Shown here piece after piece: positions 1 to 64,000 of a stretch of DNA of 64,000 nt. A program made the translations under genes and the position numbers. The stretch's first letter is position 1; each line of letters opens with the position of its first letter. Under the pieces are notes generated by a model. The model made no database searches and was not told the DNA's origin. It saw only the letters and a list, made by a program, of their open reading frames with translations. This DNA comes from Labilibaculum antarcticum (GTDB lineage: Bacteria > Bacteroidota > Bacteroidia > Bacteroidales > Marinifilaceae), in the NCBI RefSeq assembly GCF_002356295.1, contig NZ_AP018042.1:4248361-4312360 (forward strand), given 5' to 3'.

Positions 1-1
1 T

Positions 2-886
2 GGCAATATGGTTTTGCCAAATTATCAGGTGAGATATTATTTAGAGGATTTAGAGGAGTTCAAGAACTCTTGGACAAAAAATGTAGGTCTGGTTGATTCT
101 GTTCCTCATGGTAGAAAATGGACAGGCAATAAAGGTGGCAGTGGATTCGGAAAATGGGGACAGTTGCCAGTTCCAAAAGTGTTGAACTGGACAAAAGGCG
201 ATCAAGTTGATTTCTTTATTGGTACACATGATGGATATAAGGATATGGGTGTTGAGACTTTTCGTCAGGTTTTCTTTTTGAAAGATGGTTTTTGGTTGGT
301 TCGTGATCATTTCATTTCCGATGGAACTCAACACAACTATCAGCAAGTTTGGCAAGGGCATTACGACACTGAAAATAAAGTGCATGTTCGATCTGTATTT
401 CCAAATGGAGCAGGCTTAGATATCATTCAATTGGGAGATGTTCCGAATGTAATTACAAAAGGTTCTGCCCGAGGAAAAGGGCGTATAGTGTTCGAATCAG
501 AAAAAATGAACAAAGCAACTTATTCAAGCTTGTTATTTCCCTTTAAAGGATTTGAGGAGCGAATTCAGAAGCAAGATCAATATGAAAACTTAAAACTGTG
601 TGGCTGGCAAATCAGCAAATCAGATCAAATAAATAAAACAGAATATTTAGAGTCAGATGCATCTTTGGTTCTAGCAAAAGATAAGGTGATTCTGTTATTC
701 GATGGATCAAAAATTCAATTCAAATCTGGTGATGTGATGACAACAAACAAGAAAAGTGATTTGCTCCTAAAATGGGAAAAAGGCAGCTGGAATGTTACCA
801 ATTGCGGTATCTTAGGAGTTCGGTTAACGGTATCAAGTCAGTATATAGACTTAGAACCTGGAAAATCAGTTCAAATAGATTTATAA
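2..886 (+). CDS. Heparinase II/III-type polysaccharide lyase, C-terminal part (5' end outside window)
   Basis: The frame is open from the first bases of the window, so the gene begins upstream; the ATG at 8 lies inside the protein and is unlikely to be the true start. The roughly 294 visible residues look like the C-terminal beta-sandwich of heparinase II/III-fold lyases: a segment with FRQVFFLKDGFWLVRDHF (the 'disease of dressed-up beta strands' typical of these domains) followed by alternating strands. The catalytic alpha-barrel is not visible. The neighbouring kdgF remnant and the alginate locus make an alginate or other uronate polymer a likely substrate, but the PL family cannot be set from this part. 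A heavily deleted relative of this same segment sits at 10553-10667, upstream of the PL17 gene. Confidence 0.7.
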   Translation, partial: GNMVLPNYQVRYYLEDLEEFKNSWTKNVGLVDSVPHGRKWTGNKGGSGFGKWGQLPVPKVLNWTKGDQVDFFIGTHDGYKDMGVETFRQVFFLKDGFWLVRDHFISDGTQHNYQQVWQGHYDTENKVHVRSVFPNGAGLDIIQLGDVPNVITKGSARGKGRIVFESEKMNKATYSSLLFPFKGFEERIQKQDQYENLKLCGWQISKSDQINKTEYLESDASLVLAKDKVILLFDGSKIQFKSGDVMTTNKKSDLLLKWEKGSWNVTNCGILGVRLTVSSQYIDLEPGKSVQIDL

Positions 887-901
887 GAAACAAGATATAC
901 T

Positions 902-1156
902 TCACAATCCTTTTATTATGCAAATGGTAAGTTTAAGTTCACAATTGGTGATGATGTTAAGCTTGTAGAAGAAGGAGATGGTGTTTACATTAAGCCGAAT
1001 TTGCCTCATGGTGCTATTTGCCTGGAGGAAGGTATTCTGATTGATGTATTTAGTCCGGTTCGTGAAGATTTTTGGGAAGGTAGCGCTGTTTATTATTTTG
1101 TAATGCAAGCTAAAATTCTAATTATCAGATTGTCATACTTTCAGAACCAACACTAA
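902..1156 (+). pseudogene. kdgF remnant (C-terminal half only)
   Basis: Starting at about 902 the DNA aligns almost base for base with the second half of the intact kdgF at 15388-15762. The frame reads YYANGKFKFTIGDDVKLVEE and continues through IKPNLPHGAICLEEG and FSPVREDFWEG before running on to a stop at 1154-1156. The N-terminal half with the HxHxH metal cluster is missing, and the natural stop has been lost, giving a short foreign tail. It directly follows the lyase stop codon. I read it as the scar of a deletion in a second, older copy of the alginate operon. Confidence 0.85.
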
Positions 1157-1173
1157 AAAGTTGTCTTTATAAC

Positions 1174-1316
1174 ATGGCGGAATTTATAGGAGTAGATAGA
1201 AATCAACGAACGCTAATTGGTACTGATATTATTCTTGGAAACGTGGCGATTTTGCACATGAAGTATTCGATGAATTGATTAAATGGTCGATTATTAATAA
1301 CCCTAAAACTTTTTAG
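1174..1316 (+). pseudogene. Possible frameshifted gene tail, unidentified
   Basis: An ATG at 1174 opens a 34-codon frame (begins MAEFIGVDRNQRTLIGTD) that stops at 1276. A second frame starting near 1242 reads RGDFAHEVFDELIKWSIINN and stops at 1314. The two join sensibly with one frameshift near 1235-1242, which suggests the C-terminal end of a decayed enzyme. I do not recognise the family. It sits between the kdgF remnant and a terminator-like hairpin, so it is probably part of the same decayed operon copy. Confidence 0.3.
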
Positions 1317-1330
1317 TATGTAGACAATTG

Positions 1331-1366
1331 GAAGGCATCTTCGGTAATTCGGGGTGCCTTTCCTTT
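1331..1366 (+). terminator. Terminator-like hairpin
   Basis: AAGGCATC (from 1332) pairs with GGTGCCTT (to 1360), one G-T wobble, and is followed by a weak T-rich stretch. It ends the decayed operon copy. Confidence 0.5.
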
Positions 1367-1524
1367 GTTATGGAGACAAGGTGTAAAAGAGATATGAGAG
1401 AGTTTTATGAGTGTGATTGCAATACTGGCATTTATTGTAGTGAAGAAAGTAAACTTAAGACCAGAGGAATGAAGCGGGAGATTTAATGGTAATAGAAAAT
1501 CGTTTTCTATTGCTTGAAAATAGT

Positions 1525-1556
1525 AATGGCCATCTGCAGCAGATGGCCATTGTTTT
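1525..1556 (+). terminator. Strong hairpin terminator
   Basis: A perfect 12-bp stem (AATGGCCATCTG at 1525-1536, CAGATGGCCATT at 1540-1551) with a 3-nt loop is followed by GTTTTT. It lies 29 bases past the stop of the converging acyl-CoA dehydrogenase gene, so it may act on either strand. The region 1367-1524 shows nothing else. Confidence 0.75.
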
Positions 1557-1584
1557 TAAGATTCGATTTGTTGAGAATAGAGTA

Positions 1585-3075
1585 TTAGGAGAATTCAAGC
1601 CAGGAACTTCCGTCTTGATATTCATTAACACTCGTAATTTTACTGTTGTTGTGGTAAGAATAGATCAGGTTACTTATGTCTTGATCAAGAGAAGATAAAC
1701 AGTTTTCAATTAAGTCTTTTCTGAATCCTTTTTCATCGAGGTCAATTACTAATCCTGCCGATACAATTCTACCTATTGCTCTTCCCAGATCAACTAATTT
1801 ACGTTGTGGTAAATCGGTGTTTAAAGAAAAATTGGTTTGCTTTTTAAAGAATTCAGATGCTTTACTTGTTAAATCGAAGTTTTTTAGAAATTGAAACAAG
1901 TTGAATTCCTTTTTCTTCTTCATTAGTTTTATTACCATTTCCGAAATTTGAGTGTAGAGCATTTCATTTGCTCCTTCAAAAATTTGAAACGGGCGACTAT
2001 CTACAATTCCTCTACCGCCAATATGACTAAGGCGATAGCCTTTTGCACCAGATAGTTGAACCAGCGTCTGGGCAGATTCCTGCATTAAATCAGTCACAAT
2101 GGTTTTTACACTGTTGGCCTCAATTCCATCTGCCGAAAGATCATTTTCGATACTGCTTTTTGTGCTGCTTCTTGCGCAAAATGCAGAACATATCGTAAAG
2201 GCACTCTGAATTTTAGCAATTTGAAATTGTACCTGATCGTAAGAGATTAGACTCTTGCCACCAACCATTCTGTTTTTACATTGATCCAAAGCTTCATCCA
2301 TCATTCTTTTTATAAAACCGAGTCCCATACCTGGGAATTGCATTCTGCTGCGATGTAGAATATCAAGCATCATTTTAATACCGGTAGTTTCTGGTTCTAA
2401 TTTGAACTGTTTTGGGATTTGTAAGTCCAGCTTGTTTTTGCCGTAAGGGATCATGTATAATCCAAGGTTGTCGTAGTACTCCTCAACAATAACTTGTTGG
2501 TTTTCTTGAGTTACATCGCAAATGAAAAAGCCGATATCTCTTCCCAGTTGTCCATCTTGCTTTTGCTGGCGCGATGTAATTAACCAATAGTCAGCCATAC
2601 CGGTAAGTCCTTGCCAATGTTTTGTTCCTTTAATATGAAAACGATCATCAGTCTCAGTGTATGAGGTCTGCATATTTAAAGCACCACTTCCGTGTTCAGG
2701 TTCGGTTATCATTAAACCGCCCATATTCTGCTTGTTTAGGAATCGTTGGAAAATATCCTTTTTTACAATTTCATTTGCGTATTTAGCCACAGGTTCAAGA
2801 AAAAGACCAATATTAATGCCAAAGGTTAGTGATAAAGGAAGAGATTCGTAAGCTGCAGCGGATAGTATACCCAGACATTCTTTTACCTTAATACCTCGAC
2901 CACCGTAATTTTCGGGAATTGCAACTGAAAGAGGATTCACTGACATAACTTCTCTCATCGCCAAAGGAGGTAAGCCTCGTTGTGAACTAAATTGATTAAT
3001 GTCCTCTCGTTCGTGAAAAGCAGATTTTAGGCTCTTCTCAAAAGCCTGTAAGTATTCAGAAAAATTTGTACTCAT
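1585..3075 (-). CDS. Acyl-CoA dehydrogenase-like flavoprotein
   Basis: The 496-residue protein has the full acyl-CoA dehydrogenase layout: N-terminal helical domain, central beta domain with LMITEPEHGSGALN and KGTKHWQGLTGMADYW (FAD/substrate contacts), and C-terminal helical domain. Near the C-terminal end is FEGANEMLYTQ, the place where the family carries its catalytic glutamate. It would oxidise an acyl-CoA thioester to the 2-enoyl-CoA with FAD, passing electrons to an ETF in the cytoplasm. It is longer than the usual 380 residues because of a C-terminal helical tail after the active site. It stands alone with no fatty-acid or electron-transfer genes beside it, so the substrate cannot be named. 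Start chosen at the ATG giving a normal N-terminus. Confidence 0.85.
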   Translation of the reverse strand: MSTNFSEYLQAFEKSLKSAFHEREDINQFSSQRGLPPLAMREVMSVNPLSVAIPENYGGRGIKVKECLGILSAAAYESLPLSLTFGINIGLFLEPVAKYANEIVKKDIFQRFLNKQNMGGLMITEPEHGSGALNMQTSYTETDDRFHIKGTKHWQGLTGMADYWLITSRQQKQDGQLGRDIGFFICDVTQENQQVIVEEYYDNLGLYMIPYGKNKLDLQIPKQFKLEPETTGIKMMLDILHRSRMQFPGMGLGFIKRMMDEALDQCKNRMVGGKSLISYDQVQFQIAKIQSAFTICSAFCARSSTKSSIENDLSADGIEANSVKTIVTDLMQESAQTLVQLSGAKGYRLSHIGGRGIVDSRPFQIFEGANEMLYTQISEMVIKLMKKKKEFNLFQFLKNFDLTSKASEFFKKQTNFSLNTDLPQRKLVDLGRAIGRIVSAGLVIDLDEKGFRKDLIENCLSSLDQDISNLIYSYHNNSKITSVNEYQDGSSWLEFS

Positions 3076-3750
3076 GATTTTTTGTCTGGTTAATTTATTC
3101 TACTTCAAAAGGAAGTAGGTTATTAGGTTTAAAACCACAATTTACGTGTAGGTAATAGTGGTTGCTTATTTTAATTAGGATTTAGACGCAATAAAAATAA
3201 GCTAAATAAACGGATTTAAAAGACTCAAAGGTCTTTTATTTTTTTAGTTGAGAGAGATTAACCATCTGGAATGAAAGTGATTGATTATCATTTAGATAAA
3301 TAGTGGTTTAAGCTTTTATAGGAATCTGAAGTAGTTATTGGTTTTTTGCATTCATTCTAGTGAGTCTGTTTACAGATGCTTTTAGGTTTCTATTGTTGAT
3401 TAAAGAATGTAAGGATTAGGTATGTTGAAATCCTTATTATTTATTTGTCGCGACTTTTTTTAATTAGTCTGGATTATTTTGAAATATCTCCATGGGCTTT
3501 ATTCTGTTGATTAATAGTATAATATAGTGAATTTAAAGAAAATATGTAGGAGTAAATTCATTAATAAATGTTAAAAAAAGAGAGGTTTTGGAATGGCATT
3601 CACCTAGTTGGTATCAATTGTCACGCGCGAGTAGATCTGCAATACGGGTAAATTTATTGATTCGTTTTTTGTGTAGAAATACAGACGGCTCAATATTTTC
3701 TAACTCTTAATATGCATTGGTTGATTGTGTTTATGTTTTAAAAGTGTCTT
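3076..3750. other. Intergenic region without a recognisable gene
   Basis: About 675 AT-rich bases between the divergent acyl-CoA dehydrogenase and the IS3 remnant. It contains a hairpin at 3218-3237 (AAAAGAC, loop, GTCTTTT) followed by a T run, which looks like a rho-independent terminator for a plus-strand transcript, but no plus-strand gene precedes it. A second short hairpin (CTACTT...GGAAGTAG) lies near 3101-3118. Nothing else is evident. Confidence 0.6.
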
Positions 3751-4509
3751 GTCCTGAAATAGCGTTACACAAAAAGTAATGTTATGGAGAAAGTTAAGGA
3801 AATACAGTACGTCAAGCGTAGTAAAAAAGACTACAGTATGTCTTTTAAACTTCAAGTTGTTCAGGAAGTTGAACGAGGAGAATTAAGTCAGTTAGCTGCT
3901 AAACGAAAATATAGGATTCAAGGTAGAAGTACTATTTTGGAGTGGCTCAGGTCGATTGTTCAGATCGCAAAGCCGTTCTTTTTGATATGATGATTGATAT
4001 TGCAGAAAAGGAGTTTAATATTCCTATTCGAAAAAAGTACTCACCCGAACAATCGATCGCAGCCGCAAAGAAACAGTAGTTTCTGCCTGTAGTTTGTTCG
4101 GGGTAAGTCGACAGGTTTATTACAGAAGCCATAGATACTTACTTATAAGTCAAGAAAGAGCATCAAAACCATCACGATGGTTTTGAGCTTCGCAGTCATA
4201 TGCCTCGTTGTGATCCTTATGCCAATGCGATAGCCGAAAGAATGAATGGGATATTAAAACAAGAATTTTTACTAGAACAATATCTGGTAAAACTACCGGT
4301 GATGAAAGAGTTAATTAAACACAGTGTGAGAAAATTTAATGTATTAAGACCGCATTGGTCTTGTTATATGAGAATGCCAGATAGGATGCATAAACAACGA
4401 GAAATAAAGATCAAAACCTATAAAAACAGCACATGTAAAATTTAAATTTGACAGGTGCTGAAAATACTTTATTTTAGTTTGATAATCTGTAACGCTTATC
4501 ATTAGGACT
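3751..4509 (+). mobile_element. Decayed IS3-family insertion sequence
   Basis: OrfA starts at 3784 (MEKVKEIQYVKRSKKDYSMS, then a helix-turn-helix region), is frameshifted near 3950, and continues in another frame as FDMMIDIAEKEFNIPIRKKY to a stop at about 4079. OrfB begins in pieces (SLFGVSRQVYYRSHR near 4095) and resumes at 4200 as PYANAIAERMNGILKQEF, the C-terminal part of the rve core with the last catalytic glutamate. The middle of OrfB, which should carry the two catalytic aspartates, is deleted. Imperfect terminal inverted repeats are visible: GTCCTGAAATAGCGTTACA at 3751-3769 against the complement of the DNA at 4488-4509 (TGTAACGCTTATCATTAGGAC). The element is dead. Confidence 0.85.
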
Positions 4510-4645
4510 AGTTAAAGGTATCTGTTACGACATGAAATATTACAATCAGATTGTAATAAATGTATCTAATCCTATTTTCGGGTTTCTCTTTATTGCATAT
4601 CAAGAGCAATAAATGGTGTTTGTTTTCCTTTAATTTCAGTAAGAC

Positions 4646-4665
4646 TCAATTGGTCGACCAATTGA
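4646..4665. promoter_or_regulatory. UxuR/ExuR-like operator palindrome
   Basis: The core CAATTGGTCGACCAATTG (4647-4664) is a perfect palindrome that extends one more pair on each side. Its TTGGTnnACCAA centre matches the operator type known for the uronate regulators UxuR/ExuR of the FadR-type GntR family. It lies about 190 bases upstream of the first gntR promoter, in the gap left of the alginate genes. Binding by the adjacent GntR protein is inferred. The rest of 4510-4892 holds only the gntR promoter. Confidence 0.65.
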
Positions 4666-4812
4666 CTGTTTGCATTTTTCCATTGGTTTTTTGCAAATAA
4701 TAACACTTTAAATAGTTTTTTTTTATAAAAACTTCAACGTTTGCAATGCTAGTAAATATAGGTAATGTAGCGGTTGTGATTCGGTATTATTGATTGCCTT
4801 TAAGTATTTGTG

Positions 4813-4852
4813 TTTTGTGTTTAAAAAAAAATATTGTAGCTTTGGTTTACCA
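4813..4852 (+). promoter_or_regulatory. gntR1 promoter with overlapping operator-like site
   Basis: TTTTG at 4813-4817, a 19-nt spacer and TAGCTTTG at 4837-4844 match the Bacteroidota promoter pattern. TGGT-TT-ACCA (4843-4852) overlaps the end of the -7 element. This is the same half-site arrangement as the perfect palindrome upstream, so autoregulation by the GntR protein is plausible. Confidence 0.6.
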
Positions 4853-4892
4853 GTTGTAGGTCGAGCAGATGCTTGCGTGTTAAAATCGTTAT

Positions 4893-5606
4893 ATGGGAAT
4901 TTTAGAGAGTTTTAAAACTATAGAGGTAGAAAGTCCGGTTGATAAAATAATCCGTCAGATCAGAGATTTGATAATTGCAGGATATTTAAAAGCAGGAGAT
5001 AAATTACCATCGGAAAGAAAGCTTTCGGAGAAATTTGGTATTGGTAGAACTCACATTAGAAATGCGATAAAAAAATTGGAGTTCTACGGTATATTAACAG
5101 CAAATCCACAAAGTGGTGTAATTGTTAATGGTGCCGATATGGTTGCTATGATTGGTTTGATCACAAATGTGATGAAGATTGAAAGTCCTGATTTCTTTTC
5201 CTTGGTGGAAACGAGATGCTTTATGGAGGTGTTTTCTGTTCAGCAAGCTGCAGTAAGAAGAACTGAAAATGACATCTTAAAACTTAGAGAAGCTCTTGCC
5301 AATTTCGAGGAGAAGGTGATGAATAATCTGCCTGCCGAACAGGAAGATTTCATATTTCATTTAAAAATTGTCGAAGCATGTCACAATTCTGTGATTAAAG
5401 CTCTAATGTTAATTGTTTTACCTGATATTCTTGAGATTTATCGTCGTGAAAAGGTTTGTGTTAAAGAGGAAGCTGAAAAATCATTAAACGAGCATCAAAA
5501 TATCTTAGAAGCAATTGTAAATCAGGATTCAGATGTGGCAACAGATTATATGAATGAGCATCTTAAGGATGTTCTGGAATTCAGTAAAAGAAAATTAAAT
5601 CTCTGA
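4893..5606 (+). CDS. FadR-type GntR transcriptional regulator 1
   Basis: A 237-residue protein with an N-terminal winged helix-turn-helix of the GntR family (residues ~12-75; AGDKLPSERKLSEKFGIGRT is the GntR signature) and a C-terminal all-helical FCD ligand-binding domain (~90-230) containing the histidines expected in metal or ligand binding (FHLKIVEACHN). It probably responds to a uronate intermediate (for example DEH or KDG) and controls the alginate genes that start 190 bases downstream. A close paralogue lies at 19629-20336, so the two regulators flank the catabolic cluster. Conserved residues appear intact in both copies. Confidence 0.88.
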   Translation: MGILESFKTIEVESPVDKIIRQIRDLIIAGYLKAGDKLPSERKLSEKFGIGRTHIRNAIKKLEFYGILTANPQSGVIVNGADMVAMIGLITNVMKIESPDFFSLVETRCFMEVFSVQQAAVRRTENDILKLREALANFEEKVMNNLPAEQEDFIFHLKIVEACHNSVIKALMLIVLPDILEIYRREKVCVKEEAEKSLNEHQNILEAIVNQDSDVATDYMNEHLKDVLEFSKRKLNL

Positions 5607-5609
5607 AAT

Positions 5610-5651
5610 CACTTGGTTTAGGGAATGGATTTCCAATTATTAAACCAAGTG
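5610..5651. promoter_or_regulatory. Long inverted repeat between gntR1 and susC
   Basis: CACTTGGTTTA (5610-5620) and TAAACCAAGTG (5641-5651) form a perfect 11-bp stem around a 20-nt loop that itself contains GGAA/TTCC. There is no T run, so it is not a standard terminator. It could be an mRNA hairpin ending gntR1, or paired half-sites (TTGG...CCAA) for the regulator upstream of susC. Confidence 0.5.
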
Positions 5652-5794
5652 TGCGAATACAAAGTAGTATTCAAATTATCGTTAAGCACTTTTCTGTTGA
5701 ACCGTGTTGCAATGGGCCCTGTGCATTGTTTAACTTTTTTTAAGTGTCGAATAAAAAATCTAATAACTAACTAATTTTACTAAATTAAAGTGAA

Positions 5795-8700
5795 ATGAAA
5801 AGAAAAATCCTAATGCTAATGGTTTTGTTAACAGGATTCTCTTCCTATCTGTTTGCTCAGCAAACGATTTCGGGGAATGTTGTTGATAAAGTAGATAACT
5901 CTCCTTTAATAGGAGTGAGTGTATATGAAAAGGGAACGACAAATGGTACTGTTACTGATTTTGATGGAAATTACACATTAAGTGTTGCTGGAGAAGAAAG
6001 TATCATGGTTTTCTCATTTATAGGTTATGTTCCTGTTGAAAAGCCGGTGGGTTCATTAACTACTTTTGATGTGCTAATGGAGTCGGATACAGAAAGTCTT
6101 GATGAGGTTATTGTAGTCGGTTACGGAGCTCGTAGAAAAAGTGATGTAACAGGTTCTGTATCTTCGGTTAAGTCTAGTGAAATAAATGCATTTCCTGTGC
6201 TAGATGCAGCACAAGCGCTTCAAGGACGTGCAGCTGGTGTTGTTGTACAATCTAATAATGGTGGTGAGCCTGGAGCCCCTATCAGTATAAAAATTAGAGG
6301 AAATACGTCTATTAATGCAAGTAGTGCTCCACTTATTGTTGTCGATGGTTTTGTAGGTGCAACGATGCCACAGTCAAATGACATTCAATCTATGGAGATT
6401 TTGAAAGATGCATCAGCAACCGCGATATATGGTTCTAGAGGTTCAAACGGGGTTGTTTTAGTAACTACAAAAAAAGGTAAAAGTGGTAAGTTATCTGTTG
6501 AAGTTAACTCTAATTATTCTATTCAAAATACTGCAGATAAACTAGATTTATTAAATGCAGCTGAATTTGCAGCTTATCAACAGATATCAAATCCTAGCTA
6601 TGTTCAAGGACCTGAAGATACAGATTGGCAAGACCTATTGTATAGACAAGGTAGTACTCAGAATCATCAATTTTCTTTTTCAGGAGGAAGTGATAAAATT
6701 AACTTTTATGCTTCAGCTAATTATTTTAAACAAGAAGGGGTTGTTATCAATTCAAATTATGAGAAACTAACTTTCTTGTCAAATATTGAGGCGCAAGTAA
6801 CGGATAAATTGAAATTAGGTTTTAATCTTTATAGCAGTAGAGGAGATAAAGATGGAGTTTCTACACAATCAACTGGTGAAACAGCCAATGGTGGTGGAGA
6901 TGATGTTATTTCATTGATGTTTAGATTTATGCCAGATTTAGGAATAAAAGATGAAAACGGTTTAAATACAACTAATACGATAGGTGATAATATTGATAAT
7001 CCGTATGCCGTTGCTACTGAAGCTGTAAATAGAACTAAAACAGATATTAACAGAGCAAATTTATCTGCAAATTATGATATTATAGAAGGTCTTACTTTTA
7101 GAACTACGTTTGGTTATAGTACAACAAATCAAACTGTAGGGGTTTTTAGACCATCAACATTAATTGTTACAGCTGGAGGTGGTACAGGTGGAAAAGCAAG
7201 TATATCAAATCTTAAAAGATCAAACGTATTGAATGAGAATTACTTGACTTATAAAACTGAAATAGGGAAAGGTGATTTAACCTTATTGGCAGGTTATTCT
7301 TATCAAAAAACTACTTCAGAAAGATTTTCTGCAGGTGCTCAAGGCTTTATTGATGATAGTTTTTCTTACTATAATTTAGGGGGTAGTGAGGTTACTTCTA
7401 TACCTACTTCATCTTTTACAGAACAAGAAATTCAATCTCAATTCGGTAGGGTTAATTATGATTATGATGATAAATATTTATTAACAGCTACAGTAAGAAG
7501 AGATGGGGCATCTAATTTTGCGAAAAATGAAAAATATGCCATTTTCCCTTCTGCTGCTATTGGTTGGAAAGTGTCGAATGAAGACTTTTTAAAAGATAAT
7601 GATAAGATTTCAAATTTAAAGATAAGAGCTAGTTATGGTGTAACTGGTAACCAGGCAATTAGTCCTTATGAATCATTTTCAAGTTTAAGCCCTATTTTTA
7701 GTGGAATTAATGGACAGGTTGTAGGTGCTGTTGTGCCAGATCAAGCTGCTAATGATAATTTGAAATGGGAATCTTCCTACCAAACAAATATTGGTGTAGA
7801 TTTAGGCTTACTCGATAATAAAATTTCACTTTCATTAGACTATTATAATATTGATACGAAAGATCTTCTTTTAGAGGATGCAAGTCAACCAGAATATCTT
7901 GGTTTCTCAACATTAGCAAGTATCAGAAATGTAGGGGAGATTAATAATAGAGGATTTGAAATTTCTTTAAATACAAGAAATATAAGTAAGGAAAATTTTA
8001 CTTGGACTACAGATTTTAATTGGTCTACAAATAAAAACGAGGTTGTATCATTAATTAATGGTATAGATGTATTTCAGAATGCTGCGCCAGGATATTTTAG
8101 CGTTTCACGTACACATATTTTAAGAGAAGGTGAAGAAGTTGGTCTTTTTTGGGGCTATGATTATCAAGGTGTTTACCAAGGTGGTGATTTGCCAGAAGGT
8201 ACAGCTACTTATGCGGGAGCCGTAGCAGGAGATCCATTGTTTACAGATATAGATGGTAGTGGCGATATTACTACTGATGATCAAAAAGTAATAGGAAACC
8301 CTAATCCAGATTGGAATATGGGTATTACAAATACTTTTACTTACAAAAACTTTGATTTAAATATCTTTTTTCAAGGTTCTTATGGTGGTGATGTTTTTAA
8401 TCTTACAAATGTACAGTTGTATAATGGAGATTCGAATGGACTTAAAGATGTTTTAAATGCATGGACACCAACAAATACAGACACAGACGTACCTCGCGTT
8501 GTAGCTAGTAGGGGAAGAGAGATTTCTTCACGATTTGTGGAGGATGGTAGTTATATTAGATTGAAAAGTGTAGCCTTAGGCTATAGTTTACCTTCAGATA
8601 TTACTAGAAAGTTAGGTCTGAATTTCGTTAGATTTTCTGTTAGTGCACAGAATCTATTAACTTTTACAAATTACTCTGGTTTAGATCCTGAAGTAAGTTA

Positions 8701-8812
8701 TTTTGGTTCCGGTGGTGAAAGTAGCGGAGCAAGTAATACAACTCAAGGGTTTGATTTTGGAAATTATCCAACTGTTAAATCAATGACTTTTAGCCTTCAG
8801 GTAAAATTTTAA
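5795..8812 (+). CDS. susC: SusC/RagA-type TonB-dependent oligosaccharide importer
   Basis: 1005 residues. A signal peptide (ends LFAQ, residue ~22) is followed by a carboxypeptidase-regulatory-like beta-sandwich (~24-100, ISGNVVDKVDNSPLIGVSVY), a plug domain (~115-230, EVIVVGYGARRKSDVTG and VLVTTKKGK) and a 22-strand outer-membrane barrel ending in an aromatic-type C-terminus (LQVKF). It would import oligoalginates across the outer membrane with energy from TonB. The SusD partner starts 12 bases after its stop. The downstream lyases define alginate as the probable substrate; the sequence of the porin alone does not. Confidence 0.95.
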   Translation: MKRKILMLMVLLTGFSSYLFAQQTISGNVVDKVDNSPLIGVSVYEKGTTNGTVTDFDGNYTLSVAGEESIMVFSFIGYVPVEKPVGSLTTFDVLMESDTESLDEVIVVGYGARRKSDVTGSVSSVKSSEINAFPVLDAAQALQGRAAGVVVQSNNGGEPGAPISIKIRGNTSINASSAPLIVVDGFVGATMPQSNDIQSMEILKDASATAIYGSRGSNGVVLVTTKKGKSGKLSVEVNSNYSIQNTADKLDLLNAAEFAAYQQISNPSYVQGPEDTDWQDLLYRQGSTQNHQFSFSGGSDKINFYASANYFKQEGVVINSNYEKLTFLSNIEAQVTDKLKLGFNLYSSRGDKDGVSTQSTGETANGGGDDVISLMFRFMPDLGIKDENGLNTTNTIGDNIDNPYAVATEAVNRTKTDINRANLSANYDIIEGLTFRTTFGYSTTNQTVGVFRPSTLIVTAGGGTGGKASISNLKRSNVLNENYLTYKTEIGKGDLTLLAGYSYQKTTSERFSAGAQGFIDDSFSYYNLGGSEVTSIPTSSFTEQEIQSQFGRVNYDYDDKYLLTATVRRDGASNFAKNEKYAIFPSAAIGWKVSNEDFLKDNDKISNLKIRASYGVTGNQAISPYESFSSLSPIFSGINGQVVGAVVPDQAANDNLKWESSYQTNIGVDLGLLDNKISLSLDYYNIDTKDLLLEDASQPEYLGFSTLASIRNVGEINNRGFEISLNTRNISKENFTWTTDFNWSTNKNEVVSLINGIDVFQNAAPGYFSVSRTHILREGEEVGLFWGYDYQGVYQGGDLPEGTATYAGAVAGDPLFTDIDGSGDITTDDQKVIGNPNPDWNMGITNTFTYKNFDLNIFFQGSYGGDVFNLTNVQLYNGDSNGLKDVLNAWTPTNTDTDVPRVVASRGREISSRFVEDGSYIRLKSVALGYSLPSDITRKLGLNFVRFSVSAQNLLTFTNYSGLDPEVSYFGSGGESSGASNTTQGFDFGNYPTVKSMTFSLQVKF

Positions 8813-8824
8813 AAAAAACAGATA

Positions 8825-10354
8825 ATGAAAAAATATAAATATTTATTATTATTATTGATAGGATTATCAATGTTTGGATGTTCAGATTTAGAGGAAGAGC
8901 CTGTAGGTTTATTAGCACCTGAAACTTTTTTTACATCCTTAGATAAAATACAAATTGCTGTAAATGGTGCTTATGGCCATATGCAACATAGATATTTTAT
9001 GTCCAGAGCGATGTCAATGTCTCTTATGTTGGGCAGTGACATGGTAGATCTTAATCCTGCCGTTACACAGGCAGAAAGAATTCAGTTTAATGACGTAAGT
9101 CTTCTAGCTGATAATTCAAATATTGCTAATTATTGGCCAAAATGTTATCAAATTATTGGCGCTGCTAATCAAGCTATTGCAGGAGCAGAATTGGTAGATG
9201 CCGATGCTGCTGAAGAAAATGCAATTATTGCGCAAGCTTATTTTGCAAGAGCATTTACGTATTTTCATTTAGTAAGACAATTTGGAGCTATTCCTTATTT
9301 AACTGAACCGGTAACAGATGTACAAGCAGCAGCTATTATTAGCAAAACTTCAGCTGCTGATGTATATACAAATATTATTGCAGATTTAGAGTTCGCTAAA
9401 GAATGGTTGCCAAATACCCAAGTAGCGAGATCTATACCTGCTAAATCAGCGGCTAGTTCTTATTTAGCCTTGGTGTATTTAACCATGGGAGACTATCAAA
9501 ACGCGTATGATGAGGCCAAAGAGGTTATTGATAATGAAGGGGTTTATGATTTAGGTTTAGAATCTGATTTTCAAGATTTATATGATTATTCTAAAACAGA
9601 TGCTTCTAAAGAACCAATATTTGTAATAGATTTTATTGGAACTTCCGATGGAGATCAGGGGAGAGATTATTTAGCAGCATATACAGGTATTCGAAGCGAT
9701 GAGCAGTATGGTTATTCTGGAGGTTGGTCTGTATTGGTCCCTTCTGTAGCTGTATATACTACTTGGAATGATCAAGATTATAGAAAAGCAGTTAGTCTTG
9801 ATGCTACAGGCGTTTTTGGTGGTGAAGTACATCCTTATACCGAGTTTACAAATTTCTACGGTGCAAGTGTAAATAGTCCACATATTGCAAAATATACACG
9901 TAAAGCAGGACCAGCTTCTAATGGAAATGGTAGAAATACAAATAGTAATTATTTGATGATGCGTTATGCAGAAGTATTGCTAATTGCTGCAGAATCATTA
10001 AATGAAATTACTCCAGGAACTGCAGAGGCCGAAGGTTATGTGAATCGAGTTAGAGCTAGAGCAAGATCTGGAGCAGCAGGTAGTACGCCAAGTGCTGTCC
10101 CTGCCAACGTTTCTGGATTATCTCAAGACAATTTTAGAACTTTGGTTTTAGAAGATCGAAAATTGGAGTTGGCTTTTGAGTGTAAAAGATGGTACGACAT
10201 TGCTAGAAGAAAAATGGGAAATGAAGTATTTAGTGCTTCTGGATTAGAAGGATTAAAAGCACAATTTAACCCGAATCAAAATTATTTATTTCCATTACCT
10301 GCAAATGAATTAGTAAGAAATTCGAACTTATTACCTCAAAATGCTGGGTATTAA
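8825..10354 (+). CDS. susD: SusD/RagB-type surface glycan-binding lipoprotein
   Basis: 509 residues with a lipoprotein signal (LSMFGCSDLEEEP; Cys at residue 19) and the SusD fold: N-terminal TPR-like helices (AYGHMQHRYF, AQAYFARAFTYFHLVRQFG), a central variable part, and the C-terminal signature NYLMMRYAEVLLIAAESLNE followed by LEDRKLELAFECKRWYDIAR. It forms the lid of the SusC barrel and delivers oligosaccharides. It is translated just after SusC in the same operon. The C-terminus ends at a normal place for the family. Confidence 0.95.
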   Translation: MKKYKYLLLLLIGLSMFGCSDLEEEPVGLLAPETFFTSLDKIQIAVNGAYGHMQHRYFMSRAMSMSLMLGSDMVDLNPAVTQAERIQFNDVSLLADNSNIANYWPKCYQIIGAANQAIAGAELVDADAAEENAIIAQAYFARAFTYFHLVRQFGAIPYLTEPVTDVQAAAIISKTSAADVYTNIIADLEFAKEWLPNTQVARSIPAKSAASSYLALVYLTMGDYQNAYDEAKEVIDNEGVYDLGLESDFQDLYDYSKTDASKEPIFVIDFIGTSDGDQGRDYLAAYTGIRSDEQYGYSGGWSVLVPSVAVYTTWNDQDYRKAVSLDATGVFGGEVHPYTEFTNFYGASVNSPHIAKYTRKAGPASNGNGRNTNSNYLMMRYAEVLLIAAESLNEITPGTAEAEGYVNRVRARARSGAAGSTPSAVPANVSGLSQDNFRTLVLEDRKLELAFECKRWYDIARRKMGNEVFSASGLEGLKAQFNPNQNYLFPLPANELVRNSNLLPQNAGY

Positions 10355-10376
10355 TCCAAAATAAAGAATGTTAGAT

Positions 10377-10447
10377 TAGTAGTGTGCTAATTATACTGTG
10401 AACAGGAGTCCATGATTTGTTTTATGGACTCCCAACACAGCTACTAA
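10377..10447 (+). terminator. Compound hairpin after susD
   Basis: GGAGTCCAT (10405-10413) pairs perfectly with ATGGACTCC (10424-10432), inside a weaker outer stem (TAGTAGTGTG from 10377 with CACAGCTACTA to about 10447). There is no T run, so it is more likely to act as an RNA-stability or processing element between susD and the lyases than as a full terminator. Confidence 0.45.
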
Positions 10448-10552
10448 TTTGTTAAGAATATTTGTGACTTAAATTTCACCAAAGATACCAATACCTAAAT
10501 TCCTTTTTTATTCTATAGTCATCATTTTCAGCTACACAAGTAAAGTGGTGGT

Positions 10553-10667
10553 TGCTAAATTGTCAAGTGAGGTATTTCTGAGGTGAGATGAATAGTTCTG
10601 AGTCAATACATCGATTTGAAATTTGGTAAATCGATACAAATAGATTTATAAGAAACAAAATATACTT
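10553..10667 (+). pseudogene. Internally deleted remnant of the heparinase-type lyase
   Basis: The left part (10553-10585, TGGTGGTTGCTAAATTGTCA onward) aligns with window positions 6-45, inside the partial lyase gene. The right part (10600-10667) aligns with that gene's last bases and stop plus the following TATAAGAAACAAGATATACTT. About 0.8 kb of the gene between the two is missing. So a second copy of the lyase stood immediately upstream of the PL17 gene and was lost by internal deletion. Confidence 0.7.
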
Positions 10668-10676
10668 TACTAGATC

Positions 10677-12929
10677 ATGAGTAAATTAAAAACATACATT
10701 CTCTTCCTATTTTTTATAGTACTTGCTAATTGGGCTTATTCTCAAACTCATCCTAATTTAATTTTAACGAAAAAGGGAGTTGTAGAAATAAGAGAGCAGT
10801 TGAGTCAATTGCCTATGTTACAATCATCACTTCAGCAGGCAATCGACTTGGTGGATGGTGAAATGCTAAAAGGAATTGATGTTCCTGTGCCTAAGGATAT
10901 GGCTGGCGGATATACTCATAATCGTCATAAGAAAAACTATGTGCTAATGCAAAAGGCTGGGGTTTTATTTCAAATTACCCAGGATGAAAAATATGCCGTT
11001 TATGTACGCGATATGTTGATGGAGTATGCTAAAATGTATCCAACATTGGGATTGCATCCCGCAAACAGGTCGTATGCGCCAGGGAAAATTTTCTGGCAAA
11101 ATTTGAACGATGCCAATTGGTTGGTTTATACCAGTGAGGCTTACGATTGCGTGTACGACTGGTTGTCGGCAAAAGAAAGAAAAAAATTAGAGAAGGACCT
11201 TTTCCGTCCTTTCGCAGATCACTTGTCTGTTGATTCACCACAATTCTATAATCGTGTACACAATCACAGTACCTGGGGAAATGCAGCAGTCGGAATGATT
11301 GGTTTTGTAATGAATGATCAGGAATTGATTGACCGAGCTTTTTATGGTTTAAAATCAGATAATATTAAAGCAGATCAGAAGGATAACGATGGTGGCCTGA
11401 TAAAAATGCCTGGACAAGGTCAGGCTGGTTTTTTTGCACAACTGGACAATTTGTTCTCACCTGACGGATATTATACCGAAGGACCTTACTATCAGAGATA
11501 TGCCATGTATCCTTTTGTGATGTTTGCTGAAGCGATAGAAAATTATCGTCCGGAGGTAAAAATCTTTGAATATCGCGACAGCCTTTTGGTGAAAGCGGTT
11601 CAAACACTATTGAATTTGACAGATGTTAATGGCTTGTTTTTCCCGATTAACGATGCTCTAAAGGGAATGTCATACCTGTCAAGAGAACTGGTTTCTTCTG
11701 TCGATATTGTTTATCACTTTGGAGGTCAGGATGCAGGATTGCTATCGGTGGCTGAACAGCAAGGTCAGGTAATGCTAGATGATAGCGGTTTAGCGGTAGC
11801 TAAAGCAATTCAGGAAGGAAAACAAAAAGCATATCAAAAGAAATCGGCCAACTATAAAGATGGAGCAGCAGGTAATGAAGGAGCCTTAGGTATTCTTCGT
11901 GCCGGAAAGGGCGAGAATGAACTTTGCCTTGTCATGAAAAATACTTCTCAGGGAATGGGACACGGTCATTTCGATAAACTGTCTTTTTCACTTTACGATG
12001 ATAAAGGGGAAGTTATTCCTGATTATGGTGCTGCCCGATATGTAAATATTGAACAAAAATTCGGTGGAGGATATCTACATGAAAATACAACTTGGGCGAA
12101 ACAAACTGTGGCTCACAATACGGTTGTTGTGAATGAAATTTCTCATTTTGGTGGAAAAACAGATACAGGAAATAAATTTCATTCAGAACCTTACTTTTTT
12201 GATGCCGACCAGGAGAATATCCAGATCATTTCGGCCAAAGAAAACAATGCATATCCAGGTGTGAAAATGCACCGAACTTTAGCTTTGATTTCGGATACTA
12301 GATTCGAAAAGCCAATATTATTAGACGTATTCTGTGTGAATTCAGATACAGCACAACAATACGAATTGCCTTACCATTTTACAGGGCAACTACTTTCTAC
12401 CAACTATGAATATCAGTGTCCCGAAGTGCTTACAAAAATGGGGGAATCTTACGGATATCAGCATCTGAGACTGGAAGCAGAAGGCCAGGTAAAGGGAGGT
12501 AATGCAAAAGTAAGCTGGCTTGCAAATAATCGGTTCTATTCATTAACAAGCTATGTGAGTCCTGAGGATAAACTGTTATTGGTACGTCTAGGAGCTAATG
12601 ATCCTAATTTTAATCTTCGACAAGAACCCGCTTTTATCATTCGAAAAAATCAACAAAAAGATGCAGTGTTTGTATCGGTAGTTGAAGTTCATGGAAAGTA
12701 CGATAGAGTAACAGAGTTTGCAGACAATGCTTTTAGTAGTATTTCAAAAGTAGATCTTTTAGTGAATACCGATGAGTATACTGCAGTCGCTTTTCAAGAT
12801 AAAAAAGAGAATAAGTGGGTGTTGATTCTTGCGAATCAAGAGGCTTGCAAAGACAGTAAGCATCAGCTAAATGTAAATGGAACTGATTACATGTGGAGCG
12901 GTGCGTATCATTTTATACAATCCAAATAA
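10677..12929 (+). CDS. PL17-family alginate (oligoalginate) lyase
   Basis: 750 residues: signal peptide (to ~22), alpha/alpha toroid, then a heparinase II/III beta-sandwich domain from about 400. Motifs match PL17 oligoalginate lyases: VHNHSTWGNAAVGM places the conserved Asn196/His197, and the tyrosine-rich segment DGYYTEGPYYQRYAMYPF (residues ~263-280) carries the expected catalytic Tyr. A His/metal region follows (GMGHGHFDKLSFSLY, ENTTWAKQTVAHNTVVVN). Such enzymes cut oligoalginate exolytically to unsaturated monouronate in the periplasm. It is 49 bases upstream of the PL6 gene, in the same orientation. Confidence 0.92.
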   Translation: MSKLKTYILFLFFIVLANWAYSQTHPNLILTKKGVVEIREQLSQLPMLQSSLQQAIDLVDGEMLKGIDVPVPKDMAGGYTHNRHKKNYVLMQKAGVLFQITQDEKYAVYVRDMLMEYAKMYPTLGLHPANRSYAPGKIFWQNLNDANWLVYTSEAYDCVYDWLSAKERKKLEKDLFRPFADHLSVDSPQFYNRVHNHSTWGNAAVGMIGFVMNDQELIDRAFYGLKSDNIKADQKDNDGGLIKMPGQGQAGFFAQLDNLFSPDGYYTEGPYYQRYAMYPFVMFAEAIENYRPEVKIFEYRDSLLVKAVQTLLNLTDVNGLFFPINDALKGMSYLSRELVSSVDIVYHFGGQDAGLLSVAEQQGQVMLDDSGLAVAKAIQEGKQKAYQKKSANYKDGAAGNEGALGILRAGKGENELCLVMKNTSQGMGHGHFDKLSFSLYDDKGEVIPDYGAARYVNIEQKFGGGYLHENTTWAKQTVAHNTVVVNEISHFGGKTDTGNKFHSEPYFFDADQENIQIISAKENNAYPGVKMHRTLALISDTRFEKPILLDVFCVNSDTAQQYELPYHFTGQLLSTNYEYQCPEVLTKMGESYGYQHLRLEAEGQVKGGNAKVSWLANNRFYSLTSYVSPEDKLLLVRLGANDPNFNLRQEPAFIIRKNQQKDAVFVSVVEVHGKYDRVTEFADNAFSSISKVDLLVNTDEYTAVAFQDKKENKWVLILANQEACKDSKHQLNVNGTDYMWSGAYHFIQSK

Positions 12930-12978
12930 TTACGAAACTGACAAGAAAACGAATTCAAATACATAAAAAGGAAACAAC

Positions 12979-15291
12979 ATGAAATTGTTTAAATCTATAA
13001 GTATTCTAACTCTAGCCTTATTCATTCTAACTTCTTGCGGAAGCAATTTAGGAAGTGTGGTTAGTAATATGACTGAGTTAAAATCGGCTATTGATAAAGC
13101 TCAACCAGGAGATGTTATTGTAATGTCAAATGGTATTTGGAAAGATGCTGAAATAGATTTTAAGGCCAAGGGTTTAGTCGATAAACCTATCGTTTTAAAA
13201 GCAGAAACTCCAGGACAAGTTTTTATTGAGGGACAATCATTTTTAAAAATTGCTGGTCATTATCTTGAGGTTCACGATCTGTACTTCCGAAATGGTTATA
13301 CACCTATTAATAGTGTTATTCAATTTAAAAGCGACAAAGAGAATGCGGCATACGATTGTAAGGTGGTAAATTGTGTCATTGAGAATTTTACGCAATTAGA
13401 TAGAAGAAAAAAAGATCATTGGGTAGAATTCTGGGGACAGCGTAACCAGTTGCTATCTTGTTATATAGCTGGAAAGTCTAATAATGGACCAACAGTTAGA
13501 GCTGAATTAGAGGGAAATCAACATGCAAATTGTCATCACGTAATCGCTCATAATTATTTTGGCCCACGTCCAAGAAGAGGAGGACCAAGAGGTGAAACAA
13601 TGCAATTAGGTGATAGTTATACATCAATGGTTCCTGCTTTTATTGAAGTAAGAGATAATTTTTTAGACAGGTGTAATGGTGAGGTAGAGGTTATTTCCAG
13701 TAAATCGAATTACAATCAATTCATCAATAACGTTTTTTATAAGTGCGAAGGATCGCTTGTATTGCGTCATGGGAATTATGCTACTATCGATTCCAACTGG
13801 TTTATTGGAGATGATAATTCAGATAATATTGGAGGAGTAAGAGTGATTAATACGGGTCACTGGATTACCAACAATTATTTCTACAACTTAAAAGGAAACG
13901 AATTTCGCAGTGCTATTGCTGTAATGAATGGAATTCCAAAATCACCATTAAACAGATACAACCAGGTTACAGATGTGGTAATAGCCCATAATAGTTGGGT
14001 TGATTGTATTAGTCCATTGCAGTTTAGTGTCGGTTCTAATGTAAATAAGAGTGATGTTTTGCCAAAATCAGAGATTAGATCAGCACTTCCTATTCGAACA
14101 ACAGTTGCTAATAATATCATTTATAATAGCAAAACGGTAAGTAAAGCTATCGTAAAATATTATGACACTCCGGGTGATATTGATTTTAAATATAACTATG
14201 TAAGTGGAGTTGAGGGTGTTGAAAATATAGATGGTTTTATTAATACAGAAATGAATGTTAGTAATGGGCAATCGAATGTGCCTTTTGTTCAATTAGCAGA
14301 TTCTAATGCCAAACTGTTCGACGGATTCGATTTTTCCACTATAAATAACGATATATTCTCAAATAGCCGTAGTGCAAATCAAGCGGGTGCAATTTGTGCA
14401 GTTAAGGATGCAAAATATAAAGTGATTGATGTTGATAAGTATGGACCATCTTGGTTTGTAGTTTCAAAGGGGAATGCAAATGCAAAGCGTGTTACTGTGA
14501 AATCGAGTGAGGATCTTTATGCTTCATTTGAAAAAGCAAATAATGGCGATACGATCATTATTGATGCTGACATACTGAAGCTGAATAAAACGATTCAAGT
14601 AAATAAAAGTGTAGTTCTTGCTTCTAGTAAAAAAGAGCAGCAAGTAAGTCTGCAATTTACATCGGAAGAAAATGTTCCAGCCTTTGAATTAGGCCCAGGT
14701 GTAGATATTAATCTAAAACACCTAATTGTTGAAGGATCAAAAACTTTAACCTGTTTTGAACCTAATCATGCAGATATGTCAATTGCAGCAAATGTGTTTG
14801 TTGACGATTGTACGTTAAGTGGATTTAATTCCATTTACAGATCTAAAAAAGGTTCGTTTACAGATACAGTAAAAGTGGTTAATTCAGTAATGAAAAACTT
14901 GGTTAATGGGTTTATTCTACATTCGGAAACGGATGATAAAGGAGACTATAATGCAGAGTTTTTGATTCTAGAAAACAACCAAGTAAGTGATGTTGAAAAT
15001 GTATTTGTTGACTTCTATAGAGGAGGATATGATGAATCTACCATCGGCGGAAACTTTGTATTCAATAATAATACAGTTGAACGAGCAGGTAAAAGTGGTT
15101 CTGATGAAATTCTATTGAAAACTCAAGGGATTGTTAATGTTCAGGTTTTGAATAACACCTTTAGTTCTGTTCAGTCAGGTTTCATTGCTAGGTTGTGGGG
15201 AGAGAAAAATAATGTGGAAAGTGGAAATACAATTCAAGGAAAGTCAAAAATTGTAACAGATGAATTTCTGACTCAAAAACTGCTGTATTAG
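12979..15291 (+). CDS. PL6-family alginate lyase lipoprotein
   Basis: 770 residues with a lipoprotein signal (LFILTSCGSN; Cys20) and a right-handed beta-helix of the chondroitinase-B/PL6 type. The PL6 active site is readable: calcium ligands in GEVEVISSKS (Glu235, Glu237), catalytic base Lys242 in the same motif, and catalytic acid Arg263 in LVLRHGN. A second beta-helical half starts at about residue 500, giving the two-domain layout known from AlyGC-like enzymes. As a probable outer-membrane lipoprotein it would cut alginate (guluronate-containing stretches are typical for the family) at the cell surface or in the periplasm and feed SusCD and PL17. Confidence 0.92.
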   Translation: MKLFKSISILTLALFILTSCGSNLGSVVSNMTELKSAIDKAQPGDVIVMSNGIWKDAEIDFKAKGLVDKPIVLKAETPGQVFIEGQSFLKIAGHYLEVHDLYFRNGYTPINSVIQFKSDKENAAYDCKVVNCVIENFTQLDRRKKDHWVEFWGQRNQLLSCYIAGKSNNGPTVRAELEGNQHANCHHVIAHNYFGPRPRRGGPRGETMQLGDSYTSMVPAFIEVRDNFLDRCNGEVEVISSKSNYNQFINNVFYKCEGSLVLRHGNYATIDSNWFIGDDNSDNIGGVRVINTGHWITNNYFYNLKGNEFRSAIAVMNGIPKSPLNRYNQVTDVVIAHNSWVDCISPLQFSVGSNVNKSDVLPKSEIRSALPIRTTVANNIIYNSKTVSKAIVKYYDTPGDIDFKYNYVSGVEGVENIDGFINTEMNVSNGQSNVPFVQLADSNAKLFDGFDFSTINNDIFSNSRSANQAGAICAVKDAKYKVIDVDKYGPSWFVVSKGNANAKRVTVKSSEDLYASFEKANNGDTIIIDADILKLNKTIQVNKSVVLASSKKEQQVSLQFTSEENVPAFELGPGVDINLKHLIVEGSKTLTCFEPNHADMSIAANVFVDDCTLSGFNSIYRSKKGSFTDTVKVVNSVMKNLVNGFILHSETDDKGDYNAEFLILENNQVSDVENVFVDFYRGGYDESTIGGNFVFNNNTVERAGKSGSDEILLKTQGIVNVQVLNNTFSSVQSGFIARLWGEKNNVESGNTIQGKSKIVTDEFLTQKLLY

Positions 15292-15387
15292 CATTTGAGT
15301 CATAATAATAAAATTTAAAAAGGATAAGATTGGGAGAGAGGTTGATCCTCTTGCTAAATAAAATATTTACTAAAAAAATAGCTAATC

Positions 15388-15762
15388 ATGGAAAAGAAAA
15401 CAGAAAGACAAAAGTTTTTTACATCAAAAGAAATGAAGTGGGAAGATCTTGGAGGAGGAGTTCAACGTCAGCTCTTAGGTTACGACAATCAAATTATGAT
15501 GGTGAAAGTGAAATTTGAGAAAGGTGCTGTTGGATCTACTCATGAGCATTTTCATACACAATCTACTTATTGTGCTGAAGGTAAATTTGAATTTACAATT
15601 GGCGACGATGTTAAGCTTGTCGGAGCAGGTGATGGGGTTTACATTAAACCGAATTTACCTCATGGTGCTGTTTGTTTAGAGGCAGGAATTCTAATTGATG
15701 TATTTAGTCCTGTTCGTGAAGATTTTTTAGATGGTAGTGCAGTTTCTTATTTTGGGAAGTAA
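15388..15762 (+). CDS. kdgF: KdgF-like cupin, unsaturated-uronate linearising enzyme
   Basis: 124-residue single-domain cupin. Metal-binding residues are seen in THEHFHTQS (His52, His54, His56, Gln58) and LPHGA (His92), in the order expected for KdgF. KdgF speeds conversion of the 4,5-unsaturated monouronate released by alginate or pectin lyases to the linear keto sugar (DEH). It lies between PL6 and the uronate transporter. The start at 15388 is chosen because it gives the full cupin. A C-terminal half copy lies at 902-1156. Confidence 0.92.
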   Translation: MEKKTERQKFFTSKEMKWEDLGGGVQRQLLGYDNQIMMVKVKFEKGAVGSTHEHFHTQSTYCAEGKFEFTIGDDVKLVGAGDGVYIKPNLPHGAVCLEAGILIDVFSPVREDFLDGSAVSYFGK

Positions 15763-15797
15763 GCTAAGGCCTTAACTAATAATTAAATACATTTCTT

Positions 15798-17261
15798 ATG
15801 AAATTAAAAGGTTTAAGATGGTGGATTATTGGCTTGATAATGCTTATCACAATAATAAATTATCTGGATAGGGGAACGCTCAATTACATGTGGGTTGCCA
15901 ATATAGAATACAAATTAGTCGACAACATTGATTCAGACCTGAGAAAAAATCAAGCTCAATTTAATGAGCAAGATAACACCTATCTTTTGGTAACTAAAAG
16001 AGGGGACGAAATTGTCCAAAGAGCTGATTATATTCACTTTAAAAATAAAGGGCAAATTGTAGTGAACCGTCAAGGTATGGCTTACGAACTAGGAATAGTT
16101 GAAGAAGGTGCAACACCTGAAGAGGCGTCAAGACAAGCCAAAAAACAACTAGGTATAATAACTATCTTTTTTATGATAGCCTATGGTCTTAGCCAAATGT
16201 TTTCAGGTAAATTATATGATAAAATAGGAACTCGTCGAGGTTTTGTGGTTTCTGTGTTTTTATGGGGAATTGCAGATGCTCTTACATCATTATCTCAAGG
16301 TAAAGTATCCTTAACTGGATTTAGAATGATGCTTGGTTTGGGTGAGGCTGGACCTTGGCCAGGAGCTACCAAGAGTAATGCAGAATGGTTTCCTCAAAAA
16401 GAACGGGCATTCGCACAAGGACTTTTTGGTGCCGCAGCATCTATAGGTTCTATTCTAGCTCCTATTATTATTCTAATGCTTTATATATCTATTGGTTGGA
16501 AAATGACTTTTGTAGTAGTCGGTGGTTTGGGTATACTTTGGTTAATTCCTTGGTTAATCATTAACAAAAAAGGGCCAAAAGAGCATCCATGGATTTCTGA
16601 AGAAGAAAAAGAATATATTTTGAGTGGTCAGCCAGAGGGAAAAGTTACCAATGAAGTAGGTAAAACATGGGGACAGTTATTGTCTAATAAGAAAAACTAC
16701 TCTGTAATTTTAGGTCGTTTCTTTCTTGATCCAATTTGGTGGATGTTTGTTACTTTCTTACCAATGTATTTAGTTGAAGAATTTGGTTTAAACATTACAG
16801 AATTAGCATTCTCAGCTTGGATACCTTATGTAGGTGCAATGATTGGATCTGTCGCTGGTGGTTGGTATTCTGGTTACTTAATTCGTAAAGGTGCAACAGT
16901 GGATAAAGCAAGAAAAACTGCTATGGTATTAGGTGGTTCAATTATCATACCTGCTATAATTGCTTCAGTTTTGGTTCCAAATGCAGTATTAGCGGTTATT
17001 TTAATGGCGTTTGTATTAGGTGGATTCCAATTTATGATGACAAATATTCAAACTTTACCTAGTGATTTACATGGAGGAAAATCAGTGGGTTCATTAGCTG
17101 GATTAGGTGGTGCTTCTGCTGTATTAGGAGTCATCTTAGCAATTCTTTTTGCTGGTTACATTACAAGTTGGCCACTATTGTTCGGATTGCTTGGAGCCTT
17201 AGTTCCATTGTCATTGGCTTCAATTTTCCTAACTGTAGGTAAGATTGAGCAAATCAAATAA
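15798..17261 (+). CDS. MFS hexuronate-type transporter with a large insertion after TM1
   Basis: 487 residues. TM1 (residues ~8-24, with INYLDRGTLNYMW typical of ACS-family uronate transporters such as ExuT) is followed by about 90 mostly hydrophilic residues before the second helix (IITIFFMIAYGLSQM, from ~120). Then the usual 12-helix MFS order follows, with GKLYDKIGTRRG as the loop 2-3 motif and GLGEAGPWPGATKS. The family is normally 420-440 residues, and the insertion explains the difference. It should carry the unsaturated uronate or DEH across the inner membrane. It sits 35 bases after kdgF and 43 bases before the SDR. Confidence 0.9.
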   Translation: MKLKGLRWWIIGLIMLITIINYLDRGTLNYMWVANIEYKLVDNIDSDLRKNQAQFNEQDNTYLLVTKRGDEIVQRADYIHFKNKGQIVVNRQGMAYELGIVEEGATPEEASRQAKKQLGIITIFFMIAYGLSQMFSGKLYDKIGTRRGFVVSVFLWGIADALTSLSQGKVSLTGFRMMLGLGEAGPWPGATKSNAEWFPQKERAFAQGLFGAAASIGSILAPIIILMLYISIGWKMTFVVVGGLGILWLIPWLIINKKGPKEHPWISEEEKEYILSGQPEGKVTNEVGKTWGQLLSNKKNYSVILGRFFLDPIWWMFVTFLPMYLVEEFGLNITELAFSAWIPYVGAMIGSVAGGWYSGYLIRKGATVDKARKTAMVLGGSIIIPAIIASVLVPNAVLAVILMAFVLGGFQFMMTNIQTLPSDLHGGKSVGSLAGLGGASAVLGVILAILFAGYITSWPLLFGLLGALVPLSLASIFLTVGKIEQIK

Positions 17262-17304
17262 AGCTTTTAATTATAAAATCAATATAACATTTAAACAAAT
17301 TATT

Positions 17305-18069
17305 ATGAAAGCAGAAGGAAAAGTAGCCATCATTACCGGTGGAGGCGGTGGAATTGGTTTTCAAGTTTCAAAAAAATTAGGTCAAGATGGTTATTCTGTA
17401 TTTTTAATGGATATAGCAGATGACGCAAAGGGAGCTGAAAAAGTAAAAGAGCTTGCCGCTGACGGAATTACCGCAGAGTATTTTAGCGTTGACCTTACAA
17501 AAGAAGATGGTGTAACTTCTACCATAAATAAAATTGGAGCAAAACAAGGTAAAATTGATCTTCTTGTAAATTGTGCAGGTGGACTAGGTGGAAGATCTCG
17601 ATTTGAAGAGATGACCACTGAATTTTTTAGATTTGTAATGGCTTTAAATCTTGATTCAGCATTTTTTACATCAAGAGCAGCTATTCCTTTTCTTAAAAAA
17701 GGTAAAAATGCTTCAATTATAAATTTCACTTCTAATGCAGCTTGGAATGGCGGAGGCCCTGGAGCTGGTGTTTATGGAGCATCTAAGGGAGCAGTTCAAT
17801 CACTTACAAGATCATTAGCAAAAGATTTGGCTGAATATGGAATTAGAGTAAATGCAGTATCTCCTGGTACTATTGATACGCCTTTCCATGCTCAAATTAA
17901 AGCGACTAAGCCTGAGGTATTTGCTTCATGGGCAAATAATATTATGCTTGGAAGAATAGGTAAACCAGAAGAAGTTGCTTCGGTTATATCTTTCTTAGCA
18001 AGTGATGATGCAGCTTTCATTACAGCTGAAACTATTCAAATTGGCGGAGGCCAAGCTTTAGGAATATAA
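17305..18069 (+). CDS. SDR-family oxidoreductase, probable DEH reductase, copy 1
   Basis: 254 residues of the classical short-chain dehydrogenase family: cofactor loop TGGGGGIG (residues ~11-18), NCAGG, catalytic Ser in NFTSNAAW, and Tyr157/Lys161 in GVYGASKGA. In alginate loci an SDR at this place reduces DEH to 2-keto-3-deoxygluconate with NAD(P)H. I chose the ATG at 17305, preceded by an A-rich leader, rather than an in-frame TTG at 17245 that overlaps the transporter. A near-identical copy follows at 18289. Confidence 0.88.
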   Translation: MKAEGKVAIITGGGGGIGFQVSKKLGQDGYSVFLMDIADDAKGAEKVKELAADGITAEYFSVDLTKEDGVTSTINKIGAKQGKIDLLVNCAGGLGGRSRFEEMTTEFFRFVMALNLDSAFFTSRAAIPFLKKGKNASIINFTSNAAWNGGGPGAGVYGASKGAVQSLTRSLAKDLAEYGIRVNAVSPGTIDTPFHAQIKATKPEVFASWANNIMLGRIGKPEEVASVISFLASDDAAFITAETIQIGGGQALGI

Positions 18070-18100
18070 GAGGTTTAGTTTTTTTATATATTTCAGTTTT

Positions 18101-18141
18101 TACGTCTGGAAATAACCAATATGAGGTCATATCCAGACGTA
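18101..18141 (+). terminator. Hairpin between the two SDR genes
   Basis: TACGTCTGGA (18101-18110) pairs perfectly with TCCAGACGTA (18132-18141); TTTAACTTC follows. It probably ends the transporter-SDR transcript. Confidence 0.6.
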
Positions 18142-18288
18142 TTTAACTTCTCCTTTAATTTGTGGAGAAAAGCAGAAAAGCTAAAAATAAAAAAAAAAGA
18201 TCTGCAAATTACAAAGAATAAACAAATAGGTTTTTCTTAATTATGATACAGATTCTTTATCGTTAATTATTTAAAAGAAATATTTATT

Positions 18289-19053
18289 ATGAATGCAAAA
18301 GGAAAAGTAGCTATTATTACTGGTGGAAGCGGTGGAATTGGTTTTCAGGTATCCAAAAAATTAGGTAAAGATGGTTATTCAGTATTTTTGATGGACATAG
18401 CAGATGACGCAAAAGGAGCTGAAAAAGTAAAAGAGCTTGCTGCTGACGGAATTACCGCAGAGTATTTTAGCGTTGACCTTACAAAAGAAGATGGTGTAAC
18501 TTCTACTATAAATAAAATTGGAGCAAAACAAGGTAAGATTGATCTTCTTGTAAATTGTGCAGGTGGACTAGGTGGAAGATCTCGATTTGAAGAGATGACC
18601 ACTGAATTTTTTAGATTTGTAATGGCTTTAAATCTTGATTCAGCATTTTTTACATCAAGAGCAGCTATTCCTTTTCTTAAAAAAGGTAAAAATGCTTCAA
18701 TTATAAATTTCACTTCTAATGCAGCTTGGAATGGCGGAGGCCCTGGAGCTGGTGTTTATGGAGCATCTAAGGGAGCAGTTCAATCACTTACAAGATCATT
18801 AGCAAAAGATTTAGCTGAATATGGAATTAGAGTAAATGCAGTATCTCCTGGTACCATTGATACGCCTTTCCATGCTCAAATTAAAGCGACTAAGCCTGAG
18901 GTATTTGCTTCATGGGCAAATAATATTATGCTTGGAAGAATAGGTAAACCAGAAGAAGTTGCTTCGGTTATATCTTTCTTAGCAAGTGATGATGCATCTT
19001 TCATGACAGCTGAAACTATCCAAATTGGTGGTGGTCAGGCATTAGGGATTTAA
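18289..19053 (+). CDS. SDR-family oxidoreductase, probable DEH reductase, copy 2
   Basis: 254 residues, differing from copy 1 at only a handful of positions (for example MNAKGK for MKAEGK, TGGSGG for TGGGGG, DDASFMT for DDAAFIT). Cofactor loop and the YGASK catalytic motif are intact. The middle of the two genes is nearly identical at DNA level while both ends have diverged, which suggests gene conversion. Copy 2 has its own leader of about 150 bases after the hairpin, so it may be transcribed separately. Confidence 0.88.
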   Translation: MNAKGKVAIITGGSGGIGFQVSKKLGKDGYSVFLMDIADDAKGAEKVKELAADGITAEYFSVDLTKEDGVTSTINKIGAKQGKIDLLVNCAGGLGGRSRFEEMTTEFFRFVMALNLDSAFFTSRAAIPFLKKGKNASIINFTSNAAWNGGGPGAGVYGASKGAVQSLTRSLAKDLAEYGIRVNAVSPGTIDTPFHAQIKATKPEVFASWANNIMLGRIGKPEEVASVISFLASDDASFMTAETIQIGGGQALGI

Positions 19054-19089
19054 TAGGTTTCGCATTTTCATAAAGCCTTTGGTTAGCAG

Positions 19090-19136
19090 ATTCCGGGGAG
19101 TTGTATTATTCCCAATCGCTTCCCGGAATTTTGTTT
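19090..19136 (+). terminator. Terminator after SDR copy 2
   Basis: ATTCCGGGG (19090-19098) pairs with TCCCGGAAT (19121-19129), one wobble, followed by TTTGTTT. The following stretch to the gntR2 promoter (about 19140-19546) has no recognisable gene; it contains TGGT-AG-ACCA at 19397-19406, the same half-site pattern as the operator near gntR1. Confidence 0.65.
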
Positions 19137-19396
19137 ACTATTTAGAATCAAAATAGTAGGAGTCATATTACTATTGTCTTGCTTCTGAATTTGTAAGCCG
19201 TTTGCCGATAGCTGCAGGTGTAACTTGCGTTGAAATGGATCTTTGTTGATTGGAAAGAGCGTAATTGAAGAGAGAAATATAACGAGCTTACTCTGATAGC
19301 AAAAAGTGCTATGTAGATTGTTAAGGAATTAAGAATGCTGTAGTGTGAAGAAGAAAAGGTAGAATCCTTCGTTTTAAGATCGATTTGAAATTGTAG

Positions 19397-19406
19397 TGGT
19401 AGACCA
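19397..19406. promoter_or_regulatory. Operator-like TGGT-AG-ACCA site
   Basis: A second TGGTnnACCA element, about 150 bases upstream of the gntR2 promoter. Short, so it could be chance, but the same pattern occurs at both gntR loci. Confidence 0.4.
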
Positions 19407-19546
19407 ATTAGTGAGAAATAGTAGGCGTAAAGGATATTAAGTTACTTTTTTTACTGATTTTTCTTAATCTGGGAATTTACAAAACTATTGAAAACATGGA
19501 TTATGGCTTATTTCATGGGGCTTGTAGATATTTATTATTCTAGAAG

Positions 19547-19612
19547 TTTGTAAACAGATTAAAAGTAACTAAATTTGTACTACCAATAGTCTGTTCATAT
19601 AGACTTGGTTGA
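19547..19612 (+). promoter_or_regulatory. gntR2 promoter and leader inverted repeat
   Basis: TTTG (19547-19550), 19-nt spacer, TAAATTTG (19570-19577): same spacing as at gntR1. TTGTACTACCA overlaps the -7 and fits the loose FadR-family pattern TNGTnnnACnA. Just downstream, ACCAATAGTCT and AGACTTGGT form an interrupted inverted repeat around the expected transcription start. Confidence 0.55.
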
Positions 19613-19628
19613 AAATTTAGATACTTGT

Positions 19629-20336
19629 ATGGACTTATTAGATAATTTTAAGACGATCGAGGTGGAAACACCTGTTGATAAAATTATTCGTCAGATTAGA
19701 GGTTTAATTGTTTCAGGATATTTAAATCCTGGGGATAAATTGCCTTCCGAAAGAAAGCTTTCAGAAAAGCTAGGGGTTGGTAGAACATATATCAGAGATG
19801 CTATAAAAAAATTAGAGTTTTTTGGTATATTAACCACGCTCCCACAATCGGGTGTTGTTGTAAATGGAATCAATATTTCAGCAATGGAAGGTTTGTTTTC
19901 TAATATAATGAAAATAGAGCGACCAGAATTCTTTTCTTTAGTTGAGGCTCGAGTAAATATGGAGATCTTTTCGGTGCGAGCTGCTGCTGAAAGAAGGACA
20001 GAGGATGATTTAAAAGAATTAGAAAAAGCATTGGAAGCGTATGAGGATAAGGCTATAAATAACCTTCCTGCTGAAAATGAAGATTTTCTATTTCATTTAA
20101 AGATTGCTGAAGCAGGTCACAACGCGGTGGTAAAAGCCATGATGTTAATTATTTTGCCTGATATTCTAGCCATATACAGAAAAGAACATGTTTGTAGTAA
20201 GGATGTGAAGGAGGGGAATTCAAATGAACATCGATCTATTTTGAAAGCAATTATAGATCAAGATGGTGAAAAATCAGCTTTACTAATGTCGAATCATTTG
20301 CACAAAGTTTTAGAGTTTAGTAAAAAAATATTGTAA
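19629..20336 (+). CDS. FadR-type GntR transcriptional regulator 2
   Basis: 235 residues from the ATG at 19629 (an in-frame TTG at 19605 would add eight residues, but the ATG aligns with the start of the paralogue). N-terminal GntR winged helix (PGDKLPSERKLSEKLGVGRT) and C-terminal FCD domain (FHLKIAEAGHN). It is about two-thirds identical by eye to the regulator at 4893. The recognition-helix region is almost the same in both, so they probably share operators but may sense different ligands or form heterodimers. Confidence 0.88.
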   Translation: MDLLDNFKTIEVETPVDKIIRQIRGLIVSGYLNPGDKLPSERKLSEKLGVGRTYIRDAIKKLEFFGILTTLPQSGVVVNGINISAMEGLFSNIMKIERPEFFSLVEARVNMEIFSVRAAAERRTEDDLKELEKALEAYEDKAINNLPAENEDFLFHLKIAEAGHNAVVKAMMLIILPDILAIYRKEHVCSKDVKEGNSNEHRSILKAIIDQDGEKSALLMSNHLHKVLEFSKKIL

Positions 20337-20343
20337 TGAGATT

Positions 20344-20368
20344 GTGCGTGAAAGCGCACTGTTTTTTT
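20344..20368 (+). terminator. Terminator of gntR2
   Basis: GTGCG (20344-20348) and CGCAC (20355-20359) with a 6-nt loop, followed by G and seven T. The remaining bases to 20674 are AT-rich with no recognisable gene. Confidence 0.8.
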
Positions 20369-20674
20369 ACTCAACGAAATAATTTCCCATACAATTTATT
20401 GCTTTTTTTAATCTACTTCTACAATTAATCAATCAGCATTTGATTGGTTTCTGCATGTTTCCTTTCTTATAATCAGGTTATTATTTTTTTTCTGTCCAAT
20501 TCTTTTGTTCCATTATCAATGAATATATTTTCAGAGATAATCGGAATGATATGGTTATTTGTGCAAGATTAATGGGTAACAATGCATTTTCTTGCACAAG
20601 TTTTCTTGGATTAAATAAATTGTAGAATTAAAAATTAGGAGAGCTGGGCATAGTGCCGAAATTCTCAAATAAAA

Positions 20675-21433
20675 ATGGGAATTATGGAACTATTAGAACC
20701 AATTTTTATTATTGTGGCTGGTGTATTTGCCGGATTTTTGAATGTAGTAGCAGGTGGTGGATCATTAATTACCTTACCTCTGCTAATTTTTTTAGGTTTG
20801 CCACCAACAATTGCAAACGGAACAAATCGAATTGCTATTCTGGCGCAAAACAGTTTTGCTATAGCCAAATTTAATCAAAAAGGGATAAGCTCTTATCCTT
20901 ATAGTATTTATCTGGGAATCTCGGCTCTTTTTGGATCAACTATAGGAGCCTTCTTGGTTGTGGATATTGATGAAGACTTATTTAAGAAAATTCTTTCCAT
21001 TGTGATGGTTTGCGTAGCCATTTTAATCCTTTTTAATTCAAAAGCGAGTCCGCTTGCTAATGGAGAGAAAATGGAATTTAAAAATCAAATGTGGGGAGTG
21101 ATTAGTTTTTTCTTTATAGGGATTTATGGAGGTTTTCTTCATGCTGGAATAGGCTTCATTATTATTTTGGCTCTCACAAAAATAAATGGATTTTCACTAG
21201 TGAAAACCAATAGTATCAAAGTAACCGTTGCCTTGGTGTACACAATTGCCGCAGTAGGAGTTTTTATTTATAAGGATGCTATCAATTGGAAATATGCTTT
21301 GATATTGGCTATTGGAAATTCTGTTGGGGGATATCTTGGATCTGTATTCTCAGTAAAAAAAGGAGACAAGTGGATCAAAGGAATACTTCTGATCACCATA
21401 TTAGTTTTGGCAATTAAATTGTGGTTTTATTAA
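20675..21433 (+). CDS. TauE/SafE-family inner-membrane anion permease
   Basis: 252 residues, about eight hydrophobic helices arranged as two similar halves. The first half carries the family motif GVFAGFLNVVAGGGSLITLP, the second YGGFLHAGIGF. Members move organic or sulfur-containing anions across the inner membrane; the substrate cannot be told here. It stands 47 bases ahead of the KDG kinase in the same direction, so a role in uronate-derived anion flux is possible but unproven. Confidence 0.85.
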   Translation: MGIMELLEPIFIIVAGVFAGFLNVVAGGGSLITLPLLIFLGLPPTIANGTNRIAILAQNSFAIAKFNQKGISSYPYSIYLGISALFGSTIGAFLVVDIDEDLFKKILSIVMVCVAILILFNSKASPLANGEKMEFKNQMWGVISFFFIGIYGGFLHAGIGFIIILALTKINGFSLVKTNSIKVTVALVYTIAAVGVFIYKDAINWKYALILAIGNSVGGYLGSVFSVKKGDKWIKGILLITILVLAIKLWFY

Positions 21434-21480
21434 TCACATAGAACGATCGACTAATGATTCATGACTAGTTTTAAAATACA

Positions 21481-22512
21481 ATGAATAAAAGAGTAATCAC
21501 TTTTGGAGAAATTATGTTGCGATTGGCAACACCTGGCTATCAACGTTTTTCACAAACCGACATCTTTGATGCTACTTTTGGTGGAGGAGAGGTGAATGTT
21601 TCCGTATCATTGGCAAATTTCGGAATTTCGACTGCCTATGTTACCCGATTGCCGGATAATGATATTGGAAAATCCTGTAAAGAAATATTAAATAAATTTG
21701 GTGTTGATACTGGCCATATTATTTTGGGTGGAGATCGCATGGGAATTTATTATCTGGAGACAGGAGCGGTGGCCAGGGGCTCTAAAGTGGTTTACGATCG
21801 TGCTAATTCTGCTTTTTCAAGTTTAAAAAAGGGCATGATCGATTGGGATGAGGTATTTAAAGATGCTGGGTGGTTCCATTGGACTGGGATAACACCTGCT
21901 ATTTCTCCCGGCGCTACTGAGGTGTTAGAGGAAGCATTGGTGAAAGCGAACGAAATGGGAATTACTGTTTCTTGTGATGTGAATTACCGAAGTAAACTTT
22001 GGAAAGAAGGGAATAAAGTGGAGGAGGTGATGCCACGCTTAATAGCTAAAACCAATGTGCTAATTGGAAATGAATTTGATGCAGAGAAAGTCTTAGGTGT
22101 TCCAATTAATCTGCCTCCAGAAGTAGAATATTCAAAATTTACCTTTGGCTTTGTTGCCAAGCAGCTCATGCAAAAATACCCAAAGCTCGAAAAGGTAATT
22201 ACTACACGTCGAGGAACTATTAGCGCCAATTACAATACTTGGGTTGGAATAATGTTCGATGGCAAACAAGTGATCGAATCTTCCACCTATCAAATGACTC
22301 ATATTGTTGATCGTGTAGGTGGAGGTGATGCTTTGATGGCTGGATTGATTTATGGTTTTCTTACTTATCCTGATAATTCTCAAAAGATAATTGATTTTGC
22401 TGTTGCTGCCTCATTTTTAAAACATACCATTTCAGGTGATGTGAATAATGTTAGTCTTGAAGAAGTGGAACAACTGATGAAAGGAAACATAGGAGGGGAA
22501 ATAGATCGGTAG
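21481..22512 (+). CDS. kdgK: 2-keto-3-deoxygluconate kinase (PfkB family)
   Basis: 343 residues of the ribokinase/PfkB fold. N-terminal substrate region GEIMLRLATPGYQRF and FGGGEVNVSVSLANFG; C-terminal PfkB signature DRVGGGDALMAG with the catalytic Asp283. KDG kinases make KDPG from KDG with ATP in the cytoplasm, the step after the SDR reductase of this locus. Slightly longer than the roughly 310-residue bacterial enzymes. No KDPG aldolase gene is present in the window, so it must lie elsewhere. Confidence 0.9.
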   Translation: MNKRVITFGEIMLRLATPGYQRFSQTDIFDATFGGGEVNVSVSLANFGISTAYVTRLPDNDIGKSCKEILNKFGVDTGHIILGGDRMGIYYLETGAVARGSKVVYDRANSAFSSLKKGMIDWDEVFKDAGWFHWTGITPAISPGATEVLEEALVKANEMGITVSCDVNYRSKLWKEGNKVEEVMPRLIAKTNVLIGNEFDAEKVLGVPINLPPEVEYSKFTFGFVAKQLMQKYPKLEKVITTRRGTISANYNTWVGIMFDGKQVIESSTYQMTHIVDRVGGGDALMAGLIYGFLTYPDNSQKIIDFAVAASFLKHTISGDVNNVSLEEVEQLMKGNIGGEIDR

Positions 22513-22524
22513 TAACATTTTTAG

Positions 22525-22576
22525 TGAACGCGAAGGGGTTATTCCTTGTTCCACGTCATGAACTAGTTATACGAAC
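22525..22576 (-). pseudogene. Fragment of a degenerate tRNA-Arg unit (3' end)
   Basis: On the minus strand this is the 3' part of the same degenerate tRNA-Arg as in the 27.3-28.5 kb array: acceptor 3' strand (GAACGCG), T-stem side, then the T-arm insertion containing CGTCATGAACTAG. It directly follows kdgK and lies downstream of the intact tRNA, where the array also lies at the second locus. Confidence 0.65.
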
Positions 22577-22621
22577 TACAATGGTTTTTCATTCCTAATT
22601 TCGTTTTGATAATTGTGCATA

Positions 22622-22653
22622 AAAAAACTCATCAATTTCTTGATGAGTTTTTA
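22622..22653 (-). terminator. tRNA-Arg terminator
   Basis: AAAACTCATCAA...TTGATGAGTTTT hairpin directly past the tRNA 3' end on the minus strand, with flanking T runs. It also converges on kdgK transcription. Confidence 0.7.
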
Positions 22654-22654
22654 G

Positions 22655-22728
22655 TGAACGCGGAGGGATTCGAACCCCCAACCTCTACGGCCGTAACGTA
22701 GTGCACTATCCAGTTATGCTACGCATCC
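22655..22728 (-). tRNA. tRNA-Arg (anticodon ACG), copy 1
   Basis: A complete 74-nt cloverleaf on the minus strand: acceptor GGATGCG with CGCGTTC (two G-U pairs), D-arm AACTGGATA, anticodon stem CTACG/CGTAG with loop TTACGGC (anticodon ACG), T-arm GGGGG-TTCGAAT-CCCTC. CCA is not encoded. The base sequence is the same as the copy at 28589-28662. A promoter element TATATTTG lies 21 bases upstream (plus-strand 22750-22757). Confidence 0.95.
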
Positions 22729-22749
22729 TTTTTGCTTTTTAAGGCGGTG

Positions 22750-22757
22750 CAAATATA
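22750..22757 (-). promoter_or_regulatory. tRNA-Arg copy 1 promoter -7 element
   Basis: TATATTTG followed by GCACCGC on the minus strand, identical to the element before the second tRNA-Arg. The following 22760-23199 has no gene that I can see. Confidence 0.6.
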
Positions 22758-23199
22758 GGTATTTTTCTATTAAAACAACACGACTCTGTTTAAATGTTAC
22801 GAGAAAAATGTCTTTTTGTTATCCTGAAAATATAATAAGGAATTTCTTCAGATGGATTAAAACAAAAGGTTGTGACGAAACCAAGCTAGTAAAATATTTT
22901 TCTATTGGTGTTAAATGCTGAAAATAAGAACCTTAGGCCAATCGAAGAGCTGAAGTGAAAATATTGGAAATGTAAGTTTTATCAGAAATATAATAAAGCT
23001 GTCCTATTTTTGGAGATGGTTTTTGCCTTAATAATTCCCAGTTTGTAATCTTGTAAATAGTAAGAACAAAAAAACTCACAATTTATTGATAGAGACTGAA
23101 TTTATTACTTATGATCACAATTTGAACTAATTCATTGACTGATATAGTTTATTGTTGTAAATTAAGTCGTTGACAAATTATTAACGAATATATTTAACT

Positions 23200-25104
23200 A
23201 TGAGATTTAGAATTCCACATTTTTGTATTTTAGTAATGGCATTATCAATAATTGCTTGCACTTCAAAAGAAAAGAAAGTAGAACGCCCGCCTAAAATTGC
23301 TCTCGAAGATTTCTTTAAAAATCCAGAAAAGACTTCATATAAGATATCTCCAGAAGGAACAAAATTCTCTTATCGAGCTCCTTATCAGGATAGAATGAAT
23401 ATTTTCATTCAGGATATTGCCAGTGATAAATCGGTTCAAATTACCTTTGAAACTGATCGCGACATATCAGGATATTTCTGGGCTAACGAAAATCGAATAT
23501 TGTATTTGAAAGATAATGGAGGAGATGAAAATTTTAAACTTTACGGTGTTGATATTGATGGTAAAAATTTAGTGTGTTTTACCGATTTTGAAAATGTAAG
23601 AACTGGTATTATCGATCGATTGGATGAAATTTCTGATGAGATCATCATATCTATGAATAAGAGAAATCCTCAGGTTTTCGATCCTTATCGTTTAAATATA
23701 ATTACAGGAGAACTTACTATGCTTTATGAGAATCCTGGGAATATTTCTGGTTGGATTACAGATCATGATGGGAAATTAAGAGCTGCAATGTCTGTTACCG
23801 ATATGGTTAATTCTACATTATTGTATCGTGAAACCGAGAATGACGAATTTAAACCAGTTATTACAACTAGTTTTAAAGAGACATTATCTCCACAATTCTT
23901 CACGTTCGACAACAAAATGCTGTATGCCAGTTCTAATATTGGCCGCGATAAGCAAGAGATAGTGATTGTGGATCCTGCTACAGGTAAAGAAACTGAATCA
24001 TTGTTTGCTCATGATATGGTTGATGTAGAAAGCTTATCGTATTCAAAGAAAAGAAAGGTTCTTACCTATGCATTGTATAGTACCGATATGGTTCACTATA
24101 AATTCTTCGATGATGAAAGTGAGAAGATGTACAATCGTGTTAAGAAAGAATTATCTGCTTACGATTGCTATTTTACGAGCACTAATAAAAATGAAGATAA
24201 GTATTTGGTTCGCACCTACAGCGATAGATCTTTAGGTGCTTACTATTTTTACGATAAAAATACTGATGAACTCAAATTGATTAGTAGCGTTAGTCCCTGG
24301 ATGAACGAAGAACACATGGCCAAAATGAAGCCTATTCACTATACTAGTCGAGACGGTAAATTGATACATGGCTACCTAACTTTACCTGTTGGTGTTAAAG
24401 CAAAAAAACTTCCTGTTGTGGTTAATCCACATGGAGGTCCATGGGCAAGAGATGAGTGGGGCTTTAATCCCGAAATTCAATTCCTTGCAAATAGAGGATA
24501 TGCTGTTCTTCAAATGAACTTTAGAGGTTCTACTGGTTATGGTCGCGACTTCTGGGAATGTTCATTCAAGCAATGGGGACAAAGTATGCAGGATGATATA
24601 ACAGATGGTGTAAAATGGGCTATAGAACAAGGTATTGCTGATAAAGATAGGATTGCAATATATGGCGGAAGTTATGGAGGTTATGCAACCTTGGCTGGTT
24701 TGGCTTTTACTCCGGATTTGTATAAGTGTGGAGTAGACTACGTTGGGGTAAGTAACATGTTTACTTTTATGAAAACATTCCCTCCTTATTGGGAGCCGTA
24801 TCGACAAATGTTGTACGAAATGGCAGGAGATCCGGTAAAAGATAGTTTGATGTTTACACAAATTTCACCAGCATTTCATGCTGATAAAATTACCGCAGCT
24901 TTGTTTGTAGCCCAAGGTGCTAATGATCCTAGGGTAAATCTTGCCGAATCGGATCAAATGGTGGAAGCCATGAAGGCACGTGGAGTAGAAGTTGAATATT
25001 TGGTAAAAGACGATGAAGGTCATGGTTTCCGAAATCAGGAAAACCGTTTTGATTTTTATCGGACTATGGAAACATTTTTAGATGCTCATATGAAAGCAGA
25101 ATAG
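23200..25104 (+). CDS. S9-family (prolyl oligopeptidase-like) peptidase lipoprotein
   Basis: 634 residues. Lipoprotein signal (SIIACTSKEKK, Cys20), an N-terminal beta-propeller (~35-370) and a C-terminal alpha/beta hydrolase (~390-630). The catalytic triad is readable: Ser491 in GGSYGGY, Asp576 in GANDPRVN, His608 in DEGHGF. The oxyanion segment VVNPHGGPWARD is present. It probably cleaves short peptides in the periplasm or at the outer membrane. It stands alone between tRNA-Arg copy 1 and an IS fragment. Confidence 0.92.
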   Translation: MRFRIPHFCILVMALSIIACTSKEKKVERPPKIALEDFFKNPEKTSYKISPEGTKFSYRAPYQDRMNIFIQDIASDKSVQITFETDRDISGYFWANENRILYLKDNGGDENFKLYGVDIDGKNLVCFTDFENVRTGIIDRLDEISDEIIISMNKRNPQVFDPYRLNIITGELTMLYENPGNISGWITDHDGKLRAAMSVTDMVNSTLLYRETENDEFKPVITTSFKETLSPQFFTFDNKMLYASSNIGRDKQEIVIVDPATGKETESLFAHDMVDVESLSYSKKRKVLTYALYSTDMVHYKFFDDESEKMYNRVKKELSAYDCYFTSTNKNEDKYLVRTYSDRSLGAYYFYDKNTDELKLISSVSPWMNEEHMAKMKPIHYTSRDGKLIHGYLTLPVGVKAKKLPVVVNPHGGPWARDEWGFNPEIQFLANRGYAVLQMNFRGSTGYGRDFWECSFKQWGQSMQDDITDGVKWAIEQGIADKDRIAIYGGSYGGYATLAGLAFTPDLYKCGVDYVGVSNMFTFMKTFPPYWEPYRQMLYEMAGDPVKDSLMFTQISPAFHADKITAALFVAQGANDPRVNLAESDQMVEAMKARGVEVEYLVKDDEGHGFRNQENRFDFYRTMETFLDAHMKAE

Positions 25105-25131
25105 ATTCCTTCAGAGTTGACTAGTCCTATA

Positions 25132-25168
25132 AATGAGGATGTCTAATTTTAGGCATCCTCATTTTTGC
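25132..25168 (+). terminator. Terminator of the S9 peptidase gene
   Basis: AATGAGGATG (25132-25141) pairs with CATCCTCATT (25154-25163), then TTTG. Confidence 0.8.
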
Positions 25169-25266
25169 ATTTATTATGTGAACCCTTCTCCTAAAAGAGA
25201 AGGGGAGCTAGTATTGTAGATGTTTAGTATTATCCATCCTTTTTTTTATGGATTTCCTACAAAAAA

Positions 25267-25341
25267 CTAAGCCGCGTTTTTATAATATTTAATTCCAAAA
25301 TCTAAAGGACTTAGATAGTCTAAGGATGAGTGCTTTTTTTC
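25267..25341 (-). pseudogene. IS3-family OrfB C-terminal fragment
   Basis: Minus-strand translation gives EKKHSSLDYLSPLDFGIKYY, then KNAA and a stop. The HSSLxYLSPxxF motif is the C-terminal end of IS3-family transposases. Only these ~24 codons remain. The rest of 25169-25696 contains no other recognisable gene, apart from a few IS-end-like bases. Confidence 0.8.
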
Positions 25342-25696
25342 TTTTATTCATCTTTGCAAAGATAAGGGCTTAACTTAGAGTCCAGTCAAAAGTAGTAGTT
25401 CCACTTTTACATGAGGGAGTAATAGTATCCTTTCTAATTAATAGGGGAGATAGTCTGCATTTCGATTCCCAAAGTCAGAGAATAATCGGAGAACGATTTG
25501 CTAAGGAATATCTAAAGAGAAGTAAATGAACTAACTCTTATTTTTACTATTTGTCTTGAATTTGGAAGTTAAGTTGTTACTAAAAAAGGATGTATTGCTT
25601 GAATACATCCTTTTATTAGTTGTAAAAATAGACAAGACTTTGATTGGATGAATGTGCATACTTGCTCACTCGGAAAAAGTCTTTCCATTTTAGCAA

Positions 25697-26692
25697 TTAT
25701 GGGACCAAAACCAATTGGTTCAAATGACCGTCAATTATTGCAACTTCTTCTTTTGTCAAACTTGATTGAGCTGCTTTAGCATTCTGAATAGCTTGTTCTG
25801 CATTTCGTGCTCCAACCAAAGCAATCGAAATTGCAGGTTGTTCGAGTGTCCATAAAATAACCAACTGTCCAAGGCTCAATCCTTTTGAATCAGCAATTGG
25901 TTTGATTTTGTCTAGAAATTCATTGGTGCGACGAAGATTTTCATCTTTATAAAAAGCTCTTGTTGCACGTTGATCGCCTTCTCCAAATTTATACCCGGGT
26001 TTCATTTTTCCAGTTAACAATCCTCTTTCGAGAGGACTGTAAGCGATAATTCCTTTTCCTTTTTCAAGAGAATAGGGAACGATTTCTTTCTCGATATCGC
26101 GCAGCACCATGCTGTAAGGAACCTGGTTCGAGGCCAGATTTATATATTTCTCTGCTTCCGCAAATTGTTCTGCATTGTAGTTGCAAACACCAGCATAACG
26201 AACTTTTCCTTGCTTAATCAACTCATTAACCGCGTACATTGTTTCTTCAATAGAAGTGGTAACATCTGGCCAGTGAAGCTGGTAAAGATCAATATAATCA
26301 GTACCCAATCGCTTCAAGCTATCTTCACATTCTTTGATGATGCTTTCCTTGCCAGCATATTTGTAAATATCAATGTCTTTTCCATTGTTATCTTGGGATT
26401 TGAAAACGTGTGTGCCTTTTGCTAAGTCCCAACGCATTCCAAATTTGGTAAGAATTTGTATTTTATCTCTAGGGATGTCTTTTATTGCCTGTCCAACAAT
26501 TTCTTCACTGAAGCCCTGTCCATATACTGGAGCCGTATCAATGGAGGTTACCCCTAAATCATAAGACGATTTTATTGCTTTTACGGATTCATTTTGTTCT
26601 GTACCTCCCCATAACCAACCGCCAACGGCAAATGAACCAAATGTGATGGCTGAAAGAGTAAGATCAGTATTTCCTAATTTTCTGTATTTCAT
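25697..26692 (-). CDS. Aldo/keto reductase
   Basis: 331 residues of an (alpha/beta)8 aldo/keto reductase of the YdhF/YghZ-like type. The catalytic tetrad is present: Asp52, Tyr57 (IDTAPVYGQG), Lys83 (ILTKFG), His140 (LYQLHWPD). Cofactor-binding residues near the C-terminus (SIALVGARNAEQ) fit NADPH use. It reduces an aldehyde or ketone in the cytoplasm; the substrate is unknown. Monocistronic. Its leader carries two direct TTACCATAT repeats (about 26713-26735) that could be operator sites. Confidence 0.9.
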   Translation of the reverse strand: MKYRKLGNTDLTLSAITFGSFAVGGWLWGGTEQNESVKAIKSSYDLGVTSIDTAPVYGQGFSEEIVGQAIKDIPRDKIQILTKFGMRWDLAKGTHVFKSQDNNGKDIDIYKYAGKESIIKECEDSLKRLGTDYIDLYQLHWPDVTTSIEETMYAVNELIKQGKVRYAGVCNYNAEQFAEAEKYINLASNQVPYSMVLRDIEKEIVPYSLEKGKGIIAYSPLERGLLTGKMKPGYKFGEGDQRATRAFYKDENLRRTNEFLDKIKPIADSKGLSLGQLVILWTLEQPAISIALVGARNAEQAIQNAKAAQSSLTKEEVAIIDGHLNQLVLVP

Positions 26693-27235
26693 ATGTTTAT
26701 AATTTTATGTTTTTACCATATGGAACTTACCATATAATCATCTCCCTGTGTGTAGGAAGCTTTATACATGGACGTTTCATATGTGTAAATAATATATAAG
26801 TTCTTACGAGCAAATTTGTATTAGCTCTATTTTATGTGTTCACTTAGGGGCGCGGAAGAAGATTGTAAAATTCACTGTTTTTATTCTGTGTTTCTTCAGC
26901 CTTACTCTATTCATACTTATTATCTAGATGCTCGCGCATAGGCAGAAGATTGTCTGCTATGAATTCTATTTTGGGGTGTTTATCTATTTATTAATCGGCA
27001 AATGGATTTGTTCTAACTTTTTAACAGGGCAAATTTACGTATAAAATATGTTAGTCGACAGATTATTTGAGGTAAATATGAATAATTTATTGGTTGTAAA
27101 ACAACCAGTATCAGCTCTTAAGATCAAAAAAGTTGTTTACTACTCGGAATCAAGGGATAGGAAGGGGGCTAGTAAAGCAGTGGAATGTTTTTTTAGGGGC
27201 CTCTCATTGTATATTTTAAAATTTGTGCATTAAAA
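26693..27235. other. Intergenic region without a recognisable gene
   Basis: About 540 bases holding the aldo/keto reductase leader (repeated TTACCATAT) and AT-rich sequence. A 61-codon frame at 27048 has no family resemblance and no clear ribosome binding site, so I do not call it. Confidence 0.6.
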
Positions 27236-27268
27236 AAGAGAGTCTCAAATGGATGAAACTCTCTTTTA
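27236..27268. terminator. Hairpin at the left edge of the tRNA-like array
   Basis: AAGAGAGT (27236-27243) pairs with ACTCTCTT (27258-27265), flanked by A and T runs. It takes the place of the ACTCACCAA/TTGGTGAGT terminator of the other units for the leftmost unit. Confidence 0.65.
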
Positions 27269-27271
27269 TTG

Positions 27272-28588
27272 CGGAGAGAGAGAGGTTACGGCTCGCGTTC
27301 CTCGTCATGAACTCGTGACGAACCCTAAATTTTTACGGCCGTAACCCAGAATTAGTCATGCACTATCCAGTTATGCTTTTGTTTTTATATTACTAGAAGG
27401 ATATTTTGAGGAGAGCAAATTCAAACGTAAGATTCGCGATGATTACAAATTACTCTATAAAACAAAAAAACTCACTAATTTCTTGGTGAGTTTTTTGTGA
27501 ACGCGGAGGGATGATTCCTCGTTCCTCGTCATAAGCTAGGTACGAACCCCCAACCTCTACGGCCGTAACCCAGAATTAGTCATGCACTATCCAGTTATGC
27601 TTTTGTTTTTATATTACTAGAAGGATATTTTGAGGAGAGCAAATTCAAACGTAAGATTCGCGATGATTACAAATTACTCTATAAAACAAAAAAACTCACC
27701 AATTTCTTGATGAGTTTTCAGTGAACGCGGAGGGATGATTCCTCGTTCCTCTTCATAAGCTAGGTACGAACCCCCAACCTCTGCGGCCGTAAGCCAGAAG
27801 TCGTGATGCACTATCCAGTTATGCTTTTGTTTTTATATTACTAGAAGGATATTTTGAGGAGAGCAAATTCAAACGTAAGATTCGCGATGAGTAAAAATCG
27901 GTGTGTAAAACAAAAAAACTCACCAATTTCTTGGTGAGTTTTCTGTGAACGCGGAGGGATGATTCCTCGTTCCTCGTCATAAGCTAGGTACGAACCCCCA
28001 ACCTCTACGGCCGTAAGCCAGAAGTCGTGATGCACTATTCAGTTATGCTTTTGTTTTTATATTACTAGAAGGATATTTTGAGGAGAGCCAATTCAAACGT
28101 AAGATTCGCGATGATTACAAATTACTCTATAAAACAAAAAAACTCACCAATTTCTTGGTGAGTTTTCTGTGAACGCGGAGGGATGATTCCTCGTTCCTCG
28201 TCATAAGCTAGGTACGAACCCCCAACCTCTGCGGCCGTAAGCCAGAAGTCGTGATGCACTATTCAGTTATGCTTTTGTTTTTATATTATTAGAAGGATAT
28301 TGTGTGGAGGGCAAATTCAAACGTAAGATTCGCGATGAGTAAAAATCGGTGTGTAAAACAAAAAAACGCACCAATTTCTTGGTGAGTTTTCTGTGAACGC
28401 GGAGGGATGATTCCTCGTTCCTCGTCATAAGCTAGGTACGAACCCCCAACCTCTATGGTCGTAACCCAGAAGTAGTGATGCACTATCCAGTTATGCTTTT
28501 GTTTTTTTTAGTAGAATATTTTGTGGTGGGTAAATCGAAAATGTTGTGTAAAACAAAAAAACTCACCAATTTCTTGGTGAGTCTTCTG
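27272..28588 (-). repeat. Tandem array of six degenerate tRNA-Arg units, 224-bp period
   Basis: On the minus strand six units follow the intact tRNA-Arg. A shared anchor (CACTATCC on plus) falls at 27361, 27585, 27809, 28033, 28257 and 28481, exactly 224 bases apart. The pseudo-tRNA 3' ends fall at 27498, 27722, 27946, 28170 and 28394 (also 224 apart), with a diverged leftmost copy near 27272. Each unit keeps the D-arm (AACTGGATAGTGCA), the anticodon loop TTACGGC and the acceptor 3' strand. It lacks the acceptor 5' strand, has 29 extra bases in the T arm (with GACGAGGAAC) and 9 extra in the anticodon stem. Each is followed by an ACTCACCAA/TTGGTGAGT hairpin. Upstream of each is TGAATTTGC, a weakened copy of the tRNA promoter. 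Two spacer variants are interleaved. Confidence 0.9.
28561..28582 (-). terminator. tRNA-Arg copy 2 terminator
   Basis: ACTCACCAA...TTGGTGAGT hairpin with a T run on the minus strand, directly past the tRNA 3' end. The same hairpin is repeated in the array units. Confidence 0.8.
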
Positions 28589-28662
28589 TGAACGCGGAGG
28601 GATTCGAACCCCCAACCTCTACGGCCGTAACGTAGTGCACTATCCAGTTATGCTACGCATCC
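28589..28662 (-). tRNA. tRNA-Arg (anticodon ACG), copy 2
   Basis: A complete 74-nt cloverleaf with the same sequence as the copy at 22655-22728: acceptor GGATGCG/CGCGTTC, anticodon loop TTACGGC, T-arm GGGGG-TTCGAAT-CCCTC, no encoded CCA. Its promoter -7 TATATTTG lies at plus 28686-28693. Transcription runs leftwards towards the degenerate array, with a terminator between. Confidence 0.95.
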
Positions 28663-28685
28663 ATGATTACCTTGGTAATGCGGTG

Positions 28686-28693
28686 CAAATATA
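28686..28693 (-). promoter_or_regulatory. tRNA-Arg copy 2 promoter -7 element
   Basis: TATATTTG with GCACCGC after it on the minus strand, 23 bases before the tRNA 5' end. Confidence 0.6.
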
Positions 28694-28918
28694 GATAAAA
28701 TTTACATTTTGGGTCTATAAAAATCATCTTTTTTTTAATTAAAATGATTGGTTTCACTGGAGGGTATATTAAAAAACTCTAAATCTTTTAGTTAGGATTC
28801 GAGTTAAGAATATTTTAGACTAAATTTACCTTGTTCATGTTTATTTTTTCATAGAACCAAGTATAATGCTTTAGGTTTTGTACTTTTGTTATGTAAAATC
28901 ATATAAATAAATAATATA

Positions 28919-31396
28919 ATGAAGAAGTTTCTAAAGTTTTTTGGAGGATTTGTAGTCTTAATTTTAGCTCTACTAATCATTTTACCCTTTTTCTTTAAGG
29001 ATAAAATAATGGAACTGGTGAAAACCGAAATTAATAATACGATAGATGCGGAGGTTCAAATAGGAGATTTGTCTTTATCAATGTTTAAAAATTTCCCAAA
29101 CTTGTATGTTGAGCTCGAAAATGTAAGTGTTGTTGGTAAAAATGAATTTGCAAATGACACCTTGGCTTCAGTCGGTAGTTTATACACTGCAGTTAATTTG
29201 CGCTCAGCTTTGTCTGGTACTCAAATAAAAGTTGGTGCAATTGTATTGGCCAATGCAAAGGTGAATGCAGTTGTTTTGGAATCTGGTAAAGCAAATTGGG
29301 ATATTGTAAAAGAAACTGATGAGCTAATGGTGGAAGAAGAGACTGGTGAGGTTTCCGATTTTAAAGTGATTTTTGAAGAAGTGCGTATTGAAGATTTCTT
29401 TTTGCGTTACGCTGATGCATCCATAAAAACAGTTCTTATTATGGATGATTTGGATTTGACATTAAATGGTGATTTTACAGTGAAATCAACGAATCTAAAT
29501 GTGAAATCACAAATTACAGGAGTCGATTTAGATTACGATGGTGTAAAATATTTGAAAAAGGCAGATGTTACTCTTGATGCCGTTCTTGAAGCTGATCTTC
29601 AGAATATGACATTCACATTTAAAGAAAATAAACTGACCTTAAATGAGCTGGTGTTTGGTATCGATGGAAATGTTGGAATGCTTGAAGATGGTTATAGTCT
29701 GGATTTGAAAATGAATGCTCAAGAGGCAGATTTCAAAACATTGCTTTCAATGGTTCCTGATGTGTTTAGAGCCGATATTAAAGGTATAGAGACCAACGGA
29801 ACTCTTGCATTAACAGCTTTTGTAAAAGGGGACTATAAAGAAGAGTATATGCCTTCATTTGGGGCCAAGTTAGCTGTTCATAAGGCAACCCTTAAATATC
29901 CTGATCTAAAAGAGTCAATTAATAATATTACCATAAACGCGGAAGTAAAACATCCGGGTGGAGATTTGGATCTATTAACTGCTGATGTAAATTCATTTCA
30001 TTTTGAGGTTGCTAACAACCCATTCGATGCAGAAATTCATGTAAAGAATCCAATGTCAGATCCTTACATGAATGGCTTATTTAAGGGGGTTATCGATTTC
30101 GCAAAAATTCGCCACGCAATCCCAATGGATAGCATAAAAATTAAGGGGATTGTTACTTCTGATGTTAGTTTTAGCGGAAAGATGTCTGCCATAGAAAAAG
30201 AGGAATATGAAAAAATCACGACCAAAGGGGATGTGAAATTGAAAAATTTTGAATTTTCCACTCCTGATTTCCCTCAGGGAATTAAGATTATTAGTTCTGT
30301 TCTGAATTTTACACCCAAGTACATCAGCTTAACTTCTTTTAACTCCAAAATTGGAACTTCTGATATTCAGTTAACAGGAAAGATAGAGGACTACATTCCT
30401 TACATTTTAAAAGATAAAGTTTTAAAAGGAAACTTCAATTTGACTTCTAATTTGTTCGATTTAAATGAATTTATGAATGGGAAAGAGGAAGTAAAAGCAA
30501 CTGCGGATACAATTCCTTTAACAGCGGTTGAGATTCCGGCTAATCTCGACTTGAGATTAGTTTCTTCCATGAAGCTGATTCAGTACGATAAAATGGATAT
30601 CCAGAATGTTAATGGTTTAATTGTTGTTAAAAATTCAAAAGCACAGTTGACAGACTTATCCATGGAAATGCTAAGAGGGTCGATGACAATGAATGGTTCG
30701 TACAGTACTAAGAATATTCAGAAACCAGCCATCGATTTTGGTTTGGATGTGAAGAATTTTGATATCAAATCAGCATACGAGTCATTGAGCATGATAAAGG
30801 AAATGGTGCCAATTGCTATGAATTGTTCAGGTAAGATTTCATCCGATTTAGAAATAACCTCTTTGCTTGATCAGGAAATGAGCCCAGTAATGAGTAGCTT
30901 GAATGGAAAGGGTGCTATTCACTCCAAAGAGATTATTATAAAAGACAATAAAGCATTCAATGCCTTGGCCTCAGCATTAAAAAATGACAAGTACAAGCGG
31001 ATATCTGTAACCCAATTCGATATGGATTTTGTGATAACAGATGGAAATGTGGAAGTAAAACCATTTGAGGCTAAAATTGCTGGCAACCCTGCCAAAATAT
31101 ATGGAACGCAGTCGGTTGATGGAAAATTGAATTTTACCATGGATATGAAATTGCCAAAAGAGGAGTTAGGCAAAGAGGTAAATCAGTATTTCGATAAATT
31201 GCCAGGGTTTGATGAAGTTAAAGTACTTGATGTTACTGTGAAAATCACTGGTACGGTTGATAATCCAAATGTAAAGCTTGATTTAAGCAAAGCAATTAAA
31301 CAGGCACAAGAGGCAGTTGCCAAAGAGCTGGAACGACGAGCCAAAAAAGAATTGCAAAAGAAAGGTAAAGATTTATTGAAGAGTTTATTCAAGTAG
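28919..31396 (+). CDS. AsmA-family envelope protein
   Basis: 825 residues with one N-terminal membrane anchor (residues ~5-27) followed by a long beta-strand-rich repeating body and a C-terminal AsmA-like domain (~600-790) ending in a Lys-rich helix. The early segment AEVQIGDLSLSMFKNFPNLYVEL is typical of the AsmA N-terminal part in Bacteroidota. Proteins of this type are related to bridge-like lipid transfer proteins and act between inner and outer membrane; the exact lipid role here is unknown. Monocistronic, with a strong terminator. Confidence 0.85.
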   Translation: MKKFLKFFGGFVVLILALLIILPFFFKDKIMELVKTEINNTIDAEVQIGDLSLSMFKNFPNLYVELENVSVVGKNEFANDTLASVGSLYTAVNLRSALSGTQIKVGAIVLANAKVNAVVLESGKANWDIVKETDELMVEEETGEVSDFKVIFEEVRIEDFFLRYADASIKTVLIMDDLDLTLNGDFTVKSTNLNVKSQITGVDLDYDGVKYLKKADVTLDAVLEADLQNMTFTFKENKLTLNELVFGIDGNVGMLEDGYSLDLKMNAQEADFKTLLSMVPDVFRADIKGIETNGTLALTAFVKGDYKEEYMPSFGAKLAVHKATLKYPDLKESINNITINAEVKHPGGDLDLLTADVNSFHFEVANNPFDAEIHVKNPMSDPYMNGLFKGVIDFAKIRHAIPMDSIKIKGIVTSDVSFSGKMSAIEKEEYEKITTKGDVKLKNFEFSTPDFPQGIKIISSVLNFTPKYISLTSFNSKIGTSDIQLTGKIEDYIPYILKDKVLKGNFNLTSNLFDLNEFMNGKEEVKATADTIPLTAVEIPANLDLRLVSSMKLIQYDKMDIQNVNGLIVVKNSKAQLTDLSMEMLRGSMTMNGSYSTKNIQKPAIDFGLDVKNFDIKSAYESLSMIKEMVPIAMNCSGKISSDLEITSLLDQEMSPVMSSLNGKGAIHSKEIIIKDNKAFNALASALKNDKYKRISVTQFDMDFVITDGNVEVKPFEAKIAGNPAKIYGTQSVDGKLNFTMDMKLPKEELGKEVNQYFDKLPGFDEVKVLDVTVKITGTVDNPNVKLDLSKAIKQAQEAVAKELERRAKKELQKKGKDLLKSLFK

Positions 31397-31422
31397 AAAA
31401 AACTTACAATATTCAAGATAGA

Positions 31423-31455
31423 ACGGAGAATCATAATGGTTCTCCGTTTTTTTTG
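31423..31455 (+). terminator. Terminator of the AsmA-like gene
   Basis: ACGGAGAA (31423-31430) pairs with TTCTCCGT (31440-31447), then a long T run. Confidence 0.85.
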
Positions 31456-31687
31456 CCTCCGTTTTTTGTACTATGGCAAAAAATGAAGTTGGGTTTGGGA
31501 GGAAATCACAATGGGATAACATCCATTGAGACAATGTTGGTTTGCAATCCATAGAATTTGGTGAGGCAAAAGGGGAGATAAGAATTCTTTGCAAAGTCAA
31601 AGAGGAAGAGAAATAGAATGCATATAATTATTAAAAAGGCATGAAGTAATTCTCAGTATGCCCTGTAATTACACAAAATCAAAGGCA

Positions 31688-31792
31688 TGAAAAAGGGATG
31701 GCAACCACTCCATCCCTTCTCTATTCACTTTATAACCTGAATTCTCAATTGATAATTCGAAACAAATATAGGAATAAATTTTTTATTGTCAA
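31688..31792 (-). ncRNA. Probable small RNA with its own promoter and terminator
   Basis: On the minus strand TTGACA (plus 31787-31792; TTG at 31790-31792), a 19-nt spacer and TATATTTG (31763-31770) form an ideal Bacteroidota promoter. About 45 bases downstream a terminator hairpin follows: GGGATGG, loop, CCATCCC, TTTTT (31690-31716). The predicted RNA of about 70 nt (31688 to ~31757) has no convincing reading frame. It contains a second small hairpin (GAATT...AATTC). Its 3' part is repeated at 31848-31900. Confidence 0.6.
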
Positions 31793-31847
31793 GTGATTGG
31801 TAAATATATTGATAATTTACCCTTACGAACACGAATTATTAGACAGC

Positions 31848-31900
31848 AAAAAAGGATGGTAACCACCCCATCCTTTTTTAATCTATTCACTTTAAACCTT
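31848..31900. terminator. Bidirectional terminator related to the small RNA 3' end
   Basis: AAAGGATGG and CCATCCTTT stem with A and T runs on both sides. It ends the metal efflux operon on the minus strand. The hairpin, its 8-nt loop pattern and the adjacent TCTATTCACTTTA segment recur at 31692-31735, so the two are copies of one element. Confidence 0.75.
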
Positions 31901-31988
31901 AAAAACGGAAACCGTTTTGCTATTTGTACGCCATGGGTTTCAAAAAAGTTATAAGAAAAGTGATATTTTGAATGAATCTACGTAAGTA

Positions 31989-33164
31989 TTAAAGTAGATG
32001 TCTTACTATTTTCGCCTTGGTGATGTTGTATTCATACTCAATTTCAAGATAAGTATCGAAGCTTTCGTAATAGTAAATACTCTCCATAAGATATTCAATG
32101 CCAGATATCTCTCCAAAATCAAGCGCCTTTCGTAATAGGGTTCCATATTTCTTTTCTGAAAACACATTCTGATAATCGGAAAGACTGGATTTTAGACTGA
32201 AAAAAGTTTGAAAAAGTTTTCTGTATTCATTTTCTTTCTCCATTTTCTCGAAGGATAGTTCTTCTTTTCGGAAATGTTCCATCAATTTAGCCTGCTTTAC
32301 CTTATTTTTGTTTTCCCATAAAGGAATACTAATTCCGAGTTTCATTCCATTGGCTTCTTTCATTATATCTGAACCTAAATAACGATAGCCAATTGATATC
32401 TTGGGAAGAGAATTAGTCTTCACCAGAGACGTTTCTTTCGAAGCCATTTGCTCATTTGAACTGAGCTGTTTTAAATAAGGATCTGCATTAATAGCATTCG
32501 CCAATAAAAGTTGGGTATCCTCTTCAATGCTTATAACAGGATAGGCAAGAGTATTCAAGTTCAGCTCCAAACCACCATTCTGTTTTCTTAAATCTTCTTT
32601 TAGGTTGGCGATTTTGTTCCGAACTAGCTGTAGCTGATTTTTTGTGTTCAACGAAAGCATTCTGATTTTGTTTACTTCAAGAATATTAGCATCTCCTTCT
32701 TTTAGCCTTTTCTCAAAAAAAGAACTTAATTTCTCCGCATTATCCAATCTTGTACTCAATTCTGTATTTTGCTTGCTTCGGTATATTAACTCAAAACAAA
32801 GCAATTCAGAATTTAGTAATACTTCTTGTCGCACCCTTGCACTGCTGTTTTGAAGATTCGCTATTTTTTCATCTCTAATTTGATTTTTATAGATGTAGCT
32901 GGTTGGGAAATCGAAACTCTGACTTACCAAAATTTCGTAGGGTTTGCCTTCCTGCGATGAAAAACTCTTTTCCCACTCCAATTCCGGATTCGCCAAATTA
33001 TTTTGAGATCGAAATCCTAATTTTTGTGCTTCCAAATATTGCTGATGTGCCTTAAGCTTGGGATTGTTCTTTTCAATCTCCTGCAATACTTCTTGAACAG
33101 AGGATTGAGCCATCCCTTGAAGGCTCAATCCTGTTATGATGATTAGTAATAATGTTTTAAGCAT
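31989..33164 (-). CDS. TolC/CzcC-type outer-membrane efflux protein
   Basis: 391 residues: signal peptide (ends SLQGMAQ) and the two repeated long-helix segments of the outer-membrane efflux family, with coiled-coil rich regions (~140-190 and ~290-340). It would form the trimeric outer-membrane channel of the metal efflux complex. Its start overlaps the end of the RND pump gene by 8 bases, showing translational coupling. Some strands in the family barrel are short, as in CzcC-like members. Confidence 0.88.
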   Translation of the reverse strand: MLKTLLLIIITGLSLQGMAQSSVQEVLQEIEKNNPKLKAHQQYLEAQKLGFRSQNNLANPELEWEKSFSSQEGKPYEILVSQSFDFPTSYIYKNQIRDEKIANLQNSSARVRQEVLLNSELLCFELIYRSKQNTELSTRLDNAEKLSSFFEKRLKEGDANILEVNKIRMLSLNTKNQLQLVRNKIANLKEDLRKQNGGLELNLNTLAYPVISIEEDTQLLLANAINADPYLKQLSSNEQMASKETSLVKTNSLPKISIGYRYLGSDIMKEANGMKLGISIPLWENKNKVKQAKLMEHFRKEELSFEKMEKENEYRKLFQTFFSLKSSLSDYQNVFSEKKYGTLLRKALDFGEISGIEYLMESIYYYESFDTYLEIEYEYNITKAKIVRHLL

Positions 33165-36100
33165 TTCCTTTATTTTTAGTGTTCAGTAATAGATACACGA
33201 TCGGAATAATATAAATATTCAATAGGGTAGAACTCAGTAGTCCGCCAAGAATAACCACAGCCATCGGACTTTGAATTTCATTTCCGGGTTTATCACCGGC
33301 TATTGCCATCGGAATTAAGGCTAAAGCTGCTGTTAAAGCAGTCATCAAAATAGGGCTCAAACGGTGAACGGATCCCTGAACGATGATGTCTTTGATTGCC
33401 AGACCTTTTTTCTTCATGCTCTGGTAATTTGAGATGAGCAGAATTCCATTACGGGTAGCAATACCAAATAAGGTGATGAAACCTATTATGGCTGGAATAC
33501 TAAGCATTCCTGATGTGAAATAAATGGTGAATACACCACCAATAAGCGCCAATGGCAAATTCAATAAAATGATACTGGCCAGCTGAGTGCTTCTGAATTC
33601 CTGAAATAGCAGCAGGAAAATAATCATGAAACTGAAAATTGATGCGATCATTAATACACGGGAAGCTTTTGCTTCACTTTCAAACTGACCGCCATACTCA
33701 ATTCGATATCCTTCCGGTGATACTACATCTTGTTCAACCATGTTCTGAATATCGGTAACTACACTTCGAAGATCGCGATCGGCAACATTAGCAGAAACAA
33801 CAAGCTTGCGCTGCACGTTTTCACGATTCACCGTGTTTGGACCCGAAAGAGATTGAATTTTGGCAACATAGCTAAATGGAATTTTTTTACCATCCCAGGT
33901 ATCAATGAGTGCATTTCTGATTGCTTCAATATCCCCTCTGTTTTCTTCGTCGTATTTTACAACCAAATCGAATGCTTTGATGCCTTCAAAAACATCAGAT
34001 ACTTTTGATCCGCCAAAAGCGACATGAATAAATTCTGAGAATTGAGCGATTGAAATGCCATACTTAGCAAGCATATCGCGCTTTGGTAAAATCCTGATTT
34101 GTGGAATTTCCACTTGTTGCTCTACATTCACATCAACTACACCTTCTATTGGAGAAATTGATGTTTTGATGTCATTTGCCATCTTGAACATTAAATTCAA
34201 ATCATCACCAAAAATTTTAATCGCAATATTGGCTTTTGTACCTGAAAGAATATGATCAATTCGATGTGCTAAAGGTTGTCCAATGGCAAAATTAACTCCC
34301 GATATACGGTTCAGTTTTTCGCGAACTTCCTGCAGAAACTCTGATTTGCTTCTTTCTCCTAAAGTAAAAGGGACTTCAATTTCAGAGGTATTTACTCCAA
34401 ACGAATGTTCGTCCAATTCCGATCGACCTGTACGACGTGCAGTTAGGCTGATTTCAGGAACTGTTCTCAAGGCATCTTCGGCCAAAACTTTTACTTTGTT
34501 CGATTCTTCCAAAGAAATACCTGGTTGGGTGATTGCTGTTACAGTTAAGGATCCTTCGTTAAATTCGGGAAGGAAGTTTCTGCCTAATCCCGTAAGGATA
34601 AAAATGGAGACAATAAAGAGGAGACCAGCACCTCCTAATATCCATTTTTTGTGCTGTAAGGCTTTCCCTAATGAATTGCCATACCATTTATTCAGATGGC
34701 TTACCAACCAACTCTCTTTGTTCTTTCTATCGAGCATTTTATCGCTGGTAAGCATAAAGCTACACAAAACAGGAGTAAGGGTAAGAGCGACAACTAATGA
34801 TGCAAAAAGTGAAACAATAAACGCAATACCAAGTGGCTGAAGCATTCTGCCTTCCATTCCGCTTAGGAAAAACAAAGGCAAAAAGGCTGCAATAATAATA
34901 AAGGTTGCATTAATAATGGAAGAACGAATTTCGCAGGATGCAGAGTAAACGATTTTAATTGGTTTTTTTCTCTCTTCCTTTGGTAAAAGATGATTTTGCC
35001 TGAGTCGTTTGTAAACATTTTCAACATCAATAATGGCATCATCCACTAAATCTCCCACGGCTATCGCCATACCTCCCAAGGTCATGGTGTTGATGGTAAT
35101 GCCCAAAAACTTCAAGGTAATCATGGTTACCAAAAGCGAAATAGGGATGGCCAAAAGTGAAATTATAGTGGTTCTGTAGTTCATCAGAAACACCAGTAAA
35201 ATTACAATCACAAAAATGGAACCTTCCATTAGTGCTTTTTTAACATTCCCAATGGATGAGTTAATAAAATCCGCCTGACGGAAAATATGTGTGTTCACAG
35301 TGACTCCTGCCGGCAATGATTTTGATAATTCCGCGATGGATTTATCCAGATTTTCGGTCAATCGTAACGTGTTGATGCCTGGTTGCTTTTTTACCGTTAG
35401 CAAGACTGCCTGTTCACTGTTAATGGTTCCCAAACCAAGTTTCGGAGCTGCAGCAACTTTTACTTCAGCAATATCACTAATTCGAACGGGTACATTGTTG
35501 TACATTTTAACTACCGAATTTCCAAGCTCTTCAAAATCGGAAGTACGGGCAATTCCTCTAATGTTGTACTGGTTGCCATATTCGTTAATAAATCCACCGG
35601 CCGAATTCTGATTGGTAGCTCGGGCCGCCTTCATCAATTCATCAAGACTAACTTTGTAATACCTCATTTTTTGAGGATTGGCTAAAATCTGGTATTGCTT
35701 GAATTCCCCGCCAATAACAACAACTTGAGCAACTCCGTTTATGGCCAGCAAATGAGGACGAATGGTCCAGTCAGCCAAAGTTCTTAGTTCCATTGGAGAA
35801 ATACTGTCCGATTGCAATCCAATCATTAGAACTTCTCCCATTATTGACGATTGAGGAGCCAAACTAGGATTTCCAGCTCCTTCGGGTAAGTTTTCGGAAA
35901 CAGCTAACAGTTTCTCGCTCACAATTTGCCGGGCTCTGTAAATATCCGTTCCCCATTCGAATTCAATCCATACAATGGAGAATCCTGCTGATGAGGATGA
36001 ACGTAACCTTCTAACATTTGTAGCTCCGTTTACAGCTGTTTCGATAGGAAAGGTGACTAACTTTTCAACTTCCTCGGGAGCCATCCCATGAGCTTCAGTC

Positions 36101-36249
36101 ATAACTACCACAGTAGGGGCAGTCAGATCGGGAAACACATCTACATCCATGTTTGCTGTTGTGTAGCCACCACCTAAAACAAGGAGAATGGATACAAACA
36201 TCACCAAAATGCGATTGTGCAATGCGTATTGTATAATATTATTTAACAC
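33157..36249 (-). CDS. Heavy-metal RND efflux pump (CzcA/CusA type)
   Basis: 1030 residues with 12 membrane helices and two large periplasmic loops. The fourth helix carries GDLVDDAIIDVENVYKRL, the DxxxDxxxxE proton-relay signature of the heavy-metal subgroup of RND pumps. It exchanges protons for metal ions and works with the fusion protein at 36420 and the channel at 31989. The metal cannot be read reliably from the motif, which is not the classical Cus Met-rich type. Divalent metals are more likely, and the His-rich partners nearby support metal handling. Confidence 0.93.
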   Translation of the reverse strand: MLNNIIQYALHNRILVMFVSILLVLGGGYTTANMDVDVFPDLTAPTVVVMTEAHGMAPEEVEKLVTFPIETAVNGATNVRRLRSSSSAGFSIVWIEFEWGTDIYRARQIVSEKLLAVSENLPEGAGNPSLAPQSSIMGEVLMIGLQSDSISPMELRTLADWTIRPHLLAINGVAQVVVIGGEFKQYQILANPQKMRYYKVSLDELMKAARATNQNSAGGFINEYGNQYNIRGIARTSDFEELGNSVVKMYNNVPVRISDIAEVKVAAAPKLGLGTINSEQAVLLTVKKQPGINTLRLTENLDKSIAELSKSLPAGVTVNTHIFRQADFINSSIGNVKKALMEGSIFVIVILLVFLMNYRTTIISLLAIPISLLVTMITLKFLGITINTMTLGGMAIAVGDLVDDAIIDVENVYKRLRQNHLLPKEERKKPIKIVYSASCEIRSSIINATFIIIAAFLPLFFLSGMEGRMLQPLGIAFIVSLFASLVVALTLTPVLCSFMLTSDKMLDRKNKESWLVSHLNKWYGNSLGKALQHKKWILGGAGLLFIVSIFILTGLGRNFLPEFNEGSLTVTAITQPGISLEESNKVKVLAEDALRTVPEISLTARRTGRSELDEHSFGVNTSEIEVPFTLGERSKSEFLQEVREKLNRISGVNFAIGQPLAHRIDHILSGTKANIAIKIFGDDLNLMFKMANDIKTSISPIEGVVDVNVEQQVEIPQIRILPKRDMLAKYGISIAQFSEFIHVAFGGSKVSDVFEGIKAFDLVVKYDEENRGDIEAIRNALIDTWDGKKIPFSYVAKIQSLSGPNTVNRENVQRKLVVSANVADRDLRSVVTDIQNMVEQDVVSPEGYRIEYGGQFESEAKASRVLMIASIFSFMIIFLLLFQEFRSTQLASIILLNLPLALIGGVFTIYFTSGMLSIPAIIGFITLFGIATRNGILLISNYQSMKKKGLAIKDIIVQGSVHRLSPILMTALTAALALIPMAIAGDKPGNEIQSPMAVVILGGLLSSTLLNIYIIPIVYLLLNTKNKGNA

Positions 36250-36419
36250 GATAGTTTCTTTTTATCAATGATTATAATTGATTTAATTTTATGTTGCTTC
36301 CTTATAAGTTGTCTTTTATGGCACTCTGGTTAAAGTCTAAAAGCAGGCAAATTGCTGATTTAGCATTATGTGTAAAGACCAGCATTGCAATAAGGAAGCA
36401 GATACATCAGCAATAGGTT

Positions 36420-37943
36420 CTAATGATTATGCGCACTAGCGGGCAAAGCCCCTGCCATTGAGGCAAGTTTCACAAAATAAGCACCCTTGCTTACAACGCG
36501 TTCGCCGGCTTTTAGTCCTGAAGTAATTTCTACTTCCTGGCCATTGCTAACACCAATATTTACAAATCGTTTTTCGAAACTTTCGCCGGATAATTGCACA
36601 AACACATATTTTAGTCCATGATCTTCCAGAATCGCCGATTTTTCGATATGCAGTACATTGGATGATCGCTCTGATTTGAGATAAACTTCAACAAACGATC
36701 CGGCGTATAAATCCGGAGTCAGGTTCAATTCAAAATACAGAGGTGTTGTGTAGTCCTCTTGGTGAATATCTTTTCCGTAGGCAATTAATCTGCCGTTTAG
36801 CTTTTCGGTATCGAATATTTGTTCGCTGTAAGGCAATTTGAAGTTCGCCGATTTAATATGTGTCAACTGCTGAAGATGTTTCTGATACACATCAGCTTTT
36901 AGTAATAATTTAGATCCCTGATCTACTTTAGCCAGAGCATCACCCTTTTGAACATACTGTCCTTCGTTCACATAAACATCACAAATAAATCCAGTAACAG
37001 GAGAGGAGATCAAAAAACCATTTGAGTTATAATCTTTATTGATACTCTCATAGTTTGCTCTTGCGTTCTCGAAATTGCTTTTTGCTTCCACAAAATCTTT
37101 TTCAGAGATGATTTGATCTTCGTGCAATGTTTTAGCTCTTTCGAAAGCTGATTTTGTTTGTTCCAGATTTGTTTTTGCTTCAATATATTGGGTTGAAATA
37201 TTATTGCCAGCCAGACCATCGCCTGAAAGATTAAATATTGCATCGTTCTTTTTAATGGTTTTGCCGGGAACAATATCCTGCGATTGAAAATGAACGATGC
37301 CGTTGCTTTTGGCTACAATTTGCTTTTCCATATTAACAGCAGGCAGTAAACTTCCGGTTGTTTTAATGATTTGCTGAAAAGGACCTAATTTGGCTTCTGA
37401 GGTTGCAAAATCAATTTTCCAGGCTTGTGCTTTCAGAAAACTGGTTGCTTTTTTTTCCTCTGCAGGTTTAGCTTGTTCGGCCTCTTCGTGATCTTTGTAA
37501 ACACGAACATGATCAGCTGTGAACCGTTCTTTTCCGTATTTCGATTCAACGTCAAAAACCAGACTGTAAATTCCAGCTTCCTTTGCCATTATGCTGGGTG
37601 TAAATATTCCAGCTCTTTCCGGAGCATCAACTGCTTGTCGAACTCCTTTTCCCCCTTTTATCAGGCTAACGGTTAACTTTCCTTCGGTATATGGCTTGTA
37701 GCTTTCCAAATTGGTGAGGTGAGCCAAAAATTGAGTGGTGTGTCCTGTCATCATAGTCGGAAACTCAACAAAAAGTTCGGTCTTGTCATTAAATAGCGTC
37801 AGGCTTTCTGTGGCATGATCTTCGTGAGCTTCTGCTTCAGCAGAATGATCGTGTCCTTCGTGACCAGTATTCGATTTGTCTGAAGCTTGGCAGGCACTTA
37901 ATAGAATTGATAAGCAAAAGCTTATCCAGATATATTGTCTCAT
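36420..37943 (-). CDS. Periplasmic membrane-fusion lipoprotein of the metal efflux complex
   Basis: 507 residues. Lipoprotein signal (LLSACQASDKS, Cys18), then a short His/Asp/Glu-rich stretch (GHEGHDHSAEAEAHEDHATE), an extra N-terminal domain (~45-160) and the CusB/HlyD core: barrel-sandwich halves around an alpha-hairpin (~255-320) and beta-barrel segments to ~490, with a C-terminal HNH. It links pump and channel and can bind metal at the N-terminus. It lies 170 bases upstream of the pump gene in the same direction. Confidence 0.9.
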   Translation of the reverse strand: MRQYIWISFCLSILLSACQASDKSNTGHEGHDHSAEAEAHEDHATESLTLFNDKTELFVEFPTMMTGHTTQFLAHLTNLESYKPYTEGKLTVSLIKGGKGVRQAVDAPERAGIFTPSIMAKEAGIYSLVFDVESKYGKERFTADHVRVYKDHEEAEQAKPAEEKKATSFLKAQAWKIDFATSEAKLGPFQQIIKTTGSLLPAVNMEKQIVAKSNGIVHFQSQDIVPGKTIKKNDAIFNLSGDGLAGNNISTQYIEAKTNLEQTKSAFERAKTLHEDQIISEKDFVEAKSNFENARANYESINKDYNSNGFLISSPVTGFICDVYVNEGQYVQKGDALAKVDQGSKLLLKADVYQKHLQQLTHIKSANFKLPYSEQIFDTEKLNGRLIAYGKDIHQEDYTTPLYFELNLTPDLYAGSFVEVYLKSERSSNVLHIEKSAILEDHGLKYVFVQLSGESFEKRFVNIGVSNGQEVEITSGLKAGERVVSKGAYFVKLASMAGALPASAHNH

Positions 37944-38024
37944 CGTATTTGTGTGTTATTTTTTTATCTCAAAAATCAAATTGATATGAATCAGAGGATT
38001 TCCCCTGATTCACTTTGCTGTTTT

Positions 38025-38288
38025 CTAATGTTGGTGATCGTGTCCTTCTTCGTGCTCATGAGTATGCTCAGCCTCTGCATCAGCAGCTTCGTGCTCTGTC
38101 GAATCAACTGTAAACTCTTCCTGATGATGATTTGCATCCGCATCGTGAGAATGTGCGCCATCGCCATGATCGTGATCACAATCTTGCTGCTCTTCGGTTG
38201 TGGTTTCGCTTTTTGCCTTTTTAGCTGAATTACCGCATGATGTGAACACCAATCCACTGATTGCCAAAATAAATAGGAACTTTTTCAT
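38025..38288 (-). CDS. Small histidine-rich lipoprotein, probable metal binder
   Basis: 87 residues: lipoprotein signal (FILAISGLVFTSCGNSAKK) then a low-complexity acidic tail with repeated HDH, HSHD, HTHEHEEGHDHQH segments. No fold can be named. Position directly upstream of the metal efflux fusion gene and composition suggest a periplasmic metal buffer or chaperone. Its signal region is almost the same as that of the 76-residue lipoprotein at 39129, which lacks the His stretches. DNA on the opposite strand has long frames only because of the biased composition. Confidence 0.8.
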   Translation of the reverse strand: MKKFLFILAISGLVFTSCGNSAKKAKSETTTEEQQDCDHDHGDGAHSHDADANHHQEEFTVDSTEHEAADAEAEHTHEHEEGHDHQH

Positions 38289-38520
38289 TCGATTAATTTT
38301 TGAGTAATGCTTGGGCCTTGAAAATGTATGTTCCTTATAGATCAGACAGACCTACTGGAAAGACACATTACAACGCCAAAACAGGTGAGTATAATATTGT
38401 TTTTTTGAAAATTTGAAAGAGTGTGGTTTTGTTCTTAGTAGTAGCTCTCTGTCAGTTTAAATAACAGACTTCAGTCCATAGGATTTCCTACCAGCTGATA
38501 ATCTGTAATTATCAGTAAGC

Positions 38521-38940
38521 CTACACTAAATTTGAACTTGGAGGACCTCTTTTAAGAGGGGAGAACCGGAGTGGTTCAGGAATCAGGATATAGTTATGAA
38601 CCCTGAATTTTTTAACTTTTTGTATGTCTTTTGAATCAAACCGAATTGCATCTGCTTTAAGGAAGATTTGATATTTTAATTCTTTCTGAACTCTGCTGTG
38701 AGTCAGAATGCAGCAAGATTCACCATTGGTTTTGTGTTGATGGTTCCAGTGCGCTCCACCATTATTGTTTTGACTGCAGGCATTGGATTCCACGTGTTGA
38801 TGAACGCGGATAATCGAAACCTGTTGTTCTGAATTGGCATTGTGAAGATGATGGTTGTGAGGAATTACATCATGAGCAAGCAATACCAACATAGGTATTA
38901 GCATGAGCAGACATAACATTTGTTTCTTTAAATTCCTCAT
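38521..38940 (-). CDS. Histidine-rich exported protein of unknown function
   Basis: 139 residues from the ATG at 38940 (MRNLKKQMLCLLMLIP is a good signal peptide; an in-frame start 48 bases earlier would put 16 unlikely residues before it). The mature part has HDVIPHNHHLHN, HQHVESNACS, HWNHQHKTNGESCC. It ends with a segment rich in basic residues. Such His/Cys sets suggest metal binding. It heads the metal efflux cluster. I do not recognise a named family. Confidence 0.7.
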   Translation of the reverse strand: MRNLKKQMLCLLMLIPMLVLLAHDVIPHNHHLHNANSEQQVSIIRVHQHVESNACSQNNNGGAHWNHQHKTNGESCCILTHSRVQKELKYQIFLKADAIRFDSKDIQKVKKFRVHNYILIPEPLRFSPLKRGPPSSNLV

Positions 38941-39128
38941 TTTGTAAAAGTATGGAACAAATATAGATGTTCGTTTACTGATTTCCAATAACTAGTTGTT
39001 GGTATTCTAATTTAGGTAACAAATAGCCACAAAAAAGCCACAGAGAAAATCTCTATGGCTAATTCTTAATTTATTTGTATCCCAATTACTCCTTGCGGCA
39101 AATTGCAGTGCAATCAGGGGTACATTCT

Positions 39129-39359
39129 TTAGTTTTCTTCTTCAACTTCAACTTCTTCGGCAACAACTTCTTCAGTAGCAGTAGTATCTTTAGTACACTC
39201 AGCTTTCGCTGAACAACATTTAGCAGAATCCGTTGCAACTTCTGCAGTAGCTTCAGCAGCAACTTCAGTTGTTTCTTCAGAAGCAGCAGCTTTAGTTTTG
39301 TTTCCACAAGAAGTAAATACGAATCCGCAGATAGCGATGGCAAATAATAACTTTTTCAT
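39129..39359 (-). CDS. Small Ala/Glu-rich lipoprotein
   Basis: 76 residues: lipoprotein signal (FAIAICGFVFTSCGNKTKA) and an Ala, Glu, Thr, Val-rich tail containing CCSAKAEC, a possible metal-binding cysteine cluster. It resembles the His-rich lipoprotein at 38025 in its first 20 residues only. It stands alone on the minus strand with its own leader. Confidence 0.7.
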   Translation of the reverse strand: MKKLLFAIAICGFVFTSCGNKTKAAASEETTEVAAEATAEVATDSAKCCSAKAECTKDTTATEEVVAEEVEVEEEN

Positions 39360-39508
39360 AATTTAAATTGATTTGAGATGTAAGTGATTTTCAATTTGTG
39401 ATTTTTTCACAAAATTAAGGAAGTGAATATATCCATTCTTACTTGTTTTAACAAATGTTTTTGTTAAACCGTAATGTGTTTTACAATAGTTTTTTAAGTT
39501 CGGAAATA

Positions 39509-40528
39509 TCAAATTTCTTTAAACGAAAACTCTTTGCTGTAGTTATTACTTGTTTTTCCATCTTCCTCAAGCAAAGGGTAAATGAAAAAGTTAACCAAAC
39601 CATTCTTGTAATTTTCCAATTTAAGGTCTCGTCCCTGCGTAAATTCAACCCTGTTTTCATTTAAATTTCCAAAATAGAATTCAGAATTATCTGCTTCAAT
39701 ATCTGCGGCAGAAATATCAACTGGAGTCCATGTGCTATTGTTTTGTTGAAAATCAGCCCAGCAATGGTAGCCTCCAATATTTCCTTCAGTAGCTTGTGGT
39801 ATCGAGAATCCAATGTGGAAACGGGCAGGTACATCCAAACTTCTTGATAAAGACATAAAATAGGAATGGAAATCGGTGCAATTGCCTACCGAAATATCAC
39901 AGGCATAGTCGGAATTTCCATTTCCAAATGTATACTCGCCGCCATATTTCTTGCTTTTCTCATATAAAGACACAACACTGTCTTTTGTAACGCCATCTTT
40001 AATTACATCCGGTAAACGGGTATAATATTCATCCGTTTTAGTACTCGCTTTTGGTTTGCCGTAGTGCATTTCGTTCAAAACAAAATTGTAAACCGCCTTC
40101 ATGTCTTTTGAAGTAAAGGCGTTTGCCGCGATAATAGAATCGAATCGGCCGCCAACAGGAACAAGTCTGTTTGAACCCAGATAGTTCGAAAGATTTACTC
40201 CTTCGAAATCGACATTTCCAATTTGCTTTCTGTTCACCGTAAAATGCATGTTGATTTCAGTTGATTTCGCCAGACCCCCATTAATTGAAGCATACAGATA
40301 GGTGTTGCCGTGCTTCTCTTCTTTTTTAATCTCATAATCCAAATCAGTATCAATTGATAGATTACCGATGCTTTGTACTTCGTTGCTTGTAGGTACCGGA
40401 ATCCAAATTTTGATGTCTTGTGCCGAATTGGCTGGTAAACTTACTTTGTAATTGAATTCGAAATTTCTTTCGGGTAAATGACTGCAGCTACACATTAGTA
40501 TGGCAGTTATAAATAGTAATAGTCTCAT
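39509..40528 (-). CDS. Transglutaminase-like domain lipoprotein
   Basis: 339 residues. Lipoprotein signal (ILMCSCSHLPERN), an N-terminal beta domain (~25-130) and a transglutaminase-like core (~150-290): Cys in VGNCTDFHSYFMSL, His in GGYHCWADF, and Asp in TPVDIS form the expected triad. It may be a periplasmic protease or amidase-like enzyme; many Bacteroidota carry such proteins without a known substrate. Monocistronic. Confidence 0.85.
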   Translation of the reverse strand: MRLLLFITAILMCSCSHLPERNFEFNYKVSLPANSAQDIKIWIPVPTSNEVQSIGNLSIDTDLDYEIKKEEKHGNTYLYASINGGLAKSTEINMHFTVNRKQIGNVDFEGVNLSNYLGSNRLVPVGGRFDSIIAANAFTSKDMKAVYNFVLNEMHYGKPKASTKTDEYYTRLPDVIKDGVTKDSVVSLYEKSKKYGGEYTFGNGNSDYACDISVGNCTDFHSYFMSLSRSLDVPARFHIGFSIPQATEGNIGGYHCWADFQQNNSTWTPVDISAADIEADNSEFYFGNLNENRVEFTQGRDLKLENYKNGLVNFFIYPLLEEDGKTSNNYSKEFSFKEI

Positions 40529-41277
40529 AATAGCGGTTTAAGGGGTTTTACCCCATTTTTAGTAAAATTGGATGCAAAAATAGTCTATTGCATTTGCATA
40601 ACAAAGCAAAGCGAGAGTATTTACGAGACTATATTTTGTACTGGAATAATGTAAATGTCATTTAAATACAAGCTTGGTGTTGAATTTTTATTCAAGATCC
40701 TTGGATTTATTGGTCAGGGAAATAGGCTTAGTATAATAACATTTATTTGAGATAAAATAAATGTTAAATTATTTGAAGGATAATCTGGAATAAACTAAAT
40801 TAGATATGCTTTTAATAGTTACTGTTATCCTTAGCTACTTGTTTTGTGATATGTTCTTAATGAGTAGTAGGTTAGGTTCTTTTTTTAGAAGGCGGTTTTC
40901 AGCAATAATTGGGTTGAGGGCTTTGAGAAATGTAGATTTTATCTCGGAAATATCTTGTTGTTCTTAAAGGGAATGTATTTGTTGGAAAAGCTAGTTTGTA
41001 TGTTCCTTAAGGGACCCTAAATGTAACCCGAAGGAATTGAATTGTAGCTCAAGGGAGTCGGAATGTAGCTCAAGGGAGCTGAAGATATTCGTAAGGGTGT
41101 GTAAATGTAGGGCCGGGGAATGAAAATATCGTTTAGTTAAAATGTAGGATGATCTGTATTAGTTTTTGGGCAAAGCCTTAAAATAAATGCAAAGTGTGTT
41201 TGGGAGTTTTGTTAGTTGAGTTTTGGAATAAATTATTTTTAAATCAACATAGTATTAATCAAACTAATTATTTACAC
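40529..41277. other. Intergenic region with decayed 21-nt repeats
   Basis: No gene is seen. Between about 41000 and 41155 a motif like AATGTAGCTCAAGGGAG recurs about every 21 bases (near 41001, 41021, 41042, 41062, 41083 and 41104), with increasing drift outwards. Translated in one frame it resembles a heptapeptide NVAQGSR repeat broken by stops. The rest is AT-rich. Confidence 0.6.
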
Positions 41278-42069
41278 ATGAGTTTATATTATAAATTCAA
41301 ACAAGAAGAACTGCCCGTAGTGGGAGAGATTTTATTGCAAATGTTTTTACGTGATCGTGAAAAGTTTGTTAGCTTTTCGCCAGACTTTAATGATGAGTTT
41401 GTTGCTGCTTTGCAAAATAAAATTCATCGTGTTGCTGATCTTACTCAGTCGAAAACACAAACCGCAGAGATTAAAAAAATTACTTCTGATTTGTATGATG
41501 GTCTTGATGCAATTCTGCACAAGTTGGAACTTATTTCGGCTTATGCACAGCGAGCGAATAAATCGATGCTTGTGAAAGCTTCCGATTTTGGAGTGAAAGA
41601 AGCCAAAAAAATGATCCGATTGAGAAATGTTGAAGGCTATTGTGCTAAAGTAAAAGTGATTCAGCAAAATATCACCAAAAATTTGGAGATGTTAAAAGAG
41701 AAAGGCTATAAAGAAAGTCTTGGTGCCGAATTGGATGAAATGACCCAGAAAGTATACAATTTAAATTTAATGCAGGAGCAAAAGACTAGTGAAAGAAAGC
41801 AACTGGTTGTTGATAACAATGCAGAATTTGATCATTTGTGGAAGCAGTTGAGCGATATTTCGAAAACAGGAAAAATGCTCATGAAAGAAGATCAGTCGAA
41901 AGCCGAAGAGTATATGTTTAGCTGCTTAATTCATAAAGTGCGGAAAACGAATACCAAAAAAGAAGTGAAAAACAGGAAAAAAACAGTAGCGCCAGTTGAT
42001 GAGAATTCAGTTCCTAAGGAAGCTCCTGTAAAAAAAGAAGAAGCTATGCTTCATTCAGAAGAGTCGTAA
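41278..42069 (+). CDS. Helical cytoplasmic protein of unknown function
   Basis: 263 residues from the ATG at 41278; an in-frame start at 41194 would add 28 residues with no signal character, and the ATG with MSLYYKFKQEEL looks better. The whole protein is predicted to be helical, with two likely coiled-coil spans (~80-130 and ~150-200) and a Lys/Glu/Pro-rich disordered tail (~225-263). No signal peptide, membrane segment or catalytic motif is visible. I do not recognise a family. It has a strong UUCG-loop terminator and stands alone. Confidence 0.7.
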   Translation: MSLYYKFKQEELPVVGEILLQMFLRDREKFVSFSPDFNDEFVAALQNKIHRVADLTQSKTQTAEIKKITSDLYDGLDAILHKLELISAYAQRANKSMLVKASDFGVKEAKKMIRLRNVEGYCAKVKVIQQNITKNLEMLKEKGYKESLGAELDEMTQKVYNLNLMQEQKTSERKQLVVDNNAEFDHLWKQLSDISKTGKMLMKEDQSKAEEYMFSCLIHKVRKTNTKKEVKNRKKTVAPVDENSVPKEAPVKKEEAMLHSEES

Positions 42070-42098
42070 TTCTTCATTTCCTATAGAGAAATAATGGA

Positions 42099-42123
42099 AC
42101 GCCTTCTTCGGAAGGTGTTTTTC
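42099..42123 (+). terminator. Terminator with UUCG tetraloop
   Basis: ACGCCTTC (42099-42106), loop TTCG, GAAGGTGT (42111-42118), then a T run. Confidence 0.9.
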
Positions 42124-42133
42124 GTTTTAATTA

Positions 42134-42181
42134 AAACAAAAAAATAAGTGTAGGTCTGATTTCTCAAGGCTTACACTTATT
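42134..42181 (-). terminator. Terminator of the exported beta protein
   Basis: AATAAGTGTA (42143-42152) pairs with TACACTTATT (42172-42181); on the minus strand it is followed by a long T run. Confidence 0.8.
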
Positions 42182-42232
42182 ATATAGGAATGATTCTTTA
42201 GAATCATTTGGTCACTAGAACCACTTTGGTCA

Positions 42233-42829
42233 CTACTTTCTGAAGGCATAGTTATACTCTTTTTTATCCGACACTAAACGAACTTTATAATCTCCTTTTG
42301 GCAATGCTTCTACATTGAACTTTTTAGAGAAAGTTGGTTCCGATGCATAAGAGTTAGTATATACTTCATTTCCAAATGCGTCATTAATAGAAATACTAAA
42401 TGTTGCATTTTCAAATGATAGGTAGGTTACAAACAGATTGTTGTCTTCAGTTCTGAAAAGAGTTTTTTCAGTCATTTCATCACCTAATTCAGCTACTTGT
42501 TTGCTGTTAATAATTTCAAAGTTCTTTTCCAATTTATCTTCTTTGCCAGTCAAAACAATTTTGTATGTTCCATCTTCAAGATATGAGAAATCAAGCAATT
42601 TTTGATCTGAAGTTCCACCGTTTACTTTATTTGAATAATACAAGTTTCCAGCTTCATCGTAAATCTTCATTTTAAGAACTGATTCAGTTGGATTGATAAT
42701 AGATACAATTGAGAAATCAGTATCCAAATAAGGATTAATTCGAATGTTTCCGGTTGCAAATGCTGAACTTGCGCCTAAGAATAGTATTACTCCCAATACC
42801 AATCCTTTAAATGTGTTTTTCGTTTTCAT
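42233..42829 (-). CDS. Exported beta-sandwich protein (DUF3244-like)
   Basis: 198 residues: signal peptide ending ASSAFA (residue ~25), then two similar ~80-residue beta-sandwich repeats, each with the pattern KxYDxxGNxYYxN ... LxDGTYKIxL (first copy: MKIYDEAGNLYYSNK and LEDGTYKIVL; second: INDAFGNEVYTNSYA and LPKGDYKVRL). Such domains occur in many exported Bacteroidota proteins. No enzyme residues are seen. Monocistronic. The 42830-43255 gap behind it shows no gene. Confidence 0.75.
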   Translation of the reverse strand: MKTKNTFKGLVLGVILFLGASSAFATGNIRINPYLDTDFSIVSIINPTESVLKMKIYDEAGNLYYSNKVNGGTSDQKLLDFSYLEDGTYKIVLTGKEDKLEKNFEIINSKQVAELGDEMTEKTLFRTEDNNLFVTYLSFENATFSISINDAFGNEVYTNSYASEPTFSKKFNVEALPKGDYKVRLVSDKKEYNYAFRK

Positions 42830-43255
42830 AGTTTTAAAATTTAATGATTAAAAATTTACTAAATCAACTATCGATTATTTGTTGTTAGCTGACATTGTAA
42901 ATCTAGAGATAAATCTTAGAAATGATCTAAATAACAAACCACAAAATTGAAGAAATAACAAAAAAAACAACTTAAAACGGTTGCGGAAGCTCCCGAAATT
43001 GTTTGCGTTACATAGATTTAATAAAGAAATTTATCATTATTAAGCTTAAAAGGGATGTTTCGTTTTTATGATAACGTTTTCGAATATTGCGAAAAATGGC
43101 CAAAACGTCATTTTTTTACTTGGCAGGTGAAAAAAGAGATCAAAAATATCAAGTGTGGGGGGTGAAAAAATGATCATTTAAGACTATTTTTGATGTGAAT
43201 TTAATATCAACCCTTGTTTTAATAAGTATAGGGAAGAAAAATCACACTATTATAT

Positions 43256-44254
43256 ATGAACTACCAAAACCTGATAGATTTTTCCGTTCATCCATCCGAT
43301 GTGAATCGGTTTTCGAATAAATGGGACGGACTAACAGAATATATTGCGGCTAAAAATATCGATGGGGTCGAACTTTTAATAGGTTACGATCATCCATCTG
43401 TTGAGATTCCTAAAGATATTGTGAAAAGTGTGCACTTGCCTTTTTGGGTTACTTGGTTGGATGTTTGGAGAAAAGGGGAAGATGCTGCTAACTATTATTT
43501 CCCGGATACCTCACCAAAGCATCTGCAATTTTGCTGTGGAGGTAAGAATGCTTTAGAAATGATTGCATCGCAAAAGAAATTGTGGGAACATGCAGCTCAT
43601 TTTAATCCAGCACATGCCGTTTTGCATGCTGCACATATAGAACTGGACCATTCTTTCACCCGCGATTTCACTTACAAAAGCACAGAGGTCTTGTCAAGTT
43701 TTTCGGAAATGCTAAACCGAACAGCACAGGAATTTGGTGATGGTGAACCTCCGGTTACGCTGGCAATTGAAAATTTATGGTGGCCAGGTCTCGATTTCTT
43801 GTTTCCGGCCGAGGCCGATGATTTTGCATCGCGTTTGGATTTCTCAAATTGGAATTTGCTCTTGGATACAGGACATTTAATGAATACCAATATTGCTTTG
43901 AGGTGCGAGGATGAGGCAATTGATTTTGTTTTGGATCGGATATCCCGATTGTCGAAGGATATTCAGGGGAAAATCAATAGTTTGCATTTAAATCTAAGTT
44001 TGTCGGGAGAATATCAAACAAAACAAGTAATGACGGGTTTGCCAATGGACTGGTCGGACTTGAGCCACTCAGAGAAATATTCAACGGCACGAAAACATGT
44101 GCTTCAAATCGATCAGCATTTACCATTTCAATCCAATAGGGTGAAGGAGATCATTCAGGAAGTTGCCCCCGAAAATGTAATTCACGAATTTATTACAAAG
44201 GATATTGAAGAGTTTTCGGCGAAGTTGGAAATCCAGATGAATGCATTGAGGTAG
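43256..44254 (+). CDS. Xylose isomerase-like TIM-barrel protein, probable CbiR cobamide-remodelling hydrolase
   Basis: 332 residues of the AP endonuclease 2/xylose isomerase-like TIM barrel. Probable metal ligands: Glu172 (LAIENLWW), Asp204 and His207 (LLLDTGHLMN), His244 (SLHLNLS), Glu311 (VIHEFITK), with further His60 and His124. CbiR, described from Akkermansia, belongs to this superfamily and removes the nucleotide loop of cobamides so that they can be rebuilt with another lower ligand. The gene is followed by a cobalamin riboswitch and the btuFCD genes, which fits that role. It lacks a visible riboswitch of its own. The assignment rests on fold plus context, not on a sequence comparison. 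Confidence 0.65.
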   Translation: MNYQNLIDFSVHPSDVNRFSNKWDGLTEYIAAKNIDGVELLIGYDHPSVEIPKDIVKSVHLPFWVTWLDVWRKGEDAANYYFPDTSPKHLQFCCGGKNALEMIASQKKLWEHAAHFNPAHAVLHAAHIELDHSFTRDFTYKSTEVLSSFSEMLNRTAQEFGDGEPPVTLAIENLWWPGLDFLFPAEADDFASRLDFSNWNLLLDTGHLMNTNIALRCEDEAIDFVLDRISRLSKDIQGKINSLHLNLSLSGEYQTKQVMTGLPMDWSDLSHSEKYSTARKHVLQIDQHLPFQSNRVKEIIQEVAPENVIHEFITKDIEEFSAKLEIQMNALR

Positions 44255-44582
44255 GGACATGCCATGGCGTGTTCATATATTTTCATTATTTATGTCTGTA
44301 AATATTTATACAAAGACTTTTTCATTTACTATGATTCAGTCTTTTTGCTTTTATAGTATGGAATACCAAATGGAGCTTTTTATTCAAGGGTGAATAAACT
44401 ATTTTTCTTGTTTCACTTAGTCTATTTAAGAAGACTACAAACTAAGGATGCCGATGCATGTTGAATTGGGTCGCAGATGAGCTTGCGGATTTATGATTCA
44501 AACGAAACGACAATCGGTATAAATTGCATATTGCTTTTTCAAAACATCTTCTTTTTCCGAAATAATCCATAGATTTGCAAGA
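44255..44582. other. Intergenic region without a recognisable gene
   Basis: AT-rich leader between the CbiR-like gene and the riboswitch. It should contain the promoter for the riboswitch transcript; I could not fix it. Confidence 0.5.
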
Positions 44583-44775
44583 ATTGGGTTTCTCACCTTT
44601 TGAGAATTAAAATGGGAATCCGGTGTAATACCGGAGCTGTCCCCGCAGCTGTAAGCCCTCAATGATTTATCATTGATAAGTTCTAACAAATTAGTCACTA
44701 TGTGAATGTTGTTTCGCATGGGAAGGCGTTAGAATGGGTAAGCCAGAAGACCTGCCTAGTATATTGAACTGTTTC
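44583..44775 (+). promoter_or_regulatory. Cobalamin riboswitch 1 (upstream of btuF)
   Basis: Conserved elements in the right order: GGGAATCCGGTG with the pairing strand CACCGG-type segment, GCTGTCCCCGCAGCTGTAAG, the ATGGGAAGGC segment, and the B12 box GCCAGAAGACCTGCC (44742-44756). It should lower expression of the btuFCD transcript when adenosylcobalamin is plentiful. Confidence 0.93.
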
Positions 44776-44861
44776 GTAACTTCGGGGAACTGAGTAACGA
44801 AGGTATAATTGTTGCAATTGTATTTTCTCGTATGCTATCCCCACAATTATTGTGGAAGAAA

Positions 44862-46046
44862 ATGAATTTAGCAAAATCAATCTATTGGGCATTAATCCTA
44901 TTTCTATTCTTAGGTACTATTTCTTGTCAATCGGGTCCTAAAAAAAAGGAAACGAAAAAGTCGACTCAAAATTTCCCTCCGGATCTCGCCTTTTATCATC
45001 CTACTCATATTAAATATGCAAAAGGATTCGATATTAAAATTCTCGATAATGGCTTAAAAGAATTAATCGTTTGGGATCCATGGAACGAGGGCAAAATTTT
45101 TCAAAAATACTATTTGAAGAATCGTGGAGAAAACACGAATGTTCAGGTTCCTACTGATGGTTTGTTGGTAGAAGTTCCTGTAAGAAGTATTGCCGCCCTA
45201 TCAAGTACACAAATCGGAATTTTAAAGTTTTTAAATGTTCAGGACAGAATCGTTGCTGTCTCTTTGAACGACCGTATTTACGATGAGGATTTGAATAAAA
45301 AGGCTCAGGAAGGTATAATACAGGCCGTTGGGCATGCTGAAACTTTAAATTTTGAGAAAATTGTTGACTTAGACCCTGAATTGGTAATGGTGGCTGGTTT
45401 TATGAATATCACCGATAGTGAAACTAAACTAATGAATGCAGGTTTGCCTGTAGCCTATAATATTGAGTGGATGGAAACTTCACCTTTGGCGCGTGCTGAA
45501 TGGGCAAAATTTATTGCGGCCTTTTTTAATAAGGAAGCTGAGGCGGAGAAACTTTTTATTGCTCTGGAACAGAGATATAATGACTTGAAAAAATTGGTTG
45601 AACATGTTGAGAGCAAACCAAGTATTCTTTCAGGTTACAATTTTAAAGGAACATGGTACATGCCGGGAGGACAGAGTTATTTGGCTCAATTTCTGCGAGA
45701 TGGCAAAGCCGATTATTGTTGGTTTTCTGATAGCACCAGTGGAAGTATGCCATTAAGTTTCGAGGTTGTTTTTGATAAACAATCCGAGGCCGACATTTGG
45801 TTTGGGCCTGGTCAATGCAGAACTTTGGAAGATATGAATGGACTCGATTCGCGATATTCTCTTTTCAAGTCCTATAAAAATGGTCAGGTATATTGCTACA
45901 CCAAGCGAATGAAAGAAAGCGGGGCCAACGATTGGTACGAACTTGGAGTAATGCAGCCCGATGTAGTGTTTAAGGATGTTATCAAAATTCTGCATCCGGA
46001 GTTGTTGCCAAACTACGAATTACATTACTATCAGCAATTGAAATAG
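44862..46046 (+). CDS. btuF: Corrinoid ABC transporter substrate-binding lipoprotein
   Basis: 394 residues from the ATG at 44862, which gives a clean lipoprotein signal (FLGTISCQSGPKK); the in-frame ATG at 44832 would prefix ten unlikely residues and lies close to the riboswitch. The body is a two-lobed helical-backbone periplasmic binding fold: VRSIAALSSTQIGILKFL in the first lobe, KIVDLDPELVMVAGF, and the second lobe with MPGGQSYLAQFLRDG. It captures corrinoid in the periplasm for BtuCD. Iron-siderophore use is possible in this family, but the riboswitch decides for corrinoid. Confidence 0.88.
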   Translation: MNLAKSIYWALILFLFLGTISCQSGPKKKETKKSTQNFPPDLAFYHPTHIKYAKGFDIKILDNGLKELIVWDPWNEGKIFQKYYLKNRGENTNVQVPTDGLLVEVPVRSIAALSSTQIGILKFLNVQDRIVAVSLNDRIYDEDLNKKAQEGIIQAVGHAETLNFEKIVDLDPELVMVAGFMNITDSETKLMNAGLPVAYNIEWMETSPLARAEWAKFIAAFFNKEAEAEKLFIALEQRYNDLKKLVEHVESKPSILSGYNFKGTWYMPGGQSYLAQFLRDGKADYCWFSDSTSGSMPLSFEVVFDKQSEADIWFGPGQCRTLEDMNGLDSRYSLFKSYKNGQVYCYTKRMKESGANDWYELGVMQPDVVFKDVIKILHPELLPNYELHYYQQLK

Positions 46047-46053
46047 ACGAATT

Positions 46054-47109
46054 ATGCAATCGATAAAAAAAGGAAGTTTTTTTGCGGCCATATTTGGGAT
46101 CATACTACTTTTCATCTGTGGAATTTTCCTGATGGATTTAATCTATGGAAGTGTAAGTATTCCTTTTAAAAAGGTATTCGCAATTCTTTCTGGCGCTGAT
46201 GTGAAAAACTCATGGAATTACATCATTTTGAATTTTAGACTGCCAAAAGCATTAACTGCAATTATTGTAGGAGCTGGTTTGTCGGTTACAGGTTTAATGA
46301 TGCAAACTCTTTTTAGAAATCCATTGGCTGGACCTTACGTTTTGGGAATTAGTTCCGGAGCCAGTTTAGGGGTTGCCTTAATGGTGATGGCATCTGCTAT
46401 AATGCCAGTTGCTTTTGGTGCCATTTCGGCTTTTTTGGGTAGTTGGGCATTGGTTGTTTCAGCCGTTGTTGGTGCATCGGTAGTGTTTATGCTTGTGGCC
46501 TTGGCATCCATCCGAATATCAGATAGTGTTTCATTACTAATTATTGGAATCATGTTTGGAAGCATTACTGGCGCCGTTGTAAATATTCTGCAATATTTTA
46601 GCGCCCCAGAACAAATACAAAGTTTTATAGTATGGACTTTTGGAAGCTTGGCAGGTGTTACATGGAATGAAATGCAAGTAATGGCACCCATAGTTTTTTG
46701 CGGATTAATTATTGCCTTTTTTCTGATAAAACCCTTGGATGCACTTTTATTGGGCGAGAATTATGCTCGTGGTGTAGGTATTTCAGTGAATCGAACTAGA
46801 ATTGCTGTTATTATAAGTACGGCATTAATCGCCGGAACTTTAACCGCATTTACAGGCCCTATTGCTTTTGTTGGTGTTGCGGTACCGCATATTGCCCGAT
46901 CAATTTTTAGAACAGCAAGCCATAAGGTATTAATGCCAGCGGTAATACTAATAGGAGCTGCAATAATGCTTGCTTGCGATATTATTTCTCAAATTCCAGG
47001 GAATCAAAATACATTGCCAATTAATTCGGTAACAGCCTTATTTGGAGGGCCAGTTGTAATTTGGGTGATTATGCGTAGTAGAAATGTAAAGGCTTCTTTT
47101 GCCGGTTAG
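46054..47109 (+). CDS. btuC: Corrinoid ABC transporter permease (FecCD/BtuC family)
   Basis: 351 residues with about ten membrane helices. Family segments are present: LNFRLPKALTAIIVGAGLSV, QTLFRNPLAGPYVLGISSGA near helix 3, and the coupling region LLGENYARGVGISVNRTR that contacts the ATPase. It starts 7 bases after btuF and its stop lies 10 bases before the chosen btuD start, so the three genes form a tight operon. Confidence 0.93.
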   Translation: MQSIKKGSFFAAIFGIILLFICGIFLMDLIYGSVSIPFKKVFAILSGADVKNSWNYIILNFRLPKALTAIIVGAGLSVTGLMMQTLFRNPLAGPYVLGISSGASLGVALMVMASAIMPVAFGAISAFLGSWALVVSAVVGASVVFMLVALASIRISDSVSLLIIGIMFGSITGAVVNILQYFSAPEQIQSFIVWTFGSLAGVTWNEMQVMAPIVFCGLIIAFFLIKPLDALLLGENYARGVGISVNRTRIAVIISTALIAGTLTAFTGPIAFVGVAVPHIARSIFRTASHKVLMPAVILIGAAIMLACDIISQIPGNQNTLPINSVTALFGGPVVIWVIMRSRNVKASFAG

Positions 47110-47119
47110 TGGGGGATTT

Positions 47120-48154
47120 ATGAGCGATATAAAAGAGATGCAAAAAAACATACTGGTAACGAAGGATCTTTCAATTGGGTACAAGCAGGGGAGAAAGGAT
47201 AATTTGTGCTTGCTTTCTGATATAAACCTAACAATTAGGCGAGGCGAAATGGTTTGTCTTTTAGGTCCAAACGGAGCGGGCAAGTCAACGCTCATGCGAA
47301 CCATTGCCGGAATTCAATCGCCCTTGGCGGGATATACCTTAGTAGAAGGGATACCTATTCGGGATCGAAATTACAAAGAGATTGCGCAGCTATTAAGTAT
47401 TGTGCTAACTGAAAGAATTGATGTGGGAAATCTGACCGTTTACCATATCGTTTCGTTAGGGCGTCATCCTTATACTTCATGGATGGGACGTTTATCGGAA
47501 GAAGACAACGATAAAATAAAATGGGCTTTGGAGCAAGTGGGTTTGATGCACTATGCCGATCATTTTATCAATCAGTTGAGTGATGGTGAACGACAACGTG
47601 TAATGATTGCCAAAGCTTTGGCGCAGGATACGCCACTCATCATGCTGGATGAACCTACTGCTCACCTGGATTTACCAAATCGTGTTGACATCATGCGTTT
47701 GTTGCATCGTTTGGCTCGTGAAACGAATAAGGCCATTTTACTTTCTACTCATGAACTGGATTTAGCCCTTCAGGCAGCAGATGTTATTTGGTTAATGGCA
47801 TTAGGCAAGCCTATAAAAATAGGTGCTCCCGAAGATTTGGTTTTGAATGGAAGCATCGAAGAAACTTTTCACAACAAGTCCTTTATCTTCGATCGAAAAA
47901 CAGGCAATTTTATTATGAATTACCAAAAGAAACAGAAAATTCAGGTTTTGGGTAATGATGTAATGGGTTTCTGGACTCAAAGAGCTTTGTCGCGTGAAGG
48001 TTATCAAGTGACTTGTGAAGAAGCCGGTAATTGCTCTGTAAAATTGCTTGAAGATATTATGGAGTGGGAAATTCATAAAAATGGAGAAACGCTTACTTGT
48101 AAAAGCATAGAGGAATTGTTAGCCTATCTTCGAACCTCTTTTTCTACTGATTAA
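47120..48154 (+). CDS. btuD: Corrinoid ABC transporter ATPase with C-terminal extension
   Basis: 344 residues from the ATG at 47120; an in-frame TTG at 47099 that overlaps btuC by 11 bases is an alternative. The ATPase core has Walker A LGPNGAGKST, Q-loop, signature LSDGERQRV, Walker B PLIMLDEPTAH and switch His in STHELDLAL. After the core (~255) there is an extra ~85-residue segment (from NYQKKQKIQVLGND onward) with alternating strands and helices that standard BtuD lacks. Its role is unknown; it could be regulatory. Confidence 0.92.
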   Translation: MSDIKEMQKNILVTKDLSIGYKQGRKDNLCLLSDINLTIRRGEMVCLLGPNGAGKSTLMRTIAGIQSPLAGYTLVEGIPIRDRNYKEIAQLLSIVLTERIDVGNLTVYHIVSLGRHPYTSWMGRLSEEDNDKIKWALEQVGLMHYADHFINQLSDGERQRVMIAKALAQDTPLIMLDEPTAHLDLPNRVDIMRLLHRLARETNKAILLSTHELDLALQAADVIWLMALGKPIKIGAPEDLVLNGSIEETFHNKSFIFDRKTGNFIMNYQKKQKIQVLGNDVMGFWTQRALSREGYQVTCEEAGNCSVKLLEDIMEWEIHKNGETLTCKSIEELLAYLRTSFSTD

Positions 48155-48289
48155 TTCAAAAATCAAAAATTCCAAGTAAAATGATGCAACGATTAGTTCT
48201 CTGAATAAATGAGTTTCGAATGTTGTATTTTTTTTATGTCGTATAGAATAGAAATAAAACGTCAAAATTTTTATACATTTGCCCTGCAT

Positions 48290-48470
48290 TTGGTATTTCA
48301 TCTCTCATTATCGAGAATGAAATGAAAAGGGAATTCGGTGAGAATCCGAGACTATACCCGTAGCTGTAAGTTCTGTTACAAGCTTTTTGAAAGTCCTATG
48401 CCACTGTTCCAATTTCGGAATGGGAAGGCCTCAAAAAGTAGAACAAGTCAGAAGACCTGCCTTTGCAAAT
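48290..48470 (+). promoter_or_regulatory. Cobalamin riboswitch 2 (upstream of BtuB-like receptor 1)
   Basis: GGGAATTCGGTGAGAATCCG, CCCGTAGCTGTAAG, GCCACTG, ATGGGAAGGCC and the B12 box GTCAGAAGACCTGCC (to 48461) in order. It controls the 48640 receptor. Confidence 0.93.
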
Positions 48471-48639
48471 CAATAGTCATTGCTTTCGGGAAAAAGAGCA
48501 AGTGAACGAAAACTTTATCAGCATTGATATAAGGATTGATCTGCCATGACTGGTTCGATATGTCTTGTTGAGAAATTTTCTTTTAGCTCCCTGTCTGCAT
48601 TGCAATAGTTAAACTTATTTTCATTTTATTCTTAAAAAC

Positions 48640-50793
48640 ATGAAAAGAACATTTTTAACCGCTTTTGCATTGCTGTCATTATTTAATTCTGCAGTAAAAG
48701 CTGATGTAGTTCCAAACCCAATCGACGAAACGAAGGTTGTGAAGCACCTCAATTTATCAGAGGTAACAATTAATGCGTCACGTGTGAATGCTACGGTAAA
48801 AGACCTGCCTCAAAAAATTGAGATTATTACCAAACGAATGATTGAGGCTTCGCCAGCCGTTGATGTTGCGGGTTTATTAAAGCGTTCGGCAGCAGTAGAT
48901 ATTCTTCAGTATCCTGGAGTATCGGCCGTTGTAAGTATGCGCGGATTTAGCCCTTCACCAAGCGTAAAGTATACTACAATACTAATTAATGGAAAACCTT
49001 CTGGTACTGATAATATTGCAAGTATTGATTTACAGAATGTAGAGAGAGTGGAAATATTAAAAGGACCTTTTTCGGCACAATACGGATCTGCCGCTATGGC
49101 GGGTGTTATTAATATTGTTACCAAGAATAGTTCTGGAGAAATACGGGGTCAGCTAGCCATGGAATATGGAAGTTTTCATAGGTCAAAAGTGAATTTGGCT
49201 TTAGGTGGTTCTTTATCTGAAGTTTTGGATTTCGACTTGGGATTTTCATACAACAATCAAGCTAAGGATTATAAGACAGGAGAAAATAATTTGTATGATG
49301 AGAAATCTGCTAAATCGATATTGGATGCAAGTACCTATGGTGAGCGAATGGAGAATTCTCAATTCACAACTTACAATTTAAATTCACGTTTGGGAATTGT
49401 ACTGGCTGAGAACTGGAAACTAAATGTAAATGGTGGATATTATAAGGGAAAGGATATCGAAACGCCTGGTAATTTTTGGCATACAGGAGGAATGGACAAA
49501 AAGGACATTGAACGTTTTACAACAGGCTTCGATTTGATGGGTAAGATGAACGGACATCAAATCGAATTCTCGCCTTTTTATTCGAATGAAGAGAATAAGA
49601 CTTACGATGTTGGCTCCGATGGTTATGGGGATTTTGAGAGTGTTTACAAAACCTACGGTTTTCAATTGAATGACTCTTATCAAATCGGAAATCATAGTTT
49701 GGCTGTTGGGTTAGATAATAAAACCGAAAGGTATGAGAGTATGAACTTTGATACCTCTGGAGCGATAGAGGCACCATATCAACCGGATTATAAAAATATA
49801 GCCACAGGGATCTATGGGCAGGCTCAATTTAAATTATTGAACGATAAATTGAATTTTATGCTCGGACTGCGAGGCGATAATATCAAATTTAAACTTGATG
49901 CTGATAATTTGTTGGGAAATGAGAAGAGTGAAGAGGATTATTGGGTATTCACAAAAAATATTGGTGCAAAATATGAACTAATAAAAGGATTTTCAACCCA
50001 TGCTAGTTGGGGAGATGCTTTTTTAGCTCCTAAAGCTTATCAAGTTGCTGGTGTATATACTCGAGGAACGACTACCACAGAAGGGAATTCTGATCTTGAT
50101 CCGGAGAAATCGAACACTTTGGATTTTGGGTTTGGCTATGACAACTATAAGAAAGGAATTAAATTGGATGTAACTTATTTTACGACCCATCACAAGGATA
50201 AGATTATCAAAAGTACCTTGCCAAATCACAATTCAACCTATATAAATGCACAGAGTGCAGATATGAATGGTCTGGAATTACTTGCGTCTTATGATATTGG
50301 AGCTCTAAAAGATTATGACTATTCATTACGTGTATTTGTAAACTATACACATTTGATCGATGCAAAAGTAAAGTATCAAGACTCGGAAGGAAATGATTTG
50401 ACAGGAGAAATGAGATACGTACGTGATAATACAGCTTCTTTTGGTGTCGAATTTGATAATTTGAAAGGATTTTCAACACAATTAATGGGTCGGTACATTG
50501 GTCATAGATATGAAAACAATTATATGTATTTGGCCGATTACTCCAATTATCCGACTGTTGCAAAGCAAGCAATTGTGTTTAATAATGAAGAGGTTCGTCC
50601 TGATTTAATAAATGAAGAGTTACTACGTCACCCTGTTTCAATGGAATTTGATTATTCTACAAGTTATACATTCAAAGAAAAATATATCGTAGGATTAACT
50701 ATATCTAACTTATTGGACGAGAATTACACCGAAAAGGACGGTTACAACATGCCTGGAAGATCAGTGACAGCCAAGTTTGCTTATCGATTCTAA
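48640..50793 (+). CDS. btuB: BtuB-type TonB-dependent corrinoid receptor 1
   Basis: 717 residues: signal peptide (ends AVKA), plug domain (~50-160, with LSEVTINASRVNATVKDLP as a TonB-box-like start and GPFSAQYGSAAMAGVINIVT), and a 22-strand barrel ending AKFAYRF. It moves corrinoids across the outer membrane. Control by a cobalamin riboswitch directly upstream supports the substrate. It has no BtuG-like gene beside it, unlike receptor 2. Confidence 0.9.
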   Translation: MKRTFLTAFALLSLFNSAVKADVVPNPIDETKVVKHLNLSEVTINASRVNATVKDLPQKIEIITKRMIEASPAVDVAGLLKRSAAVDILQYPGVSAVVSMRGFSPSPSVKYTTILINGKPSGTDNIASIDLQNVERVEILKGPFSAQYGSAAMAGVINIVTKNSSGEIRGQLAMEYGSFHRSKVNLALGGSLSEVLDFDLGFSYNNQAKDYKTGENNLYDEKSAKSILDASTYGERMENSQFTTYNLNSRLGIVLAENWKLNVNGGYYKGKDIETPGNFWHTGGMDKKDIERFTTGFDLMGKMNGHQIEFSPFYSNEENKTYDVGSDGYGDFESVYKTYGFQLNDSYQIGNHSLAVGLDNKTERYESMNFDTSGAIEAPYQPDYKNIATGIYGQAQFKLLNDKLNFMLGLRGDNIKFKLDADNLLGNEKSEEDYWVFTKNIGAKYELIKGFSTHASWGDAFLAPKAYQVAGVYTRGTTTTEGNSDLDPEKSNTLDFGFGYDNYKKGIKLDVTYFTTHHKDKIIKSTLPNHNSTYINAQSADMNGLELLASYDIGALKDYDYSLRVFVNYTHLIDAKVKYQDSEGNDLTGEMRYVRDNTASFGVEFDNLKGFSTQLMGRYIGHRYENNYMYLADYSNYPTVAKQAIVFNNEEVRPDLINEELLRHPVSMEFDYSTSYTFKEKYIVGLTISNLLDENYTEKDGYNMPGRSVTAKFAYRF

Positions 50794-50813
50794 AAAAGAA
50801 TTTTATTCAGTTG

Positions 50814-50851
50814 AAAGGGGGTGTTCCAATTTTGGGATGTCCCTTTTTTTA
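50814..50851 (+). terminator. Terminator of BtuB-like receptor 1
   Basis: AAGGGGGTGTTCCA pairs imperfectly with TGGGATGTCCCTT (50833-50845), then TTTTTATT. Confidence 0.7.
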
Positions 50852-50954
50852 TTGTTTACTGGTTATTAGTAGTTGGGTTGCAATGTGTTTTAAAATATTT
50901 TCTAAATAAGAGATTCCTAAATCTGATTTTGTTTTTTTTTATACATTTGCAGAG

Positions 50955-51145
50955 CAATTGGTTCTCGTGTGTCTGAATATTATCAGATGGAGATGAAAAG
51001 GGAATCCGGTTAAAGTCCGGAACTGTTCCCGTAGCTGTAAGCTCAGAAAAAGCTTTTTCACCACAATGCCACTGTCCCGACATGTCGAGATGGGAAGGCC
51101 GAAAAAGTTGAGTAAGTCAGAAGACCTGCCAATGCAAACTTATTT
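50955..51145 (+). promoter_or_regulatory. Cobalamin riboswitch 3 (upstream of BtuB-like receptor 2)
   Basis: GGGAATCCGGTTAAAGTCCGG, CCCGTAGCTGTAAG, GCCACTGTCCCG, ATGGGAAGGCC and the B12 box GTCAGAAGACCTGCC (to about 51131) in order. It controls the receptor-BtuG pair. Confidence 0.93.
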
Positions 51146-51237
51146 TTCAAAACATTCGGAGAAGATGTTTGGAAGACGATTGAATCCTATATTTCTTTTG
51201 TTCTATCCTTGTGTTTTCTTCTTTATCATACAATAAG

Positions 51238-53148
51238 ATGAAGTTGAAATATTTATTTATAGTAATTGTAAGTTTTTTGAATTTTAGTGCTTGGTCGCAA
51301 ACCATGGGTATCGATACCATCCAAATTGAATCTATTGATATTGTTGCACCAAGACTTCAGCATTTTTCGTCCACCGAAAAAACGGTGCTAATTGATTCTA
51401 TTCTTATTCAGAGATACGATGGAAAAGATTTATCGAGCTTACTTCAGAAAACATCTTTGGTAAATATCTCTTCAAGTGGTGCATTTGGGGCTCTTGCTAC
51501 GGTCGGAATGCGAGGTGCATCAGGAACACACACATCTGTGAATTGGAATGGGATTCCAGTTAATTCTTTGACAACAGGTTCGGCAGATTTATCTTTAATA
51601 AATGCTGGTTCTTTCGATGAAGTTCAGGTGATTTATGGTGCTGTAGGATCTTTATATGGTTCAGGAACCTTAGGTGGTGCTATTGAATTGTCAAATACGC
51701 CCGATTGGAAAAAAAAGTCCTCTGTTGGTCTGAATTCTGAAATAGGTAGCTTCTCAAATTCTACAACCAAACTTTTTGGTAAATATTCCAACAAGTCGAT
51801 TTCTTATTCAGGTCAAGTCTTTTTTCAGTATGGAAAGAATGATTTTTCGTACACCGATTTTCATGATTTTGGATCGCCTAAGGAGCGATTAAATAATAAT
51901 GAGAACAGAGCATTTGGGACAATACAAGACCTGCACTTAAAAATTAATGAACACTATATTGATTTTGGAGCCTGGTATCAGGTAAAAGAAAAGAATATTG
52001 GTGGATTAATGGGAATTGGTGCTCCCATTAGCTATCAGAAACAACGCGATTCGTCCTTTAAAGCTTATGTCGGTTGGAAAAAATTGGTTGGTAAATTTCG
52101 TTTGGAAGCAAAATCCGCGTATTTATCAGATTATTTGAAGTATACCGATAGAGGCAGTGCCACTAATACAGGATATAAAATATTTTCAGAGATAGAATCG
52201 AAACGTTGGTTAAATGATGTCAACTTGAGATATTATTTCTCAGATAATTGGAGTATTGATATAAATGGTAAATACAGTTGGTTGAAAGGGATCACCAATA
52301 ATTATGAGGGCGATATTATTGAGAATGAATCACGTTTAACTTTAGCTGCTAAATATACTCCCTTATTAGGCACATTTATTTTCACCTATGGTAAAGAGTG
52401 GAATTCGGAGGTTAATCCGCCGGAAATGTATTCATTTAGTTCTTTAATTCATCTTTTCCCAAATATTATAGATATTCGAGCTAAAGCATCGACTCATTAC
52501 AGAAGGCCCACATTTAATGATCGTTACTGGAATAATTCAGGGAACGTTGATTTAAAGTCTGAGAATGGATGGAATTATGAATTAGGATTAGTGATGCTAT
52601 CTCAAAAGGCATTGAATGGTGATATTACTCTTGATTTGAATGCGTATAAGGCTCTTAATGATGAATTAATTGCATGGCAACCAGAATCTGGATCTCTTTG
52701 GAGACCTGTTAACATAGGCAAGTCAGTTACTCAAGGTGCAGATGTTGAATTAACTCATGTAATGAAAATTAAAAATAACAGCTTGCGTACCTCATTAAAA
52801 TATGCATATAACGATGCTTACAATAATGATAAGGAAAGCGATAACTATAAGAAGACATTAGCCTATCGTCCGCATCACATAGTCAAATTTTCTTCCGATT
52901 ATTTATTTGGGAAATGGGATGTTGGATTGTTGGGGACTTTACGTTCAAATACCAATACTTGGGAAGGAGACCAGGTGGATGGTAATTTACTGGTAGATAT
53001 TAACGCAGGCTATCGTTTCGATACCAATTTTGCAAAAATTAAATTAACAGGTAGAGTAGAAAACTTGTTAGATGAATCATATGAAATTGTTAGGTTTTAC
53101 CCCATGCCTGGCAGAGCTTATTATTTTGGGGTAAATGTAATTTTTTAA
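51238..53148 (+). CDS. BtuB-type TonB-dependent corrinoid receptor 2
   Basis: 636 residues from the ATG at 51238 (an in-frame start at 51211 would precede the signal peptide with nine odd residues). Signal peptide ends SAWSQ. Plug domain contains MRGASGTHTSVNWNGIPVNS and YGAVGSLYGSGTLGGAIEL; the barrel ends with MPGRAYYFGVNVIF. It is shorter than receptor 1. Its stop lies 10 bases before the BtuG-like lipoprotein, a layout known for BtuB-BtuG pairs in Bacteroides. Riboswitch 3 lies directly upstream. Confidence 0.88.
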   Translation: MKLKYLFIVIVSFLNFSAWSQTMGIDTIQIESIDIVAPRLQHFSSTEKTVLIDSILIQRYDGKDLSSLLQKTSLVNISSSGAFGALATVGMRGASGTHTSVNWNGIPVNSLTTGSADLSLINAGSFDEVQVIYGAVGSLYGSGTLGGAIELSNTPDWKKKSSVGLNSEIGSFSNSTTKLFGKYSNKSISYSGQVFFQYGKNDFSYTDFHDFGSPKERLNNNENRAFGTIQDLHLKINEHYIDFGAWYQVKEKNIGGLMGIGAPISYQKQRDSSFKAYVGWKKLVGKFRLEAKSAYLSDYLKYTDRGSATNTGYKIFSEIESKRWLNDVNLRYYFSDNWSIDINGKYSWLKGITNNYEGDIIENESRLTLAAKYTPLLGTFIFTYGKEWNSEVNPPEMYSFSSLIHLFPNIIDIRAKASTHYRRPTFNDRYWNNSGNVDLKSENGWNYELGLVMLSQKALNGDITLDLNAYKALNDELIAWQPESGSLWRPVNIGKSVTQGADVELTHVMKIKNNSLRTSLKYAYNDAYNNDKESDNYKKTLAYRPHHIVKFSSDYLFGKWDVGLLGTLRSNTNTWEGDQVDGNLLVDINAGYRFDTNFAKIKLTGRVENLLDESYEIVRFYPMPGRAYYFGVNVIF

Positions 53149-53158
53149 TTAATTAGCT

Positions 53159-54556
53159 ATGAAAAAGGTTTTGAATCTTGTATTGGGATTGTTAATTGCA
53201 AGTGTTTCGTTAGTATCGTGTTCTGATGACGATGACAATGCAATGCCGAATCTGTCGGTGAATAATGGTATCGTTCTTGAAAATAGTGCTACGGTAACTA
53301 TTTCAGGATTAGAATTAAATGTTGTGGATGCTGATACCGATGATATTGATATTGTATATACGGTAACAACTGCTCCTGAAAATGGAATTCTTGCTAATAC
53401 GGCAGACCTTACAACTTCTGTTGATCTTTTTACTCAGGCTGATTTAGTTGCTTCTAAAATTGTATATGTACACAATGGAAGTCAAACTTTAACGGATGAG
53501 TTTTCTTTTACAGTTACAGATGGAGACAATCTATTAACAGGTATTTTTAATATTAGTATTGGTGAAAAGCAGATCAGCTATTTTTATGTGTTGAACGAAG
53601 GAAGTTCTAATGGTTCAGTTACAATGATCAACAGAAATGATGAGGTGACCAATAATTATTTTTCATCAGTAAATAGTGGAGTTACTTTAGGTCAATTTCC
53701 TCAATCTATGGCAATTAATGATGAATATGCATATATTGTTGTGACTACAGGAAGCGGTGCTGGTTATGTTGAAGTTGTTACTGCTTCAGATTTTAAGCAT
53801 TATGCAACCATTTCTGGATTTTCATATCCTCGTGAAATTGCTTTTGCCAATGGAAAAGCTTACGTGTCGAATGGTAACGGAGCTGATGCAAATTATTCGA
53901 AACAAAATAATGAAGTTTATGTGATTGATTTGAAAACAATGACTAAAACAAAGGAAATTGCTGTTGGTGCAGGACCAGAAAAAATGATTGTTTCAGGAGG
54001 TAAGTTATATGTTGCAAACAGTGGTGGATGGTCGAACGACGACAATACTGTTTCTGTAATTGATGTTGATACGGATGAAGTGATTGAAACGATTACTGTA
54101 AAATATTGCCCTAAAGATATGGTAGTTGATGTAAATGGAGATGTTTGGGCATATTGTGGAGGTAAGCCAGATTATTCCAATTATCCAGATGTGACTATTT
54201 CTAATATAGGAATCTCAAAAATTACAACATCGTCTAATGAGGTAATATCTTATGAGTTAACAGATATTTCATCGGGTACAAAGATGATTGCAATTAACAA
54301 AGCTAAGGATGTTGTTTATTTCATATCTGATGCCGTTTATGCAATGAACATTGATGATACAGCTTTACCAACAGCTAAATTTATTGATGCTACATTTTAC
54401 GGAATGGATGTGAATCCTGTTAATGGAAACCTTTGGTTGAGTGAGTCGAATGGTGCAACTACTGCTGGAAAAGTTCATGTTTACTCTTCACAAGGTGATA
54501 AAATAAAGGATGTTATTGTAGGGAATTTTCCAAATTCAACAATGTTTAGTTACTAA
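53159..54556 (+). CDS. BtuG-like surface corrinoid-binding lipoprotein
   Basis: 465 residues. Lipoprotein signal (SVSLVSCSDDDDN, with acidic residues after Cys21 as in surface-exposed lipoproteins). Residues ~30-140 form an Ig/cadherin-like beta domain (ENSATVTISGLELNVVDADT to DEFSFTVTDGDN). Residues ~145-465 are a seven-bladed YncE-like propeller with repeated blades (AYVVTTGSGAGYVEVV, KAYVSNGNGA, KLYVANSGGW, NTVSVIDVDTDEVIETI). In Bacteroides BtuG is such a propeller that captures cobalamin with very high affinity next to BtuB. The beta domain before the propeller is an addition to the short form. Confidence 0.78.
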   Translation: MKKVLNLVLGLLIASVSLVSCSDDDDNAMPNLSVNNGIVLENSATVTISGLELNVVDADTDDIDIVYTVTTAPENGILANTADLTTSVDLFTQADLVASKIVYVHNGSQTLTDEFSFTVTDGDNLLTGIFNISIGEKQISYFYVLNEGSSNGSVTMINRNDEVTNNYFSSVNSGVTLGQFPQSMAINDEYAYIVVTTGSGAGYVEVVTASDFKHYATISGFSYPREIAFANGKAYVSNGNGADANYSKQNNEVYVIDLKTMTKTKEIAVGAGPEKMIVSGGKLYVANSGGWSNDDNTVSVIDVDTDEVIETITVKYCPKDMVVDVNGDVWAYCGGKPDYSNYPDVTISNIGISKITTSSNEVISYELTDISSGTKMIAINKAKDVVYFISDAVYAMNIDDTALPTAKFIDATFYGMDVNPVNGNLWLSESNGATTAGKVHVYSSQGDKIKDVIVGNFPNSTMFSY

Positions 54557-54579
54557 TTAAGTAATTATTATATAAATGT

Positions 54580-54617
54580 AAGTGGCATTTCTAAATAAGA
54601 AATGCCACTTTTTTTAT
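54580..54617 (+). terminator. Terminator of the BtuB2-BtuG operon
   Basis: Perfect 13-bp stem: AAGTGGCATTTCT (54580-54592) and AGAAATGCCACTT (54598-54610), 5-nt loop, T run. Confidence 0.92.
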
Positions 54618-54704
54618 GCTCAGTAATTTCTATCTATTTCTTAGATAAATTTATTAAGTTTAACGTTCCTAAAGCCTAATACTAACAATTAATCAATTGA
54701 TTCT

Positions 54705-56957
54705 ATGAGAACTTCCTTACTATTTTTGTTGCTGATAAGCGCACAAGTTATGAATCCTTTTAATTCCGATGCTCAAACAAGTAATTCCATAGGCATAATT
54801 CCAAAGCCATCAAGAATTATTACTACTAAGGGGAGTTTATTGTTAAAAGAAGATGTAAAGATATTCTTTTCGGAAGGAATTGAAGATGAAAAGGTTTTGC
54901 TTTCCTATTTGAGCGATCAGATTAATCAGTTGACAGGTGTTCGAATTCCTAAAAAGATAACAAGAAAACTGCCAGCATCGAACAAAATCATTTTTAAGAA
55001 GGTAAATGATGAAAATTGGGGAGAAGAAGAATATTCTTTAATTGTTGATGTTACTGGAGTTTTAATTGAGGCTAATTCGGGCAAAGGATTTTTTTACGGA
55101 ATACAATCTCTCTTGCAGTTAGTTTCTCTAAATGCTGAGCTGAAAATTCCTTACGTAAAGATATTGGATGAACCAAGATATTCGTATCGGGGAATGCATT
55201 TAGACGTGTGCCGTCATTTCTTTTCTGTCGATTTTATCAAGAAATATATCGATTTAATGGCCATGTATAAGATGAATACTTTTCATTGGCATTTAACCGA
55301 GGATCAGGGATGGAGAATAGAAATTAAGAAATATCCGAAACTAACAGAGATTGGTGCATGGCGAATCGAAAAGGATGGGAGTAGGTACGGAGGGTTTTAT
55401 ACCCAAGATCAAATTAAAGAGATTGTAAAATATGCTGCCGATCGTTTTATTACAGTAATTCCTGAGATTGAATTACCGGGTCATTCTGTAGCAGCCCTCT
55501 CTGCTTATCCTTATTTGGCTTGTACCGAAGGTCTTTTTAATGTCGAAAATGAATGGGGCGTATTTGATGATGTGTATTGCGCAGGAAAGGAGACTACTTT
55601 TGAGTTTTTGCAAAATGTATTACTAGAGGTTATCGATTTGTTTCCGTCAGAGTATATTCATATTGGTGGCGATGAGTGTCCTAAGTCAAATTGGGCATCA
55701 TGTCCTCTGTGTCAGAAACGTATTAAAGAAGAAGGTTTAAAAGATGAACATGAATTACAATCCTATTTTATCCAGCGTATAGAGAAGTTTTTAATAAGTA
55801 AAAATCGCAAGATTATTGGTTGGGATGAGATATTGGAAGGTGGTTTAGCACCTGAGGCAACCGTTATGTCATGGCGGGGAACTGAAGGTGGTATTCAGGC
55901 TGCAAAACAGCAACACGATGTGATAATGACACCTGGATCCCATTGTTATTTTGATCATTACCAAGATGAAAATTACATTGAACCTACTGCTATTGGAGGT
56001 TTTTCTCCACTAAAGAAGGTGTATGAATTTGAACCAACACCTTCAGAATTAAATGAAGACGAAGCAAAATACATTCTGGGAGCACAAGCAAATGTTTGGA
56101 CCGAATATATGCATACTTCAGATCGGGTAGAGTATATGGTTGCTCCTCGAATTTGTGCTTTGGCCGAAGTAGTGTGGTCGGCGAAAGATCAGAGAAATTG
56201 GGCTGATTTTCAGCTTAGGATGAATCATCATTACGAATTATTGCATAAAAAAGAGATAAATTCATTTATACAGGCACCGCATGGTGGAGTGAATAGGAAT
56301 TTCTTCTTCGATCGGATGAAATTACCTTTAGAGGTGAAATTGCAGAATACTGAAATAAGATACACATTGGATGGTTCGAAGCCAGATGTTAATTCTAAAA
56401 TTTATACCGAACCATTGGTGTTGAAAAATACGACTAGCATTAAAACTCAAACCTTTCACCAATCAGGCTTAAAGAGTAAAATTAGAAATATTGAATGCAT
56501 TAAAATTTTGCCATTGGTGCCGGATACGATATCAGAACTTGCGCAAGGATTAAGATATAAGATTATTAAAGGGAAATTTAATAATCTTAATGAGTTAACT
56601 AACGATGAAGTAATGGAGTGTGGAGTTCTTGATAAGATTAAGTTCCCTAAAGATATTGAAGAGGACTGCTACGCGATGGAAATTACGGGATTTCTAAAAA
56701 TTGATAAAAAAGCAACTTATACCTTTTTTAATTACGCTGTCGATCCTGTTCAAATATCCATTGGTGGTCATGTTTTAATTAATCAGGAAGGACTAAATTC
56801 AAGATATGAACGCAGAGGTCGAATTCATCTTGATGAAGGCTTGTATCCTATAAAAATAATAATGGTGAAAAACACTCCCTACGCTAATCAGCAAGTTTCT
56901 TGGTGTTCAAATTATTTTTACCAAATACCAATCAATTCAGAAAATCTATTTCATTAA
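54705..56957 (+). CDS. GH20 beta-N-acetylhexosaminidase
   Basis: 750 residues: signal peptide (ends SDAQ), GH20 N-terminal alpha/beta domain (~30-150), GH20 catalytic barrel (~155-500) with RGMHLDVCRHFF, MNTFHWHLTEDQGWRIEI and the catalytic Asp323-Glu324 in HIGGDECPKSNW; a chitobiase-type C-terminal Ig-like segment (~555-600, YTLDGSKPD) and a final PA14-like domain (~610-745, YTFFNYAVDPVQISIGGH). It removes terminal GlcNAc or GalNAc in the periplasm or outside. It stands alone after the cobamide genes. Confidence 0.93.
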   Translation: MRTSLLFLLLISAQVMNPFNSDAQTSNSIGIIPKPSRIITTKGSLLLKEDVKIFFSEGIEDEKVLLSYLSDQINQLTGVRIPKKITRKLPASNKIIFKKVNDENWGEEEYSLIVDVTGVLIEANSGKGFFYGIQSLLQLVSLNAELKIPYVKILDEPRYSYRGMHLDVCRHFFSVDFIKKYIDLMAMYKMNTFHWHLTEDQGWRIEIKKYPKLTEIGAWRIEKDGSRYGGFYTQDQIKEIVKYAADRFITVIPEIELPGHSVAALSAYPYLACTEGLFNVENEWGVFDDVYCAGKETTFEFLQNVLLEVIDLFPSEYIHIGGDECPKSNWASCPLCQKRIKEEGLKDEHELQSYFIQRIEKFLISKNRKIIGWDEILEGGLAPEATVMSWRGTEGGIQAAKQQHDVIMTPGSHCYFDHYQDENYIEPTAIGGFSPLKKVYEFEPTPSELNEDEAKYILGAQANVWTEYMHTSDRVEYMVAPRICALAEVVWSAKDQRNWADFQLRMNHHYELLHKKEINSFIQAPHGGVNRNFFFDRMKLPLEVKLQNTEIRYTLDGSKPDVNSKIYTEPLVLKNTTSIKTQTFHQSGLKSKIRNIECIKILPLVPDTISELAQGLRYKIIKGKFNNLNELTNDEVMECGVLDKIKFPKDIEEDCYAMEITGFLKIDKKATYTFFNYAVDPVQISIGGHVLINQEGLNSRYERRGRIHLDEGLYPIKIIMVKNTPYANQQVSWCSNYFYQIPINSENLFH

Positions 56958-56966
56958 TAAATACAG

Positions 56967-56997
56967 ATCTCCCATTATTGAAAATGGGAGATTTTTG
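56967..56997 (+). terminator. Terminator of the GH20 gene
   Basis: ATCTCCCATT (56967-56976) pairs with AATGGGAGAT (56983-56992), then TTTTG. Confidence 0.88.
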
Positions 56998-57071
56998 TTG
57001 TAATAGGTTTACTTAATAAGTGTTTTGAAAAATTCTTTGATTTTATGTATCTTGTATATAAAAATAGAAAT

Positions 57072-57884
57072 ATGGAATCTAAAGAGGGAAGTACCAGCTT
57101 AAGTTTATTTTATAAAGAAAAATTCGATTCTTTTTTGCGTAATCTATCAGTAGCTGAGCAAATTAAAGAAGAAGACATTCATAAGTTACGTGTGGATATA
57201 AAATACATACGAAGCTTATTGTTATTGATCGAAGAATTGAATTTTGATTCCGATATTGCCGCAAAGCTTTTGAAACAGCTAAAAAGCATTTTTAATAGTG
57301 CAGGTAAACTGCGTGTTATTCAGGTTTCTAAATCATTGATGTTAAAAGGTGGTGTTGAGATACCTGCTGAGATAATGCTTATTTTAAATAGAGAGTTGAA
57401 TTCAAAAGCGGATAATTTTAAAACAAGCCTTACTGAATTTGATCTTCTTAAATTTAAACAAAGAATAACAAGCTTGTATTCAGTATTAAACAAGGTAAAT
57501 ATTTCTGAATTAAAAATAAAAGTTGATAGCATCATCCATGATGAATTGGAAATCGTTAACCGATTATTTAATTCATCAAAAGGAGAAGAATATCATCATC
57601 AAATCAGAAAACTTTTAAAGGTAGTTAAAGCCTTGGAACAGTTGCTATTGGTTCTTCACGACGATGAGAAAAGAAGGCAAGCATTGGATATCGTAAATGC
57701 TACCGAAACATCTTTAGGTAATTGGCACAATTATAAGGTCTTGGATAATTTCTTGATGAAATTAGATCAGGAATTATCTCAAACAGGTGTAACGAGAGTT
57801 CTGCGTAATTTGAAAAACCAGAACAATAAATTTAAACAAGAGTTTAAAATTGAGTCCGATAAATACCTGAGGAATCATTTCTAG
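57072..57884 (+). CDS. CHAD-domain protein
   Basis: 270 residues from the ATG at 57072 (an upstream in-frame ATG at 57045 is an alternative). All-helical protein with the CHAD signature IHKLRVDIKYIRSLLLLIEEL and a second helix pair near ~175 (YHHQIRKLLKVVKALEQLL), giving the two-fold four-helix arrangement with basic residues lining the cavity. CHAD domains bind inorganic polyphosphate. No CYTH partner is nearby. Its stop codon overlaps the stop codon of the converging PBP gene. Confidence 0.82.
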   Translation: MESKEGSTSLSLFYKEKFDSFLRNLSVAEQIKEEDIHKLRVDIKYIRSLLLLIEELNFDSDIAAKLLKQLKSIFNSAGKLRVIQVSKSLMLKGGVEIPAEIMLILNRELNSKADNFKTSLTEFDLLKFKQRITSLYSVLNKVNISELKIKVDSIIHDELEIVNRLFNSSKGEEYHHQIRKLLKVVKALEQLLLVLHDDEKRRQALDIVNATETSLGNWHNYKVLDNFLMKLDQELSQTGVTRVLRNLKNQNNKFKQEFKIESDKYLRNHF

Positions 57885-60274
57885 TTTTTACGCTTAAATA
57901 TGTTTTTAATTTTCTGATAGATTGATTTTTTTTCAGTCTCTCGTTTATCTTTTCTTGCTTTTCGTTTCATTAATTTTTCTTGGTCAGTTGCCTTAACTCC
58001 AAATAGATATTCGAAAAAGTTAGATTCGGGGGGTAAATAATGAGGTATATCCAGATCAGCTAAAACATCAGCGTGTGGTTTTGGGATTGGTGAATTTGTG
58101 TAGCGGTTAAAGTTTCTATTTGTACTTAATTTATTCATAAATTTACCATAAATAGGTAAAGCCATGCTAGCTCCTTGTCCCAAACTCAAGGAGTTGAAAT
58201 GGATACGCATATCATCGGCTCCAACCCATGCACCTGCTACTAAATTGGAATTATAACCAATATACCAGCCATCGGCTTGTACTTGTGTTGTTCCTGTTTT
58301 TCCGGCTAATTCTCCTTTTAATCCATAAACTGAACGAAGAGATTTCCCCGTACCATCATTAACTACAGCCTGAAGCATATGATTAATAATGTCAGCATTT
58401 TCAGGCGATAACACATACCTGTTTTCTTCTCTGTTGATAGTAAAGTCCACAATTAAATTGCCCTTGTTATTTTCGATTTTGGAAATGTAATAAGGATCCG
58501 TATGTTCACCTCTGTTGGCTAAAGTGGCATACACCTGAATCATTTCATACAAAGAAATATTTGCGGTTCCCAAGGCCAGAGATGGTACCTTGGGTAAACT
58601 ACTTTCAATTCCCATTTCTTCAGCCAGTACAATTGTATTTCGAATTCCGGTTTCCAGAAGAACGTCTACAGCGATGGTATTTACCGATTCAGCCAAAGCT
58701 CCTTCCATACTGTAACTTCCTTCGTATAAATTATCTGCATTTCGTGGCGACCAATTGTCATATTCTTCGTAAACCTTGCGTTCATTAGGTAGATAATCGA
58801 AAGGAGAAACTCCTTCTTGCAAAGCAGAAGCATAAACAATTGGCTTAAATACCGATCCAACCTGGCGTTTGGATTTTACATGATCATATTTAAAATGATC
58901 GAAATTAATACCGCCAACCCAAGCTTTAATTTTTCCACTTTTAGGCTCCATGGCTAAAAAACCAGTTTTTAATAGTTGTACATAGTGTTTTATTGAGTCG
59001 AGGGGAGACATTTTCACTTCCTTGTCACCATTCCAGGTGAAAATTTTCATACTCACCTTCTCATTAAATATTTTATTAATTTCCTTTGCTGATTTTCCTT
59101 TTTGCTTTAATGATTTGTAATGTTCAGAGCGTACTTTAGCATCTTCTATTACGTCAATATTATTTCCCCATGGATTTTTATTGCCCCAATGTTGACTGAA
59201 TAGGGCCTGCAGATTTTTCATGTGCTCTGCAACTGCCTTTTCGGCATCCGTTTGCATTCTCGCATCAATCGTGGTAATGATATTTAATCCATCACGATAG
59301 ATATCATAGTAAGTTCCATCTTCTTTAGGATAGTCTTTTAGTATCTTATTTGTTTCAGTTCTTATTTTTTCTCGCAAATAAGAGGCTAAACCAGCTTGTG
59401 TTGATTGCTTTTGATAGTGAATTAGTAATGGCCGAGCTTGAAGTTCTTTTAATTTATGCTTGGGAATAAATTCATATTTAGCCATTTGACTCAAAACAAT
59501 ATTTCTTCGTTGTTTTGATCTTTCGGGATGAAGTCTTGGGTTGTAGAATGTTGGAGCTTTTAACATGCCAATTAATACGGCACATTCATGGATCTCCAGT
59601 TTTGATGCTGGTTTGCTAAAGAATTGACGGGATGCACTTTCAATTCCAAAAACTTTCTCGCCAAACGACACTGTATTTAAATAGAGTTGAAGAATATCCT
59701 TTTTCGAATAGATTTTTTCCAGACGGGATGCAGTTATAACCTCTTTTGTTTTGTTTACAGGCATGCTTAAAAGACCAAAATTCCTTCTTGGATAAAGGTT
59801 TTTTGATAATTGCTGACTCAGGGTACTTCCTCCTCCTGAACTTTTATCTCGCAAAACTAAAGACTTTACCAGCACGCGTAAAAGGCTTCTTTGATCGACT
59901 CCCTGATGCTCATAAAAACGAACATCTTCGGTAGCAATTAGCGCATTGATGGCATCAGGAGAAATATCTTTGAAATTTACATCGGTTCGGTTTTCAGCAT
60001 AAACTCTTCCCAATATAACCCCATCTTCAGAGTAAATTTCCGATGCATTTGCATTTTTAATGCTTTTTAAGGTAGCGTAATCAGGTAATTTACCCCATAA
60101 GCCAATGTAAACACTACCCAATAGGATACCGACAACTAACAGGGATAGAAGTACGCCAAAACCAATAAGTCGGATCAAATAGTGTGAAAATGAAGGTTTT
60201 GAGGAGTTCATTTTTTTGTTCGTTTTCTTTTGTGAAGTAGTTACTCCTTTGGAAGGTTTTTTTGTTTTTGTCAT
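57881..60274 (-). CDS. Class A penicillin-binding protein (PBP1a family)
   Basis: 797 residues: cytoplasmic basic tail, one membrane helix (~33-58), glycosyltransferase domain (~85-250) with catalytic Glu116 in ATEDVRFYEHQG and QQLSKNLYP, and transpeptidase domain (~430-720) with Ser474-x-x-Lys477 (GSVFKP), SVN in AESVNTIA and KTGTT. It polymerises and crosslinks peptidoglycan. The C-terminus is a Lys/Arg-rich tail. No outer-membrane activator gene is nearby. Confidence 0.94.
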   Translation of the reverse strand: MTKTKKPSKGVTTSQKKTNKKMNSSKPSFSHYLIRLIGFGVLLSLLVVGILLGSVYIGLWGKLPDYATLKSIKNANASEIYSEDGVILGRVYAENRTDVNFKDISPDAINALIATEDVRFYEHQGVDQRSLLRVLVKSLVLRDKSSGGGSTLSQQLSKNLYPRRNFGLLSMPVNKTKEVITASRLEKIYSKKDILQLYLNTVSFGEKVFGIESASRQFFSKPASKLEIHECAVLIGMLKAPTFYNPRLHPERSKQRRNIVLSQMAKYEFIPKHKLKELQARPLLIHYQKQSTQAGLASYLREKIRTETNKILKDYPKEDGTYYDIYRDGLNIITTIDARMQTDAEKAVAEHMKNLQALFSQHWGNKNPWGNNIDVIEDAKVRSEHYKSLKQKGKSAKEINKIFNEKVSMKIFTWNGDKEVKMSPLDSIKHYVQLLKTGFLAMEPKSGKIKAWVGGINFDHFKYDHVKSKRQVGSVFKPIVYASALQEGVSPFDYLPNERKVYEEYDNWSPRNADNLYEGSYSMEGALAESVNTIAVDVLLETGIRNTIVLAEEMGIESSLPKVPSLALGTANISLYEMIQVYATLANRGEHTDPYYISKIENNKGNLIVDFTINREENRYVLSPENADIINHMLQAVVNDGTGKSLRSVYGLKGELAGKTGTTQVQADGWYIGYNSNLVAGAWVGADDMRIHFNSLSLGQGASMALPIYGKFMNKLSTNRNFNRYTNSPIPKPHADVLADLDIPHYLPPESNFFEYLFGVKATDQEKLMKRKARKDKRETEKKSIYQKIKNIFKRKN

Positions 60275-60523
60275 TCTAATATCATCGTATTTTCTAAATA
60301 ACGCATAATTCTCTAAAAGATTATAATGTTATAAAAACCATTCTAGAAATTTAGCTCGTAAATGTAAACAATAATACTTATTTTTCACGTATCTTAATGT
60401 CACGTAATAAATATGTTTTTTCGTAGTATATTATTGACGAGATGACTTTTTACTGTAGCTAATTGATGTAATTGTGTGATTTATGTGGAGGAGTAAATAG
60501 ATCACATATTTTAAAATGTGGAT
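60275..60523. other. Divergent intergenic region
   Basis: About 250 AT-rich bases between the divergent PBP and FIST genes. A promoter-like TAnnTTTG could not be fixed with confidence. Confidence 0.5.
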
Positions 60524-61660
60524 ATGGAGATACAAAAAGTAATCATAAGGTCTAAGGGTGAGTTTTCTAAAATAAATAAAATTACGCTTAAGCCAGATTT
60601 ACTATTCGTTTTTGGCGAGGGTGAATTATTGGTTGAAAAAGAATTCAATTCTGTAATAAAGAATTCTTTTCCAGACTCCTTGGTTTTTGGATGTTCAAGC
60701 TCTGGAGAAATATCAGGATTAGAAGTATTCGAAAATAGTATTTCTATTACTGCGATTAAATTCTCTTCAACAAAACTTAAATTAGAATCTGTTGATCTTA
60801 CAAAATATAAGAATAGCATAGAATGTGGTGAAGGATTGTGTGAGAAATTTCCTGTTAAAGATTTAAAGCATTTAATGGTTTTGTCGGATGGTATTAATAT
60901 TAATGGATCACATCTTATTGAAGGAATTCAGAAAATATTACCGAAGGAAGTTGCAATAACTGGTGGGTTAGCTGGCGATGGTGTCCGATTTTCGAAGACT
61001 CTTGTATTTAATAAAGACGGTGAGGCAAAATCAAATTGTGTTTGTGGTTTAGGGTTTTATGGCGATTCTCTCACTGTAGGATACGGAACAAATGGAGGAT
61101 GGGAGAATTTTGGCATTGAACGTATGGTGACAAAATCGAAAGATAATGTATTGTACGAATTGGATAATCAACCAGCACTTATATTATACAAACAATTTTT
61201 GGGTGAACGGGCAAAAGACTTACCCGTATCAGGTATGTCATTCCCTTTAAGTTGCCGGGTGGGCGACTCGCAAAATGCTTTTGTGCGAACGGTGCATGGC
61301 ATAAATGAGGAAGATCAAAGCCTTTTATTTGGTGGCAATATTCCTGAAGGGGCAATTGTCAAATTGATGAAAGCAAATGTGGACCGACTTATTCTAGGTG
61401 CTCAATTATCGGCTAAGGCAAGTACTGATATGATTAATAAGGGCGAGTCGGAATTGGCAATTTTAATTAGTTGTGTTGGTCGCAAATTAGTTCTTAAGCA
61501 GTTGGTTGAAGAAGAAATAGAAGCTGTTGGTGATATTATAGGTGATCAGGCAAGCATTACTGGATTTTACTCCTATGGGGAAATCTCACCTTTTGAAGAA
61601 GATGGTGCTTGTTTTCTTCATAATCAAACCATGACCATTACTACCTTTTCAGAAAAATAA
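60524..61660 (+). CDS. FIST-domain sensory protein
   Basis: 378 residues from the ATG at 60524 (a GTG two codons earlier is possible). FIST N domain (~10-215; LVFGCSSSGEISG and AITGGLAGDGVRF are typical) and FIST C domain (~225-375; FVRTVHGINEEDQSLLFGG, AILISCVGRKLVL, ITGFYSYGEISPF). FIST domains sense small ligands, possibly amino acids. It is translated with the histidine kinase 5 bases downstream, so it very likely provides the sensory input to that kinase. Confidence 0.9.
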   Translation: MEIQKVIIRSKGEFSKINKITLKPDLLFVFGEGELLVEKEFNSVIKNSFPDSLVFGCSSSGEISGLEVFENSISITAIKFSSTKLKLESVDLTKYKNSIECGEGLCEKFPVKDLKHLMVLSDGININGSHLIEGIQKILPKEVAITGGLAGDGVRFSKTLVFNKDGEAKSNCVCGLGFYGDSLTVGYGTNGGWENFGIERMVTKSKDNVLYELDNQPALILYKQFLGERAKDLPVSGMSFPLSCRVGDSQNAFVRTVHGINEEDQSLLFGGNIPEGAIVKLMKANVDRLILGAQLSAKASTDMINKGESELAILISCVGRKLVLKQLVEEEIEAVGDIIGDQASITGFYSYGEISPFEEDGACFLHNQTMTITTFSEK

Positions 61661-61665
61661 AGGAT

Positions 61666-63804
61666 ATGCATAGATTATTGAAAAGGCAAGTTCGGAAGTA
61701 TTTATCTGCGGAGGATGAAAGTAAATTTAAGGACTTTCTGAAAGCTGTCGATGAGGCCTATGTGGATTATGATATGGATTTAAAACAGACTGAAAACATC
61801 TTGGAAAATTGTTCGATTGAACTTTTTACCTTAAATAATGACCTGCGTAAAGTTGTTGTCAATAAGACCAAGGAGGTTGAAGTTACGTCTTCCAAAATGG
61901 AATCAATAGTAAATAGTATTTCAGAGGTAATTTTTCAAACTAATTTTTCTGGAGAATGGTTGTACCTAAATTCGGCATGGAATAAAATTACTGGTTTTGT
62001 TATTGAGAAAAGTCTAAATAGTAATGTTTTTGAGTTCATACATCCAGATGATGCAGAAAATTGTATGGTAATTCTGAGGGATTTAATTGAAAGCAAAAGG
62101 AATTTTGTATTTATTGAACTTAGGCTAGTAACTATAAGTGGAAGTTATAAGTGGTGCGAAGCAACAATTCGAGTAACAAGAGATTCTGATGGGAAAAGAA
62201 ATGGTTTTACCGGAACATTAAAAGATATTACGTCAAGGAAAAGACTCGAGGAAGAGAAGAAAAAAACAGAAGAAAAATTCAAATTGATATTTGAAAAATC
62301 TTCTGTTGCATACTTAATCATAAAAGAATCCCGATTTATAGAATGCAATCAGGCTTGTTTGGATTTATATGGTGTAAGAAAAAGGGAAGATTTTATTGGC
62401 AAATATGTAAAAGATTTTTCTCCTGAATACCAACCCGATGGAGAATTGTCTTTCGACAAAGCAAAAGAGCGCATTGAAGAATGTAAGATCAAAGGCTATT
62501 CAAAGTTCGATTGGATGCATGTAAGAGAGAATGGAACAGAATTCCCTGTTGAGGTTGCTTTAAATACAGTGCCTTTAATGGATGGAAATGTTTTGTTTGT
62601 AGTGTTAAACGACTTATCAGAAAGAAAAAGGGTAGAGCAAGAATTAATCATTGCAAAAGAAAAAGCAGAGGAAGCAACTTCGGTTAAAGCACAGTTTTTA
62701 TCGACAATGTCACACGAAATTCGAACTCCGATGAATGCTGTTATTGGAGTCACTCATTTGTTGTCAGAGGATAATCCAAGAGAAGATCAAATTCAGAATA
62801 TCAATATATTGAAATTGTCAGCAGATAATTTAATGACTTTAATCAATGATGTTTTAGACTTTAGTAAGATTGAAGCTGGTCGGGTTAATCTTGAATCGAT
62901 CGATTTTAATTTTAGAAATTTAGTAAAGAATATCGTTTCTGGTTTTGAGATTAAATCAAGAGAAAAGGGACTGGATTTTATCGTAGACATTGATCCTAAA
63001 ATACCGTCCTATTTAATTGGAGATCCAAATCGTATATCGCAAATTATTAATAACTTATGCGGCAACGCAGTTAAGTTTACAGATTCAGGAAATGTTCAGG
63101 TTTTGGTGAGTTATCAAGAGAAATGTGATGATAAGGTTAAATTGAAATTTGAAATAAAAGATACAGGGGTCGGAATTCCTGAGGATAAGCAAGATCAAAT
63201 TTTTCAGTCTTTTTCTCAGGCTGATTCAAATACTACCAGACTATACGGAGGAACAGGTTTGGGTCTAACCATCTCAAAAAAGTTAATTGAGATTATGGGG
63301 GGCTTTATTAATGTGATAAGTGATCTTGAATTTGGAACTACTTTCTGTTTTGAGCTGAGTTTGATGATTAGCCATAAGTCAAAGCCAAAATTAGATTTAT
63401 CCATTGATACTTACCGAAATACAGCTAAAATTAAGGGCTTGCATATTTTGTTAGTTGAAGATAATGAGATGAATATTTTAATTCTGAAGCAGTTTTTGAA
63501 AAAGTGGGGAATTACTTACGAAATTGCCATGAATGGTCAGGTAGCTTTAGGAAAAGTTCAGTCTGGTAATTTTGATATGGTGCTAATGGATTTGCAGATG
63601 CCAATATTGGATGGTTATCAAGCGACACAAAGTATTAGAAGTCTTGCTGACGATAAGTTTAGAGAGATCCCGATATTAGCCATTACTGCCTCGGCATTTA
63701 ATGATATTCGTAAAAGAGTTTTGGAAGCAGGTATGAATGATTATATCACCAAACCGATAAATCCAGAAGAGCTGTTCCGTAAAATTGAAAAACACATGAA
63801 CTAA
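61666..63804 (+). CDS. Hybrid sensor histidine kinase (PAS-PAS-HisKA-HATPase-REC)
   Basis: 712 residues without membrane segments: N-terminal helical region (~1-75), two PAS domains (~80-190 and ~205-320), HisKA with phospho-acceptor His350 (STMSHEIRTP), HATPase with NLCGNAVKF, DTGVGIPEDKQDQIF and GTGLGLTISKKL, and a C-terminal receiver with Asp642 (LMDLQMP). A short coiled coil joins PAS2 to HisKA. It forms a two-gene unit with the FIST protein. No separate response regulator is seen. Confidence 0.94.
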   Translation: MHRLLKRQVRKYLSAEDESKFKDFLKAVDEAYVDYDMDLKQTENILENCSIELFTLNNDLRKVVVNKTKEVEVTSSKMESIVNSISEVIFQTNFSGEWLYLNSAWNKITGFVIEKSLNSNVFEFIHPDDAENCMVILRDLIESKRNFVFIELRLVTISGSYKWCEATIRVTRDSDGKRNGFTGTLKDITSRKRLEEEKKKTEEKFKLIFEKSSVAYLIIKESRFIECNQACLDLYGVRKREDFIGKYVKDFSPEYQPDGELSFDKAKERIEECKIKGYSKFDWMHVRENGTEFPVEVALNTVPLMDGNVLFVVLNDLSERKRVEQELIIAKEKAEEATSVKAQFLSTMSHEIRTPMNAVIGVTHLLSEDNPREDQIQNINILKLSADNLMTLINDVLDFSKIEAGRVNLESIDFNFRNLVKNIVSGFEIKSREKGLDFIVDIDPKIPSYLIGDPNRISQIINNLCGNAVKFTDSGNVQVLVSYQEKCDDKVKLKFEIKDTGVGIPEDKQDQIFQSFSQADSNTTRLYGGTGLGLTISKKLIEIMGGFINVISDLEFGTTFCFELSLMISHKSKPKLDLSIDTYRNTAKIKGLHILLVEDNEMNILILKQFLKKWGITYEIAMNGQVALGKVQSGNFDMVLMDLQMPILDGYQATQSIRSLADDKFREIPILAITASAFNDIRKRVLEAGMNDYITKPINPEELFRKIEKHMN

Positions 63805-64000
63805 TTAGACGTTTTCAATTTCTATCCATTGATTCATTTTTAACAGAGGACAAAAATCGTCGATTGGAGTCGTATTTATGAAAGGATATTTTACCTGAGA
63901 TAAATACAAGCCTTGTGGATAGGCTAAATTTAAAAATTGAGAAGGAATTTTATTTTGAATCATCTCCTCAAATTGGTCAATACTTTTTTTCCCTGTTCCA
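63805..64000 (-). CDS. C-terminal part of a probable tRNA pseudouridine synthase TruA (continues beyond window)
   Basis: The minus-strand frame is open from the window edge to a stop at 63805-63807 and reads GTGKKSIDQFEEMIQNKIPS, then PQGLYLSQVKYPFINTTPID. The GxGxxSxxxFxxxI and AxGLYLxxVxYP pattern fits the end of TruA, which makes pseudouridine in the tRNA anticodon arm. Only about 64 residues are visible, so the call is tentative. Its stop codon directly abuts the stop of the kinase gene. Confidence 0.55.
   Translation of the reverse strand, partial: GTGKKSIDQFEEMIQNKIPSQFLNLAYPQGLYLSQVKYPFINTTPIDDFCPLLKMNQWIEIENV

Follow-up and report, generated by a model that had tools for sequence, protein, structure and literature searches.

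A tandem array of tRNA-Arg-derived units in Labilibaculum antarcticum as a probable ORF-less member of a group of small elements in tRNA 3' flanks

Six degenerate copies of tRNA-Arg(ACG) lie in tandem, on the minus strand, downstream of an intact tRNA-Arg(ACG) gene (tRNA-A) in the genome of Labilibaculum antarcticum. On balance, we think this array is probably an ORF-less, tandemly amplified member of a group of small elements that occupy the 3' flanks of tRNA genes. Here, "the window" is the whole stretch of 64,000 nucleotides that was analyzed (contig NZ_AP018042.1, 4,248,361 to 4,312,360); coordinates refer to it unless the own genome or another genome is named. G, C and L numbers are our handles for genomes, contigs and loci.

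Results

Structure of the array

The features discussed below are the following.

28686..28693, minus strand: TATATTTG, the -7-type promoter motif of tRNA-A (from the sequence)
28588..28662, minus strand: tRNA-A, intact tRNA-Arg(ACG) at the head of the array (ARAGORN; Rfam, 57.3 bits)
28556..28587, minus strand: terminator hairpin of tRNA-A (terminator scan)
28284..28507, minus strand: unit 1, 224 bp, with its own terminator hairpin at about 28366-28387 (repeats, D-arm copies, terminator scan)
28060..28283, minus strand: unit 2, terminator at 28137-28168 (repeats, D-arm copies, terminator scan)
27836..28059, minus strand: unit 3, terminator at 27913-27944 (repeats, D-arm copies, terminator scan)
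27612..27835, minus strand: unit 4, terminator at 27690-27719 (repeats, D-arm copies, terminator scan)
27388..27611, minus strand: unit 5, with terminator-like inverted repeat I21 at 27465-27496, which is absent from the terminator scan output
27272..27387, minus strand: unit 6, with a differing 3' end (sequence, folding)
27234..27267, minus strand: terminator-like inverted repeat at the end of the array (I20), unlike the internal ones (inverted-repeat search)
28409..28438, minus strand: 30-nt T-loop insert of unit 1 (sequence comparison)
28185-28214, 27961-27990, 27737-27766 and 27513-27542, minus strand: 30-nt T-loop inserts of units 2-5
22654..22728, minus strand: tRNA-B, a second intact tRNA-Arg(ACG) (ARAGORN, Rfam)
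22524..22599, minus strand: one short element, of the same family, that follows tRNA-B (R1 model, 65.5 bits, E 2.4e-14; it is one of the 17 sequences used to build R1)

A reading made from the sequence alone (the sequence-only reading) had described six degenerate copies with an exact 224-bp period, and this was confirmed. Tandem Repeats Finder gave a period of 224 over 27296-28506, with 5.4 copies, 93% matches and 0% indels. Four successive steps of 224 separate the five copies of a 300-nt reference, and the six D-arm copies give five intervals, each of 224. The spacing from tRNA-A to the first copy is not 224 (157-195, depending on the anchor). The array sits in a single-contig assembly of 5,718,991 bases (5.72 Mb). 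Repeats can be mis-assembled, but these copies are only 89-98% identical to one another over 66-300 nt, and in sister species this locus carries separate arrays and has contig ends in the G003 and G008 assemblies. We therefore regard an assembly artefact as exceedingly improbable.

Units 1-5 share one order of parts: an A-rich start, a D-arm (AGCATAACTGGATAGTGC, with one change in two units), 14 nt, TTACGGC or variants of it, GGGTTCG, the 30-nt insert, ATCCCTCCGCGTTCAC and a terminator-like hairpin. The A-rich sequence replaces the acceptor 5' strand in all six units, as had been claimed, and the 14 nt stand in place of the tRNA's 5 (+9), which bears out the predicted 9-nt insertion in the anticodon stem. 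A 29-nt insertion in the T arm had been ascribed to all units; we found it in units 1-5, where 30 nt after GGGTTCG stand for 1 nt of the tRNA (+29, in the T-loop). Similarly, the acceptor 3' strand was said to be kept in each unit. It is kept in units 1-5 but is gone from unit 6, where GCCGTAACC (27284-27292) instead pairs with GGTTACGGC (27338-27346) and closes a stem around the T-arm hairpin. ARAGORN on the whole window and Rfam on 22000-30000 called no unit a tRNA and reported only the two intact genes, in agreement with the view that the units are not tRNAs. Rfam matches to the SpF41 sRNA that overlap tRNA-A and tRNA-B fell below the gathering score and were rejected as a by-product of tRNA plus terminator.

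tRNA-Arg(ACG) loci in L. antarcticum and its relatives

Two further tRNA-Arg(ACG) genes of the genome, tRNA-B and a third one (G000 5497166), each have one element or unit. With at most one mismatch, the insert core has eight matches in the genome, all at the three Arg(ACG) loci. When up to three mismatches were allowed there were 46 matches vs 42 for a reversed-pattern control, and we rejected the insert core as a dispersed repeat. A scan with a strict exact pattern found five stretches, all from Labilibaculum (L. filiforme, L. euxinus and Labilibaculum sp. K2S), and exact-pattern scanning of viral contigs gave no match. A search with the unit in 59 genomes matched 23 at E up to 0.001; many of these matches are intact tRNA halves and terminators alone, and real arrays were told apart by reading the sequences by eye.

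By these comparisons, tRNA-Arg(ACG) is a hotspot that recurs across the family: unit length in relatives is about 130, 168, 182 or 216 bp, and some loci have just a single unit or one that has decayed. We recognized the locus orthologous to tRNA-A by synteny, from the adjoining AsmA-family gene. Against the six 224-bp units of L. antarcticum, it holds three units of about 168 bp in G006, one unit in G004, one short element in G002 and one decayed unit in G007. In G003 (L. filiforme) there are at least four units, of which three measure about 182 bp and another carries a deletion; they are split between two contig ends, presumably neighbors. G008 has a contig end at this locus. When copy number was compared between relatives, as the sequence-only reading had proposed, sister species ranged from a single decayed unit to six. 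Within one orthologous locus, rapid change is seen in copy number, period and form, which speaks for our preferred reading.

Other loci add to this variety. G003 has two further sets of three units at other Arg(ACG) genes, one set with a length of about 130 bp per unit and the other of about 133 bp. Members of a second genus (G017, G028) have 216-bp units that lack the T-insert and carry additional nucleotides at the same point ahead of the anticodon loop, and members of a third (G024, G034, G059, G061) have short elements without D-arm and anticodon. The T-insert is a clean insertion relative to the units of G004 and G006, being absent from the matching units, so the loss of the acceptor strand and the change in the anticodon arm probably preceded it. 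At locus L112, the type of terminator that directly follows tRNA-Arg in L058, L050 and L128 was found after the last array unit; this fits entry of units between a tRNA and its terminator. At L114 (G003:C11), the T-arm of one unit is deleted between two GAGG repeats, a short-homology deletion.

Small GIY-YIG genes downstream of tRNAs

The L. antarcticum genome has 84 tRNA genes in 41 zones, and the zones within 1.5 kb of a tRNA make up 2.4% of it. By BLAST, partial copies of a tRNA 3' part were seen beside the Arg(ACG), Asn and Phe tRNAs alone; for tRNA-Ser there is a single 5' copy of 17 nt. The genome has four matches to PF01541 (GIY-YIG), one in a 600-aa frame, UvrC by its length, and three solitary ones. 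All three solitary GIY-YIG genes lie 3' of a tRNA (Asn, Phe), at loci where these small genes are accompanied by copied terminators and by tRNA 3' remnants that a palindrome interrupts. At the Phe locus (L061, L136/L137; own genome 2768517-2769654), two GIY-YIG cassettes of about 565 bp stand in tandem behind tRNA-Phe, and the tRNA-Phe 3' ends in them are broken by palindromes. At the Asn locus (L079/L134; own genome 1941235-1942100), three tRNA-Asn genes precede a GIY-YIG gene and remnants that contain TCCCGACGAGTCGGGA.

Within the family, PF01541 matched 48 of 56 genomes. We took 56 stretches with solitary matches, some of them overlapping or neighboring, and used hits of UvrC length only as 11 controls; nine hits were omitted (G075:C372, G063:C1:1226499, G072:C2:30158, G008:C43, G061:C45:126705, G012:C83, G017:C10:428705, G006:C2 and G018:C26). 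A tRNA lay within 1.5 kb in 28 of the 56 loci, 20 of which also had partial tRNA copies, and in none of the 11 controls. All 31 GIY-YIG genes at these loci (27 loci; L137 repeats L136) are downstream of the tRNA and on its strand, 57-1058 bp away. Counted per gene, the linked tRNAs are Asn (11), Met (7), Phe (5), Trp (3), Ser (3) and Asp (2), with none for Arg.

At L218, the tRNA-Phe 3' end, the terminator and the next bases stand on both sides of the gene, and the second copy has CCCCGAAAGCTTTCGGGG in its T-loop. Among the eight tRNA-Met remnant units of L154 (G024:C5), each of about 128 bp, lies a single GIY-YIG gene. The closing stem of the tRNA-Met remnants follows the tRNA 3' end, being GGATC/GATCC in G024 and GGACC/GGTCC in G034. 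Eight of the 28 tRNA-linked loci, tRNA-Trp loci among them, have no partial copy detected by BLAST. At the tRNA-Trp loci of G012 and G071 (L201, L203), which have no visible tRNA remnants, the GIY-YIG gene is flanked by CCTGAGCGNAGTCGAAGG palindromes, presumably of a widespread repeat type. Y5, Y16, R26 and E64, which we take to be the GIY-YIG catalytic residues, are invariant among ten tRNA-linked proteins, and Pfam named GIY-YIG in all five of the tRNA-linked proteins that were scanned.

From ten proteins, all from tRNA-linked loci, we built a profile, A2, that is hence biased towards such loci. In the class it matched 208 of 296 genomes. A tRNA was present at 28 of the 30 best class loci (29 of them outside the own genome), upstream of the gene and on its strand in 28 of 28, and 23 of the 30 had partial copies. 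In the order, A2 matched 153 of 295 genomes; among the best 29 loci, 22 had a tRNA, with the gene downstream on the same strand in 21, and 20 had partial copies. These class and order loci are the best-scoring ones for a profile derived from tRNA-linked proteins and not a random sample, and three of the 29 are already among the 30 best order-level PF01541 loci. One class locus with no tRNA in range, L281, is one end of an array of ten GIY-YIG copies at an exact 457-bp period (G298:C9:906040-910392), with tRNA-Met-like remnants, seen by eye, between the copies. The same contig has four GIY-YIG copies at 379 bp (G298:C9:624695-626065).

A link to tRNAs is not general for GIY-YIG genes. Only 4 of the best 30 order-level PF01541 loci have a tRNA nearby, and both the 26 others and the 28 unlinked loci of the family survey weigh against our preferred reading. 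L267 and L272 are linked to Arg(tct), alone or together with other tRNAs, and Arg(ACG) is the linked tRNA in none of the family, class and order GIY-YIG loci that were examined. An Rfam search of 16 family and 20 order GIY-YIG loci returned one tRNA only. The openly accessible literature searched here yielded no account of GIY-YIG genes accompanied by tRNA 3' remnants in Bacteroidota.

Relationship between the Arg array and the GIY-YIG elements

The Arg array has the anatomy of the tRNA-tail GIY-YIG elements. Both lie 3' of a tRNA on the same strand and both have a 3' remnant broken by an insert and a copied terminator. The array differs in that no GIY-YIG gene was found in it: when the window and 52 loci chosen for tRNA-Arg or its elements, with flanks of mostly 1.5 kb, were searched by tblastn with 21 GIY-YIG proteins, some of them identical, nothing matched at E 0.01. 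Conversely, model R1 had no match in 36 GIY-YIG loci, whereas L235 and L236, searched alongside, matched. Thus, the two kinds of locus have anatomy and place in common but no detected sequence, and this counts against the preferred reading.

Outside the family the Arg-type element is rare, R1 having two matches under strict filters in 295 other genomes of the class, and this too counts against the preferred reading. One of the two, in G270, was rejected as apparently coding sequence when read by eye, as was an R1 match at window 63014-63080 (E 0.042). An Arg-type element follows tRNA-Ser in G381, which belongs to another family. L235 (G024:C47:241400-243000) has a tRNA-Ser-like 3' remnant with an Arg-type T-loop insert, recognized by eye, and no intact tRNA in its 1.6 kb. 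In G034, of the genus of G024, a GIY-YIG gene follows tRNA-Ser.

These data bear on a simpler origin, in which a tRNA was duplicated in tandem and its copies then decayed and spread by unequal crossing-over, with no mobile element or nuclease at tRNA-Arg. The lack of a nuclease gene at the Arg(ACG) loci searched with tblastn speaks for this, as does the G006 unit at the tRNA-A locus whose tRNA body is otherwise perfect and lacks the acceptor 5' strand only. Intact tandem tRNAs are also common in the genome, e.g. six tRNA-Lys(TTT) genes about 106 bp apart (own genome 4596708-4597312). Against it stand the same anatomy (a palindrome in the T-loop or anticodon arm plus a terminator copy), which recurs beside GIY-YIG genes at the tRNAs for Phe, Asn, Asp and Met, the Arg-type element behind tRNA-Ser in G381 and the tRNA-Ser-like remnant in G024. 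The antisense T-arm strand of the short elements would likewise not be expected from direct duplication. We consider plain duplication to be a serious but somewhat unlikely explanation.

The units could also be attachment-site remnants of phages or integrative elements that use tRNA-Arg, given that copies of tRNA 3' ends are the usual footprint of tyrosine-recombinase integration. A Pfam scan of seven ORFs at 19605-31396 found no integrase; the matches were to a GntR regulator, TauE, PfkB, prolyl oligopeptidase, aldo/keto reductase and AsmA, and one ORF had no match. Moreover, the units carry D-arm and anticodon sequence and are just 130-224 bp long, and remnants of the GIY-YIG-linked kind explain the pattern better. 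We judge an integrase origin to be very improbable.

Conservation and predicted structure of the units

The consensus of units 1-5 differs from three G003 units at 9 of 105 columns (96 identical). Seven of these nine differences lie in the anticodon insert region; when its 15 positions are left out, 88 of 90 are identical, and the T-insert has 1 difference in 30. By comparison, the neighboring coding gene is 82% identical between the two species. At that rate the probability of nine or fewer differences in 105 is 0.005 and of one or fewer in 30 is 0.02. The spacer between units is hardly related to that of G003, since 19 of 500 shuffles align as well. A unit body kept better than the neighboring gene is not predicted by plain decay. 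It could reflect selection or exchange with the tRNA, but the tRNA has no T-insert, so exchange does not explain the conservation of the insert.

In an alignment of 19 short elements, 89% of cells are paired in the T-arm hairpin and 65% in the closing helix. Three pairs are changed on both sides, a count that 55 of 500 shuffles reach and that compares with 1-4 in slid controls, and the covariation score was reached by 21 of 500 shuffles. In an earlier pair count on 17 short elements the figure had been 6 of 500; with L054 at 1682 and L042, both of which have damaged hairpins, added to make 19 rows, covariation no longer stands out. These counts lend at most weak support to a maintained structure, be it of RNA or DNA.

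Could the units make RNA?

Each unit was said to keep a weakened promoter. This was not upheld. The motif of tRNA-A, TATATTTG, matches TAnnTTTG, which we take to be the Bacteroidota -7-type promoter consensus; TAnnTTTG is present in five of the six L. antarcticum units vs none of six units from three relatives. A promoter scan of the array found three sigma-70-like sites vs 4.0 in shuffles. Terminator-like sites, counted on both strands, were more frequent (7 vs 1.5 in shuffles). The claim that the units keep a terminator is supported, with tRNA-A and units 1-4 reported by the terminator scan and unit 5 visible as inverted repeat I21; past unit 6, whose 3' end differs, the array ends in the terminator-like inverted repeat I20, which is unlike the internal ones. 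Of the folds that the sequence-only reading had suggested checking, one unit stretch folds better than its shuffles (z -3.96, terminator included), but unit 6 reaches just z -1.53.

The same reading had raised the possibility that short tRNA-like RNAs act as decoys for ArgRS, RNases or ribosomes; a regulatory or RtT-like RNA is a variant of this. The retained terminators, the conserved unit body, the fold of the one stretch, the well-paired T-arm hairpin of the short elements and the annotation of rttR in Escherichia coli as a small RNA are consistent with it. However, the units have no promoter motif in common with those of relatives, a terminator-like hairpin stands ahead of every unit and copy number is unstable. 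The short elements have neither D-arm nor anticodon, so that species keep differing tRNA parts, and the covariation is unconvincing. A decoy RNA has no direct support; it is an unlikely reading that nothing in the data calls for, and the units probably have no function as RNA. The other suggestion of the sequence-only reading, a locally amplified repeat, is supported. The weights we give to plain duplication, a decoy RNA and attachment-site remnants draw on the Pfam scan of the ORFs and on the covariation count over 19 rows.

Comparison with the RtT repeats of E. coli

The closest known system is the tyrT/RtT array of 178-bp repeats in E. coli. The RtT RNA is released as a stable RNA during tRNA processing. 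In E. coli we found an array at tyrV of 178 bp x 3.1 copies and four RtT matches (RF00391), three in this array and one between tyrT and tyrV. Both the E. coli tyrT/tyrV RtT repeats (rttR, tpr) and Arg units 1-5 are tandem repeats 3' of an intact tRNA, on its strand, that end in a copy of the tRNA 3' end, which unit 6 lacks. RtT and the short Arg elements further share an antisense T-arm strand, often with TGAGAA (in 12 of 19 Arg rows; E. coli has four [AG]TGAGAA sites), a hairpin that closes with GGTTC, and GAATAATCC or GAGTAATCC, or a like sequence, before the tRNA 3' end. This antisense strand and hairpin occur in the short elements of relatives and, decayed, behind tRNA-B; the long units have D-arm and anticodon sequence there. 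Unlike RtT, the long units retain this D-arm and anticodon sequence in part, lack a tpr gene and have a terminator-like hairpin each.

Searches in both directions gave marginal scores. R1 scored 14.5 bits on the tyrT-tyrV RtT element (E 0.0044 in 1801 bases, a rough value) but, with E up to 10 allowed, did not report any of the three units in the E. coli array. The RtT model aligned over its full length with one G034 Arg element at 25.2 bits (library-wide E 0.6; the gathering score is 45), the one element that it matched in the ten loci of relatives it was given, and had no match in window 22000-30000 at E up to 1. Because the RtT scores are below gathering, none falls in the tested part of the window and R1 misses the array units, we file the array as apparently resembling RtT repeats and not as a member of RF00391. 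Nothing relevant on RtT was found among openly accessible papers.

Discussion

The elements would sit between a tRNA and its terminator, each made of a tRNA 3' end copy, which an insert breaks within the T-loop or close to it, and a terminator copy. Because the element brings this terminator copy, the upstream intact tRNA still ends properly. In related bacteria, elements of this kind at other tRNAs often have a small GIY-YIG gene and can form exact-period arrays. We propose that a GIY-YIG endonuclease, present or past, cuts at or near tRNA 3' ends and that repair by recombination among copies of the tRNA tail and terminator would insert and multiply units. The T-loop insert may, speculatively, shield the copied tRNA end from being cut again.

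With no nuclease in cis at the Arg array, the enzyme may have been lost or may act in trans, or plain recombination may suffice. The array might accordingly grow and shrink by unequal crossing-over or be cut in trans, for which the three tRNA-linked GIY-YIG proteins of L. antarcticum are candidates.

There is a precedent in phage T6 for this kind of amplification. Tandem amplification of a 718-bp tRNA-Tyr segment is reported to need the nuclease activity of SegB, a GIY-YIG homing endonuclease, together with phage recombination genes (PMC13096335). As in the case considered here, a GIY-YIG enzyme is encoded beside tRNA genes and a segment with tRNA sequence is repeated in tandem (PMC13096335). 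The T6 system differs in being a phage, in a 718-bp repeat that contains a full tRNA and a truncated segB, and in that the need for the enzyme was demonstrated (PMC13096335). The Arg array has no enzyme gene and is known here from its sequence. By analogy, we propose that the logic of SegB applies to the tRNA-tail elements.

A wider reading is more tentative. The tRNA 3' flanks of Bacteroidia may host a large, apparently undescribed selfish family of GIY-YIG endonucleases of about 80-105 aa, each on an insert-broken tRNA 3' copy with a copied terminator, that multiply in exact tandem. The Arg arrays would then be satellites without a nuclease and the E. coli RtT repeats a distant satellite. 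If so, what looked like an isolated oddity would become one case of a recurrent process in which tRNA 3' ends serve as landing and amplification sites for minimal nucleases. This offers a testable origin for tRNA-linked tandem repeats, those of E. coli RtT included, and suggests that exact-period arrays near tRNAs can arise via nucleases of the kind shown in phage T6.
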